Origin: an uncultured Pseudomonadota bacterium
GTDB lineage: Bacteria > Pseudomonadota > Gammaproteobacteria > Burkholderiales > Methylophilaceae
Length of the DNA stretch: 51,577 bases
NCBI GenBank assembly: GCA_903876765.1
Contig: CAIRBH010000045.1
Coordinates: forward strand, 1 to 51,577
Direction: 5' to 3'
The translations under genes were made by a program, and so were the position numbers. The notes below the pieces were generated by a model that had not been told where the DNA came from, ran no database searches, and saw only the letters and a list, made by a program, of their open reading frames with translations. This document shows, one piece after another, positions 1 to 51,577 of the stretch. Within the stretch, counting starts at the first letter, position 1, and each line of letters opens with the position of its first letter.

Positions 1-35
1 ACTACACCGCCAGTTACGAATACATATTTAGTCAT
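1..35 (-). CDS. pyrG: CTP synthase, N-terminal fragment (cut by window edge)
   Basis: The reverse complement of the first 35 bases begins with ATG at 35 and reads MTKYVFVTGGV, the nearly invariant start of CTP synthase (UTP + glutamine + ATP to CTP). The rest of the gene lies outside the window, so only the N-terminal nucleotide-binding strand is visible. It is divergent from tadA. A 12-bp tandem duplication (44-67) sits directly upstream, in its leader. The call rests on eleven residues, but this N-terminus is very characteristic. Confidence 0.8.
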   Translation of the reverse strand, partial: MTKYVFVTGGV

Positions 36-43
36 TAAATTTA

Positions 44-67
44 CTTTTTAGAAGACTTTTTAGAAGG
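44..67. repeat. 12-bp tandem duplication in the pyrG leader
   Basis: CTTTTTAGAAGA (44-55) and CTTTTTAGAAGG (56-67) are adjacent, 11 of 12 identical. They lie 9-32 bp upstream of the pyrG start codon on the minus strand, the region where the ribosome site should be. Confidence 0.8.
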
Positions 68-233
68 CTATTTATCACAACCTAGACGGGAACAAATTTT
101 ACCGTAAAGGCAGTACAATCACAATGAAACACTAAAAATCTATGGATAAAACTTCATATTGCACGAAAAAGCGCATAAACCGCCTAATACAAAAGACAAC
201 CCCACCTCACTCATCAATCACTTTAGAGCCTAA

Positions 234-737
<504 letters not shown>

Positions 738-757
738 CACACCCAACGCCATGCTGG

Positions 758-787
758 GGCTTGCAATGGCAGGCATTGCAATAAGCC
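758..787 (+). terminator. Hairpin downstream of tadA
   Basis: TTGCAATG (761-768) and CATTGCAA (774-781) form a perfect 8-bp stem around a 5-nt loop, extended by GGC/GCC with a small bulge. It lies just after the tadA stop. The following bases are A/T-rich but not a clean T-run, so it may be a weak terminator or an mRNA-end stabiliser. Confidence 0.4.
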
Positions 788-922
788 ATTTTAAATATAT
801 ACTAGGAGATACATTAACGCTTAAAACATAACCCTCATTATTTATAAGGGTTTTAAAGGTTTTTAAGATTAATTATCCAAAAGCATTCATTTAGCGTTTA
901 ATCTTTTTCAAGGGGTAAGGAC

Positions 923-2401
923 ATGAGTAAAGAAAAACAGGCAAGTACGTTAGCAGAACAAGATGCTGCACAACTAAAAAAAATGGGCTATGAACAAGAG
1001 TTATACCGACACATGGGCGGCTTCTCTAACTTTGCGATATCTTTTTCAATTATCTGTATTTTAGCTGGAGGTATTTCTGCCTTTCCATTGGCATTAGGCG
1101 CAGCTGGCGGCGCTTCTATAGGCATAGGTTGGCTGGTTGGTGGCTTATTTGCTACCATCGTTGCCCTAGCCATGGCGCAAATTTCATCTAGTTACCCGAC
1201 TGCTGGCGGCTTATATCACTGGGGCTCTATTCTGGGTGGCAAGGGCTATGGCTGGTGCACCGCTTGGTTCAATTTACTAGGGCTTATTTTTGTTGTGGCT
1301 TCAGTCAATTTTGCGGTATATGATTTTTTCTTTAAAGGGCTGGCCGCACCAATTATAGGTATTGATGTTTCAGCTTATGGCTACCTAGAGCAAACCCTTT
1401 ATATCAGCGCTTTCACCATTTTGCAGGCTATATTAATCTATCGTTTTCCTAAATTCACGACACAAATCACCGACCTTTCTGGCTACCTGATTATGGTCAT
1501 TGGTGCTGTGTTGACCATGTCTTTATTAGCGTTTAATCAAGCTCCTTTGGATTTTTCAAGACTGTTTACTTTCACAAACTTTACCGGTACCGAGGGCAGC
1601 GTTTGGCCTGCTTCTGAGGGCATGGTATTTCCGTTCTTGCTTGGCTTGTTACTAGCGGTTTATACCATTACTGGTTTTGATGCTTCTGCCCACACCGCTG
1701 AAGAAACACGCGATGCCGCAAAAGCGGTTCCTAAAGGCATTATTACTTCGGTCATTTATTCAGCCATTTTTGGCTACGTGATGATTTGTACTTTTGTATT
1801 GGTCATGCCAGATGTGGCAACTGGTGTAAAACAAGGCTTTGGCTTTTTTGATGCACTATTAGCCAAGTTGCCTACTACATTAAAAGCCGTTTTAGGTTTG
1901 GGTATTTTCTTAGTCAACTTTTTATGTGGATTAGCCTGCTTAACATCAACCTCACGCATGATGTTTGCTTTTGCACGAGATGGCGGCTTACCTGCCTCAG
2001 ATAGACTGCGTAAAGTCCATCCCACCCTAAAAACACCCGTTGCGGCCATTTGGGTATCGGCAATTCTGTCAGTTGTTGCAACGCTATATGCGGCCGCTTT
2101 TAGTGTATTAGCAGTGGGTTGCGCGGTGTTTCTTTATATCTCTTACATCATGCCGACCGCAGCTGGCATTTTAGCTGAAGGCAAAACTTGGCAGCATAAA
2201 GGTCCGTTTAATCTAGGTGCTTTATCTAAACCTATTGCAGTGTTAGCCGTGCTAGGTGGCGGATTTTTGGTTTTAGTCGGCGTACAGCCGCCTAATGAAA
2301 AAGTCTTATACGTCACGCTTGCTATGCTAGTGGTGATGGGTTTATTTTGGTTTGTCTTTGGCGAAAGCAAACGCTTTAAAGGCCCGCCAGCAATCAAATA
2401 G
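923..2401 (+). CDS. APC-family amino acid/ethanolamine permease
   Basis: A 492-aa polytopic inner-membrane protein with about 12 hydrophobic segments. The N-terminal GGFSNFAISFSIICILAGG block and the SSYPTAGGLYHW segment are typical of the amino acid/choline (ACT-like) branch of the APC superfamily, which imports amines and amino acids with a cation. The start at 923 follows a good Shine-Dalgarno (AAGGGGTAAGG). It is convergent with eutC-eutB, and that neighbourhood suggests ethanolamine as substrate; sequence alone supports only an APC permease. GABA or another amine are alternatives. Confidence 0.75.
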   Translation: MSKEKQASTLAEQDAAQLKKMGYEQELYRHMGGFSNFAISFSIICILAGGISAFPLALGAAGGASIGIGWLVGGLFATIVALAMAQISSSYPTAGGLYHWGSILGGKGYGWCTAWFNLLGLIFVVASVNFAVYDFFFKGLAAPIIGIDVSAYGYLEQTLYISAFTILQAILIYRFPKFTTQITDLSGYLIMVIGAVLTMSLLAFNQAPLDFSRLFTFTNFTGTEGSVWPASEGMVFPFLLGLLLAVYTITGFDASAHTAEETRDAAKAVPKGIITSVIYSAIFGYVMICTFVLVMPDVATGVKQGFGFFDALLAKLPTTLKAVLGLGIFLVNFLCGLACLTSTSRMMFAFARDGGLPASDRLRKVHPTLKTPVAAIWVSAILSVVATLYAAAFSVLAVGCAVFLYISYIMPTAAGILAEGKTWQHKGPFNLGALSKPIAVLAVLGGGFLVLVGVQPPNEKVLYVTLAMLVVMGLFWFVFGESKRFKGPPAIK

Positions 2402-2417
2402 GCCGGGGTTAATGAAT

Positions 2418-2454
2418 GCCCCGAAATGCGCTGCTCAATCAGGCGTTTCGGGGC
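2418..2454. terminator. Bidirectional hairpin between permease and eutC
   Basis: GCCCCGAAA (2418-2426) pairs perfectly with TTTCGGGGC (2446-2454), and the stem continues imperfectly through TGCG/GCG. It lies between two convergent genes, where a shared terminator is expected. The T-tract is short on both sides. Confidence 0.55.
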
Positions 2455-2544
2455 TGTTTGCAAACTTCAGATGCCTATATCCAGCGACATATTGGCTAGC
2501 CATAAATGTACTTCATTAGCCGCTTTTGAATGCTTGAATACCGC

Positions 2545-3357
2545 CTATTTGAGCCTAGCTTGTTGACCAATTTCCTGAATATCACTTTCATCTTTGAGGC
2601 TCACACCAGTGAGCTTTAATCGCATGGCCTCTTTAGCCAGCCATATCAGTTTTGTGGCTGCTCTTGCGTATTGCAGACCTTCTGGACGTACATTAGAGAT
2701 GCAATTTCTGCCTGCATCGCTTAACCCCAGCTTAGGCTGATAAGTCAAATAAATCCCTAGGCTATCTGGCGAGCTTAAACCAGGCCGCTCGCCAATGAGC
2801 ATGGCAACCATGCGCGCGTTGAGCGCTTGGCCAATTTCGTCACCAATAGCCACGCGCGCCTGAGAAGCAATCACAACCGGACCTATATGCCATTGTTCAG
2901 GAATACACTTGCGTAACGCTGCAAGCAAGGGCACTACGTGCCGACTAACCGCCAAGGAAGACAAGCCATCACCGACCACAATCAATAAATCTATCGGCTT
3001 AGTTTGACTAGAAGTGGCATACAAATGCTGCAACTTAGACAGACTATCCTCATGCAATTTTCGCCCCCAATCTGGTCGCAACAAATAACTGGCACGATCT
3101 GGTGCCATGCTTTTAACTTGAACCGTCAGCCATTGCTGCGCTTGAATGTCGGCCTCTAGCGCCGCTGTGTCCAGCGCTAAATGCACCGCATCCCGCGCCA
3201 TGGCATGGGCTAGACCAAAATCCAAAACCTCACTTGTCGGCAAACTGCTACCAACTCGGCCTAATGCAATACGTGCACGTGTAAAAGTTTTCAGTTGCGT
3301 CCATGGGTCTACTGATTGATGTGCTAACAACGGCGTGATATGCGGGAGTTTAGGCAT
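2545..3357 (-). CDS. eutC: Ethanolamine ammonia-lyase small subunit
   Basis: The light chain of the adenosylcobalamin-dependent lyase that converts ethanolamine to acetaldehyde and ammonia. The 270-aa protein carries family blocks such as VVGDGLSSLAVSRH, the MLIGERPGLSSPDSLGIY segment and the RNCISNVRPEGL block near the C-terminus, all associated with cobalamin and subunit contacts. Length matches EutC (about 260-300 aa). It follows eutB on the same strand after a 61-bp gap containing a 16-bp tandem duplication, so the two are probably one operon. I see no microcompartment shell genes and no eutA reactivase in the window. Confidence 0.93.
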   Translation of the reverse strand: MPKLPHITPLLAHQSVDPWTQLKTFTRARIALGRVGSSLPTSEVLDFGLAHAMARDAVHLALDTAALEADIQAQQWLTVQVKSMAPDRASYLLRPDWGRKLHEDSLSKLQHLYATSSQTKPIDLLIVVGDGLSSLAVSRHVVPLLAALRKCIPEQWHIGPVVIASQARVAIGDEIGQALNARMVAMLIGERPGLSSPDSLGIYLTYQPKLGLSDAGRNCISNVRPEGLQYARAATKLIWLAKEAMRLKLTGVSLKDESDIQEIGQQARLK

Positions 3358-3388
3358 GATGGATGGCTACACCTTAAATTAGATAGTG

Positions 3389-3429
3389 AGGGAATCAAAT
3401 GCTCAGGGAATTAAATGCTCAGGGGGGGG
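3389..3429. repeat. 16-bp tandem duplication plus G8 tract at the eutB stop
   Basis: AGGGAATCAAATGCTC (3389-3404) is followed directly by AGGGAATTAAATGCTC (3405-3420), 15 of 16 identical. A run of eight G (3422-3429) comes next, with a degenerate third copy after it. The eutB stop codon (3421-3419) sits on the junction between unit 2 and the G-run, so the last two proline codons are read from the homopolymer. Confidence 0.85.
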
Positions 3430-4813
3430 TTAAATACTTAGGCATATTTTTCAACATCTGATGCGCATGGTCTATGGGCTGTATATTGCCATCGGCATCC
3501 ATAATTTGCATTTTTTTCAGCCATACTTCAAATTCTGGTGCGGCTTTTAAAGCCAATACTTTGCGCAAATACAAAGCATCATGAAACGAAGTTGTTTGAT
3601 AATTGAGCATAATATCATCCGCACCAGGTATGCCCATGATAAAGGTCAGGCCAGCGGTGGCCAGTAGCGTCATCAAAGTATCCATGTCATCTTGGTCGGC
3701 TTCGGCATGATTGGTATAGCACACATCACAACCCAAGGGCACCCCTAGCAACTTGCCACAAAAGTGGTCCTCCAACCCTGCACGAATAATTTGCTTACCA
3801 TCGTATAAATATTCTGGGCCGATAAAACCAACCACAGTGTTACTCAGCAAGGGTGATAAATGTCGGGCGACTGCATAAGCTCTGGCTTCACAGGTTTGCT
3901 GATCCACGCCAAAATTAGCATTGGCAGACAGCACAGAGCCTTGGCCAGTTTCAAAATACATCACATTATTACCGACCGTACCGCGATTTAAAGATAGCGC
4001 CGCCGATTGCGCCTCTTTTAGCAAGGCTATATCAATACCGAAGCTTTTATTGGCTTTTTCAGTGCCGGCAATCGACTGAAAGACTAAATCCACTGGCGCA
4101 CCACGTTCAATCAACTTAATCTGGTTAGTGACGTGGGTGAGTATGCAAGATTGGGTCGGGATCTCATATTGATTGATCACTTCATCCACCAAATAATACA
4201 AATCCATCAGTGCTGGCAAGCTATCAGTCGCGGGATTAATGCCTATGACCGCATCGCCTGAACCATAGAGCAAGCCATCTAGCATAGAGGCCGCAATGCC
4301 ACGCGCATCATCGACCGGGTGATTGGGTTGCAAGCGCACGGAAAGATGCCCAGGCAAACCGATAGTGTTTCTAAAGGCAGTGACCACATGGCATTTTTTA
4401 GCAACCAATATCAAATCTTGGTTGCGCATGAGTTTGCACACTGCTGCTGCCATTTCTGGCGTAATACCTGGCGCTACCTGCTTTAAAGTTGCGCTATCCG
4501 CCAGGTCTGAAAGTAACCAATCTCGAAAATCACCAACGGTGAGGTGGCTGATGCTGGCAAACGCTTGCTTATCATGCGTGTCCACAATCAAGCGCGTCAC
4601 TTCGTCAGTTTCATACGGAATGATGAGTTCTTCGAGAAACCGTTTAAGCGGAATTGCCGACAAACACATTCTGGCAGCCATACGTTCAGCATAGGTTTGC
4701 GCTGCTACCCCAGCCAGAAAATCACCAGAACGCGCTGGCGTGGCTTTAGCCAACACCTCCTTCAAATCAGCAAACTGATAAGTATGCGTTCCTGCAATAT
4801 AACTGTATGTCAT
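3419..4813 (-). CDS. eutB: Ethanolamine ammonia-lyase large subunit
   Basis: The catalytic TIM-barrel subunit of ethanolamine ammonia-lyase; it binds substrate and the cobalamin radical system with EutC. The 464-aa protein has recognisable EutB blocks: ATPARSGDFLAGVAA, LSVRLQPNHPVDDARG, GDAVIGINPATDS, ETGQGSVLSANANFG and GCDVCYTNHAEADQDD. An ATG at 4846 is open, but 4813 is preferred: it gives the normal MTYSYIAG N-terminus and has a purine-rich GAGGTAGAG upstream. First gene of a probable eutB-eutC operon. Expected product use is ammonia as nitrogen source; acetaldehyde handling is not encoded nearby. Confidence 0.95.
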   Translation of the reverse strand: MTYSYIAGTHTYQFADLKEVLAKATPARSGDFLAGVAAQTYAERMAARMCLSAIPLKRFLEELIIPYETDEVTRLIVDTHDKQAFASISHLTVGDFRDWLLSDLADSATLKQVAPGITPEMAAAVCKLMRNQDLILVAKKCHVVTAFRNTIGLPGHLSVRLQPNHPVDDARGIAASMLDGLLYGSGDAVIGINPATDSLPALMDLYYLVDEVINQYEIPTQSCILTHVTNQIKLIERGAPVDLVFQSIAGTEKANKSFGIDIALLKEAQSAALSLNRGTVGNNVMYFETGQGSVLSANANFGVDQQTCEARAYAVARHLSPLLSNTVVGFIGPEYLYDGKQIIRAGLEDHFCGKLLGVPLGCDVCYTNHAEADQDDMDTLMTLLATAGLTFIMGIPGADDIMLNYQTTSFHDALYLRKVLALKAAPEFEVWLKKMQIMDADGNIQPIDHAHQMLKNMPKYLTPP

Positions 4814-4922
4814 GATGCACTCTACCTCTAGCATTAATTGGCACAACTAATGGCTGCATTATGCGGCATTTTTAAAACATACAGCAAGCCTAGGGCTGTG
4901 TTTAAGTGCAGCATGCGGGCAT

Positions 4923-4950
4923 AAAAAAGGGCTGGATTGACTCCAGCCCT
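4923..4950 (-). terminator. Rho-independent terminator of the Bax-inhibitor gene
   Basis: AGGGCTGGA (4928-4936) and TCCAGCCCT (4942-4950) form a 9-bp stem with a 5-nt loop. Read on the minus strand it is followed by a T-run (complement of 4923-4928), the classic intrinsic terminator layout. It separates the Bax-inhibitor gene from eutB. Confidence 0.85.
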
Positions 4951-5025
4951 TGGTTTTTTGATCTGTTTTGGCTGAGGCGCCTATTAACGCGCCTTAACAC
5001 TGGCCAATTTTATAATCCACTGTCC

Positions 5026-5715
5026 CTAATCATTACTACCCATCAAACCCATTAATAATTGCAATAGGCTGGTGAATAAGTTGTAGATGCTCATATAAAG
5101 GCTTAAGGTTGCCATCACATAATTAGTTTCGCCACCATTCACAATGCGGCTGACGTCATACAAAATAAAGCCTGAGAATAAAATCACACCTATGGCTGAT
5201 AAGGCTAGGGTCATGGCGGGAATTTGCAAGAAAATATTAGCCAAAGACGCCACTATTAACAAAATAATACCGACCAATAAGAATTTGCTCATAAAGCTAA
5301 AATCTTTTTTAGTGGTAGTGGCAATGCCAGCTAACGTTAAAAAGATAATGCCTGTGCCACCCGCTGCTAAGCCGACGATTTGCGCACCATTGCGCAGATG
5401 CAAAGCATGTTGCAGAATTGGGCCTAGCATTAAGCCTAATAAGAAAGTTAAGCCTAACAACAATACAACGCCAATGCTGCTGTTGCGGTTGGCGGTTACT
5501 GCGGCAAACATGCCATAAAGCACAGCCATTGCGCCAATGGCGAATATAAACGGATGTTGTGCGGCAAAAGCAAAATTTAGGCTCATGCCAATAAATGCGC
5601 CGATGACGGTTGGAATAAGGGTTAAACCAAGCAAGGCATAGGTATTGCGTAAAACCTTATTAGTCACTTGCTGAGCGGATTCTGAACGACCTAATACTGG
5701 GGTGTTATCAAACAT
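5026..5715 (-). CDS. Bax inhibitor-1/YccA family membrane protein
   Basis: A 229-aa protein with seven hydrophobic segments after a short polar N-terminus, the architecture of the BI-1 (TMBIM) family. The segments with SGFILYDVSRIVNGGETNYV (the family's acidic helix-6 motif) and the final SLYMSIYNLFTSLLQLL are diagnostic. E. coli relatives are YccA, a modulator of the FtsH protease, and YbhL; which role applies here cannot be told from sequence. It lies downstream of nagZ with a 108-bp gap and has its own terminator. Confidence 0.88.
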   Translation of the reverse strand: MFDNTPVLGRSESAQQVTNKVLRNTYALLGLTLIPTVIGAFIGMSLNFAFAAQHPFIFAIGAMAVLYGMFAAVTANRNSSIGVVLLLGLTFLLGLMLGPILQHALHLRNGAQIVGLAAGGTGIIFLTLAGIATTTKKDFSFMSKFLLVGIILLIVASLANIFLQIPAMTLALSAIGVILFSGFILYDVSRIVNGGETNYVMATLSLYMSIYNLFTSLLQLLMGLMGSND

Positions 5716-5823
5716 TGTTTAATTCCTTTAAATAAAAAAACATTGCACAGCTAAGATAGCGGCTAACTGGATAAGTTTCAAGTGCTAAATTGTTACAAAT
5801 TGCACATTATTTTTAAAGGCTGC

Positions 5824-6870
5824 TCAACTAAACAACTCGCCTTCTAGCAAACCCACTTGCGCGACTTGATGCACGGCATGCACAAACTCGGCTGTTTCAT
5901 GCAAAGCGTCTAGGCTGGGCGGGTGTTTTTGGCCATGCATACGCGCTAATCTGGCAATACTTTGCGCGGATATAGCCCATTCAAGATTTGCCAGCAGCTC
6001 ATCTTGCATGACGGGTTGATTGCAAAGTAATACCATGTCGCAACCAGCATGTAAGGCGGCCAAGGCACGACTGGTGACGTCACCGCCTGCGGTTGCCGCT
6101 TCCATACTTAAATCATCACTAAAAATTACCCCATTAAATCCCAAACGTTCCCGTAATATTTTTTGCAACCAACGCGCTGAAAAGCCCGCTGGCTTATCAT
6201 CTACTTTAGGGTAAATCACATGAGCAGGCATAATGGCCTGTATGCCATCATCTATCAGCATTCTAAAAGGCTGCATATCATTTTGCGCTATTTGGTCAAA
6301 TTCACGGTCATCAACCGGCATGCTGACATGAGAATCGGCCACAACAAAACCATGCCCAGGAAAATGCTTACCAACTGCTGACATGCCGCCTTTTTTAAGG
6401 CCTTGCATTAAAGCAAAAGCTAAATCATTAATGGCTTTTGCCTCTAAATGAAAAGCTCTATCGCCTATCACCAAACTATCGCCATAGTCCATATCCAACA
6501 CCGGGGTAAAACTGAAATCCACGCCATGGGCACGCAATTCTGCGGCCAGAATCCAACCAGCCTGAGTCGCCAATTCTTTAGCTTTTTTAGGGTTTTTATC
6601 CCAAATTTTACCGAATTCACGCATAGGCGGGATTTTAGTAAACCCGTCCCTAAAGCGTTGCACACGCCCTCCTTCATGGTCAACAGCAATCAACAGTGGC
6701 GGGTAGCGTACCGCATGAATGCTTGCGGTGAGCGCATTAAGCTGAGTGTTATTAATAAAGTTACGTTTAAACAAAATCACACCACCAACTAGCGGGTGTT
6801 GCAAGCGGCGGACGTCATCGGCTGTAAGTGCTGTGCCGACCACATCTATCATGACGGGACCTAATGACAT
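5824..6870 (-). CDS. nagZ: Beta-N-acetylhexosaminidase NagZ
   Basis: A cytoplasmic GH3 glycosidase that removes GlcNAc from GlcNAc-anhydroMurNAc-peptides during peptidoglycan recycling. The 348-aa protein has the NagZ signature KHFPGHG at 168-174 (the His-containing acid/base loop) and the nucleophile Asp in FSDDLSM (around 252-253). No signal peptide is present, as expected for NagZ. It is the last gene of the cluster that includes two peptide permeases and a YkuD enzyme, 47 bp after the upstream permease, which ties that cluster to cell-wall recycling. Confidence 0.95.
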   Translation of the reverse strand: MSLGPVMIDVVGTALTADDVRRLQHPLVGGVILFKRNFINNTQLNALTASIHAVRYPPLLIAVDHEGGRVQRFRDGFTKIPPMREFGKIWDKNPKKAKELATQAGWILAAELRAHGVDFSFTPVLDMDYGDSLVIGDRAFHLEAKAINDLAFALMQGLKKGGMSAVGKHFPGHGFVVADSHVSMPVDDREFDQIAQNDMQPFRMLIDDGIQAIMPAHVIYPKVDDKPAGFSARWLQKILRERLGFNGVIFSDDLSMEAATAGGDVTSRALAALHAGCDMVLLCNQPVMQDELLANLEWAISAQSIARLARMHGQKHPPSLDALHETAEFVHAVHQVAQVGLLEGELFS

Positions 6871-6917
6871 GCTGTACCTTTAATTATTGATAGTGTTGAT
6901 TATTAATAGTTTTGCAT

Positions 6918-7712
6918 TTATTTTTCTGTTCTAACATCAAGCTGATCACGCAAATAATCCCCAGCTAGGTTAATGGCCAAAATCAAACTCATCAAACTGA
7001 GCCCAACCACCAATACATAATGCGGGGCGACCAACATATATCTTACACCATCACGCAACATGCCACCCCAAGAAGCATCTGGCGCCTGTATGCCCAGGCC
7101 TAAAAATGACAAGCTGGCCTCCGCTATCATCACGCTGGCTATGCTGTAAGTGGCTTCTACTACTAATATAGAACTCAATAATGGCAAAATATGCACCATG
7201 ATTAATCTTGGCACCGACGCTCCTAGGGACTCGGCCGCCTGTACGTGTTGTCGATTGCGTAAACTCAAGGTCTGGCCTCGAGTTAAGCGGGCATAACTTA
7301 CCCAACCGCTCATACAAAGCGCTATCGTCAAATTGGTCAGGCCTGGCCCTAACACTGCTGCAAAGGCAATGGCCAGCAAAATTCCAGGAAATGCTAAAAA
7401 AATGTCGGTGATTTGCATTAGCAATCGGTCAACTCTACCACCGTAAAAGCCAGCGACTAGCCCAATAAAAACACCCAGCAACATGGTCAATATAGTCACG
7501 ACACATGCCACTAGCAAAGACACCTCTACCCCATGCAATAGCCTAGCCAAAATACTGCGGCCCAAGTCGTCTGCCCCTAATAAATGGGTACTGCTGGGCG
7601 TGCTCAGAATGGCGTTCAAATCAATCAGATTAGGATTAAGTTGCAATAATCGGCCAGCTAATACGGCCATTAGCCAAAATCCTAAAATCATCAAAGCTAG
7701 TTTTTTTATCAT
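6918..7712 (-). CDS. Peptide ABC transporter permease, DppC/OppC type
   Basis: An inner-membrane subunit of a peptide or nickel importer. The 264-aa protein shows an N-terminal membrane segment, the HLLGADDLGRSILARLLHG block and the EAA loop EAASLSFLGLGIQAPDASWG-type region of the DppC/OppC family, with about six membrane segments. The start at 7712 overlaps the stop of the DppB-type permease by 4 bp, so the pair is translationally coupled. No ABC ATPase gene follows; nagZ does. Substrate unknown; context suggests murein peptides. Confidence 0.9.
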   Translation of the reverse strand: MIKKLALMILGFWLMAVLAGRLLQLNPNLIDLNAILSTPSSTHLLGADDLGRSILARLLHGVEVSLLVACVVTILTMLLGVFIGLVAGFYGGRVDRLLMQITDIFLAFPGILLAIAFAAVLGPGLTNLTIALCMSGWVSYARLTRGQTLSLRNRQHVQAAESLGASVPRLIMVHILPLLSSILVVEATYSIASVMIAEASLSFLGLGIQAPDASWGGMLRDGVRYMLVAPHYVLVVGLSLMSLILAINLAGDYLRDQLDVRTEK

Positions 7713-8626
7713 ACTGCATAGACCAATTTAACCCGCGGATCTGCCAGTTGATACAGCATGTCTGTGAATAAATTAACCAGCACGTAGCTGAGCGCCACCA
7801 GCAAAACGCAGGCTTGCGTTACTGGGTAATCACGTTTTTCTATACTCTCTACCAATAAACGGCCTATACCATCCCAGCTAAAAATTGTTTCTGTGATGAC
7901 TGTGCCGGCCAACAAGCTGCCCATTTGCAAACCTACTATGGTAATAATCGGCAGCAGTGCGGCACGTAAGGCATGATGAATAATGACATGCGACTCGGAT
8001 AATCCCTTGGCTCTGGCGGTGCGTATATAGTCATCATTCAATACTTCTAGCAAACTAGTCCGCGTCATACGCGTTAGTATGGCGCTCAAACCCAAACCTA
8101 AAGTAAGTGCAGGCAGCACAATAGAAGTGTTGGCTTCCATGCCACTGACAGGCAGCCAACCCAACCACACGGCAAATATCAGCATGAGCATAGGACCTAG
8201 CCAAAATGCAGGCATGGCTGATAATCTGACAGAAACCAAACTTACCATTAAATCTTGCCACTTACCCGCTTTGAGTGCGGCAAAAATACCCATAGGCAGG
8301 CCAACACCCAGGCCAATCAGTAAGGACACAAAAGCTAACTTTAAGGTGGCGGGGTAACGGGTTTTAACGAGCTCAATAATCGGCGTTTTACTGTGTATGG
8401 ATAGGCCAAAATCTGCATGGGCCAGCCTTTGCAAATAATGCCCAAACTGAATAATCATGGGTTGATTTAATCCTAGCTCAGCGCGCAATACGACGCGGTC
8501 TGCCGAGCTGGCCGATTCACCTAGCATGACCTCGACGGGATCGCCAGGCACCAGATGTATCAGTAAAAAAGTCACTAGCAACACGCCAAAAACAACAGTA
8601 ACAAGGCCAATCAAGCGTTTAATCAT
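7709..8626 (-). CDS. Peptide ABC transporter permease, DppB/OppB type
   Basis: The partner of the DppC-type permease. The 305-aa protein begins MIKRLIGLVTVVFGVLLVTF, continues with the family block HLVPGDPVEVMLGE, and has the EAA-type loop RTARAKGLSESHVIIHHALR. An in-frame ATG further upstream (8674) would add 16 residues inside the YkuD gene; 8626 gives the standard N-terminus and an 8-bp overlap with that gene's stop. All four genes from the binding protein to the second permease overlap, which indicates one mRNA and coupled translation. Confidence 0.9.
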   Translation of the reverse strand: MIKRLIGLVTVVFGVLLVTFLLIHLVPGDPVEVMLGESASSADRVVLRAELGLNQPMIIQFGHYLQRLAHADFGLSIHSKTPIIELVKTRYPATLKLAFVSLLIGLGVGLPMGIFAALKAGKWQDLMVSLVSVRLSAMPAFWLGPMLMLIFAVWLGWLPVSGMEANTSIVLPALTLGLGLSAILTRMTRTSLLEVLNDDYIRTARAKGLSESHVIIHHALRAALLPIITIVGLQMGSLLAGTVITETIFSWDGIGRLLVESIEKRDYPVTQACVLLVALSYVLVNLFTDMLYQLADPRVKLVYAV

Positions 8627-9101
8627 GATGGATAAAAACAGTGCAGCCAACTTCAACCAAGTCAAACAGCGCAATCACATCTGCATTACGCATACGAATG
8701 CAACCATGTGATCCAGTTTTACCCATTTGACTGCAATCTGGCGTGCCGTGTATATAAATGTAACGCTGCATGGTATCAACATTGCCTAGTCGATTAAGCC
8801 CCAGCTCAGTGCCTGATAGCCATAAAATTCTGGTTAATATCCAATCACGTGTTGGATGCTCTGCCATTAATGCGGGTGTCAATATCTCCACCGTTGCCCT
8901 GCGCCCAACAAACACGCTATTGACCGCTGCGTTTGCGCCAATTTTAGCGCGCACTATATGCCGCCCTGTCGGCGTGCAGCCGCTATTTTTTTGGCAACCC
9001 GCGCCATTAGCGGCGCTAGAAATAGAATATTTAGCAATGGCCTGACCGCCATCATCATGCAAAGTTAGGCTTTGCTGTAAAAGTGAAATATCAATGTGCA
9101 T
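8619..9101 (-). CDS. YkuD-fold L,D-transpeptidase/carboxypeptidase without signal peptide
   Basis: The 160-aa protein is a YkuD-domain cysteine enzyme: IHGTPD at 117-122 and SHGCIRM at 131-137 give the catalytic His118-Gly and Cys134, with Arg136. No signal peptide or membrane anchor precedes the domain; the protein starts MHIDISLLQQ, already inside the fold. Periplasmic L,D-transpeptidases carry a signal, so this is probably cytoplasmic. From memory, A. baumannii ElsL is a signal-less YkuD enzyme that acts as a cytosolic L,D-carboxypeptidase in wall recycling and shares the RDWILTRILWLSG type of core. It overlaps the binding-protein gene by 11 bp and the permease by 8 bp. Confidence 0.85.
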   Translation of the reverse strand: MHIDISLLQQSLTLHDDGGQAIAKYSISSAANGAGCQKNSGCTPTGRHIVRAKIGANAAVNSVFVGRRATVEILTPALMAEHPTRDWILTRILWLSGTELGLNRLGNVDTMQRYIYIHGTPDCSQMGKTGSHGCIRMRNADVIALFDLVEVGCTVFIHHD

Positions 9102-10569
9102 ATCTGCTTATTGTAGCTAAATCATCCCAATTACCATCAGGTTTGGCAGAAAAATGATGAATCTGTTTACGCATGACCGCAAACTGACCTTCATACCAGA
9201 GCGGAATATAAGGCAATTGGCTGTTTATTCGCGCTGTTGCCGCTTGCCAATTGTCGTTTAATAAGTATTGATCTAATTGAGCATCTAGGTATCTGCCGCG
9301 ATTAAATCCTTTGGGCGGCATACTATTTGAGCCCAAGGCTTTTTCATAAATCTCTGGGGTCTTAATACCAACCCAAGTCAGCCCGTATAGCTGAAAATTA
9401 CCTTGTTTAATATCTTCAAAAAATGTGCCCCAATCTAAACTGCGTATTTCTAGCTGTATGCCAGCTGGCTGCATTTGCGCTTGCATAATAGTGGCAAAAC
9501 GCACGCGCTGGGCATCGGTTGAGGTTTTATAAACCAATTTAAGTGGCAACTTAACCCCCGCTTCTAGCAACAGCTGCCTCGCCAAAGCTGGCTTGTATGG
9601 ATAAATAGGCAATGAATACTGATTGGTATAATGCTCAGGCGGCAATATGGCGCCAGCGGCTCGAGTATTAGCCACCATCACTTTTTGCATCATCACATTA
9701 CGATCTATGGCATAAGCTAGCGCTTGCCTTACCTTTAATTGTTTTAGCACAGAGTCTTGCATATTCAACCCTAGGTAAGAAAAATTAGCGCCTATATTTG
9801 TTTTAACAATTACCTCAGGTTTTGTTTGCAGATATTGGACTAATTCTACGGGCAATTCCCCTTGCAATAAGTCCACCTCACCATGCAAAAGTTTTAATAC
9901 GCGCACAGTAGGATCTTTAACTTCTTGCAGACTAATCTTTTGCCCATCGCGTTCACGGACTAAGCTTAACTGATGCTGCCAAGACACTAAGCTCAAAGAG
10001 CCACTGCCGACTGGGTCATGAGAAAAATCATGATGTTGTGCAATAAGCGCCGCTGGCAAAATACCAATAATTAATTTGGCAGCAAAATGGCTATCTGCAG
10101 TTTTTAACTCAAACTGCACGGTATTGTCGTCTTTCACCCTAATATTTTTGATATTGTCGAACTCTGCGGCATGGGGGGAGTCTTTAAGAAAGGCAAATGA
10201 ATCATAAGTAGCTTTTACATCATAAGCGCTAATTAGCGCCCATTTAGACTTATCAGCACAGTGAAATGGTGCACGGTTTTTATTGAGCGTAAAGCTGTAT
10301 AGCCTAGGGCTGATCTCCTGCCAACTGGCTAAGCTAGCTGTGGGTTTGGATTGTGCATCAAAATCTACCAAGCTTTGATACAGAAGCCGATTTACCCGCG
10401 CTGAGGCAGCATCGGTGGCGTAACGCGGATCTAAATTAAGTGGTGCTTGGCTTACTGCAAATATTATCTCGCGATTATTAGGCCTAGTTGTCTCAGACTG
10501 ACGACATGAACTAACAGCCATTAGTAATACAGTGCAACAAAATGCGGTAAAGACATTAAACATTTTCAT
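9091..10569 (-). CDS. Peptide ABC transporter substrate-binding lipoprotein (SBP family 5)
   Basis: A 492-aa periplasmic receptor of the OppA/DppA type. The N-terminus has Lys3-type charge, a hydrophobic stretch and a lipobox VSSC with the lipidated cysteine at 22, so it should be membrane-anchored. Family features include LDPRYATDAASARVNRLLYQ near the mature start and VRQALAYAIDRNVMMQKV in the middle. It is the first gene of the cluster and likely carries the promoter. Ligand cannot be read from sequence; the YkuD and NagZ partners favour murein peptides over general nutrition. Confidence 0.9.
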   Translation of the reverse strand: MKMFNVFTAFCCTVLLMAVSSCRQSETTRPNNREIIFAVSQAPLNLDPRYATDAASARVNRLLYQSLVDFDAQSKPTASLASWQEISPRLYSFTLNKNRAPFHCADKSKWALISAYDVKATYDSFAFLKDSPHAAEFDNIKNIRVKDDNTVQFELKTADSHFAAKLIIGILPAALIAQHHDFSHDPVGSGSLSLVSWQHQLSLVRERDGQKISLQEVKDPTVRVLKLLHGEVDLLQGELPVELVQYLQTKPEVIVKTNIGANFSYLGLNMQDSVLKQLKVRQALAYAIDRNVMMQKVMVANTRAAGAILPPEHYTNQYSLPIYPYKPALARQLLLEAGVKLPLKLVYKTSTDAQRVRFATIMQAQMQPAGIQLEIRSLDWGTFFEDIKQGNFQLYGLTWVGIKTPEIYEKALGSNSMPPKGFNRGRYLDAQLDQYLLNDNWQAATARINSQLPYIPLWYEGQFAVMRKQIHHFSAKPDGNWDDLATISRYAH

Positions 10570-10686
10570 GGTTTGAATTTTACTAGATTATCAAGGGTGT
10601 ATCGGCCATTATTAGTGTCATAATTCTTATGCAAGACTTAAACTAGCAATAAAATTAGATTAAAATCTTAATTATTTTGACATCTT

Positions 10687-10700
10687 TTGATATAAATCAA
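10687..10700 (+). promoter_or_regulatory. FNR box of ccoN (class II)
   Basis: TTGATATAAATCAA matches the FNR consensus TTGAT-N4-ATCAA exactly. A CAAAAT hexamer at 10723-10728 begins 29.5 bp from the box centre, which places the box at -41.5, the standard class II activator position. The ccoN start is 80 bp downstream. Confidence 0.88.
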
Positions 10701-10780
10701 ATGAACTATGAACAAAGTGCGACAAAATGTCACGTGTGAAGCTCACAAAGAATTATCAATGAGTAATATGGGGGAATCAA

Positions 10781-12217
10781 ATGCAAGACCTAAATGTAAC
10801 ATCAACCACGTATAACGACGGCGTTATACGGCAGTTCTCAATCATGGCCGTGGTTTGGGGCGTGGTCGGTATGTTGGTCGGCGTGATTATTGCCGCACAG
10901 CTAGTCTGGCCAGAACTCAACCTAGGCTTACCATGGACTAGCTTTGGGCGCTTGCGTCCACTACATACCAATGCAGTTATTTTTGCGTTTGGTGGCTGTA
11001 CTTTATTTGCCACCTCTTACTATGTAGTCCAGCGCACCTGTCAAACTAGGCTGTTTATGCCTAAGCTAGCTAGCTTTACTTTTTGGGCTTGGCAACTCGT
11101 CATTCTCTCTGCCGCAGTTTCATTACCTTTAGGCTTCACCCAAGGTAAAGAGTACGCTGAATTAGAATGGCCAATTGACTTGCTTATTGCAGTGACTTGG
11201 GTATGTTATGCGATTGTGTTCTTTGGTACTGTTGGCACACGTAAAGTAAAACATATTTATGTGGCTAACTGGTTCTTTGGTGCATTTATTATCACGGTAG
11301 CCTTACTGCACATTGTCAATAGTGCGGCCATTCCTGCTGGCTTCATGAAGTCTTACTCAGCTTATGCGGGTGTGCAAGATGCCATGGTGCAATGGTGGTA
11401 TGGTCACAACGCAGTAGGTTTCTTCTTAACCGCTGGCTTCTTAGGCATCATGTACTACTTTGTGCCTAAACAAGCAGGTCGCCCTGTTTACTCATACAGC
11501 CTATCTATCGTGCACTTTTGGGCATTGATATTCACTTATATGTGGGCAGGTCCTCATCACCTTCATTACACAGCCTTACCTGACTGGACGCAATCTTTAG
11601 GTATGGTGTTTTCATTGGTTCTATTAGCGCCAAGCTGGGGCGGTATGATTAACGGTATCATGACGATGTCTGGCGCTTGGCATAAATTGCGTACTGACCC
11701 TATCTTACGCTTTATGATTGTTTCACTATCATTTTATGGCATGAGCACCTTTGAAGGCCCAATGATGGCGATTAAAACAGTGAACTCACTCTCACATTAT
11801 ACTGACTGGACTGTAGGTCACGTTCATTCTGGCGCATTGGGTTGGGTGGGCTTGGTATCTATGGGCGCGATTTATTTTATGATTCCGCGCTTATTTGGTC
11901 AAAAACAAATGCACAGCATCAAAGCGATTGAGCTACATTTTTGGTTAGCCACTATTGGTATCGTGCTTTACATCTCTGCACTTTGGATTTCTGGTGTGAT
12001 GGAAGGCCTAATGTGGCGTGCTATCAACACTGATGGCACATTGACCTACACTTTTGTAGAAAGCGTAAAAGCAAAACATCCCTACTACATTATCCGTCTG
12101 CTAGGTGGTCTGCTTTATCTAAGTGGAATGTCCATCATGTTGTGGAATGTCATCAAAACGGCAACCAATGGTAAAGCTGCGATTACAAGCATTCCAGCTG
12201 TTGCTGCTCACGCTTAA
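10781..12217 (+). CDS. ccoN: cbb3-type cytochrome c oxidase subunit I
   Basis: The catalytic subunit of the high-affinity, proton-pumping oxidase; it reduces O2 to water at a haem b3-CuB centre. The 478-aa protein has about 12 membrane helices and the metal-ligand blocks [40 protein letters not shown] (CuB histidines) and [14 protein letters not shown] (haem histidines). A strong GGGGGAA Shine-Dalgarno precedes the ATG. First gene of ccoNOQP, with an upstream FNR box that explains induction at low oxygen. Confidence 0.98.
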
Positions 12218-12228
12218 GGAAAATTATT

Positions 12229-12855
12229 ATGTCTAATCATGATACAAAAACTGGCTTTAGCCACGAAAAAATTGAGACCAGTAACTTTCTAATGATAGTG
12301 CTGATTCTGTTCACCGTAGCTTTTGGTGGACTGGTGGAAATTGTCCCACTATTCTTTCAAAAATCTACTACCGAGCCTATTGCTGGCTTACAACCCTATA
12401 CTGCACTTCAGTTAGCGGGTCGTGACATTTACACGCGTGAAGGCTGCTATAACTGCCATTCACAAATGATACGTCCATTCCGTGCAGAAACCTTACGCTA
12501 TGGGCACTACTCAGTGGCAGGTGAATCGGTTTATGATCACCCGTTCCAATGGGGTAGTAAACGTACTGGCCCTGATTTAGCACGGGTTGGTGGTAAATAC
12601 AGTGATGAATGGCAACGTATTCACTTAATTAATCCACGTGACTTAGTGCCTGAGTCCATCATGCCAGCTTATCCTTGGCTAGAAAAAGATTTAGTTGGTG
12701 CTGAAGCTATGCCTAGTCACATGAAAGCGCTACGCACGGTTGGCGTACCATACACCGATGCTGATATTGCAGGGGCGACTGAGGCAGTTAAAGGTAAAAC
12801 TGAGTTAGAAGCTCTGATTGCTTATTTACAAGTCTTAGGTACACACCTTAAGTAA
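12229..12855 (+). CDS. ccoO: cbb3-type cytochrome c oxidase subunit II (mono-haem)
   Basis: A membrane-anchored monohaem cytochrome c that passes electrons to CcoN. The 208-aa protein has one N-terminal membrane helix (about 20-42) and a single haem c site, CYNCH, starting at Cys73, followed by the typical [18 protein letters not shown]. Met in EAMPSHM is a likely axial-ligand region. It is 11 bp after ccoN and cotranscribed. Confidence 0.98.
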
Positions 12856-12876
12856 GGACTTGGGAGGATAAACAAA

Positions 12877-13014
12877 ATGGATATTAATTCACTGCGCATC
12901 TTAACTACCGTTTTTAGCTTTATTGTCTTTATTGGCATCTTGGTTTGGGTATGGCGGCATAGAAATACCTCAGACTTTAAAGATGCGGCTAATCTGCCGT
13001 TTAAAGACGATTAA
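12877..13014 (+). CDS. ccoQ: cbb3 oxidase small subunit CcoQ
   Basis: A 45-aa reading frame starting at 12877 after an AGGA-type ribosome site (GGGAGGATAAAC). It has one membrane helix (about residues 8-26, TTVFSFIVFIGILVWVW) and a charged C-terminal tail ending FKDD. Position between ccoO and ccoP, size and topology all match CcoQ, which stabilises the oxidase complex. It is too short for most ORF cut-offs and was found by reading the gap. Confidence 0.9.
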   Translation: MDINSLRILTTVFSFIVFIGILVWVWRHRNTSDFKDAANLPFKDD

Positions 13015-13034
13015 ACTTAAGAATACGATTGTTA

Positions 13035-13061
13035 AAAAGACTGTAGTTAAAAGCTGTAGTT
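13035..13061. repeat. Imperfect 13-14 bp tandem duplication before ccoP
   Basis: AAAAGACTGTAGTT (13035-13048) is followed by AAAAGCTGTAGTT (13049-13061), the same unit less one base. It lies in the short ccoQ-ccoP gap, just upstream of the ccoP ribosome site. Confidence 0.7.
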
Positions 13062-13083
13062 AAAAAAACTAAAGGAAAATAAA

Positions 13084-13983
13084 ATGAGTGACTTTACGAG
13101 TAATTTTTGGCCTGTTTTCATTACAGCCATCTCCTTGCTTGGTATTTTTGGCTGTGCATTGCTGCTATGGCTGACTAGCAAAGTAAAAGTTGTAACCAGT
13201 GCCGATGGCACCAATGGTCATATCTGGGATGAAGATTTGCGTGAGATGAATAATCCACTACCACGCTGGTGGGTTGGCATGTTTATTTTCACTATCATCT
13301 TTGCCCTATTCTATTTAGCCGCTTATCCAGGCCTAGGTAACTATGCAGGTAAATTAGGCTGGTCACAATACGGCCAGTACGATAAAGAAGTGGCCGATGC
13401 GAATAAAGCATTACAACCCTTGTATGCCAAGTTTACTGCGATGTCTACAGAAGAGCTTGCTAAAAACCCAGAAGCCAAAGCGATTGGAGAGCGTTTGTTC
13501 ATGAACAATTGTTCACAGTGTCATGGTTCAGATGCCAAAGGTAGTCGCGGCTTCCCTAACCTAACTGATAATGACTGGTTGCATGGCGGTAGCCCTGAAA
13601 AAATTCAGGAAACCATCACTGGCGGTCGTATTGGCATGATGCCGCCGATGGCAGCTGTAGTAGGCAACGCAGAAGATGTCAAAAATGTGGCTAACTATGT
13701 ATTAAGCCTTTCTGGCAGCATGCATGACTCAGGCCGTGCTGGTGCAGGTAAAGAAAAATTTACGGCTTGCGCTGCGTGTCATGGTCCTGAAGGTAAAGGC
13801 AATCAAGCTATTGGCGCACCTAACCTAAGCGATAATATTTGGTTGCACGGCGCAGGTGAAGCGGCCATTATCAAACGCGTGTACGAAGGCAAAATCAACC
13901 AAATGCCCGCACAACAAGGCAGACTCACCCCAGAACAAATACACGTCGTTGCATCATACGTGTGGGGTTTATCTAACAAGTAA
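13084..13983 (+). CDS. ccoP: cbb3-type cytochrome c oxidase subunit III (di-haem)
   Basis: A di-haem cytochrome c subunit that accepts electrons from soluble cytochromes. The 299-aa protein has two N-terminal membrane segments (about 10-30 and 60-80), the NPLPRWWVGMF block that marks CcoP, and two haem sites: CSQCH at Cys143 and CAACH at Cys229. Each cytochrome domain ends with a conserved Met-containing loop (GMMPPMA, NQMPAQ). The ATG follows AAAGGAAAATAAA. A strong hairpin follows the gene. Confidence 0.98.
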   Translation: MSDFTSNFWPVFITAISLLGIFGCALLLWLTSKVKVVTSADGTNGHIWDEDLREMNNPLPRWWVGMFIFTIIFALFYLAAYPGLGNYAGKLGWSQYGQYDKEVADANKALQPLYAKFTAMSTEELAKNPEAKAIGERLFMNNCSQCHGSDAKGSRGFPNLTDNDWLHGGSPEKIQETITGGRIGMMPPMAAVVGNAEDVKNVANYVLSLSGSMHDSGRAGAGKEKFTACAACHGPEGKGNQAIGAPNLSDNIWLHGAGEAAIIKRVYEGKINQMPAQQGRLTPEQIHVVASYVWGLSNK

Positions 13984-13991
13984 ATCTACCA

Positions 13992-14026
13992 TAAGTGGCT
14001 TGTGAGCAATGCTGACAAGCCACTTA
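13992..14026 (+). terminator. Strong hairpin after ccoNOQP
   Basis: TAAGTGGCTTGT (13992-14003) and ACAAGCCACTTA (14015-14026) form a perfect 12-bp stem with an 11-nt loop right after the ccoP stop. No long T-run follows, so it may terminate weakly or protect the 3' end of the message. It separates ccoNOQP from ccoGH. Confidence 0.6.
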
Positions 14027-14180
14027 GTTCAATCTTTGTATACTCAATCAATCACAAAACCTCCTCACTGCTATTATTTAGCATGTTGTGAGCGTTTTGT
14101 TGACTCTTTTAACTATCCATCTTGGTAATTTTATGGGTAGCTCACTTATAATAGTATTTTGAAGTAAGGAAGTTGTCTGA

Positions 14181-15656
14181 ATGAAAAACACCCCTGATAC
14201 AAACACACCAAAACCTACGGCAGAAAAAAAGACGCCATTAAATGAAGTCGTCATTTCGCTGTATGAATCGCAGGATAAAATCTATCCGCGCAGTGTTTCA
14301 GGATTTTTTACTAAATGGCGTTGGGTGATGATATGGATTACCCAACTATTTTTCTATGGCGTGCCATGGCTAGATTGGGGGCACCGCCAAGCCCTATTGT
14401 TTGATTTAAATGCCAAGCGCTTTTACATATTCAAACTCGTGCTCTATCCACAAGATCTGATTTACCTGACCGCCATTTTAATTATCTCTGCACTTTCACT
14501 ATTTTTGTTTACCGCCATCGCTGGACGTTTGTGGTGCGGCTACACCTGCCCACAAACCGTTTACACAGAAATATTTATCTGGATAGAAAGAAAAATAGAA
14601 GGCGACCGCGCCACTCGCATGAAGCTAGATGCAGCGGCCATGTCTACAGAAAAACTAGCCAGAAAAGGCACCAAGCATTTGGTTTGGATTATATTTGCGC
14701 TTTGGACAGGCTTTACCTTTGTCGGCTATTTCACGCCGATTCGCGACTTAATGAGCGAATTTACCAGTTTTGATTTTAGCCCTTGGGAAACCTTTTGGGT
14801 GTGCTTTTACGGCTTTGCTACTTACGGCAATGCTGGTTTTATGCGCGAGCAAGTCTGCAAATACATGTGCCCTTATGCTCGTTTTCAAAGTGCTATGTTT
14901 GACGATGACACCTTAATTGTCACTTATGATGAAGCACGCGGTGAGCCACGCGGCGGCCGCTCACGCAAAGCAGATCTTAATTCTACACAATTAGGTGCGT
15001 GTATTGATTGCAATCTCTGCGTGCAGGTATGCCCAACTGGCATTGATATACGCAATGGCCTGCAATATGAATGTATTGGCTGTGGCGCCTGTGCCGATGT
15101 TTGCGACACCGTCATGGATAAAATGGGCTACGAGCGTGGCTTAGTTAAATATTCAACACAAAATGCTATCAATAATCACTGGTCGCATCAACAAATGTTG
15201 AAGCGCATAGTTCGACCTCGCGTATTAATTTATGCCACAGTACTCAGTTTACTAATTGTTGCTTTAATTACCAGCTTATGGTTTAGAACGCCCTTCAGAG
15301 TCGATGTGGTGCGTGACCGTGGTGTAATGGCACGTTTGAGTGATGATGGTAAATTGGAAAATGTCTACCGCTTACAAATTATGAACGGGACAGAAACTGC
15401 TCAACACTATGAGTTGAATGTCACTGGCATTAAAGACCTAGAAGTGGAGACAGAAGCGACCAGCGACGACCAAGATGACGAGGAACATATTAAAACTATC
15501 AAGGTCAAACCAACCGAGTCGCGCTGGGTCATCGTTGACTTAAAAATACCTGATGGCACACTTGAATCTGGCTCACATAAAATAATGTTTGAAATTAAGT
15601 CGCTAGAAACTAACGATCTGGTTACAGAAAAATCTGTATTTTTAGTGCCCAGATAA
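14181..15656 (+). CDS. ccoG: cbb3 oxidase accessory protein CcoG (FixG/RdxA)
   Basis: A membrane iron-sulphur protein needed for cbb3 maturation; in Rhodobacter it acts as a cupric reductase. The 491-aa protein has several membrane helices, a CGYTCPQ motif, and two ferredoxin-like 4Fe-4S motifs: Cys274, 277, 280, 284 and Cys298, 301, 304, 308. A C-terminal beta-rich domain follows the last helix. The gene lies 197 bp after ccoP behind a hairpin; a TATAAT at 14147-14152 with a poor TTGGTA 19 bp upstream may be its own promoter. The copper ATPase CcoI and CcoS, usual partners, are not in the window. Confidence 0.96.
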   Translation: MKNTPDTNTPKPTAEKKTPLNEVVISLYESQDKIYPRSVSGFFTKWRWVMIWITQLFFYGVPWLDWGHRQALLFDLNAKRFYIFKLVLYPQDLIYLTAILIISALSLFLFTAIAGRLWCGYTCPQTVYTEIFIWIERKIEGDRATRMKLDAAAMSTEKLARKGTKHLVWIIFALWTGFTFVGYFTPIRDLMSEFTSFDFSPWETFWVCFYGFATYGNAGFMREQVCKYMCPYARFQSAMFDDDTLIVTYDEARGEPRGGRSRKADLNSTQLGACIDCNLCVQVCPTGIDIRNGLQYECIGCGACADVCDTVMDKMGYERGLVKYSTQNAINNHWSHQQMLKRIVRPRVLIYATVLSLLIVALITSLWFRTPFRVDVVRDRGVMARLSDDGKLENVYRLQIMNGTETAQHYELNVTGIKDLEVETEATSDDQDDEEHIKTIKVKPTESRWVIVDLKIPDGTLESGSHKIMFEIKSLETNDLVTEKSVFLVPR

Positions 15657-15711
15657 TTAGCTATATCAATAGCTTAAGTGACATGCCGCGACCAGTTAAA
15701 AGGAAGATATG

Positions 15712-15984
15712 ATGGAAAAACTAGATACTAAACCATGGTGGCAATACGGTTACGTTTGGCTGATTATTTCAGGCCCGCTACTGGTTGTGGCTGCCAGCAT
15801 TACCACCGCCTATATTGCCGTAACTAGGCCTGACCCAGTGATAGACAATGACTACTACAAACATGGCATAGAAATCAATAAAACCCTGAACGAACAAAGA
15901 GATAGCCTCGCGCCAGCTATACAGGCGCGTAACCATGCAGCAACTGGCATCAAACCATCGCAAGACACTCCTACAAGGCCTTAA
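15712..15984 (+). CDS. ccoH: FixH/CcoH family protein
   Basis: A small membrane protein that assists cbb3 assembly. The 90-aa product has one membrane helix (about 10-32) followed by the family's TRPDPVIDNDYYKHGIEIN segment. It is shorter than the usual 150-170 aa CcoH and lacks most of the periplasmic domain, though short FixH proteins are common in betaproteobacteria. Two ATGs are adjacent; the second (15712) is better spaced from AGGAAG. It follows ccoG by about 55 bp and ends 2 bp before the next gene. Confidence 0.8.
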   Translation: MEKLDTKPWWQYGYVWLIISGPLLVVAASITTAYIAVTRPDPVIDNDYYKHGIEINKTLNEQRDSLAPAIQARNHAATGIKPSQDTPTRP

Positions 15985-15986
15985 TC

Positions 15987-17195
15987 ATGTCAATCTCTAC
16001 TGATATTCTCATCATAGGTGCGGGGCCAGCGGGCTTATGCTTGGCTAGCTCCTTATCTGAAACAGGTTTAAAAATTGTGGTGCTAGAGCGCCAATCAGAA
16101 GCTGCGCTAGCCGACCCTGCGTTTGATGGCCGCGAAATTGCACTGACCCACCATTCTGTGCAACTCATGCGTCAATTAGGCCTTTGGGATCGTATAACTC
16201 CTAAAGAAATTTCAGCTTTGCGCGATGCCCGCGTATTTAATGGCACATCGCTAGCTTCTTTAAATATTGGTCATGATAGTAGCAAACAAAATGAACTAGG
16301 CTACCTCATTGCTAACCACCTCATTCGCAAAGCCGCCTATGAGCAAGCTAAATCTGCGCCAGCCATTACCATTAAAGCAGAAGTGCAAGTGACTAACATT
16401 TTACATGACAGCCATGGCGTACAAGTCAGCTTGAATAACGGCGAAATTATTAATACGCAGTTATTAATTGGTGCAGATAGTCGCTACTCCGAAACTCGCC
16501 GCGCTATGGGCATCGCAGCAGATATGCATGATTTTGGCAAAACTATGATGGTGTGCGTGATGGAGCACCCTGTTGCGCATGAGCATACCGCTTGGGAATG
16601 GTTTGATTATGGTCAAACCTTAGCCCTACTGCCCATGAATGGCGCTCAGTCCTCTGTAGTCATTACGCTAACGCCAGATGAAATGGACCCCTTAATGAAA
16701 ATGGCAAAAGATGACTTTAATCGTGAAGTCACAGCCAGATTTAAACATAGGCTAGGCCCAATGAATTTAGTCTCCACACGGCACGCTTACCCCTTGGTCA
16801 CGGTCTATGCAAAAAATCTAGTGAGTCCACGCTTTGCCTTAGTCGGCGATGCCGCGGTGGGTATGCACCCAGTCACTGCGCACGGATTTAATTTTGGCTT
16901 AAAAGGCATAGACACGCTATCAACCGAAATCAAAAATGCGGTTGCCTCAGCTAAAGATATTGCCTCTATTAGCTTACTAAGGCGCTATGAACAAGCACAT
17001 AGACGTGACACAAAACCATTATTTTTAGCCACGCATGCCATTGCCAAACTGTATGCCAGTGAGAGCGCCCCAGCAAAATTTTTGCGCGCAAGTGCTATCA
17101 AAATTGGCAATCGCATCACGCCTTTTAAGCGAGCAGTCGCTGGCTTTCTAGCTGACGCACCCAGCAAATCAATTAGTCACTCACGTATACGATAA
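15987..17195 (+). CDS. ubiM: UbiH/UbiF/VisC-family FAD monooxygenase, probably UbiM
   Basis: A flavoprotein hydroxylase of ubiquinone biosynthesis. The 402-aa protein has the Rossmann motif GAGPAGL (about 11-17), the DPAFDGREIALTH segment, a middle SRYSETRRAMG-type DG region and the FALVGDAAVGMHPVTAHGFN motif that contacts FAD ribityl and pyrophosphate. That last motif has TAHGFNFGLKG where UbiH/F/I usually read GQGLNLGLRD; this and the ADPAFDGRE block fit the UbiM branch as I remember it from Neisseria. UbiM can hydroxylate more than one ring position. It begins 2 bp after ccoH, so it is probably cotranscribed with the oxidase accessory genes. UbiH or UbiF remain alternatives. Confidence 0.7.
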   Translation: MSISTDILIIGAGPAGLCLASSLSETGLKIVVLERQSEAALADPAFDGREIALTHHSVQLMRQLGLWDRITPKEISALRDARVFNGTSLASLNIGHDSSKQNELGYLIANHLIRKAAYEQAKSAPAITIKAEVQVTNILHDSHGVQVSLNNGEIINTQLLIGADSRYSETRRAMGIAADMHDFGKTMMVCVMEHPVAHEHTAWEWFDYGQTLALLPMNGAQSSVVITLTPDEMDPLMKMAKDDFNREVTARFKHRLGPMNLVSTRHAYPLVTVYAKNLVSPRFALVGDAAVGMHPVTAHGFNFGLKGIDTLSTEIKNAVASAKDIASISLLRRYEQAHRRDTKPLFLATHAIAKLYASESAPAKFLRASAIKIGNRITPFKRAVAGFLADAPSKSISHSRIR

Positions 17196-18036
17196 AACCT
17201 AGCTGGCGCATACGCTGCGCCAGTGCTTCTAACCATGTGGCTGGCAGGCGACTTAAGCTTGCAGCTTCAAGTTGGTGTGAAGGGCGCGCTAAACCATACA
17301 GATGCACGCCTTTTACCAAATGCTGTACTTGGCTAATCAGCGCTAAATATGCATCAATATCAGCCTCGTTAGGCGGCTTGCCATCGATGGCAAACATGCA
17401 GGTTTGTATAAAAGTCGGGCAAACTTCAGCACAGCGTTGCAAGCGTTCTATATGGCTTTGCGGGTTAAGGTTGATATCATTAATCCTTGCAATACCCGCT
17501 TTAGTGCCTGCATCTAATTTAAACCAAACTTCACCATTACATTGAGCTAGATGGCGCATACTATTGAGTATTGCTGGCTTATCTAACAAGCTGCCATTAC
17601 TAATCAAGCGCACTTTGATGGGCTTGGTTTGGCCTTCGCCCAGCAAATTAAACTCTTGCAGTATTTTTTCAACCAACTTCAATACTTCAGGAAACTCCTT
17701 AGCGCTGGTTGGTTCACCATTACCTGAAAATGCTATATCCTGCAGCTGACGGTCGCCTTCGGCAACGTAGCGCGTCATAAAATCGCCATGCAGCGCATAG
17801 CGTAAAAAGGTTCTTAATTCATACGCCAGCAAGTCAAGTTCAATTGGCGGCGGACTACCCCTGGTTAGATTTGGCACTTGGCAATAGACGCAGCGCCAGT
17901 TACAGGCATTATTGACGTTAAGATTAATGCCAATAGAAACGCCACGGGCACGCCGCGATACGACTGGGTAAATATATTTCATGCCGCTTACATCGCGATT
18001 ATGGTCATCAACGGTGAGGTAATTATGCGTGGACAT
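17173..18036 (-). CDS. Radical SAM protein of unknown function
   Basis: The 287-aa protein contains the radical SAM signature C45-x3-C49-x2-C52 (NNACNWRCVYCQVP) that binds a 4Fe-4S cluster, followed by FSGNGEPT (the GGE-like SAM-binding motif at about 118-125) and later barrel strands. It resembles the COG0731/wyosine-synthetase-like group, but I cannot name a substrate. Its 3' end overlaps the end of the ubiM-like gene by 23 bp on the opposite strand. It lies downstream of the fnr gene on the same strand with a 70-bp gap, so it may be cotranscribed with fnr. Confidence 0.8.
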   Translation of the reverse strand: MSTHNYLTVDDHNRDVSGMKYIYPVVSRRARGVSIGINLNVNNACNWRCVYCQVPNLTRGSPPPIELDLLAYELRTFLRYALHGDFMTRYVAEGDRQLQDIAFSGNGEPTSAKEFPEVLKLVEKILQEFNLLGEGQTKPIKVRLISNGSLLDKPAILNSMRHLAQCNGEVWFKLDAGTKAGIARINDINLNPQSHIERLQRCAEVCPTFIQTCMFAIDGKPPNEADIDAYLALISQVQHLVKGVHLYGLARPSHQLEAASLSRLPATWLEALAQRMRQLGFIVYVSD

Positions 18037-18106
18037 AGCTGGCTAAGGGCTGATTATTAAGAACAATAGAACCGCGAATAATTATGAAATGAGTTAAACC
18101 TATGAA

Positions 18107-18838
18107 TTAATCGCAAGCGTTTGGGTTCACTATTTTCTTTAAGGCTTTATGATTCAAAATGCCAACATAGCGCTGTTTGACCTCGATAACCCCTTCATCA
18201 CTCAATCGAGTAAATGCGCGGCTGACGGTTTCTAACTTCATGCCTAAATAGCTGGCAATATCTTCACGCGACATTCTGAGTATGATTTCTGCTTGAGAAA
18301 AGCCGCGTGCATGCAAGCGTTGCACCAAATTTAGCAAGAAAACCGCTAAACGCTCTTCTGATCGCATATTACCTATCATCATCATCATGCTGTTTTCGCG
18401 CACAATCTCGCGACTCATCACCTTATGCACATGACGTTGCAAGACGGGAAACTCCCTAGACAGCTGCTCAACATTTGAAAATGGCATCACACAGACATCT
18501 GCATCTTCTAAGGCAATGGCATTACAGCTGTGTTTATCAGTGACTATGCCATCCAAACCGATAATTTCGCCCGCCATTTGAAAGCCCGTGACTTGTTCTA
18601 ACCCATCTGGCGTAGCAACACTGGTTTTAAAAAATCCAGTACGGATCGCAAACAGTGATTTAAATTCTTCACCATCTCTAAATAATAAGTCGCCCTGTTT
18701 AACGTGGCGACGTGTGGCAACCACCTCATCCAGCTTTTGCATATCGACGAAGTCTAAACCAACAGGCATACAAAGCTCGCGTAAATTACAGTTTGAACAA
18801 GCAACTTTGATGGTCTCTGGAGTGAGTTCTAAATTCAT
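18107..18838 (-). CDS. fnr: FNR-type oxygen-sensing transcription regulator
   Basis: A Crp/Fnr activator that binds DNA when its O2-labile 4Fe-4S cluster is intact. The 243-aa protein has the N-terminal cluster cysteines Cys14, Cys17 and Cys23 with the same spacing as E. coli FNR, and a fourth at Cys105. The cNMP-like beta barrel is followed by a helix-turn-helix (about 191-215); the recognition helix carries E203, S206 and R207, the residues that read TTGAT half-sites. It lies beside cbb3 and hemN genes and is divergent from hemN across a perfect FNR box, so it may also control itself. Confidence 0.95.
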   Translation of the reverse strand: MNLELTPETIKVACSNCNLRELCMPVGLDFVDMQKLDEVVATRRHVKQGDLLFRDGEEFKSLFAIRTGFFKTSVATPDGLEQVTGFQMAGEIIGLDGIVTDKHSCNAIALEDADVCVMPFSNVEQLSREFPVLQRHVHKVMSREIVRENSMMMMIGNMRSEERLAVFLLNLVQRLHARGFSQAEIILRMSREDIASYLGMKLETVSRAFTRLSDEGVIEVKQRYVGILNHKALKKIVNPNACD

Positions 18839-18957
18839 GGTTGTATAAAGATTATCATCAAGTTGTAAGCATAGCGTTTTAAGCGGCTACTAGCTAGCGG
18901 TTTAAAATATTTAGCGATAAGTGACAGTGCTCTTCTTAAAAACTAATCCAACATCAT

Positions 18958-18971
18958 TTGATATAAATCAA
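18958..18971 (+). promoter_or_regulatory. FNR box of hemN (class II), possibly also fnr autocontrol
   Basis: TTGATATAAATCAA, identical base for base to the ccoN box. A CATAGT -10-like hexamer at 18994-18999 starts 29.5 bp from the box centre, so the box would sit at -41.5 for hemN. The site lies between divergent fnr and hemN and is about 125 bp from the fnr start. Confidence 0.88.
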
Positions 18972-19029
18972 GGCAATTTTATATCTAATCAGGCATAGTG
19001 TAGCCTAAGCTAACGTAGGATTACTTGTC

Positions 19030-20472
19030 ATGAATGCCATAGACCCTTTATATATAGACCCTTTATCTGCTGCTAATACAAGTTTAGGTAGCATCATGCC
19101 TGGCGTCAACAAAGAAACGCTCAACAAGTATGACATCTCAGGGCCCAGATACACTTCATACCCAACGGCTGACCGTTTTGTAGAAGCCTTTACCGAAGAT
19201 GCCTATAAATTAGCGCTACAGCAACGCCGTGCGATTACTGCGGCCCTGCCTTTGTCCATTTACGTGCATATTCCATTTTGCGAATCTTTGTGCTTTTTTT
19301 GCGCCTGCAACAAAATCGTCACCAAACATCATGAGCGCAGCGTCGAATACTTGCGCTATTTGAATCGTGAAATAGATTTACATATTGAGCATCTAGGTGC
19401 GGGGCAAACCATCTCGCAATTGCATTTAGGCGGCGGTTCGCCGACTTTTTTCTCAGATAACGAGCTCACACAGCTCATGTCTATGCTCAAACATAACTTT
19501 GTGTTTGCGCCTGGCGGCGAATACTCAATTGAGGTCGATCCTCGCACGGTAGATGAGCAGCGCCTAAAACATTTAGCCGAACTTGGTTTTAATCGTTTAA
19601 GTTTTGGTGTGCAAGACTTTGACCCGGAAGTACAAAAGGCCGTACACCGCATACAGCCTGCCGAACAAGTCTTTTCATTAGTCGAGGCAGCAAGACGCTT
19701 AAAATTTCAGTCTGTCAATGTGGATTTAATCTACGGTTTACCCATGCAAACGCCTGAATCGTTTAATAGAACATTAACCCAAGTGGTTGCACTTAAACCA
19801 GATAGAATCGCCTTGTATGGCTATGCGCATTTACCAGAGCGCTTTAAACCACAGCGCCGCATTAGCGAATATGAGCTACCTGTTGCACAAGATAAAATTA
19901 CCATGCTAGCTAGCGCACTAAGTGCGTTTATTGATACCGGTTATGTGTATGTGGGCATGGATCACTTTGCCCTGCCTGATGATGATCTAGCCATAGCCAA
20001 ACGGCAAGGCAGGCTGCACCGCAATTTTCAGGGCTACAGCACCCAGCCTGACTGCGACTTAATCAGCCTTGGCGTATCTGCCATTGGTCGCGTTGGCTCT
20101 ACTTATAGCCAAAACGCAAAAACTGTAGAAGAATATTTTGACCACCTTAACCACGGCCGTTTTCCTGTGGTACGCGGCCTTGCCCTGTCACGCGATGACA
20201 TTGTGCGCCGCGCGGTGATTATGGCGATTATGTGCCAAGGCTCGTTGCAATATGAGGCAATAGAACTTGCCTATATGATCGATTTTAAAAGCTACTTTGC
20301 ACCTGAATTAGAGCAACTCAAAACCCTAGAAAGTACTGACATGGTAGTGCTAGAAGAAAGCGGCATGCAAGTGACAGACACAGGCTGGTTTTTTGTAAGA
20401 GCTGTCGCAATGTTGTTTGACCGTTATTTACAAACCGACCGCAACCGCGCAAAGTTTTCAAAAATTCTTTAA
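19030..20472 (+). CDS. hemN: Oxygen-independent coproporphyrinogen III oxidase
   Basis: A radical SAM enzyme that converts coproporphyrinogen III to protoporphyrinogen IX without O2, feeding haem synthesis for the oxidase. The 480-aa protein has the HemN signature Cys84, Cys88, Cys91 and Cys93 (CESLCFFCAC), the LHLGGGSPTFF motif and the HemN C-terminal domain. About 20 extra residues precede the conserved NKYDISGPRYTSYPTADRF block, including an IDPLY-IDPLS duplication created by a 15-bp tandem repeat. It is preceded by an FNR box. Confidence 0.97.
   Translation: MNAIDPLYIDPLSAANTSLGSIMPGVNKETLNKYDISGPRYTSYPTADRFVEAFTEDAYKLALQQRRAITAALPLSIYVHIPFCESLCFFCACNKIVTKHHERSVEYLRYLNREIDLHIEHLGAGQTISQLHLGGGSPTFFSDNELTQLMSMLKHNFVFAPGGEYSIEVDPRTVDEQRLKHLAELGFNRLSFGVQDFDPEVQKAVHRIQPAEQVFSLVEAARRLKFQSVNVDLIYGLPMQTPESFNRTLTQVVALKPDRIALYGYAHLPERFKPQRRISEYELPVAQDKITMLASALSAFIDTGYVYVGMDHFALPDDDLAIAKRQGRLHRNFQGYSTQPDCDLISLGVSAIGRVGSTYSQNAKTVEEYFDHLNHGRFPVVRGLALSRDDIVRRAVIMAIMCQGSLQYEAIELAYMIDFKSYFAPELEQLKTLESTDMVVLEESGMQVTDTGWFFVRAVAMLFDRYLQTDRNRAKFSKIL
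19039..19068. repeat. 15-bp tandem duplication in the hemN start region
   Basis: ATAGACCCTTTATAT (19039-19053) and ATAGACCCTTTATCT (19054-19068) are adjacent copies, 14 of 15 identical. The unit is in frame and doubles the pentapeptide IDPLY/IDPLS at residues 4-13 of HemN. Confidence 0.85.
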
Positions 20473-20509
20473 GTCTGGGCTGTAAGCGCGCAATTTTATC
20501 TACCAACCT

Positions 20510-20619
20510 GTAGGAGCGGTCTTTGACCGCGATTGTAATCAGGCTTTCGCGGTCAAAGACCGCTCCTACCATGCTAATACTATTACTCCTAGGCTTTCGC
20601 GGTCAAAGACCGCTCCTAC
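20510..20619. repeat. REP-like palindrome cluster, three copies
   Basis: A 23-bp element beginning GTAGGAGCGGTC and ending GACCGCGA lies at 20510-20532. Its reverse complement is at 20547-20569 and again at 20597-20619. Each copy has an internal hairpin GCGGTC-TTT-GACCGC, and copies 1 and 2 also pair with each other. The 30-bp stretch at 20541-20570 is repeated exactly at 20591-20620. It lies between hemN and ompW. Confidence 0.92.
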
Positions 20620-20660
20620 CTGTTAAATCACATACATCCAAGCAAGCATACAAACCGCAT

Positions 20661-20692
20661 AAAAAAAGCCCCTACCAATCACGGTAAGGGCT
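20661..20692 (-). terminator. Rho-independent terminator of ompW
   Basis: AGCCCCTACC (20667-20676) and GGTAAGGGCT (20683-20692) form a 10-bp stem with one mismatch around a 6-nt loop. On the minus strand it is followed by seven T. It lies 35 bp past the ompW stop. Confidence 0.9.
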
Positions 20693-20726
20693 AAGGTGGA
20701 AATTAATATTCTTAATTAAACTAATC

Positions 20727-21440
20727 TTAGAATTTTTTACCGATACCGACACCGAATACCCATGGGTTGATGTCTAAATCATCAATTTTCTTCCATGTCG
20801 CACCATTATCAAGAGTCACTTTAACATTTGTGTTCATGGTTACGTATTTCACATCAGCATTGATTAACCAGCCAGAACCTAAGTTCACATCCACGCCTGC
20901 TTGTGCCACTGCACCAAACATATTTTGGTCAATGTGGATTGGATAATTACCAACAGTAGTTTTCAAGCTACGGTCAAAGCTATGCGTGTAGTTGATACCA
21001 GCACCCACATAAGGATCAATCATTTGATCTGGGTTAAAGTGCCATTGTGCCGTTAAAGTAGGTGGCAATATATTTACAGAACCCAAATCTTCATTGCCTA
21101 ATATACCACCTAGCGGAGCAGAAGCAGAATTCTTAGTAAGGTGCACATCGTGACGTGTACCAGTCGCTAAAATCAATTCAGCTGCGATATTTTTAGTAAT
21201 GTAATAGGAAATATCCAATTCTGGGATTGTATTATTATCTACGGTCAATCTAGCATCTGAGCCGATAGCAGCAGAACTTCCCCCAAGACCATTTGCGGCT
21301 GAGACTGAGCCCAATTTACTGTGCTCATCTGGGTTAACATAAGCTGCACGTAAACGCACCACAATATCACCCGCTTCAGCTTGTGCTAAAACTGGCGCAA
21401 ACGCTGAAAGCAAGGCAACTACTAATAAGGATTTTTTCAT
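20727..21440 (-). CDS. ompW: Outer membrane protein OmpW
   Basis: An eight-stranded outer-membrane beta-barrel of the OmpW family, thought to pass small hydrophobic molecules. The 237-aa protein starts MKKSLLVVALLSAFAPVLAQA, a clear signal peptide cleaved near AQA-EAGD. Family features include VRLRAAYVNPDEHS, the PPTLTAQWHFNPDQMIDPYVGAGINY block and a terminal phenylalanine for BAM recognition. The start at 21440 is preferred over 21455 because of GGAG 9 bp upstream and a normal signal length. An FNR box lies upstream; E. coli ompW is also FNR-controlled. Confidence 0.95.
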   Translation of the reverse strand: MKKSLLVVALLSAFAPVLAQAEAGDIVVRLRAAYVNPDEHSKLGSVSAANGLGGSSAAIGSDARLTVDNNTIPELDISYYITKNIAAELILATGTRHDVHLTKNSASAPLGGILGNEDLGSVNILPPTLTAQWHFNPDQMIDPYVGAGINYTHSFDRSLKTTVGNYPIHIDQNMFGAVAQAGVDVNLGSGWLINADVKYVTMNTNVKVTLDNGATWKKIDDLDINPWVFGVGIGKKF

Positions 21441-21520
21441 TTTAAAACGCTCCACTTAATAAAAATAAGACAAGACAAAAATTTGATAGGTCATCATAAC
21501 TAACTGAAGCTAAACCGCAA

Positions 21521-21534
21521 TTGACATAAATCAA
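21521..21534 (-). promoter_or_regulatory. FNR box of ompW (class II)
   Basis: On the minus strand the site reads TTGATTTATGTCAA, one base from consensus (GTCAA for ATCAA). TATGAT at 21498-21493 begins 29.5 bp from the box centre, again the class II layout, and matches TATAAT in five of six positions. The third box with this exact geometry. Confidence 0.8.
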
Positions 21535-21582
21535 GTGAACACATAAAAAACAATATTTTGTTGTATTTTTGCAACATTATTT

Positions 21583-21641
21583 GTAGGAGCGGTCTTTGAC
21601 CGCGATCAAATGATAGGTTCGCGGTCAAAGACCGTTCCTAC
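21583..21641. repeat. REP-like palindrome pair upstream of ompW promoter
   Basis: The same 23-bp element as at 20510 occurs at 21583-21605, and its reverse complement, with one mismatch (CGTTCCTAC for CGCTCCTAC), at 21619-21641. Thirteen bases separate the two arms, so a long hairpin can form. The pair lies between ompW and rlmD, so ompW is bracketed by REP clusters on both sides. Confidence 0.92.
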
Positions 21642-21695
21642 TTGAGCTATTAAGCTTGACGTATTCGTGGTGTAACACCACCCCCACATTGCAGA

Positions 21696-23078
21696 CTAAG
21701 CCAAGTCAAAGCAAGCGATAGATTCCACATGTGCGGTATGTGGAAACATATTAATCACGCCTGCCGCTTTTAATACATAGCCTTTTTCGTTGACCAACAC
21801 ACCCGCATCACGTGCCAAAGTAGCGGGGTTACAAGATACATAAACTATACGCTGCGGGCTATTGCTGGCGTCTAATGATTTAATCAACTCAAATGCGCCA
21901 TCCCGCGGCGGGTCTACCAACCATTTATCAAAGCGGCCTAGTTCGGTTAAGGCTGCTGAGGTCATTTTAAATAAATCTGCTACGCCAAACTGGGCGTTAC
22001 TCATGCCATTTAATAGTGCGCTTTCATTGGCTCTATCTACCAGATTGGCTAAACCCTCCAAACCTAATACCTGTGAGCCACTTCGAGCAATGGGCAAGCT
22101 GAAATTACCTATGCCACAAAAAAAGTCAGCAATTTTTTCATGAGATTGAGGTGCTAGCAACTGCATGGCGCGTCGTATCATCACTTGATTGATTTGCGGG
22201 TTCACCTGGGTAAACTCGTTAGGCTTAAATGGGTAAGTTAAATCAAATTCCGGCAAACTGTAGTTTAAGGCGGGTAAGGCCTGTGTGCTTGTAGCTAGTG
22301 GATAATAAGGTTTAATGGTATCTGGGCCTTTTGTTTGCGTCCAAATTTGTACGGCATATTCATCAGCAAAGGCTGCCAGTAGTGCTTCATCAGGCTGGGT
22401 TAATTCGCCCATAATGCGCAATATCAACACGATGACTGGCAAACCACCGGCAAGGTTGGCCTCCCCTACTGCCAGCTCAATTTGCGGTAGTTTGTCGCGA
22501 ATAGTCAATTGCACTATCATGGCTTGCAAGGGTGCAATTAAAGCCGACACGGCTGGCACTAGCACTTCACAGCTATTCATATCCGCCACATAGCGCGTGG
22601 CTTTTTCGTTAAAGCCTACCAATACACGCTGTTTTTTATCCACATATTTAACGCTCAAACGAGCCTTATGACGGTATCCCCAAGTAGGGCCATAGATAGG
22701 CGGTAACATATTGTCTGGCTTGACTTTGCCTATGTGCTTTAAATCGCTTTCTAACAAGCGCTGCTTATTAGCCACTTGGGCAGCAAAATCTAAATGCTGT
22801 AACTTGCAGCCGCCACATAAGCCAAAGTGCGGGCATTTGGGGGTCACTCTTTGATTAGATTGCTTGAGTACCTCCACCACATTCGCCACTTCAAAGCTGG
22901 ACTTGATGCGGTGCGAGCGAAAAGTGACTTTTTCAGTCGGCAACGCGCCATCTATAAATATGGTTTTGCCATCCACATGGGTAACGCCTCGACCTTCCTG
23001 ATCTAGCGACTCTATGGTGGCGGTTAAAATGGGCGCAAGCGCCTGGTCTGCGGCGGATTGATGGCGTCTTTTTCTCAT
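21696..23078 (-). CDS. rlmD: 23S rRNA (uracil-1939-C5)-methyltransferase RlmD
   Basis: Methylates U1939 of 23S rRNA with SAM. The 460-aa protein has an N-terminal TRAM domain (about 14-70), the iron-sulphur cysteines Cys82, Cys88 and Cys91 ([10 protein letters not shown]), a SAM-binding [11 protein letters not shown] motif, LVDPPRDGA and the catalytic cysteine Cys416 in [11 protein letters not shown]. Length and motif order match RlmD/RumA. It is transcribed alone; the region upstream is divergent to the next gene. Confidence 0.96.
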
Positions 23079-23230
23079 GCTGGCTATTTTACCGTAGTGC
23101 AGCTAACTGGAGGAAATATCGTTATTTTTTATTTATCGTCATGTAAAATATCAATTAAACCAAATTGGCACTATGATTAGGTGTACAAGATTAGCCGTAC
23201 AAGCGAAAAATACGAAAGGTAGGTCATTCG

Positions 23231-23680
23231 ATGAAACCGTTAACTAAATTTTACACATCACTCACTTTTTTAATGGCGCTGGCGCTTAGCCTAACAGTGC
23301 AGGCCGAGGGCGCCTCTGCCTTATATAGCGAGAATAAAATACGCTTTATGAACGGCGGCATAGGCCGTGATGAAGTGCTTGAAATGCGCCCTTATGCTAA
23401 AGATTACACACTCAACCTATTGTTCTCTGAGGGCAAAATTGGCCGTGCAATCACAGATATTAATGTCAATATTTACAACACCCAAGACGAGCTGGTTTTT
23501 AAACTAAAAAATGTAGGGCCTTTACTCTATATCAACCTGCCCGCTGGTAGCTATGCTATTGCGGCGAGTTATCATGGCAATAAGCTGCGCCACAAAATCA
23601 GCATACAAGACAATACCGCGCAAAAAGTGATTTTAAATTGGAAAGATAAAGTAGAAGAAGACGATTTGCTACGCGAATAG
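23231..23680 (+). CDS. Secreted protein of unknown function
   Basis: I do not recognise a family. The 149-aa product begins with a clear signal peptide (positive MKPLTKFYT, hydrophobic core LTFLMALALSLTV, cleavage near VQA-EG). The mature part of about 125 aa looks beta-rich: VNIYNTQDELVFKLKNVGPLLYINLPAGSYAIAASYHG resembles a carboxypeptidase-regulatory or transthyretin-like strand pattern, in which LPAGSY is common. There are no cysteines and the tail is acidic. A good AAAGGTAGG ribosome site precedes the ATG. It stands alone between divergent rlmD and a convergent exonuclease gene. Confidence 0.85.
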   Translation: MKPLTKFYTSLTFLMALALSLTVQAEGASALYSENKIRFMNGGIGRDEVLEMRPYAKDYTLNLLFSEGKIGRAITDINVNIYNTQDELVFKLKNVGPLLYINLPAGSYAIAASYHGNKLRHKISIQDNTAQKVILNWKDKVEEDDLLRE

Positions 23681-23704
23681 CCTAGCATTAAGGCTGGGGC
23701 TAGC

Positions 23705-24493
23705 TTATTTAAACGCGGCTAAAAATTCTTGCCAATGACTAGCGCCAGTGCCTGCTTGACTGTATCCAATTAAGGTGTTGCGTACCAACTCAACCTCAGC
23801 CTCATAAGCCGCCTGGCTTAATTGCCCGCGCATTAACTTAAAGCGCAAAAATACCAAGTGGGTGTTGGCTACATCTGTTTCGCAATAGTTGCGAATCTCT
23901 TCCAGCTTGCCTGCTTTATAGGCATCCCACACTTTACTGCCATCCATCCCCAGCTTACCAGGAAAGCCGCACAGTTTGGCTAAATCATCCAAAGGCGCAT
24001 TTGCGCGGCCATTAAACATCGCCAGTATGTCCATTAAATCCAAATGACGGGTGTGGTAGCGGCTAATATAGTTATTCCACTTAAACTCTTTATCATCTTC
24101 GCCTAAATCCCAATAGCGACTGGCATTGATGCCATGAATCAAGCCACGATAGTGCAATACCGGCAAATCAAATCCGCTACCATTCCATGAAACAATTTGC
24201 GGTGTATATTTATCTATGCCGTCAAAAAAACGTTGGATAATTTCAGCTTCTGAGGCATTAGCATCGCCTAGCGTCCACACTTTAAAATGATTGCCCTCGC
24301 GTAAGGCACACGAAATTGCACAAATACGATGTTGATGTAGAGGTAAAAAGTCTGTGCCATTTTGCTGACGGCGCTGGTGCAAAGCAATGTTAGCCACATC
24401 TTCTGCCGAAGTTTCTGCTGGCAAATCATATAAAACTCGCAGGCCATCCGTGTCTGGAATAGTCTCGATATCAAATACTAGTGTAGGTGTCAT
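23705..24493 (-). CDS. Predicted 3'-5' exonuclease related to PolB exonuclease domain
   Basis: The 262-aa protein is a DnaQ-fold nuclease of the stand-alone PolB-like type (DNA_pol_B_exo2). All three motifs are visible: Exo I with Asp8 and Glu10 (FDIET), Exo II around WNGSGFDLPVL, and Exo III YCETDVANT. These acidic residues bind two metal ions. No polymerase domain follows, so it would act in trans in DNA repair or turnover; its exact substrate is unknown. It lies 48 bp downstream of cysM on the same strand. Confidence 0.85.
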   Translation of the reverse strand: MTPTLVFDIETIPDTDGLRVLYDLPAETSAEDVANIALHQRRQQNGTDFLPLHQHRICAISCALREGNHFKVWTLGDANASEAEIIQRFFDGIDKYTPQIVSWNGSGFDLPVLHYRGLIHGINASRYWDLGEDDKEFKWNNYISRYHTRHLDLMDILAMFNGRANAPLDDLAKLCGFPGKLGMDGSKVWDAYKAGKLEEIRNYCETDVANTHLVFLRFKLMRGQLSQAAYEAEVELVRNTLIGYSQAGTGASHWQEFLAAFK

Positions 24494-24541
24494 TGTTTAA
24501 AGTGTCTCTATCATCATCAAAATACTGTTTAGTCAATATCG

Positions 24542-25432
24542 TTAAGCGGGGAAGACCCCTGTAGACAAGTAGCGGTCACCGCGGTCACAGATTATGGTCA
24601 CAATCAGCGCATTTTCTACTTCTTTAGACAGCTGCAATGCGCTATAAAGCGCTCCGCCGCTTGATATGCCGGCAAAAATACCTTCTTGAGCCGCCAGTTT
24701 TCTGGTGGTGTTTTCGGCATTTTTTTGGCTAACATAGCGTAGTTCATCCACCCGTTTCGCGTCATAAATTTTTGGCAGATATGCTACTGTCCACTTACGT
24801 ATACCTGGAATCTGACTGCCCTCTTCAGGCTGCACGCCTATCATTTGTATATTAGGGTTCTGCTCTTTTAAGTAACGCGATACGCCCATGATAGTACCTG
24901 TAGTACCCATACTAGAAACGAAGTGCGTAAGCTTGCCCGCCGTATCACGCCAAATTTCAGGGCCAGTACCCTCATAGTGCGCAAGCGGATTATCCAGATT
25001 ACCAAACTGGTCCAACACCAGGCCCTCGCCCTCAGCTTGCAGCTTGTTTGCTACATCGCGCGCCAGCTCCATGCTGCCATCTTTAGGAGTTAATACCAGT
25101 TCTGCGCCATAGGCTTTCATGCTTTGGCGGCGCTCTATGCTCTGATTTTCTGGCATGACTAATATCATTTTATAGCCACGCATAGCCGCCACCATGGCCA
25201 AGGCAATGCCAGTATTGCCGCTCGTCGCTTCAATCAAGGTATCACCTGGTTTAATATCACCACGTGCTTCAGCACGCGTAATCATGCTGTATGCTGGTCT
25301 GTCTTTAACCGAACCCGCAGGGTTATTGCCTTCTAACTTGAGTAAAATCGTATTACTGGTATTACCCGCCATGCGCTGCAATTTCACCAACGGCGTATTA
25401 CCGATCAAGCTATCTATTGTTTTAAATTGCAT
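24542..25432 (-). CDS. cysM: Cysteine synthase B
   Basis: A PLP enzyme that makes cysteine from O-acetylserine and sulphide or thiosulphate. The 296-aa protein has the PLP lysine Lys43 in SVKDRPAYSMI, the phosphate-binding TSGNTG loop (70-75) and a C-terminal SSGGALYSAL glycine loop. The NPAGSVKDRPA form with Arg-Pro-Ala and the short length fit CysM rather than CysK. It sits 15 bp downstream of dsbB and upstream of the exonuclease gene, all on the minus strand. Confidence 0.93.
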   Translation of the reverse strand: MQFKTIDSLIGNTPLVKLQRMAGNTSNTILLKLEGNNPAGSVKDRPAYSMITRAEARGDIKPGDTLIEATSGNTGIALAMVAAMRGYKMILVMPENQSIERRQSMKAYGAELVLTPKDGSMELARDVANKLQAEGEGLVLDQFGNLDNPLAHYEGTGPEIWRDTAGKLTHFVSSMGTTGTIMGVSRYLKEQNPNIQMIGVQPEEGSQIPGIRKWTVAYLPKIYDAKRVDELRYVSQKNAENTTRKLAAQEGIFAGISSGGALYSALQLSKEVENALIVTIICDRGDRYLSTGVFPA

Positions 25433-25447
25433 ATTTTTTACCGAAGG

Positions 25448-25948
25448 TCATTTTGTACTATTTTTTACTAAATATATGGCGTAGACCGCAAGGCCAACAT
25501 AAGCCATCAGTGACATTTGCGGAATACTCAGTCCTAAAAATGTCCAATCAATGGCGGCGCAATCGCCCGTGCCCCTAAACACCAAGGTTAGCGCCTTTTG
25601 TAGCGGAAAATTCTCAAACATATAATCAAAGCCTACGCCGCAGTCGGCAACGATGCTGTCACGATGCGCTTGTAGCCACCAATGCCGAATGGCTACCACA
25701 GCGCCACCTAAGGCGGTTAATACCAGAAATAAGGTGAAAAATTTGCTAACTAGGGAATTGGCTTTAACAAATGCAGTGATCAAAAATAATAGCCCTAAAC
25801 CCATGAATATCATGCGCTGCGATATGCACAAGGGGCAGGGATTAAGCTGATAACGCGTTTGAATCCACAATGCCAAGCCGACTAGGCCAAAGCTGGCGAC
25901 AAAACCCAGCATATAGCCACTTTTTCCGCTGAACCACTTATTTAACAT
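25448..25948 (-). CDS. dsbB: Disulfide bond formation protein DsbB
   Basis: An inner-membrane quinone reductase that reoxidises DsbA. The 166-aa protein has four membrane helices and two cysteine pairs: Cys38/Cys41 in NPCPLCISQR and Cys103/Cys130 in the second periplasmic loop. The open frame extends upstream to 26194, but that part would read through the divergent xseA promoter and start; MLNKWFSG at 25948 is the normal N-terminus. It is divergent from xseA and followed closely by cysM. Confidence 0.94.
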   Translation of the reverse strand: MLNKWFSGKSGYMLGFVASFGLVGLALWIQTRYQLNPCPLCISQRMIFMGLGLLFLITAFVKANSLVSKFFTLFLVLTALGGAVVAIRHWWLQAHRDSIVADCGVGFDYMFENFPLQKALTLVFRGTGDCAAIDWTFLGLSIPQMSLMAYVGLAVYAIYLVKNSTK

Positions 25949-26019
25949 ATTGATAACCTTGCTTGTGTTGAATGTGCGCTTATAATCTAAGCCATGAACA
26001 TTGTAATTGATAACGCTTG

Positions 26020-27246
26020 ATGACTGAACCCACTTTATATACTGACCAGCAAATTCGCACCAGTAAAATTCTGACGGTAAGCGAATTAAATCGTTTAGCG
26101 AATCAGGTATTAACGCAGAATTTCCCTTTATTTTGGGTATCTGGCGAAGTATCCAACCTGACGCGAGCGGCCAGCGGCCATTGGTATTTTTCACTTAAAG
26201 ACGCTGGCGCACAAGTACGCTGTGTGATGTTTAAAGGGCGCAACAGCTACTTAGACTGGACGCCTCTAGAAGGCGACAAGGTCGAAGCGCGCTGCACCGT
26301 CAGCCTTTATGAAGCACGCGGTGATTTTCAACTCACCATTGAGTTTTTACAGCGTGCTGGCTTGGGCGTATTGTTTGCCGCTTTTGAAAAATTAAAAGCT
26401 AAGCTTCAGTCTGAAGGCTTATTTGACCCTGATCTTAAAAAACTATTACCCGCACATCCCAAACAAATTGGCATTGTGACTTCGCCAGATGCCGCCGCAC
26501 TCAGAGATGTGCTCACCACGCTAAAACGGCGTATGCCAAGTATTCCAGTCATTATTTACCCAACGCCCGTGCAAGGCAAAGGCGCAGCAGTGCTGATTGC
26601 CGATGCCATTCAACAGGCCAATCAACGTGCCGAGTGTGATGTGCTGATTATTTGCCGCGGCGGTGGCAGTATTGAAGACTTATGGCAATTTAACGAAGAA
26701 ATTGTTGCCCGCGCCATTGCCGAATGTAGCATCCCTACGATTAGTGGCGTAGGACATGAAACTGATTTTAGTATTTGTGATTTTGTAGCCGATGTACGTG
26801 CTGCCACACCCACAGCAGCAGCAGAACTAGCCTCACCTTCACGCGTCAATATAGTTAGTGCAATTAAACAGTTAAGCCAACAATTAGCGAGGTCAATCCA
26901 GTACCAATTAAATCAGCGCACACAAGCCTTAGATTACATCGCACGCAGGCTGACTTCGCCCTCACAGCAAATTGAGCAACAAAAAGTGCAACTAAGCCAA
27001 ATCACTTACCGCCTAAATAGCGCGCTTAAGCAGCAACTGCAAAGCAAACAACACAATGTACTTCGCTTGAGCCAAAATCTGGCACACCTCAATCCACAAG
27101 CGGTTTTGACTAGAGGTTATGCCTTTGTACAAAATAAAACTGGCGAAATTATTGCCTCTAGCCAGCAATTACACACTGGCGAACAGGTCAGACTGACATT
27201 CGGATTAGGTGTTGCTGAAGCGACTATTAATAAAACTACTACTTAG
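26020..27246 (+). CDS. xseA: Exodeoxyribonuclease VII large subunit
   Basis: The catalytic subunit of exonuclease VII, which degrades single-stranded DNA from both ends. The 408-aa protein has the N-terminal OB-fold (WVSGEVSNLTRAASGHWYFSLKD), the catalytic region with PKQIGIVTSPDAAALRDVL and CRGGGSIEDLWQFN, the GVGHETDFSICDFVADVRAATPTAAAE block and a long coiled-coil C-terminus rich in Gln and Leu. ATG at 26020 is preferred over the TTG one codon earlier. The small subunit xseB is not adjacent. Confidence 0.96.
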   Translation: MTEPTLYTDQQIRTSKILTVSELNRLANQVLTQNFPLFWVSGEVSNLTRAASGHWYFSLKDAGAQVRCVMFKGRNSYLDWTPLEGDKVEARCTVSLYEARGDFQLTIEFLQRAGLGVLFAAFEKLKAKLQSEGLFDPDLKKLLPAHPKQIGIVTSPDAAALRDVLTTLKRRMPSIPVIIYPTPVQGKGAAVLIADAIQQANQRAECDVLIICRGGGSIEDLWQFNEEIVARAIAECSIPTISGVGHETDFSICDFVADVRAATPTAAAELASPSRVNIVSAIKQLSQQLARSIQYQLNQRTQALDYIARRLTSPSQQIEQQKVQLSQITYRLNSALKQQLQSKQHNVLRLSQNLAHLNPQAVLTRGYAFVQNKTGEIIASSQQLHTGEQVRLTFGLGVAEATINKTTT

Positions 27247-27600
27247 CTAGTTGAACAACTGAATGCAGTGGTAGCTTTGTCGAGCATTATTCCACTTCCA
27301 ATGATTAAAGTTAGTCAACATTAAGTTTGTATATCTGTACTAAATTTGAGCGTGTAAAAAATCTGTTTCATTGATATTTTACCAATCACACATAAAACAA
27401 ATGATCAGGACCGATATTAATGGCGCTAATTTCGATTGATGTTATCGCTATTTGCCTACTAAACTTCAATGTACTGTTGTCATACTTGCATTTTACCTAG
27501 ACCGAAATCTGCTGCCTAGCTTATGCCCTGTCTGAGCCATATTGTCATTCAATCAGGCGGCCAAAAAGTTGACCATAGCTAAATATGTAAAATGGTCTGA
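27247..27600. other. 354-bp gap between convergent genes
   Basis: No hairpin terminator, repeat, tRNA or recognisable gene remnant is visible here. The only frame with an acceptable ribosome site (AGGA, 9 bp spacing) is a 26-codon hydrophobic frame at 27420-27500. Given its size it may be chance. Base composition looks more AT-rich than the neighbouring genes. Confidence 0.5.
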
Positions 27601-28347
27601 CTATAAATTCATCAGTACCCGTAAATTCACATAAGCTTCACCCTTTAAATCACCCTGCAATACTAAGCTGGGGCTATTAGGCTCACCTAAGTCACTAAGC
27701 ACCAAGGCTGCCCCTGAAAAATGCTGCTCTGCGGTATAGCTATTTGTGGTGATAAGCGTTTTTAAGCCTGCGGCCATGCTTGATTTGAGGCCATTTTCTG
27801 AATCTTCAAAAGCCAAGCAAGCTGCGGCTTTTAATTGCAACTTTTCTAATGCCCATAGATAAATATCAGGCGCTGGTTTTTTAGCGGGCACTATATCGCC
27901 CGCGGCGATCACTTCAAACCAAGTGTGTGCATCTTCAGCCAAACTATATTTTAAAAGCGCAGTGACGTTTGCAGGCGTTGTGGTGGTGGCAATGGCCAGC
28001 CTTAAACCAGCCGCGCGCGCCTCTAATAGCAGCCGCTTCACGCCTGGCCTGAGTGGAATTTTGCCTGCGGCCAATAGTGCCGTATAAATGCGAGTTTTAT
28101 CTTGATGCAGCTTGGCTAAAAGCTCGGTAAAATGCGCGCCATCTGCCAAAGTTGGCTGGTAGCGCTGCACATAATGACTAATTCGCTCTTTGCCACCAGT
28201 AATCGCCAGCAGCTCACCATACAGCGCTGCATCCCAGCACCAATCCAAGCCCGCCTCTTTAAAAGCTTGATTAAATGCCAGCCTATGCCCATCACGCTCA
28301 GTATCGGCTAGCGTGCCATCCACATCAAAAATAAGCGCTTGTATCAT
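27601..28347 (-). CDS. CbbY-like HAD-family phosphatase
   Basis: A haloacid-dehalogenase-type phosphatase with nucleophile Asp8 and Asp10 in FDVDGTLADTERDGH, Thr in IATTTTP, Lys in VPAKKPAPDIY and acidic loop FEDSENGLKSS. The 248-aa protein with a helical cap fits subfamily IA. The segment TERDGHRLAFNQAFKEAGLDW is typical of CbbY, which removes xylulose-1,5-bisphosphate, an inhibitor of Rubisco. No Calvin-cycle gene is near, so another sugar phosphate is possible. Start 28347 or 28353 cannot be decided: a 13-bp tandem repeat covers the start. Confidence 0.85.
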   Translation of the reverse strand: MIQALIFDVDGTLADTERDGHRLAFNQAFKEAGLDWCWDAALYGELLAITGGKERISHYVQRYQPTLADGAHFTELLAKLHQDKTRIYTALLAAGKIPLRPGVKRLLLEARAAGLRLAIATTTTPANVTALLKYSLAEDAHTWFEVIAAGDIVPAKKPAPDIYLWALEKLQLKAAACLAFEDSENGLKSSMAAGLKTLITTNSYTAEQHFSGAALVLSDLGEPNSPSLVLQGDLKGEAYVNLRVLMNL

Positions 28348-28382
28348 GGTCATCTTTCATGGTTATCTTTCACGGTGATTTT
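28345..28382. repeat. 13-bp tandem repeat over the CbbY-like start codon
   Basis: CATGGTCATCTTT (28345-28357) and CATGGTTATCTTT (28358-28370) are adjacent, 12 of 13 identical, and a third diverged copy CACGGTGATTTT follows. The minus-strand start codon lies inside the first copy, and each of the first two copies carries an ATG on that strand. Confidence 0.8.
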
Positions 28383-28469
28383 GCTAGTCTATAAGCGAGT
28401 ATGTCTGAATATTTTAGCTGACGTCAACAAGCAAAACATAAGGCAGGCTAACTCTGATAAAATCTCATC

Positions 28470-29069
28470 ATGTTTACTGGCATCATACAGACCATAGGTC
28501 AAATCGAAAGCGCAAGCACTATGGGTGAAGACCTCAGGCTTAACATTGCTTGCGTAGGCTTAAATATGCAAGACGTACAAACCGGCGATAGCATTGCGGT
28601 CAATGGCGTATGCCTAACCGCCATCAGCGTTAATAACACGCATTTTGCCGCCCATGTTTCTAAAGAAACCTTATCGGTAACGGTAGGTTTAGCCAGCTTA
28701 CAGGCCGTCAATTTAGAAAAAGCCTTGCGCCTGAGCGATAGACTAGGCGGCCATTTGGTGAGTGGTCATGTCGATGGCATCGGTACAGTCGTGCTTTTTG
28801 AGTCATTGGGGGATTGCTGGAAACTAAACATACGCGCGCCACACGCCATTGCAAAATACATTGCCATTAAAGGCTCTATTGCTGTCAATGGCGTCAGCCT
28901 GACGGTAAACACTATTCATCATGATGTGTTTAGCATCAATTTAATTCCGCATACCCTAGAAAATACCACCCTGCAATTTTTAACCACAGGCAGCTTAGTC
29001 AATTTAGAAGTAGACCAAATTGCCCGCTATGTTGAACGCATGGCATTGTGGGCTGAAGAAAACGATTAG
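28470..29069 (+). CDS. ribE: Riboflavin synthase alpha chain
   Basis: Dismutates two 6,7-dimethyl-8-ribityllumazine molecules into riboflavin. The 199-aa protein begins MFTGIIQTIG, the standard N-terminus, and shows the internal duplication of two lumazine-binding barrels: GDSIAVNGVCLT in the first half and GSIAVNGVSLTV in the second. LGGHLVSGHVDGIG marks the end of the first barrel. ribBX follows 77 bp later. The stop codon lies within a 14-bp tandem duplication. No FMN riboswitch is visible upstream. Confidence 0.96.
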   Translation: MFTGIIQTIGQIESASTMGEDLRLNIACVGLNMQDVQTGDSIAVNGVCLTAISVNNTHFAAHVSKETLSVTVGLASLQAVNLEKALRLSDRLGGHLVSGHVDGIGTVVLFESLGDCWKLNIRAPHAIAKYIAIKGSIAVNGVSLTVNTIHHDVFSINLIPHTLENTTLQFLTTGSLVNLEVDQIARYVERMALWAEEND

Positions 29070-29082
29070 AAGAAAACGATTA
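29055..29082. repeat. 14-bp perfect tandem duplication over the ribE stop
   Basis: GAAGAAAACGATTA occurs at 29055-29068 and again at 29069-29082 with no mismatch. The ribE stop TAG (29067-29069) is formed across the junction of the two copies. Confidence 0.9.
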
Positions 29083-29146
29083 ATCTAGCTAGCTATTACA
29101 TCAAGCCAACAGTAAAACCATCCATTTAATTAACCGGAAAGATAAC

Positions 29147-30235
29147 GTGACCATTAGTACCGCCAAAGAAATTATTGAAGAAATTAAACACGGCCGCATG
29201 GTGGTGTTAGTTGACGATGAAAATCGTGAAAATGAAGGTGATTTAGTGTTGGCGGCTGAGTTTGCAACTGCAACACACATCAATTTTATGGCCAAACATG
29301 GTCGTGGCCTAATTTGCTTAACGCTTACTGAAGCGCATTGCAGACAACTAAACCTGACTAAAATGGTACAAAAAAATGGTGCGCGCATGGGCACTAACTT
29401 CACCGTCTCTATTGAAGCGGCTGAAGGCGTTACCACTGGAATTTCTGCGGCAGATCGGGCTCGCACCATACAAGCTGCCGTGGCAAAAACTGCCAAGCCA
29501 CAAGATATTGTCAGCCCTGGCCATATTTTTCCACTAGCGGCCATGGATGGCGGTGTGCTAGTGAGGGCCGGCCATACCGAGGCAGGTTGTGACTTAGCGC
29601 TATTAGCTGGCTGCGAGCCCACCAGTGTCATCTGTGAAATCTTAAAAGACGATGGCAGCATGGCGCGCCTGCCAGATTTAATGGCATTTGCTGTGGAACA
29701 CCAACTTAAAATTGGCACTATCGCTGATTTAATTCAATATCGAGCACAAACCGAGCGCTTAGTTGAGCGCGCTGCCGAGCGGACTATTCAAACACCTTAT
29801 GGTGAAATGCAGTTAATCGCCTACCGCGATAAAATTGCCAAAGAAACGCATTTAGCCTTAATCAAAGGCACGCCAACACCTACTAAAGAGACTTTAGTCA
29901 GAGTGCATGAACCGCTCTCTATATTTGACTTACTTGATAGCTCCAGTTGCTCGCATAGCTGGAATACGCTGACCGCCATGCAAACTATCGCCCATGCCGA
30001 ATCTGGCGTTATGGTGCTATTGCATCAAGCTGAAACTGGCGAGGACATATTGGAACGCATACTTGGCGCCGACCAACCTGTGCGCATTAACCAAGAGCTG
30101 CGCACTTATGGCATAGGCTCGCAAATCCTACTAGATTGTGGTGTCGGTAAAATGAAGTTGCTGGCCAAGCCACGCAAAATGCCAAGTATGGCTGGTTTTG
30201 GATTAGAAGTGACTGGCTATTTACAAGCACCATAA
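29147..30235 (+). CDS. ribBX: 3,4-dihydroxy-2-butanone-4-phosphate synthase with degenerate GTP cyclohydrolase II domain (RibBX)
   Basis: The N-terminal half (1-200) is an intact DHBP synthase (ribulose 5-phosphate to DHBP plus formate): DDENRENEGDLV at 23-33, the RAGHTEAGCDLA block at 140-151 and DDGSMARLPDL. The C-terminal half (215-362) keeps the GTP cyclohydrolase II fold outline but has lost the zinc site: the first cysteine is Pro256, the Cys-x-Cys pair reads Cys268-Ser-His270, and the catalytic FGS segment is replaced by a serine-rich stretch. The NNPRK motif is AKPRK. This matches the RibBX form described in Proteobacteria. GTG start with GGAAAG upstream. Confidence 0.9.
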   Translation: MTISTAKEIIEEIKHGRMVVLVDDENRENEGDLVLAAEFATATHINFMAKHGRGLICLTLTEAHCRQLNLTKMVQKNGARMGTNFTVSIEAAEGVTTGISAADRARTIQAAVAKTAKPQDIVSPGHIFPLAAMDGGVLVRAGHTEAGCDLALLAGCEPTSVICEILKDDGSMARLPDLMAFAVEHQLKIGTIADLIQYRAQTERLVERAAERTIQTPYGEMQLIAYRDKIAKETHLALIKGTPTPTKETLVRVHEPLSIFDLLDSSSCSHSWNTLTAMQTIAHAESGVMVLLHQAETGEDILERILGADQPVRINQELRTYGIGSQILLDCGVGKMKLLAKPRKMPSMAGFGLEVTGYLQAP

Positions 30236-30293
30236 ATTACACTTTTATATATTTTTGTTATAATAAACAAACATCTATGCTAAAATAAAACAA

Positions 30294-30869
30294 TTGGAAA
30301 ACGTTAATCTTACAGGCCACTTCCTCATCGCGATGCCCGCCATGACGGATCCATTTTTTGCTAAATCAGTCAGCTTTATCTGTAGTCACAATCAAGATGG
30401 TGCCATGGGCGTCATCATCAACCGCCCCACCGATGTCACTTATCAAACCTTATTTGAAAAAATAAACGTCGAACTACTCAATAGCCTAGTAGCTGAAAAT
30501 CCCGTGCTTTATGGCGGCCCAGTACAACCTGAACGTGGCTTCGTCTTACATCAACCCGCAGGCGAATGGGACAGCACCATCACCATTGCCGAAAATACCG
30601 CGCTCACTACCTCAAAAGATATTTTAGAATCAGTCGCCATGGGTGCTGGGCCAGAAAAAATGTTGCTGACATTAGGCTATGCGGGCTGGATGCCAGGTCA
30701 ATTAGAGCAAGAAATTGCGCAAAATGCATGGTTATCAGTGCAAGCAAAAGATGTGACAACCCTACATAAAATTTTGTATGAAACTGAATATCACGACAAA
30801 CTCAACGCAGCGTTGGCCCTATTAGGGGTACACCCAGCCATGCTGTCTGATGTAGCGGGTCACGCCTAA
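30294..30869 (+). CDS. yqgE: YqgE/AlgH family protein
   Basis: A conserved protein of unknown biochemical function (DUF179). The 191-aa product has the hallmark LTGHFLIAMPAMTDPFF at the N-terminus, then GAMGVIINRPTD, PVLYGGPVQPERGFVLH and LTLGYAGWMPGQLEQEI. The frame offers only TTG at 30294 as a common start, between an upstream stop (30264) and the conserved block, and there is no Shine-Dalgarno. It overlaps ruvX by 1 bp, the usual yqgE-yqgF pairing. A TATAAT upstream (about 30259) could be its promoter. Confidence 0.92.
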   Translation: MENVNLTGHFLIAMPAMTDPFFAKSVSFICSHNQDGAMGVIINRPTDVTYQTLFEKINVELLNSLVAENPVLYGGPVQPERGFVLHQPAGEWDSTITIAENTALTTSKDILESVAMGAGPEKMLLTLGYAGWMPGQLEQEIAQNAWLSVQAKDVTTLHKILYETEYHDKLNAALALLGVHPAMLSDVAGHA

Positions 30870-31363
30870 TGTCAACAGCGCTTCATGCTCATGCAACAGC
30901 ACATGGCCAACTGATTGATAACGAAAACGTCTATGATGAAAAACAGGTATTGGCCAGCAGCGTTTTATGCTTTGATTTTGGCGAGCAAAGAATAGGCGTG
31001 GCGGTTGGTGAACATGTCTTAGGCTATGCCAACCCACTGACGGTGATTGATAATGAAAGCAATGACATACGCTTTACCATCATCAACCAGCTTATCAAGG
31101 AATGGCAAGCTAAATTACTGATAGTGGGCCTGCCCCTGAGCTTAGATGGTACAGAAACCCAGGTGACCCAACTTTGCAAAAAATTCGCAAGACGTCTTAA
31201 CGGTCGGTTTAATCTACCTGTCTTGCTTATAGACGAGCGATACAGCTCGGTAGAAGCAAGCGGCTTATTAAATCAAGCGGGCATTAAAGGGCGAGCGCAA
31301 AAAGCCATGCTAGATCAAGTTGCAGCGCAAACCATATTGCAAAGCTATTTTGATGGGCTTTAG
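30869..31363 (+). CDS. ruvX: Pre-16S rRNA nuclease / Holliday-junction-resolvase-like YqgF
   Basis: An RNase H-fold nuclease that matures the 5' end of 16S rRNA in E. coli. The 164-aa protein has the N-terminal catalytic Asp36 in CFDFGEQRIGVAVG, the IVGLPLSLDGTETQ motif, DERYSSVEA and the C-terminal Asp in AMLDQVAAQTIL. About 30 unconserved, His-rich residues precede the fold, longer than usual; a later start is possible but no good ribosome site marks one. It is translationally coupled to yqgE (TAATG). Confidence 0.93.
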   Translation: MSTALHAHATAHGQLIDNENVYDEKQVLASSVLCFDFGEQRIGVAVGEHVLGYANPLTVIDNESNDIRFTIINQLIKEWQAKLLIVGLPLSLDGTETQVTQLCKKFARRLNGRFNLPVLLIDERYSSVEASGLLNQAGIKGRAQKAMLDQVAAQTILQSYFDGL

Positions 31364-31444
31364 TTTTATAATTGATCCCGCCAATAAGCAACACACAGCA
31401 TATTGGCTAAACAGCATGACGAAAATTACGAGTAAAATAGTCAA

Positions 31445-32005
31445 ATGACTTCACAAACTAATCACTTACCTGACGCAGAAGACCTGCTCAAAACGCTGGC
31501 GCTCAAGCTTGAGCCTTTATTGCAGGACAATACCGCGCTGGTCGGCATTCAAAGTGGTGGTGTTTGGCTAATGCAAAGGTTGCTGGTGCTATTAAAAAGC
31601 ACTATTGCGGCCAAATCAGTGCAGCACGGCACTTTAGACGTATCCTTTTATCGAGACGACTACGCTAAACGTGGCCTTAAGTCTGAAAATCGCCCCAGTC
31701 AAATCTCGTTTGACGTTGAAAATAAGCACATTATTCTCATTGATGATGTGTTTTACACAGGCCGCACTACCCGTGCCGCCATGAATGAATTATTTGATTA
31801 TGGCCGCCCAGCTAGTATTACCTTAGTGGCGCTAATCAATCGTGGCGGCCGCGAATTGCCGATTAGCCCACAAATTACTGCAGCAGAAATTCCCCTTAGC
31901 GCAGCGCAAAACTTGCAATTGATGCAAAATGCCGATGGCAGCTTAAGGCTAGCACTAAAGTCGGCACTTCAACCCACTCCTCAGGCACAACACTCGCATG
32001 AATAA
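31445..32005 (+). CDS. pyrR: PyrR-type phosphoribosyltransferase
   Basis: A homologue of the bifunctional uracil phosphoribosyltransferase/pyr regulator. The 186-aa protein has the PRPP-binding motif [18 protein letters not shown] and [13 protein letters not shown] near the N-terminus. In Gram-negatives the RNA-binding attenuation role is often absent and its part in pyr control is unclear. No PyrR-binding leader or attenuator hairpin is evident upstream. It overlaps pyrB by 8 bp, and the order yqgE-ruvX-pyrR-pyrB-pyrX is the one I know from Pseudomonas. Confidence 0.93.
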
Positions 32006-32966
32006 CCCTCAATTATATGCTGACGGCCGCTTACGCCACCTTCTATCAATTGAAGGTTTACCAAAAAAAATATTAAACCAAATTTTAGACACCGCAGAAT
32101 CCTTTGTTGGCGTCGCTGAACGTGAAGTGAAAAAAGTGCCGCTATTACGTGGCAAAACCGTCTGCAACCTGTTTTTTGAAAACAGCACTCGCACACGCAC
32201 CACTTTTGAAATCGCGGCCAAACGCTTATCCGCCGATGTCATCAGCTTAAATGTCAGCACCTCATCGCAATCTAAAGGCGAAACCATTTTAGACACAGTG
32301 GACAACTTGATTGCCATGCATGCCGATATGTTTGTGGTGCGGCACTCACAATCTGGTGCGGCACACTTTATTGCAAAACACGTGCCCGAGCATATTCATG
32401 TGATTAATGCAGGAGATGGGCGTCATTCGCACCCCACACAGGGCTTGCTGGATATGTTTACCATACGCAAATATAAGCCAGACTTGCATAATTTAAGGGT
32501 GGCCATCGTCGGCGACGTATTGCACTCACGGGTTGCCCGCTCTGAAATTCATGCTCTCACTACGCTAGGGGTGCCTGAAGTGCGGGTCATTGCCCCTAAA
32601 ACGCTATTGCCTGCACAAGTAGAAAAGCTAGGCGTACATGTGTTTCATGACATGAAAGCTGGCCTGAAAGATGTTGATGTAGTCATGATGCTGCGCTTAC
32701 AAAATGAGCGCATGAGCGGAGCCATGTTGCCCAGCGCACAAGAATACTTTAAAACTTACGGCCTCACGCAAGAAAAATTAAGCTTAGCCAAGCCTGACGC
32801 CATTGTCTTGCATCCTGGCCCTATGAATCGTGGCGTAGAAATTGACTCCAGCGTAGCAGATGGCCAGCAATCGGTCATTCTGCCGCAAGTCACTTACGGC
32901 ATTGCAATTCGCATGGCGGTGATGGCCATGCTGGCAGGCGGGCCAACATCAGGAAATCCATCATGA
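31998..32966 (+). CDS. pyrB: Aspartate carbamoyltransferase catalytic subunit
   Basis: Catalyses carbamoyl phosphate + aspartate to carbamoyl aspartate, the first committed step of pyrimidine synthesis. The 322-aa protein has the carbamoyl-phosphate motif STRTRT at 63-68, the [15 protein letters not shown] block, [13 protein letters not shown] in the aspartate domain and [11 protein letters not shown]. It overlaps both neighbours (8 bp with pyrR, 4 bp with pyrX). The following pyrX encodes the expected structural partner; no pyrI regulatory chain is present. Confidence 0.97.
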
Positions 32967-34237
32967 AAATTCATATCAAAAATGGTCATGTCATAGACCC
33001 TAACAACAATATTGATAGCCAACTTGATGTCTTTATCGCTGCGGGCAAAATTATTAGTCTAGGCCAAGCGCCTGCGGGTTTTGTCGCCAATCAAACGATA
33101 GACGCCCACAACTTAATCATCTGCCCTGGTCTGGTTGATTTATCTGCCAGATTGCGTGAACCTGGCGATGAATACAAAGCCACACTAATTAGTGAATTAC
33201 AGGCCGCTGTGGCTGGCGGCGTGACCAGTTTGGCCTGCCCACCTGACACTGACCCAGTCCTAGATGAGCCTGGCCTTGTAGAAATGCTAAAACATCGCGC
33301 TAAGCAGCTTAATTTGGCGCATGTCTACCCTTTGGGGGCACTAACGCGTCAACTTGAAGGCAAGATACTGTCTGAAATGGGCGAACTGTGTGAGGCAGGT
33401 TGTGTAGGTTTTTCACAAGCCAATAGAGCGATTACCGACACGCAAGTGTTATGGCGGGCCATGGAGTATGCTGCCACTTTTGGCTTTACCTTGTTTTTAC
33501 ATGCAGAAGAACCTTTTTTAGCCAAAGATGGCGTAGCGCATGATGGCGAAATAGCCAGCAGGCTGGGCCTAAAAGGCATCCCTAGTGCCGCTGAAGCGCT
33601 GGCACTGGCTAGCATACTGCGCATTGCCAAAGAAACGGGTGCCAAAGTGCATATTAGCCGCTTGTCTACCGCCGAGGGGGTGGGCATGATACGTGAAGCT
33701 AAAAAACAAGGTATCCATATCAGCTGCGATGTTAGCGCTAATCATCTACACCTAACCGAGCACGATATAGGCTTTTTTGATACTAACTGCCATCTAAAAC
33801 CACCTTTACGCACCCAGCGTGATAAAGAGGCACTAACTACTGGCCTAAAAGATGGCACCATAGATGCCATTTGCTCTGACCACACCCCCGTTGACGATGA
33901 TGCCAAATTAGCACCGTTTGCTGAGGCTGAAATAGGTGCGACAGGCTTAGAATTGCTACTTGCACTCACTTTAAAATGGGCAGCTCAAGAAAAAGTGAGC
34001 TTATTAGCGGCTATAAAACTGGTAAGCCTAGCCTCAGCTAAAATTTTAGGCATCCCTGCTGGCAGCCTAAGCGTGAATAGTGATGCGGATATTTGTATTT
34101 TTGCTGCTAACGAATACTGGAAAATTAGCCCTAGCGCTTTAAAAAGCCAAGGTAAAAATACACCATTTAATGGTTTAGAGATGGCGGGGAAAGTGAAATT
34201 TACTTTAGTACATGGGCAAGTGGTCTATCAAAGCTAA
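32963..34237 (+). CDS. pyrX: Dihydroorotase-like non-catalytic ATCase partner (PyrX/PyrC')
   Basis: The 424-aa protein has the fold of a class I dihydroorotase but the metal-binding HxH of the first strand (normally DLHVHLREPG) reads [10 protein letters not shown], residues 59-68, so both zinc histidines are Ser61 and Arg63. The SDHTP motif (305-309) is kept. This loss is the hallmark of the pseudo-dihydroorotase that holds the ATCase dodecamer together in Pseudomonas. A true PyrC must exist elsewhere in the genome. It overlaps pyrB by 4 bp, supporting fixed stoichiometry. Confidence 0.92.
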
Positions 34238-34278
34238 GCCGTCAGTGGCTGGCTAAATGCTAAATAATTCCCTAAGTA

Positions 34279-34322
34279 ATGCCTAAGTTAGATTATGCCT
34301 AAGTTAGATTATGCCTAAGTTA
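34279..34322. repeat. 16-bp tandem repeat over the pilU stop
   Basis: ATGCCTAAGTTAGATT occurs perfectly at 34279-34294 and 34295-34310, with a third partial copy at 34311-34322. The pilU stop codon (34306-34304, minus strand) lies in the middle copy, and the last residues LGII are encoded by the repeat. Confidence 0.9.
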
Positions 34323-35440
34323 TCTAGTTTAGAAGTCGCCTCTTTTTGATGCGTCGTCTTACCTTCTAGCTTAATTTTTAATCTCACTTCATTCTCTGAA
34401 TCTGCATTGCGCAAGGCGTCTTCATAGCTAATGACCCCTGCCTCATATAAATCAAATAAGGCTTGATCAAAGGTTTGCATACCTAAATCACCCGATTTAG
34501 CCATAATAGACTTAATTTCATGTACATCACCTTTAAAAATTAAATCTGAAATCAAGGGGGAATTGAGCATAATCTCTACCGCTGCGGCGCGGCCTTTGGC
34601 ATCTTTTTTAGGAATTAACCGCTGTGAAATAAAGGCACGGATGTTAAGAGATAAATCCATCAGCAATTGATGACGCCGCTCTTCTGGAAATAAATTGACA
34701 ATGCGATCTATAGCCTGATTGGTACTATTGGCATGCAAAGTAGCCATGCATAGATGGCCAGTTTCCGCAAAAGCGATTGCATAATCCATAGTTTCACGGT
34801 CCCGAATTTCGCCAATTAAAATCACATCTGGCGCCTGGCGCAAGGTATTTTTTAAAGCGATTTGCCAACTATCAGTATCAGTCCCTATTTCACGCTGCGT
34901 AACTATACAGTTTTCGTGCTCATGAAAAAATTCGACTGGGTCTTCTATTGTAATAATATGCCCATAACTATTTTGATTGCGGTACCTAACCATAGCTGCT
35001 AGTGTGGTTGATTTACCTGAGCCCGTGCCACCTACAAGTATGACAAGGCCGCGTTTACTCATCACTACTTCTTTCAATGTTTCTGGTAGACCTAGCTCGT
35101 CAAACTCTGGTATTTTTGTAGCGATAGTTCTCAACACCAAACCCACCGAGCCTCGTTGAACAAAAGCATTCACCCGAAACCGCGAAACACCAGGTAAACC
35201 TATGGCGAAATTACATTCTTTTGTCGCATCAAACTCTGCCGCCTGCTTGTCATTCATAATGGCGAGTGCAATGTCCTTCGCCTGCAATGGCGTCAATACT
35301 TCAGTCCCCACGGGGGTCATCTTACCGTCTACTTTCATGGCAGGTGGAAAGCCCGCTGTGATAAATAAATCTGACGATTTTTTAGCGACCATCAAGCGCA
35401 ATAAATCAAATACAAATTTTTCTGCCTGACTTTTATCCAT
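34304..35440 (-). CDS. pilU: Type IV pilus retraction ATPase PilU
   Basis: An accessory retraction ATPase that works with PilT on type IV pili. The 378-aa protein has Walker A GGTGSGKSTTLA, the Asp-box EDPVEFFHEHENCIV, Walker B DVILIGEIRDRETMD and the His-box GHLCMATLHANS. It is longer than PilT and has a C-terminal extension typical of PilU. It lies 61 bp downstream of pilT on the same strand, the conserved pilTU order. Its last codons run into a 16-bp tandem repeat. Confidence 0.94.
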   Translation of the reverse strand: MDKSQAEKFVFDLLRLMVAKKSSDLFITAGFPPAMKVDGKMTPVGTEVLTPLQAKDIALAIMNDKQAAEFDATKECNFAIGLPGVSRFRVNAFVQRGSVGLVLRTIATKIPEFDELGLPETLKEVVMSKRGLVILVGGTGSGKSTTLAAMVRYRNQNSYGHIITIEDPVEFFHEHENCIVTQREIGTDTDSWQIALKNTLRQAPDVILIGEIRDRETMDYAIAFAETGHLCMATLHANSTNQAIDRIVNLFPEERRHQLLMDLSLNIRAFISQRLIPKKDAKGRAAAVEIMLNSPLISDLIFKGDVHEIKSIMAKSGDLGMQTFDQALFDLYEAGVISYEDALRNADSENEVRLKIKLEGKTTHQKEATSKLDNLGII

Positions 35441-35501
35441 GATTTATATCCAAAGATTTACCTATTCTTATCTCTATTATTTTGTAATGGCGGCTTGCCA
35501 A

Positions 35502-36545
35502 CTAGCCTACAATATTATCTTTATTGGCCGCTTTACTGCGGGCCTCATTCACCGAAATGATGCCACGTTTGACCAAATCTTGTAAGTTTTGGTCTAGGGT
35601 CTGCATACCAACATTTTGACCAGTTTGAATGGCGGAATACATTTGCGGCACTTTGGCTTCACGGATTAAATTACGAATCGCAGGCGTGCCTATCATGATT
35701 TCATGTGCGGCAACACGGCCTTGGCCATCTTTGGTCTTACATAAGGTTTGTGAAATCACTGCCCGTAAAGATTCTGACAACATAGACCTCACCATTTCTT
35801 TCTCAGCCGCAGGGAACACGTCAATAATACGGTCTATAGTTTTAGCCGCAGAACTGGTATGCAAAGTGCCAAATACCATGTGGCCAGTTTCAGCCGCAGT
35901 CAAGGCTAGGCGTATGGTTTCTAAATCACGTAATTCGCCGACCAAAATCACATCAGGGTCTTCGCGCAGGGCAGATCGCAGCGCATTATTAAAAGACAGC
36001 GTATGTGGTCCGACTTCTCGTTGATTGACTAAACAATTCTTAGAGATATGCACAAATTCAATGGGGTCTTCCACCGTTAAAATATGGCCGAATTCTTTAT
36101 CGTTAATATAATCTATCATAGCCGCCAAGGTGGTCGATTTACCAGACCCAGTCGGGCCTGTCACCAAACAAAGGCCGCGCGGCGTATCGGCAATTTCCTG
36201 AAAAATCGCTGGGCATTTAAGTTGCTCTAGCGTTAATATTTTAGACGGAATAGTACGAAAAACCGCGCCAGAACCACGCTGATGATTAAACGCATTGACC
36301 CGAAAGCGCGCTAAATTAGGGATTTCAAATGAAAAATCACATTCTAAGGACTCTTCATAGATTTTACGTTGGCCATCATTCATGATGTCATACACCATGT
36401 CATGCACTTGACTATGGTCAAAAGCGGGCACATTAATTTTACGAACATCGCCATTGACACGTATCATGGGCGGCATACCCGCTGAAAGATGTAAATCTGA
36501 AGCTTTATTTTTAACTGAAAATGCGAGTAAATCCGAAATATCCAC
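35502..36545 (-). CDS. pilT: Type IV pilus retraction ATPase PilT
   Basis: A hexameric motor that depolymerises type IV pili for twitching motility and DNA uptake. The 347-aa protein has the conserved start MDISDLLAFSVKNKASDLHLSAG, Walker A GPTGSGKSTTLA, Asp-box VEDPIEFVHISKNCLVNQREVG, Walker B DVILVGELRDLETI and His-box GHMVFGTLHTSSAAKTIDR. The C-terminal AIRNLIRE-type motif needed for retraction is present. It is divergent from yggS. Confidence 0.97.
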   Translation of the reverse strand: MDISDLLAFSVKNKASDLHLSAGMPPMIRVNGDVRKINVPAFDHSQVHDMVYDIMNDGQRKIYEESLECDFSFEIPNLARFRVNAFNHQRGSGAVFRTIPSKILTLEQLKCPAIFQEIADTPRGLCLVTGPTGSGKSTTLAAMIDYINDKEFGHILTVEDPIEFVHISKNCLVNQREVGPHTLSFNNALRSALREDPDVILVGELRDLETIRLALTAAETGHMVFGTLHTSSAAKTIDRIIDVFPAAEKEMVRSMLSESLRAVISQTLCKTKDGQGRVAAHEIMIGTPAIRNLIREAKVPQMYSAIQTGQNVGMQTLDQNLQDLVKRGIISVNEARSKAANKDNIVG

Positions 36546-36666
36546 AACCAGCTCCTGTTATAATTTATCGTGCCATGACTTAAAGTGCCTTATTTGCAAG
36601 ACAATATTCAATAACATCTAACACTGTTGCAATTTTTACTGTCAATTTATCAAATCTACTTAAATT

Positions 36667-37371
36667 ATGAGCTCAATTAGCCGTCGCTTGCAAGACATTC
36701 TAGCAACTATTCAAGCCGCTAAATTATCTAGTCAGGCTACTCAGTCGGTCAATTTACTCGCTGTGAGCAAAGCACAATCAGCCTTAGCCATTCGTGAGGC
36801 TTACGCCGCTGGACAAAGCTTATTTGGTGAAAACTACTTACAAGAAGCTTTAGATAAGCAAATACAACTCACAGATTTGGCCATAGAATGGCACTTTATT
36901 GGGCCTATACAGAGTAATAAAACGCTATTAATTGCTCAGCATTTTAGCTGGGTGCATAGCCTAGATAGACTCAAAATAGCCCAGCGTTTAAATGATGCTA
37001 GGCCAGCAAACCTCGCCCCTTTGCAAGTGTGCATACAGCTTAATATTAGCAAGGAAGCGAGCAAGGCTGGCATCAGCAAAGACGAATTAATAGCGCTTGC
37101 AAGCGCCATATCAACCCTGCCTAGACTAAGATTGCGAGGACTGATGGCGATCCCTGAGCCGACGACTGATGCTAATAAACAGCGTATGCAATTCAAACAA
37201 GTTAGACAGTGTTATGATGAATTACTAGCAAAAGGCTTTGACTTAGACACTCTGTCTATCGGCATGTCGGATGATTTCTCGATTGCCATAGCAGAAGGCG
37301 CGACAATAGTACGAATTGGCTCAGCCTTGTTTGGCGCTAGGTTTGGTGCTGAGTTTTCTGCTGGAAAATAG
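36667..37371 (+). CDS. YggS-family PLP homeostasis protein
   Basis: A pyridoxal-phosphate carrier/homeostasis protein (PLPBP, YggS). The 234-aa protein has the PLP lysine in LLAVSKAQ (about residue 36), FGENYLQEALDK, EWHFIGPIQSNK, the LRGLMAIPEP block and the phosphate-binding SIGMSDDFSIAIAEGATIVRIGSALFG. It is the first of yggS-proC-yggT, a gene order shared with many Proteobacteria, and lies divergent from pilT. Confidence 0.94.
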   Translation: MSSISRRLQDILATIQAAKLSSQATQSVNLLAVSKAQSALAIREAYAAGQSLFGENYLQEALDKQIQLTDLAIEWHFIGPIQSNKTLLIAQHFSWVHSLDRLKIAQRLNDARPANLAPLQVCIQLNISKEASKAGISKDELIALASAISTLPRLRLRGLMAIPEPTTDANKQRMQFKQVRQCYDELLAKGFDLDTLSIGMSDDFSIAIAEGATIVRIGSALFGARFGAEFSAGK

Positions 37372-37422
37372 CCAGTAAAATCAATTGATTCAATAGGATA
37401 GTCTCAAACTATGGATAATAAA

Positions 37423-38238
37423 ATGTATATCAGTTTTATTGGTGGCGGCAATATGGCACGCGCCATGATAGGCGGATTGAAAAAAAATAATGTTGATATG
37501 ACGACCATCACCGTGATTGATCCTGACCTAGAAAAATGCCAGCAATTAGCCAAGGAATTTAAGGTAAAAATCACTGACCAATATGTTGAAAACAACCAGT
37601 CGCCGCTTAATCAAGTCATTGTTTTAGCAGTAAAACCTCAGCAGATGAAGGCAGTCTGTGCGCAATTGAGCCCTCACATAAGCACGCAGCTGATAATTTC
37701 TATTGCCGCTGGCATCAGACTGGGCGATATTTCTCGCTGGCTAGGCAATTACGCCGCTATCGTGCGTGTGATGCCCAATACCCCAGCACAAATTCAAGCA
37801 GGTGTTTCAGCACTTTTTGCGATGCCAGAGGTTAATCAAGCGCAAAAAAATCTAGCCTCTTTTATTCTAAGTTCGGTAGGCATGACGCTGTGGCTTGATG
37901 ATGAAGTGAAAATGGATGCCGTTACCGCTATCTCGGGCAGTGGCCCAGCCTATGTGTTTTATTTAATTGAGGCCTTGCAAGATGCAGCAATCAGCTTAGG
38001 ATTGACTACCGAAGAATCCAGCATGTTGGCCCTGCAAACTTTTGCTGGCGCTAGTTTACTGGCCAGTCAAAGCACTACTGACATTCAAACGCTAAGGGCA
38101 CAAGTCACGTCAAAAGGCGGCACTACCGAGCAAGGCCTACTGGCACTAGAAGCCGCCGATATCAAAAAAATTATGCTAGCCGCCGCCAAGGCCGCTGCCG
38201 ATAAATCTAAATCTTTAGGTGATCATCTTGCTCAATAA
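37423..38238 (+). CDS. proC: Pyrroline-5-carboxylate reductase
   Basis: The last step of proline synthesis, P5C + NAD(P)H to proline. The 271-aa protein begins MYISFIGGGNMARAMIGGL with the Rossmann motif, followed by VLAVKPQQM, IVRVMPNTPAQIQAG and the catalytic AISGSGPAYVFYLIEAL and TSKGGTTEQGL blocks. An ATG four codons upstream (37411) is possible, but 37423 gives the family's usual N-terminus and has GGAT at good spacing. It overlaps yggT by 20 bp. Confidence 0.95.
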   Translation: MYISFIGGGNMARAMIGGLKKNNVDMTTITVIDPDLEKCQQLAKEFKVKITDQYVENNQSPLNQVIVLAVKPQQMKAVCAQLSPHISTQLIISIAAGIRLGDISRWLGNYAAIVRVMPNTPAQIQAGVSALFAMPEVNQAQKNLASFILSSVGMTLWLDDEVKMDAVTAISGSGPAYVFYLIEALQDAAISLGLTTEESSMLALQTFAGASLLASQSTTDIQTLRAQVTSKGGTTEQGLLALEAADIKKIMLAAAKAAADKSKSLGDHLAQ

Positions 38239-38818
38239 CGCGCTTTTATTCTTACTGCAAACGGTATTAGACATCTTCACTCTGTTATTTCTACTGCGTT
38301 TTTATTTTCAAGTCACTAGGGTTTCTTTTCAAAACCAAGCCGCGCAGATGGTCGTGAGCCTGACTAACTTTGCAGTTTTACCCATGCGCCGTGTCATGAA
38401 GTTAGTGCGCAACTTAGGAGTGGCAAAGTTTGATCTTTCCACCTTACTACTGGCTTATATCACGCAATTACTGCTCACCGTATTAAGCTTATGGCTCAAA
38501 GACTTTCCATTATTGATTGCAGGCAATAGCGTATGGCCAACCATACTGGCGCTTGCCTTGCTTGGCATCATCAGCATGAGCGTCACTATTTTTCTCTACG
38601 CAGTATTAATCCAAGCCATTTTAAGTTGGGTTAATCCACATACGCCAATTGCGCCTGTATTAAACAATTTAACGCATCCAATTTTACGCTTGCTTCGCAA
38701 GCATATTCCGCCAGCTGGCAATGTCGATCTTAGCCCGCTAATCTTTATGATAGCAGCGCAGTTATTGCTGCGCACCGTGTTGATGCCATTAGAAAACAAC
38801 CTATTTGCAATGTTGTAA
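38219..38818 (+). CDS. YggT family membrane protein
   Basis: A 199-aa integral membrane protein with two YggT repeats: the first contains LLRFYFQVTRVSFQNQAAQMVV and the second AVLIQAILSWVNPHTPIAPVLNNLTHPILRLLRKHIPP. Relatives are linked to osmotic tolerance and, in other bacteria and plastids, to membrane organisation, but no biochemical role is settled. GTG at 38219 is the likely start, inside the 3' end of proC; a TTG three codons on is an alternative. Confidence 0.88.
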   Translation: MIILLNNALLFLLQTVLDIFTLLFLLRFYFQVTRVSFQNQAAQMVVSLTNFAVLPMRRVMKLVRNLGVAKFDLSTLLLAYITQLLLTVLSLWLKDFPLLIAGNSVWPTILALALLGIISMSVTIFLYAVLIQAILSWVNPHTPIAPVLNNLTHPILRLLRKHIPPAGNVDLSPLIFMIAAQLLLRTVLMPLENNLFAML

Positions 38819-38914
38819 CAAGGCTTAGAAGAAAACTAGTTTAGAAAAAGCAGTGCCTAGCGAATTTAGCCCAAGCCAAAGATAAACGCGATAAACACCG
38901 CGCTTTATTCTAAG

Positions 38915-40366
38915 CTACATCAAAATAATATCGAAGGATTCTTGACTGTAATGCGGCTCAATCTGTAATGAAATTTGCTTGCCGATGAAGTCAGATAAAT
39001 TTGCCAAACTTTGCGATTCTTCATCGAGCAGCATATCAATCACTTTTGCCGCGGCTAATACACGAAGCTCACGCGCATTAAACTGCCGCGCTTCTCGCAA
39101 TAATTCACGCAAAATCTCATAACACACGGTTTGCGCGGTTTTCTGCTCGCCCCGCCCTTTGCATGTTGTACAAGTCTCACAAAGCACATGGGCCAAGCTT
39201 TCACGCGTGCGCTTTCTAGTCATTTCCACCAAGCCCAGCGGCGTAAATCCGTTGATGCCAGTGCGTGCCCGATCGCGCGCTACTGCTTTTTGTAATTCAT
39301 CAAGCACCACTTCACGCTGGCTATCTTCATCCATATCAATAAAATCTATGATGATAATGCCGCCTAAATTTCTTAAGCGCAATTGGCGGGCGATAGACTG
39401 GGCTGCCTCTAAATTGGTCTTGAATATGGTGTCTGACAAGTTTTTACCCGTGACAAAACTGCCCGTGTTCACATCCACCGTGGTTAGGGCCTCAGTTTGA
39501 TCAAAAATTAAATACCCCCCAGATTTGAGCTCCACCTTGCGCGACATGGCTTTTTCTATTTCTTGCTCTATGTTGTATAAATCAAACAAGGGTCTCTCAC
39601 CTTGGTAATGCACCAGCTTATCTAGTGCAGTAATCGCGTATAAATTAGCGAAATCTACTAATTTTTGATACGTTTCACTAGAGTCCACACGCACCATTTC
39701 TGTGTCCTCACACAAAACATCGCGTAACACCCGCATGGGCAAATTCAAATCCTGAAAAATTAATGTGCGATCCGGCACGGTCGTGCTTTTTGCTTGAATA
39801 TGTGCCCATGTTTTAGTGAGGTAATCTATATCGGCCAGCAACTCTTCGTCGGTAGCCGCTTCTGACATGGTTCTGATGATATAGCCACCAACACGCTGCG
39901 CTGGCAGCAAGCCTAGCAATCGCGCCTTTAATAATTCGCGCTCAGCTTCATCTTCTATGCGCTGCGATACGCCTATATGCTCTTGTTGTGGCAAATAGAC
40001 TAAAAAACGTCCAGCGATACTAATTTGCGTAGTCAGTCGCGCACCCTTAGTACCAATTGGTTCTTTAATAACCTGAACCATCAACGATTGGCCTTCATGC
40101 AGCACAGACTGTATGGGTAGTTGAGTTTCAGATTGACCACATTCAAAAATATCCCCCGCGTGTAAAAAAGCCGCACGCTGCAAGCCCATTTCAATAAAAG
40201 CGGACTGCATACCAGGCAATACCCGACACACCACCCCACGATAGACATTGCCAACTAAGCCTAGCGAAGAGCTGCGTTCTATTTGCAATTCCTGCACCAC
40301 GCCATTCTCCATCATGGCAATGCGGGTTTCTTGTGGGGTCACATTAATTAATATTTCTTCACTCAA
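38915..40366 (-). CDS. rng: Ribonuclease G
   Basis: A single-strand endoribonuclease of the RNase E/G family that matures 16S rRNA 5' ends and decays mRNA. The 483-aa protein starts MSEEILINVTPQETRIAMME, has an S1 domain with GNVYRGVVCRVLPGMQSAFI, catalytic acidic motifs in FDQTEALTTVDVNTGSFVG-like and IIIIDFIDMDEDSQRE regions, and the zinc-link CETCTTCKGRG. No long RNase E-type C-terminal scaffold is present, so it is RNase G. maf lies just upstream on the same strand (56 bp). Confidence 0.96.
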   Translation of the reverse strand: MSEEILINVTPQETRIAMMENGVVQELQIERSSSLGLVGNVYRGVVCRVLPGMQSAFIEMGLQRAAFLHAGDIFECGQSETQLPIQSVLHEGQSLMVQVIKEPIGTKGARLTTQISIAGRFLVYLPQQEHIGVSQRIEDEAERELLKARLLGLLPAQRVGGYIIRTMSEAATDEELLADIDYLTKTWAHIQAKSTTVPDRTLIFQDLNLPMRVLRDVLCEDTEMVRVDSSETYQKLVDFANLYAITALDKLVHYQGERPLFDLYNIEQEIEKAMSRKVELKSGGYLIFDQTEALTTVDVNTGSFVTGKNLSDTIFKTNLEAAQSIARQLRLRNLGGIIIIDFIDMDEDSQREVVLDELQKAVARDRARTGINGFTPLGLVEMTRKRTRESLAHVLCETCTTCKGRGEQKTAQTVCYEILRELLREARQFNARELRVLAAAKVIDMLLDEESQSLANLSDFIGKQISLQIEPHYSQESFDIILM

Positions 40367-40422
40367 TTTGCATTCTCTTTTAAGTTTTATGTAATCTTTT
40401 AATTTAGCGTCAGACGTTACTA

Positions 40423-41022
40423 CTAGAAAATAGCCAGCCCTTGTGCGCGTAACAAACTAGCGGTTTCATACAAAGGCAACCCCATCACACCAGAATAACT
40501 GCCTTCAATTTTCTTAATCCATGCCCCTGCGCGGCCTTGAATGCCGTAGCTACCAGCCTTATCTAGATGCTCGCCACTTGCAATATAGGCGTTAATTTGT
40601 GCGTCTGATAACACCATCATCTCTACCATGCTGGTCGATAATAACACCTCTATCTTACGATTAAACGCCAAGGCAACCGCGGTATGCACTTGATGTATAC
40701 GGCCAGATAGCAGACGCAACATACGCCGCGCATCATCGTCATTCTCAGGCTTGCCTAATAGCAAATCAGCCAAGGCCACCGTCGTATCGGCCGCTAACAC
40801 TGGTCGCACGCGCTGCTCATCATTTAAGCGCGCTAGGCAAGTGAGTGCTTTTTGCTGCGCCAATCTTGTCACATAGTCTTCTGCGGGTTCCTTGCTGTAT
40901 TGTGTTTCATCTATATCTGCCGGCAAACTCTCACAGTCCCAGCCTATCTGCTTTAATAATTCAACGCGGCGCGGGCTGCGCGAGGCTAGATAAATTTTGC
41001 TACTGTCTATGTTGTTGTTCAC
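40423..41022 (-). CDS. maf: Maf-family nucleotide pyrophosphatase (YhdE type)
   Basis: Hydrolyses dTTP/UTP and modified nucleotides to monophosphates, a house-cleaning function. The 199-aa protein has the N-terminal YLASRSPRRVELLKQIGW, VLAADTTVALADLLLGKPE and, near the C-terminus, YGIQGRAGAWIKKIEGSYSGVMGLPLYE, which is the YhdE rather than YceF subtype. It precedes rng on the same strand, as in E. coli, where yhdE and rng are also adjacent. Confidence 0.94.
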   Translation of the reverse strand: MNNNIDSSKIYLASRSPRRVELLKQIGWDCESLPADIDETQYSKEPAEDYVTRLAQQKALTCLARLNDEQRVRPVLAADTTVALADLLLGKPENDDDARRMLRLLSGRIHQVHTAVALAFNRKIEVLLSTSMVEMMVLSDAQINAYIASGEHLDKAGSYGIQGRAGAWIKKIEGSYSGVMGLPLYETASLLRAQGLAIF

Positions 41023-41270
41023 TTTAATTGTAATCTCAGGCTTGGCGTAAATTGACCATGTCGAATATTAACAAAGCTTTAACGCTACCAGTGCTTTTTT
41101 ACTCAAGCCAACATCATTTAGCCAATTTCATTTCAATAATGTGCGCGCTGATAAAAACTGAATTTATTGACAATTGAGCTAGCGCTAAAGTTTAAATCTC
41201 AGGCATGGATTATCTCTATCAACAGGCTAGTTTGGGTTAAAATAAGCACATTACATTAAAGATATAAAAT

Positions 41271-41729
41271 ATGATGCAATGGATGCCACATGTGACTGTC
41301 GCGGCTATCGTAGAAGATGACGGTAAATTTTTACTGGTAGAGGAAGTGACCGATAGAGGTCATCGTTTTAACCAGCCTGCTGGCCATTTAGAAGATAACG
41401 AAAGCTTAATTGAGGCGGTCATACGCGAAACCCTAGAAGAAACCGCCTACACATTTAAACCCGCGTCTTTGCTTGGCATATATCACTGGCAACACGAGCA
41501 TAATGGCAGCACTTATTTGCGTTTTGCTTATATAGGCAGCGTGCACAACCACCAACCCAAGCTAGCCCTAGATGAGGGCATAGTGCGCACAGTATGGATG
41601 ACGGCGGATGAAATGCGCAGCAATGCTGCACTGATGCGCAGCCCACAAGTGCTGCAATGTGTAGAAGATTATTTAAACGGCCAGCAATACCCCTTATCCG
41701 TCATCACCCATTTAAAAAATCAAATTTAA
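41271..41729 (+). CDS. nudJ: NUDIX hydrolase, NudJ-like
   Basis: A phosphatase/pyrophosphatase; E. coli NudJ acts on thiamine and nucleoside polyphosphates. The 152-aa protein has the Nudix box GHLEDNESLIEAVIRETLEE (GX5EX7REXXEE) and begins with the PHVTVAAIVEDDGKFLLVEE strand. Three methionines near the start leave the exact start uncertain by up to four codons. It lies 17 bp before mnmA, the same pairing as in E. coli, which supports the NudJ name. Confidence 0.88.
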   Translation: MMQWMPHVTVAAIVEDDGKFLLVEEVTDRGHRFNQPAGHLEDNESLIEAVIRETLEETAYTFKPASLLGIYHWQHEHNGSTYLRFAYIGSVHNHQPKLALDEGIVRTVWMTADEMRSNAALMRSPQVLQCVEDYLNGQQYPLSVITHLKNQI

Positions 41730-41746
41730 GCACTTTAAAATAGCAG

Positions 41747-42859
41747 ATGAATTTAAATAAAATAAGCAAGAAAAAAGTAGTAGTGGGGCTATCTGGCGGG
41801 GTAGATTCCTCAGTCACTGCCTTGCTGCTAAAACAGCAGGGCTATGACGTCACGGGTCTTTTCATGAAAAACTGGGAAGATGATGATACCGACGAATACT
41901 GCTCAAGCAAGCAAGATTTAATAGATGCGGTTTCGGTTGCCGATAAAATTGGTATTGATATTGAAGCCGTCAACTTTAGCGCAGAATATAAAGACCGTGT
42001 GTTCGACAATTTTTTAAGCGAATATAAAGCTGGACGCACACCTAACCCTGATATTTTATGTAACGCCGAAATTAAATTTAAAGCTTTCTTAGACCATGCC
42101 ATGAGTTTAGGAGCGGATGTTATCGCCACTGGGCATTACGCACAAGTGCGTGAAAACCCCCTTAAGCCAGGACTATTTCAGCTGATGAAAGCGGATGATG
42201 GCAGTAAAGACCAGAGTTATTTTTTATACCGACTCAATCAGGCGCAACTATCTAAAACACTATTTCCGCTTGGTCAGTTACTCAAGCGTGAAGTGCGTGA
42301 AATCGCTCGCCAGGCAGGTTTAATTAATGCCGAGAAAAAAGACTCCACCGGCATTTGCTTTATTGGTGAGCGCCCTTTTCAAGAGTTTTTAAGCAAATAT
42401 TTACCTCCCAAGCCTGGCGACATCAAAACAGCTGAGGGTAAACTAGTAGGCCGCCATGAGGGGCTTATGTACTACACCTTAGGTCAGCGCCAAGGCCTAA
42501 AAATAGGTGGTAGCCGAGATAGCAATGGCGAACCCTGGTTTGTCGCTGGCAAAGATATGCAAAACAATGTGCTGACTGTGGTGCAAGGACATGATCATGA
42601 CTTACTACTTAGTGAAGGCCTAGTTGCAAGTCAACTGACTTGGATAGATGAGGATGCACCCATCACCAATTGGGTTTATGCCGCTAAAACACGCTATAGA
42701 CAAGCCGATGCGCCATGTGAAATAGATCGCTTAAACGCTGACATGGTTGAGATTAAATTTGGGCAAAAACAATGGGCGGTCACGCCTGGCCAGTCTGCTG
42801 TGGTTTACGAAAGCAATGTTTGCTTAGGGGGCGGCATCATTACGGCGGCAATAAATTAA
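41747..42859 (+). CDS. mnmA: tRNA-specific 2-thiouridylase MnmA
   Basis: Thiolates U34 of tRNA-Glu, -Gln and -Lys using ATP and sulphur from the IscS/Tus relay. The 370-aa protein has the PP-loop [10 protein letters not shown] (14-23), Cys105 in [12 protein letters not shown] and the catalytic Cys204 in [12 protein letters not shown], plus the [17 protein letters not shown] domain. Length is standard. It is cotranscribed with nudJ. Confidence 0.97.
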
Positions 42860-43023
42860 TTTAAGTCTTTGAATTTAATAGTCAATATTACGCATAACCA
42901 TGGAGCTAACATCAAGCACGAATGCAAGATCTGAAGCTCATTATGCCGTTTGTTCTATTAATTAAACAACAAGCTAACTGATAAAATGGCCTCATTAAAC
43001 AACGACAAGTTAAAGGTGTGGAT

Positions 43024-43350
43024 ATGGCTTATATTTTAAGAAATGAACAGGGGCGTATTACTGGCAGTACAGCAGAAAACCTAGGCGCACAATGGACTTA
43101 CATTGCCGACAATAGCGCCGAATATATCCTATATTTAGAAAGCAGTTTGGCCCAGATATCGCCTTTTCGTGAAAGCGATATCCAATTAGCACGGATATTA
43201 GAAGATTTAATTGCGCTACTCATAGAACGCGAGATTATACGATTTACTGATTTTCCGCTGGCCGCACAAGAACGTCTAAATAACAGGCAAGCCTTGCGCC
43301 AAAAAACCCAACTTTCTAAACTCATAGATGACAATCAGGGTTTTATTTAA
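43024..43350 (+). CDS. Small conserved protein of unknown function
   Basis: A 108-aa acidic protein beginning MAYILRNEQGRI. Similar short proteins occur in other beta- and gammaproteobacteria, sometimes labelled tryptophan synthase beta-like, but nothing resembles the TrpB PLP site and I would not use that name. The C-terminal half is helical, with VLEDLIALLIEREIIRFTDFPLAAQERLNNRQ-like charge patterning. ATG at 43024 is preferred over GTG at 43018 because AAGG lies 7 bp upstream. It stands alone after mnmA and is convergent with the GST gene. Confidence 0.8.
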   Translation: MAYILRNEQGRITGSTAENLGAQWTYIADNSAEYILYLESSLAQISPFRESDIQLARILEDLIALLIEREIIRFTDFPLAAQERLNNRQALRQKTQLSKLIDDNQGFI

Positions 43351-43393
43351 CATCTAGTTTTTTAACTTATAGATAGCTCGTCGAGCTGACAGA

Positions 43394-44008
43394 TTAATTA
43401 GCAACAGGCATAGTTGCCTTAAAGGACGGCCGCTTTAATAAAATGCCTAGCAATCGGTCTAAATTCGGATAGTCTTTGGCCAAATGAATCACGCTACCAA
43501 ACCGCAAATTCACATAGCCCAGCATACAGCCTAGAGCTACATCTGCTAGGCTAAAACTGCCATTAACACACCATTTATTTTTGCCTAAATCATCATTCAA
43601 AGCCTTTAGGCCTAGCGTTACTTTGCCCATTTGTCTGGCAATAAAATGTTCATCTTGCGCTAATGCGGGCTTGCGTTGTTCTAACATAACGGCCACCGCC
43701 GCATCGCAAACACCATCGGCTAAGGCTTCCCAGCGGCGCACTTTAATTTTTGCGCTGGGGTCTTGCGGTAATAAATGGGCAAGTGGCGTGCGATTGTCTA
43801 AATATTCCACTATCACACGCGAATCATATAAGCTATCGCCATCGGCCAAAATCAACACTGGCACTTTGCCTAAAGGGTTATATTGTTTCACTGGGCAATC
43901 TGGCGAGGCCAGCACCACTTCTTCAACTGCCATTTCGATAAGTTTTTCTGCTGCAACCACGCGAACTTTGCGCGCATAAGGGCTATTGGTCGTGTATAAA
44001 AGTTTCAT
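43394..44008 (-). CDS. Glutathione S-transferase family protein (YibF-like)
   Basis: The 204-aa protein has an N-terminal thioredoxin-like domain (MKLLYTTNSPYARKVRVVAAE; Ser9 or Tyr11 are candidate catalytic residues), the cis-proline region KVPVLILADGDSLYDSRVI with the glutathione-contact Asp-Ser, and an all-helical C-terminal domain. The frame is open to 44065, but MKLLY at 44008 is the family start. Substrate unknown. It is divergent from nadC. Confidence 0.9.
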   Translation of the reverse strand: MKLLYTTNSPYARKVRVVAAEKLIEMAVEEVVLASPDCPVKQYNPLGKVPVLILADGDSLYDSRVIVEYLDNRTPLAHLLPQDPSAKIKVRRWEALADGVCDAAVAVMLEQRKPALAQDEHFIARQMGKVTLGLKALNDDLGKNKWCVNGSFSLADVALGCMLGYVNLRFGSVIHLAKDYPNLDRLLGILLKRPSFKATMPVAN

Positions 44009-44152
44009 GATATTTAGTCGTTCGATTTTTAGTGAGCATGTATGATTAATCACATTATAATTCAAACATTGCTTGGTTTATCAAGGCAAGCTAGTTATGC
44101 TAACAATCTTTAATAAAAAAATTATGATAGACCCAACCCTATCAGCTAAAGC

Positions 44153-45037
44153 ATGAGCATCACTAAGCAATCTTACCCCGCATTGACTGCGGAATTTTAT
44201 GCGCGGATACGCCAAGAAGTGCATCAGGCACTAGGTGAAGATATAGGCTCAGGCGATCTCACCGCCTTACTCATTGCCCCATCATTAAAAGTCAGCGCTA
44301 GCATCATTGCTCGTGAAAATGCCATTATTTGCGGCCTAGCATGGGTAGAGGAATGTTTTAGGCAGGTAGATGCCAGCGTAGACATACACTGGCTGATTGT
44401 TGAAGGGCAGGTGGTGCAAGCCAATCAAACATTATGTGAGATAACTGGCCCAGCGCGTGCCCTACTGACCAGTGAGCGCTGCGCCCTCAACTTTTTACAA
44501 ACGCTTTCTGCCACATCAACCCAAACACGCCAATATGTAGATGCTATTGCTGGCACATTCAGTCAAATTTTTGATACCCGCAAAACCCTGCCGAATTTAA
44601 GGTTATCTCAAAAATATGCGGTGATTGTGGGTGGTGGGCAGAACCAGCGCCTGGCCTTATACGACGGCATTTTAATCAAAGAAAATCACATCGCCGCGGC
44701 AGGCGGCATCGCCGCTGCGATGGCGCAGGCCCTCGCACTTAATACTCAAAAAAGCATACAAATTGAGGTAGAAAACTTAATGCAATTGCAAGAAGCACTC
44801 AATGCAGGCGCTAGCAGCATTTTGCTAGATAACTTTAGCATCGCACAATTAACTGAGGCGGTGATAATCAATAAAAAACTTGGCAACCAAGGCGTATTAG
44901 AAGCCTCTGGCGGCATTACCTTAGACAATGTTAGCGCTATTGCGCAAACTGGTGTGGATCGCATTTCAATTGGCGCCATTACTAAAAATGTGCGGGCAAT
45001 TGACTTATCTATGAGAATTAAACCCAGTGAGAATTAA
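44153..45037 (+). CDS. nadC: Quinolinate phosphoribosyltransferase (decarboxylating)
   Basis: Makes nicotinate mononucleotide from quinolinate and PRPP in de novo NAD synthesis. The 294-aa protein has ALGEDIGSGDLTALL near the N-terminus, ERCALNFLQTLSATST, DTRKTLPNLRLSQKYAV and GGGQNQRLALYDGILIKENH, then the barrel strands IEVENL and EASGGITLDNV. The last residues MRIKPSEN are encoded by a 16-bp tandem repeat that also supplies the stop codon, so the C-terminus depends on repeat copy number. Confidence 0.96.
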   Translation: MSITKQSYPALTAEFYARIRQEVHQALGEDIGSGDLTALLIAPSLKVSASIIARENAIICGLAWVEECFRQVDASVDIHWLIVEGQVVQANQTLCEITGPARALLTSERCALNFLQTLSATSTQTRQYVDAIAGTFSQIFDTRKTLPNLRLSQKYAVIVGGGQNQRLALYDGILIKENHIAAAGGIAAAMAQALALNTQKSIQIEVENLMQLQEALNAGASSILLDNFSIAQLTEAVIINKKLGNQGVLEASGGITLDNVSAIAQTGVDRISIGAITKNVRAIDLSMRIKPSEN

Positions 45038-45107
45038 ACCCAGTGAGAATTAAACCCAGTGAGAATTAAACACAGTGAGAATTAAACACAGTGAGAATTA
45101 AACACGA
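45013..45107. repeat. 16-bp tandem repeat, nearly six copies, over the nadC stop
   Basis: The unit GAGAATTAAACCCAGT starts at 45013, 45029 and 45045; from 45061 the unit becomes GAGAATTAAACACAGT (45061, 45077) and a last partial copy begins at 45093. The nadC stop TAA (45035-45037) is in copy 2. Because 16 is not a multiple of 3, each later copy is read in a different frame. The shared C-to-A change in copies 4-6 indicates successive expansion. Confidence 0.95.
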
Positions 45108-45160
45108 GGCGGATTGAGCGTTAGACAGCACAACGCAAAGACTAAAACAAGGCAAATGAT

Positions 45161-46945
45161 ATGAATAAATCTAGCACGCTAAAATATCCCAATGGCCGCC
45201 TGCAATTAGCAGATGTGTTGAGTATGCTAGTTCGAGACGGCAGCCTAGATAAACAGCTAGCCGAAAAGCTATATCAAGACCGCAAGCTAGACAAATCCAA
45301 TTTACATCCCTTAGTGGTGGTCGCCGAGCAAAAATGGCAAAGCTTGAAGCCACCCCATCAAACCTTAACCGTGGATAGCCTCTCCAGCTGGCTGGCTAGC
45401 CATGCGGGGCTTGAGTATTACAGCATAGACCCCCTCAAATTAGATTTTGGCTCGGCCACTAAAATCATCTCGCAAGCTTATGCGCAACGCCTAAAAATTA
45501 TGCCGATTATGGCTAAAAATGGCGAGGCATTAATTGCCACCACAGAACCATTTAACCTGGACTGGGTGGCAGATCTTGAGCGCGTGTTAAAAATGAAAAT
45601 AAAACTGGTAATGGCCAACCCGCTAGAATTTAACCGCTACCTGCCAGAAATCTATAATTTAGCCAATTCTATGCAAGCCGCGGACTTGGCAAAAGCCGGG
45701 CAAATTATTGGTGTACAAAACTTTGAACAACTCATTGAGCTAGGTAAAGATAAAAACCTAGATGCCAATGAGCAGCATGTCGTGAATATTGTCGATTGGC
45801 TATTTAAATATGCTTTTGAGCAGCGCGCCAGCGATATCCACCTAGAACCTAGACGCAGCATGGGCATTATGCGTTTTAGAATAGATGGCGTATTGCATCA
45901 GGTATATCAAATACCGCCGAATATTATGAACGCCATTACTAGCCGCATTAAACTGCTAGGGCGCATGGATATGGTAGAAAAACGCCGCCCACAAGATGGT
46001 CGCATCAAAACCTTATCAGCCGAAGGCCAAGAAATCGAGCTGCGCTTATCAACCATGCCCACTGCATTTGGCGAAAAAATGGTCATGCGTATTTTTACCC
46101 CTAGCGTTTCTGGCCAAGATTTTTTAGCGCTAGGCTTTGCCAAAGCGCAGGCCGACACGTGGTATCGCTGGACCGCAGCGCCCAATGGCATTATTTTAGT
46201 GACTGGCCCTACGGGCTCGGGCAAAACCACCACCCTGTATGCCACCCTGCGCCAACTTGCCAGCACAGAAGTGAATGTTTGTACGGTAGAAGAACCGATA
46301 GAAATGGTGGAGCCATTATTTAATCAAATGCAAGTGCAAAACAATATCGGCTTAAATTTTTCCGCAGGCATACGCACTCTAATGCGACAAGATCCTGACA
46401 TCATTATGGTGGGCGAGATTCGTGATTTGGAAACTGCCGATATGGCAGTCCAAGCCGCCCTGACTGGGCATCTGGTGCTATCCACCCTGCATACCAACGA
46501 CGCGCCATCCACCATAACCCGCCTATTAGATTTAGGTGTGCCCTCCTACCTCATACAATCCACAGTATTAGGCATTATGGCGCAGCGCTTAGTGCGTACT
46601 TTATGTACCCACTGCAAAGTAGCGACGCCAATTGAGCAAAAAGACTGGCAGGCATTGATAGGTGATAGCAATCTAGCCAAACCAGCAAAGGTTTACCAAG
46701 CGGTAGGCTGTTTAGAGTGCCGCAATACTGGCTTTAGAGGCCGCACTGGCATATACGAAATGCTGACCATGACACCCACCTTAAGAAAGCTGATTACCCC
46801 AGAGACTGATTTAGCCCAACTGAGTAAGCTGGCAAGGCAGCAAGGGATGCAAGCTTTAATTATCAATGGCGCAGAAAAAGTCGCCGCGGGCATCACTACC
46901 ATACAAGAAGTACTGAAAGTAGCGCCGCCACTAGATTCCGACTAA
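45161..46945 (+). CDS. GspE/PilB-family secretion or pilus assembly ATPase
   Basis: A 594-aa hexameric ATPase for type II secretion or type IV pilus assembly. After an N-terminal GspE-type domain (1-190) come RASDIHLEPR, Walker A GPTGSGKTT (349-357), the Asp-box VEEPIEMVEPLFNQ, Walker B DIIMVGEIRDLETAD and the His-box GHLVLSTLHTND. A zinc motif of two CxxC pairs (Cys482/485 and Cys517/520) follows, typical of GspE/PilB. It stands alone, without inner-membrane platform or pilin genes, so GspE and PilB cannot be separated; pilTU in the same window makes a pilus role attractive. Confidence 0.88.
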   Translation: MNKSSTLKYPNGRLQLADVLSMLVRDGSLDKQLAEKLYQDRKLDKSNLHPLVVVAEQKWQSLKPPHQTLTVDSLSSWLASHAGLEYYSIDPLKLDFGSATKIISQAYAQRLKIMPIMAKNGEALIATTEPFNLDWVADLERVLKMKIKLVMANPLEFNRYLPEIYNLANSMQAADLAKAGQIIGVQNFEQLIELGKDKNLDANEQHVVNIVDWLFKYAFEQRASDIHLEPRRSMGIMRFRIDGVLHQVYQIPPNIMNAITSRIKLLGRMDMVEKRRPQDGRIKTLSAEGQEIELRLSTMPTAFGEKMVMRIFTPSVSGQDFLALGFAKAQADTWYRWTAAPNGIILVTGPTGSGKTTTLYATLRQLASTEVNVCTVEEPIEMVEPLFNQMQVQNNIGLNFSAGIRTLMRQDPDIIMVGEIRDLETADMAVQAALTGHLVLSTLHTNDAPSTITRLLDLGVPSYLIQSTVLGIMAQRLVRTLCTHCKVATPIEQKDWQALIGDSNLAKPAKVYQAVGCLECRNTGFRGRTGIYEMLTMTPTLRKLITPETDLAQLSKLARQQGMQALIINGAEKVAAGITTIQEVLKVAPPLDSD

Positions 46946-47144
46946 TAGAGCAGCAACAAAGCACAATCAGTTTCTAGCCACTTTCTCGGCATCAATACCC
47001 GCCGCTTGTACTCATCATCCTTGACCAAATAGGCTCAAACCTTTATGGTATAGGGTTGGCGTACAAAGCACACAAAAAAACCACTCACGCTAACAAAAAC
47101 AAACCTTAGTTTGCTAAAAAAGCATAAAAATTTAAGTAAAAAAT

Positions 47145-47168
47145 AAGCATGGAACCAAGCATGGAACA
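47145..47168. repeat. 12-bp tandem duplication carrying two ilvB start codons
   Basis: AAGCATGGAACC (47145-47156) and AAGCATGGAACA (47157-47168) are adjacent copies, 11 of 12 identical. Each contains an in-frame ATG, so the ilvB start codon has been duplicated. Confidence 0.85.
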
Positions 47169-48882
47169 AAGCACTAAAAAAATCACAGGGGCGGAAATTT
47201 TAATCCGCTGCCTGCATGAAGAAAACGTTGAATTTGTATTCGGCTACCCAGGTGGGGCCGTGCTACATATTTACGACGCTATTTTTCATCAAGATAAATT
47301 TAAGCATATTTTAGTGCGCCATGAGCAGGCAGCGCTGCATGCGGCTGATGCCTATTCTCGTTCCACGGGCAAGGTAGGGGTTGCCCTTGTTACCTCAGGC
47401 CCAGGCGCTACCAATGCCGTTACTGGCATTGCAACGGCTTATATGGATTCTATCCCCATGGTCATTATCAGCGGCCAAGTGCCGACTTATGCCATAGGCG
47501 AGGACGCCTTTCAAGAATGCGATACTGTAGGCATTACCCGCCCCTGCGTTAAACATAATTTTTTAGTTAAAGATGTAAAAGATATTGCCAGCACCATTAA
47601 AAAAGCTTTTTACGTGGCTGCTAGCGGCCGCCCTGGCCCAGTGCTGGTCGACATTCCTAAAGACATCACTGCCGATACTTGCGAATTTGACTATCCAGCC
47701 ACCGTACATTTGCGCTCATATAATCCAGTGACCAAAGGGCATTTAGGACAAATCAAAAAAGCCTTAAAACTGCTGACAGAAGCCAAGCGTCCTATGGTGT
47801 ATTCTGGTGGTGGCGTGGTGCTAGGCGATGCTTCTGCGCATTTAATCAAGCTCGTGCAATCGCTGGGCATTCCTATCACCAGCACTTTGATGGGCTTAGG
47901 TGGCTTTCCAGCCTCTGATGCTAAGTTTCTTGGTATGTTGGGTATGCACGGCACTTATGAAGCAAATATGGCCATGCAAGAATGTGACGTATTGCTAGCG
48001 GTCGGTGCGCGTTTTGATGACCGCGTGATAGGCAACACCAAGCATTTCTTATCCCATCCTCGCACTATCATCCATATTGATATCGACCCCTCTTCAATTT
48101 CAAAGCGGGTAAAAATTGATGTGCCTATAGTCGGCGACGTAAAATCTGTATTAGCCGATATGAATGAGCTGATTGCCACAGAAAAACCAGCGCAAAACAA
48201 CAGTGCGCTCGCCGCTTGGTTGCAGCAAATTGAGGCATGGCGTGGCAAAAAATGCCTAAACTTCGCCCAAAGTAGCGAGTTTATTAAACCCCAATACGTC
48301 ATACAAAAATTGCATGAAGTGACCAAAGGTGATGCCTTTGTGACCTCTGACGTTGGCCAACACCAAATGTGGGCAGCGCAATACTATAATTTTGACAAGC
48401 CACGTCGTTGGATTAACTCTGGCGGCCTTGGCACCATGGGCGTAGGTCTACCTTACGCCATGGGGGTGCAGTTCGCTTATCCCGACGCGCAAGTGGCTTG
48501 CGTCACTGGTGAAGGCAGTATTCAGATGAATATACAAGAGCTTTCTACCTGTGCGCAGTATCATTTGCCGATTAAAGTCATTATGCTCAACAACCGCTAT
48601 TTAGGCATGGTGCGTCAATGGCAAGAGTTTTTCTATGAGAATCGTTACTCTGAATCGTATATGGACAGCCTGCCTAACTTCGTCAAATTGGCTGAAGCCT
48701 ACGGCCATGTTGGTATGCAAATCACCAAGCCAGAAGACGTAGAAGGCGCATTAAAAGAAGCATTTGCCATGAAGTCACGCTTTGTATTTATGGACTTTAT
48801 TACCGACCAAAAAGAAAACGTCTTCCCCATGATACAAAATGGCAAAGGCCTATCTGAGATGATCTTAGCGGAGGACCTATAA
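47149..48882 (+). CDS. ilvB: Acetolactate synthase large (catalytic) subunit
   Basis: A ThDP enzyme that joins two pyruvates (or pyruvate and 2-oxobutyrate) for branched-chain amino acid synthesis. The 577-aa protein has the VRHEQAALHAADAYSR segment with the catalytic glutamate, VTSGPGATNAVTGIATAY, and the ThDP-Mg motif starting at Gly454. That motif reads GEGS with Glu455 where E. coli has Asp; from memory this is common in betaproteobacteria. Two in-frame ATGs (47149, 47161) arise from a 12-bp duplication, neither with a clear Shine-Dalgarno. First gene of ilvBNC. Confidence 0.96.
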   Translation: MEPSMEQSTKKITGAEILIRCLHEENVEFVFGYPGGAVLHIYDAIFHQDKFKHILVRHEQAALHAADAYSRSTGKVGVALVTSGPGATNAVTGIATAYMDSIPMVIISGQVPTYAIGEDAFQECDTVGITRPCVKHNFLVKDVKDIASTIKKAFYVAASGRPGPVLVDIPKDITADTCEFDYPATVHLRSYNPVTKGHLGQIKKALKLLTEAKRPMVYSGGGVVLGDASAHLIKLVQSLGIPITSTLMGLGGFPASDAKFLGMLGMHGTYEANMAMQECDVLLAVGARFDDRVIGNTKHFLSHPRTIIHIDIDPSSISKRVKIDVPIVGDVKSVLADMNELIATEKPAQNNSALAAWLQQIEAWRGKKCLNFAQSSEFIKPQYVIQKLHEVTKGDAFVTSDVGQHQMWAAQYYNFDKPRRWINSGGLGTMGVGLPYAMGVQFAYPDAQVACVTGEGSIQMNIQELSTCAQYHLPIKVIMLNNRYLGMVRQWQEFFYENRYSESYMDSLPNFVKLAEAYGHVGMQITKPEDVEGALKEAFAMKSRFVFMDFITDQKENVFPMIQNGKGLSEMILAEDL

Positions 48883-48885
48883 AAA

Positions 48886-49392
48886 ATGACTACTCACGCT
48901 ACCCGCCATATTATTTCACTGTTGATGGAAAATGAATCAGGCGCGCTATCTCGTGTGGCAGGTTTATTCTCTGCTCGCGGCTACAATATTGAGTCGCTCA
49001 CTGTGGCCGCTACTGAAGACCCGACCTTATCTCGCATGACCATAGTCACCTCAGGCTCAGAGGCTGTGATTGAACAAATCATCAAGCAGCTCAACAAGCT
49101 AGTAGATGTAGTCAAAGTGCTAGACTTAAATGATGGTAAATTTATTGAGCGCGAATTAATGCTGGTCAAAGTAAAAGCAACCAGCGCGTTTAGAGATGAA
49201 ATGAAGCGTATGTGCGATATATTCCGCGGCCGTATTATCGATGTGGCCGACGGCAGCTTTACGATTGAGCTTACCGGCTCAGGTAATAAGTTAGATGCTT
49301 TTATTGAAAGTTTAGATAAAGCAGCGATACTAGAAACAGTGCGCACAGGCGCATCTGGCATAGGTCGTGGTGACAGAATTCTGAAAATTTAA
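48886..49392 (+). CDS. ilvN: Acetolactate synthase small (regulatory) subunit
   Basis: Binds valine and activates the large subunit. The 168-aa protein has the N-terminal ACT domain (HIISLLMENESGALSRVAGLFSARGYNIESLTV) with the effector-site glycines, and the second conserved half (ELMLVKVKA ... FRGRIIDVADGSFTIELTG) typical of IlvH-type subunits (about 163 aa). It starts 3 bp after ilvB, with GGAGGACC just upstream inside the ilvB end. Confidence 0.96.
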   Translation: MTTHATRHIISLLMENESGALSRVAGLFSARGYNIESLTVAATEDPTLSRMTIVTSGSEAVIEQIIKQLNKLVDVVKVLDLNDGKFIERELMLVKVKATSAFRDEMKRMCDIFRGRIIDVADGSFTIELTGSGNKLDAFIESLDKAAILETVRTGASGIGRGDRILKI

Positions 49393-49441
49393 CAACATAA
49401 TATTTAAACCCCTATTGATATTTTATTTAGCAATTGCATAG

Positions 49442-50473
<1,032 letters not shown>

Positions 50474-50497
50474 TTGGTAGTCGATAGTTGTAGTGAG

Positions 50498-50529
50498 GGC
50501 GGGTAGCTAAGCAGCAGCCCGCCTTTTTT
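50498..50529 (+). terminator. Rho-independent terminator of ilvBNC
   Basis: GGCGGG (50498-50503) pairs with CCCGCC (50518-50523) around a 14-nt loop and is followed by six T (50524-50529). It sits 25 bp after the ilvC stop. Confidence 0.85.
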
Positions 50530-50562
50530 GTTAAAAAACCAGCGCTGCGTTAGAGAATTTTT

Positions 50563-51417
50563 ATGAAACTTGCCCTATTCTGTCAGTACCTCATACCTAA
50601 ACAAGCCATTACAGCGCTTGCAGGCAAGCTAGCACACTACAAAGGTGGCAATTTAACAACCGCCGTGATTACTTGGTTTGTAAAACGCTATCAGGTGAAT
50701 ATGGCTGAGGCAGCTAATCCAGACCTAGCATCCTACTCAAGCTTTAATGAATTTTTTATCCGCCCGCTAAAAAATGGTGCAAGGCCGCTAGCGCAAGCGG
50801 CATTTATTTGCCCAGTGGATGGGGCAATTAGCCAGTTTGGCAAAATTGAGGCTGACCAAATCTTTCAAGCCAAAGGGCACTACTATTCCACCCGTGCTTT
50901 AGTCGGTGGCGATACTGCATTAGCACAGGCATTTGAAAATGGTCACTTTGCCTGCCTTTATCTTAGCCCCAAAGATTACCACCGCATCCACATGCCTTGC
51001 GACGGCAGCCTTAAAAGCATGACTTATGTGCCAGGCGCGTTATTTTCGGTCAACCCAAGCACGGCACAAGGCGTGCCAGGATTGTTTGCCAGAAACGAGC
51101 GCTTGGTGTGCGAATTCACCTCAGACCAACATGGTCGCTTTATTATGGTGTTAGTGGGCGCTACGATAGTGGGCAGCATGGCAACCGTTTGGCATGACCA
51201 CGGCATGATTAACCCGCCACGCACTGGCAAAACGCGCATTTGGTATTATCAAGATAAACATATCTCACTGAGACAAGGTGAAGAAATGGGGCGATTTTTA
51301 CTAGGCTCAACCGTAGTGATGTTGTTTGAAAAGCAAGCCATAGAGTTTAATGCCGATTGGCAGGCGGCTCGCGCAATTAAGCTGGGTGAGATGATGGGAG
51401 TAAGCGCAAAACCCTAA
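50563..51417 (+). CDS. psd: Phosphatidylserine decarboxylase proenzyme
   Basis: Makes phosphatidylethanolamine at the inner membrane. The 284-aa proenzyme has the self-cleavage motif LGS at 247-249; cleavage before Ser249 gives the pyruvoyl-bearing alpha chain of about 36 residues. Other blocks are SSFNEFFIRPLKNGARP, CPVDGAISQFG (Asp of the charge relay) and LSPKDYHRIHMPCDG with the conserved histidines. It is transcribed alone after the ilvC terminator and is followed by a REP-like array. Confidence 0.96.
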   Translation: MKLALFCQYLIPKQAITALAGKLAHYKGGNLTTAVITWFVKRYQVNMAEAANPDLASYSSFNEFFIRPLKNGARPLAQAAFICPVDGAISQFGKIEADQIFQAKGHYYSTRALVGGDTALAQAFENGHFACLYLSPKDYHRIHMPCDGSLKSMTYVPGALFSVNPSTAQGVPGLFARNERLVCEFTSDQHGRFIMVLVGATIVGSMATVWHDHGMINPPRTGKTRIWYYQDKHISLRQGEEMGRFLLGSTVVMLFEKQAIEFNADWQAARAIKLGEMMGVSAKP

Positions 51418-51438
51418 AGCACCTTTGTCAAATTCTCT

Positions 51439-51577
51439 CTAGGAGCGGTCTGTGTGACCGCGAGCAAGAGCCAATGTTGTAGGAGCGGTCTGTGACCGCG
51501 AGCAAGAGCCAATGTTGTAGGAGCGGTCTGTGACCGCGAGCAAGAGCCAATGTTGTAGGAGCGGTCTGTGACCGCGA
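51439..51577. repeat. Tandem array of 38-bp REP-like units, running off the window
   Basis: A 38-bp unit (a palindromic part with GCGGTC-TGT-GACCGC plus the constant tail GCAAGAGCCAATGTT) starts at 51479, 51517 and 51555. A first, slightly different copy (TGTGTG in the loop) begins near 51439. The units are direct repeats and the intervening tails are identical. The last copy is cut by the window end. It belongs to the same family as the elements near ompW but with a different loop triplet. Confidence 0.93.

Follow-up and report, generated by a model that had tools for sequence, protein, structure and literature searches.

Genes of the operon and their products

The window, by which we mean the whole stretch of 51,577 nucleotides that was analyzed, carries a minus-strand run of five genes in its ORF listing (SBP, YkuD, DppB, DppC and NagZ), given here with the analyses on which each assignment rests:

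9091..10569, minus strand: family-5 solute-binding lipoprotein SBP1, 492 aa (ORF, Pfam, tree, alignment)
8619..9101, minus strand: ElsL-type predicted cytosolic YkuD L,D-carboxypeptidase, 160 aa (ORF, Pfam, NCBIfam, alignment)
7709..8626, minus strand: DppB-type permease, with the ATG at 8626 taken as start (ORF, NCBIfam, tree)
6918..7712, minus strand: DppC-type permease (ORF, Pfam, NCBIfam)
5824..6870, minus strand: NagZ beta-N-acetylhexosaminidase (ORF, Pfam, NCBIfam)

The first four genes overlap by 11, 8 and 4 bp and nagZ starts 47 bp further on, an arrangement that an earlier note on this DNA had described and that the ORF check reproduced in every detail. The start codon of DppB (8626) and the stop codon of ElsL overlap as ATGATTAA; the alternative listed start, a TTG at 8674, would enlarge the overlap with ElsL. 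Pfam matches above cut-off were obtained for SBP_bac_5 (166 bits), YkuD (71 bits), Glyco_hydro_3 (265.5 bits) and, in the two permeases, BPD_transp_1 (146.5 and 93.5 bits), and a family-5 SBP with two such permeases represents the parts of an Opp/Dpp-type ABC importer. Among NCBIfam families, NagZ scored 498 bits against a cut-off of 207 (equivalog NF003740), which bears out its earlier identification as genuine, DppB passed the Opp2B cut-off (358 versus 350), and the SBP reached no family at its cut-off. Neither the ORFs nor the profile searches revealed a DppD/DppF-type ATPase gene in the operon, a feature that the earlier note did not mention. Promoter-like sites showed no excess (12 versus a shuffle mean of 13.5), terminator-like sites numbered 11 versus 7.1 in shuffles, and the operon was absent from plasmid records, which returned just two short matches at 65-68% identity.

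The best NCBIfam match of the YkuD protein is ElsL (NF040925; 178 bits, E 9.5e-53), below the cut-off of 270, and three orthologues from other clusters likewise score below it (184-203 bits). The HG...SHGC active site (His118, His132, Gly133, Cys134 and Arg136) is invariant in 15 of 15 aligned sequences. By eye, the N-terminus (MHIDISLLQQ) lacks a signal peptide, as the earlier note had claimed, and the closest family is that of the ElsL recycling L,D-carboxypeptidases. In Acinetobacter, ElsL is described as a cytosolic wall-recycling L,D-carboxypeptidase (PMC8649774). The class shortens disaccharide tetrapeptide to tripeptide, an activity that is predicted for the window protein. Among 100 genomes of the Methylophilaceae, ElsL was found in 97, Mpl in 96, and LdcA above cut-off in one, with a 19.9-bit match below cut-off in the genome that contains the window. 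Because LdcA is nearly absent and Mpl is common, ElsL is probably the recycling carboxypeptidase of this family, judging from sequence. A sequence search of solved structures returned no close relative of ElsL.

Cys22 of SBP1, in the motif VSSC, lies in what we take to be a lipobox. SBP1 proteins form one group in our tree (support 100/100), placed apart from the dipeptide, nickel, glutathione and MppA/OppA proteins of E. coli. In MppA, Asp439 binds the free amine of L-Ala (PMC6022919). At the position of the WVGD motif of MppA, all 18 SBP1 rows read WVG[ILV], and the window protein has Ile for Asp439; this Asp is missing from GsiB and YejA of E. coli as well. Its absence from SBP1 fits an N-blocked muropeptide as ligand without proving one. 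In a sequence search of solved structures, SBP1 came nearest to haem/glutathione binders, dipeptide binders and further family-5 proteins (E 2.5e-21 and weaker), none of them a close relative. The AlphaFold model, with a mean pLDDT of 68.9, is weak, and the PDB entries that match it best reach a TM of about 0.4, so that the structure supports the fold class at most.

Conservation of gene order and distribution of AmpG

On the strand that carries ElsL, DppC follows within 3 kb in 81 of the 84 family genomes that have both, a count that includes two genomes (2/84) in which the choice of match favours linkage: G092, where the DppC1 row was picked by its place beside ElsL and another match scored slightly higher, and G056, where two matches were nearly equal. 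In the three exceptions the two genes are on different contigs, and one of these genomes (G004) has a second, partial DppC match 0.9 kb from ElsL. Both G071, which has stops within the SBP frame, and G041, which is partial, are included in the 86. Outside the family, the full SBP-ElsL-DppB-DppC-NagZ order was found in five loci and ElsL-DppB-DppC in a sixth, with Thiomicrorhabdus, Hydrogenovibrio and two MAGs as distant carriers. The gene order is thus conserved across the Methylophilaceae, where the earlier note had proposed to check it, and also in distant relatives, and since it recurs inside and outside the family, the arrangement is more than chance.

Wherever a fetched locus holds both SBP and permease genes, elsL lies between them, and in genera g4, g20 and g21 elsL-dppB-dppC is kept together with the SBP gene elsewhere. 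In the neighbourhood view of 20 SBP loci chosen by hand, ElsL appeared as 14 frames by the ORF picker and in 17 of the 20 by tblastn. ElsL is followed by neither permeases nor NagZ in 51 of 71 non-family loci, a count to which contig ends contribute. No SBP1, DppB1 or DppC1 genes were found in 31 order-level ElsL loci, which were chosen out of 104 genomes that carry ElsL and lie outside the family (one of the 31, L085, is a family member). Adjacency alone is weak proof of a shared role, because unrelated upstream genes, namely cysM, an exonuclease gene and rlmD, persist across the same distances.

AmpG was detected above cut-off in 93 of the 100 family genomes, including the one that contains the window, and the earlier prediction that carriers of the operon would lack ampG therefore fails in the Methylophilaceae. 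Outside the family the prediction fared better in part: AmpG was not found in five of the six distant carriers, and it was found above cut-off in a Legionellales MAG with the full cluster. Neither the family nor this MAG would need a replacement for AmpG, given its presence in both. Of the five AmpG-less carriers, four belong to Thiomicrorhabdus/Hydrogenovibrio and two are MAGs; the lack of AmpG in those four genomes perhaps reflects one event. All six sampled genomes with ElsL but no adjoining permease have AmpG, although these were chosen by hand from 64 non-family loci without SBP and permeases and were judged by the neighbours of ElsL only, so that a transporter could lie elsewhere in them. 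According to a 2026 Caulobacter paper, muropeptides with the GlcNAc-anhMurNAc unit are recognised by AmpG only (PMC13046382), which counts against their import by another route. In favour of such a route, another study used Thiomicrospira crunogena as a genome that carries AmgK, MurU and AnmK, which act on imported anhMurNAc (PMC5371407).

Candidate function and its alternatives

The only Dpp-type ATPase pair of the genome is found at G000:C1:19532-21240, between hisS and yfgM. A second system, MltD-SBP2-DppB2-DppC2-FabI, is likewise without an ATPase gene, and because both systems are, one pair may serve both; we infer that it is probably shared by the window permease and the second permease beside MltD. 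SBP2-DppB2-DppC2 adjoins a lytic transglycosylase in this genome and in four other fetched family loci. In the tree, DppB2 groups with Yej-type permeases with moderate support (91/93). DppB1 forms one group (100/96) that falls with the Dpp/Gsi/Nik permeases (92/91) and apart from YejB, and with SBP1 in a group of its own, the YejABEF-type analogy drawn earlier is not sustained. Genus g13, in which SBP1 and DppC1 are both missing from all ten genomes, retains the second system, and seven of the ten have a DppD gene.

We consider it fairly likely, at a probability of about 0.65, that the operon codes for the substrate-specific components of a murein-fragment ABC importer together with two cytosolic processing enzymes; roughly two thirds of that confidence goes to anhydro-muropeptides, the remainder to murein fragments of any kind. 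Import of wall fragments is probable because genes of a peptide-type importer are interleaved with those of two wall-recycling enzymes. We infer the substrate and the direction of transport from what was observed: the gene content and order, their conservation, which partners are present or absent, the clade formed by SBP1 and its changed residue. In the periplasm, SBP1 would catch fragments from wall turnover, in all likelihood anhydro-muropeptides, the L-Ala amine of which would be blocked by the muramyl residue, and pass them to DppB-DppC, with ATP hydrolysis provided by the putative partner pair between hisS and yfgM. In the cytosol, NagZ is predicted to cleave off GlcNAc and ElsL to take D-Ala off tetrapeptide stems, after which Mpl would reload the tripeptide onto UDP-MurNAc. 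The importer would operate alongside AmpG in the Methylophilaceae and may stand in for it in Thiomicrorhabdus and Hydrogenovibrio. The murein uptake proposed in the earlier note keeps ElsL, NagZ, the conserved order and the separate SBP in its favour and loses the Yej type and, within the family, the absence of ampG.

The cargo could instead be free murein peptides (tri- and tetrapeptides) that amidases of the periplasm set free, imported in an MppA/OppBCDF-like manner, with AmpG taking the sugar-linked fragments and ElsL trimming the tetrapeptide. Sugar-linked fragments already have a route through AmpG in 93 of 100 family genomes, elsL lies between the SBP and permease genes, Mpl is common, and precedents exist in MppA (PMC6022919) and in the B. 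subtilis Dpp transporter, reported to bind murein tripeptide (PMC10924461). We nevertheless regard this as unlikely, though worth keeping in view, since the amine-holding Asp is Ile, Leu or Val in every SBP1 row, SBP1 falls outside the MppA/OppA group, and the operon NagZ and the missing AmpG of the five distant carriers point to sugar-linked fragments. Cargo unrelated to murein (peptides, glutathione- or opine-like solutes, or nickel chelates), with elsL and nagZ as neighbours by inherited order only, would agree with the equally retained cysM, exonuclease gene and rlmD, which have no known wall role, with the nearest solved sequences of SBP1, and with the lack of the permeases at most ElsL loci outside the family. 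The position of elsL between SBP and permease genes in every fetched locus with both, the intact elsL-dppB-dppC of g4, g20 and g21 despite a displaced SBP gene, and the missing AmpG of five of six distant carriers make such cargo rather unlikely.

It is quite improbable that muropeptides enter through the second system and that DppD-DppF belongs to it, leaving the window system as a minor accessory. Its lytic transglycosylase neighbour, the grouping of its permease with the Yej type and its retention with DppD in g13 would suit that role, but no cytosolic recycling enzyme adjoins it, elsL is tied to the window system, and the ATPase pair, absent from both loci, may serve both.

Comparison with known systems

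No description of the SBP-ElsL-DppB-DppC-NagZ arrangement was found in searches of the open-licence literature. Tentatively, and with somewhat less than even confidence, we suggest that this is an ABC-type muropeptide importer of a third kind, next to AmpG and YejBEF-YepA: its SBP forms a separate clade, its genes are arranged around ElsL and NagZ, it uses a shared ATPase, and it acts as sole anhydro-muropeptide importer in Thiomicrorhabdus/Hydrogenovibrio. If true, this would explain fragment import in some Gram-negatives in which NagZ and enzymes that recycle muramic acid are present while AmpG is not detectable, link ElsL with a transporter, provide an example of specificity genes travelling without an ATPase, and correct names such as 'nickel ABC transporter permease', carried by the family whose cut-off the window DppB passes. 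Some distant relatives that share this set of genes seemingly lack the usual importer, which makes the system a testable candidate for another route.

The window YkuD protein resembles the ElsL of Acinetobacter in lack of a signal peptide, Cys active site and the near absence of LdcA (PMC8649774), and the ElsL family is its best match, below the cut-off. The window elsL differs in sitting inside a transporter operon; the phrase 'abc transporter' occurs 0 times in the main text of that paper on ElsL. With YejBEF-YepA of Agrobacterium, a muropeptide importer found where AmpG is missing (PMC9790009), the window system shares an Opp-type ABC importer, a dedicated SBP and a tie to wall recycling. 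In contrast to that system, the window operon has ElsL and NagZ and no ATPase, and AmpG is mostly present in the family. SBP1 and DppB1 also group apart from E. coli YejA and YejB, the Yej proteins compared in the tree. E. coli MppA, which works with OppBCDF, likewise belongs to the family-5 SBPs, binds a murein fragment and relies on shared transporter parts, whereas SBP1 has its own permeases, has no Asp439 equivalent and lies outside the MppA/OppA group. To our knowledge, the Dpp transporter of B. subtilis has no link to ElsL or NagZ. By its description, that transporter resembles the proposed window importer in being Dpp-type throughout and narrowly specific for murein (PMC10924461). AmpG handles the class of substrate that is proposed for the window importer, but is an unrelated MFS protein that coexists with it in the Methylophilaceae and was not found in the five distant carriers.

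The operon and its conservation within Methylophilaceae

Contig C45 of a draft genome of 1.91 Mb (completeness 90%) makes up the window, and the operon comprises the following genes:

10569-9091, minus strand: solute-binding lipoprotein, SBP (ORF, domain)
9101-8619, minus strand: YkuD protein, ElsL-like (ORF, domain)
8626-7709, minus strand: DppB permease (ORF, domain)
7712-6918, minus strand: DppC permease (ORF, domain)
6870-5824, minus strand: NagZ (ORF, domain)

By the ORF coordinates, the first four genes overlap by 11, 8 and 4 bp and 47 bp precede NagZ, which confirms the earlier note; the 8-bp overlap reads ATGATTAA. Domain searches gave clear matches for all five proteins. NagZ passed its curated-family cut-off (498 bits vs 207), and no subfamily model reached its cut-off for the SBP in the same kind of profile search. 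Among curated families, the YkuD protein scores highest against ElsL, an L,D-carboxypeptidase of cell wall recycling; its 178 bits fall short of the model cut-off of 270, as do the scores of its orthologues from three other clusters (184-203 bits). The ElsL catalytic residues are invariant across an alignment of 15 family members. NagZ is followed by a gene for a Bax1-I/YccA-type membrane protein (5026-5715), present in 15 of 20 family loci. The ethanolamine ammonia-lyase genes eutB-eutC also lie nearby (2545-4846); both have matches near the SBP in locus L049, and eutC alone in L039 and L047.

The arrangement, which the earlier note proposed to be a murein-peptide import and recycling operon, is conserved across Methylophilaceae. 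Among 100 family genomes, 86 carry an SBP orthologue, 97 ElsL and 84 the matching DppC (DppC1). In 81/84, DppC follows ElsL on the same strand at a distance of no more than 3 kb, the remaining three having the two genes on separate contigs. The SBP precedes ElsL by no more than 3 kb in 70/85 and is at about 4 kb in two more. The SBP and ElsL are distant or on other contigs in 13/85, nine of them in genus g20; ElsL-DppB-DppC is kept as a block without the SBP in genera g4, g20 and g21 (L124-L126). DppC and NagZ can be separated by other genes, for a queuosine-precursor transporter (YhhQ-like) and a methyltransferase. The small-genome genus g15 (L046 and others) keeps SBP, ElsL and DppC together though diverged (SBP 35-40%, DppC 39-51%), whereas in the equally small g13 all 10 sampled genomes lack both SBP1 and DppC1 and keep ElsL.

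Distribution outside the family

ElsL was found at E <= 1e-15 in 110 of 200 Burkholderiales genomes, six of them Methylophilaceae. None of 31 loci fetched from the other 104 contained SBP1, DppB1 or DppC1 genes; one, L097, had weak SBP and permease matches (27-28%) 3-7 kb away. From a wider genome collection the best 80 of 586 ElsL loci were taken, 71 of which counted as non-Methylophilaceae by titles and content. DppB-DppC follow ElsL in six of these 71: Thiomicrorhabdus L155, L170 and L196, Hydrogenovibrio L185, a Chromatiales MAG (L169) and a Legionellales MAG (L186). Five of the six also have the SBP and NagZ, the exception being L170, whose contig ends upstream. Among the same 71 loci, 13 have ElsL-NagZ without a transporter, one (L209) has SBP-ElsL without permeases in the next 5 kb, two have rlmD-ElsL alone and 49 show no neighbouring gene of the set searched for, partly because contigs end. 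Since cysM, an exonuclease gene and rlmD (names tested) are frequently upstream in non-family loci too, the synteny is in part general inheritance.

The SBP signal peptides of L155:8016, L185:7873 and L196:8274 contain KRRQFIK, KRRQFLK and KRRSFIQ, respectively, and those of Methylophilaceae differ. We take these motifs to resemble Tat signals on lipoproteins.

ATPase pair and second permease set

No ABC ATPase gene lies within the operon. The sole DppD/DppF-like pair of the genome at E <= 1e-55 (G000:C1:19532-21240; L031:5533-7244) is flanked by hisS and yfgM-bamB-der (gene names tested), a placement kept in all 13 pair loci examined (this one and 12 more), with about 0.8 kb between hisS and the pair in three. 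A DppD relative occurs in 93/100 family genomes, and an additional Dpp-type ATPase in five of the 100. The genome also has a second family-5 set without an ATPase, MltD-SBP2-DppB2-DppC2-FabI (L122:4635-10713, contig C14; MltD, SBP2 and FabI names tested), shared by four other family loci (L032, L033, L139 and L140); its MltD-like protein is a lytic transglycosylase with SLT and LysM domains. We infer that the one DppD/DppF pair serves both permease sets.

The six distant permease carriers each have one two-domain Dpp-type ATPase at E <= 1e-40, and the layout of its operon, which adjoins fabI, suggests a Yej-like system; the best match of the L240 ATPase is YejF, at 625 bits vs a cut-off of 834. 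An MltD-like match again stands beside Yej-like genes in L244 and L245.

Candidate substrate and recycling partners

Trees that include E. coli proteins resolve SBP1 and DppB1 each as a single group (support 100/100 and 100/96), separate from MppA/OppA, DppA/SapA, NikA, GsiB and Yej proteins. According to a passage of PMC6022919, MppA Asp439, near Trp436 and Val437, holds the free amine of the ligand L-Ala. MppA W436-V437-G438-D439 aligns to W-V-G-[I/L/V] in 18/18 SBP1 rows of one alignment and 11/11 of another with overlapping rows. The equivalent Asp is kept in E. coli DppA, OppA and SapA. Its loss speaks against ordinary free peptides as the SBP1 ligand but does not on its own single out muropeptides, since the Asp is likewise missing from GsiB and YejA of E. 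coli.

The earlier note proposed to test whether ampG is absent from genomes with the operon, which does not hold in the family: AmpG (TIGR00901) is over cut-off in this genome (495.6 bits) and in 93/100 family genomes, the control search having placed 2 of 14 known genomes over cut-off, with any match in five, E. coli included. A single profile search at E <= 1e-5 gave no AmpG hit in five of the six distant carriers, mostly of one lineage (three isolates and two MAGs as labelled); AmpG was found in the sixth, the Legionellales MAG, in the L209 genome, in 2/2 Methylophilaceae and in 6/6 sampled genomes having ElsL without an adjoining permease. Thiomicrospira crunogena, a related species outside the set tested here, serves in part of PMC5371407 as a genome that encodes AmgK, MurU and AnmK, enzymes requiring imported anhMurNAc.

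ElsL is the likely recycling carboxypeptidase of the family, because LdcA (PF02016) is over cut-off in 1/100 family genomes (19.9 bits, under cut-off, in this one) and Mpl (TIGR01081) in 96/100. Sections of PMC8649774 show Acinetobacter ElsL to be a cytosolic recycling L,D-carboxypeptidase acting on AmpG-imported fragments, with orthologues widespread among Beta- and Gammaproteobacteria.

We propose that the lipoprotein SBP would capture anhydro-muropeptides, free murein peptides being less likely, for import via DppBC powered by the shared DppDF pair; NagZ would then take off GlcNAc, ElsL would take off D-Ala and Mpl would reuse the tripeptide. A statement in PMC13046382 that AmpG alone recognises muropeptides with the GlcNAc-anhMurNAc unit counts against such import by the operon. 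A literature search of open-licence papers found no description of this gene arrangement. We rate the putative importer as an ABC importer for wall fragments, a known kind in a new form, and its known counterpart in kind, as portrayed in part of PMC9790009, is YejBEF-YepA of Agrobacterium.
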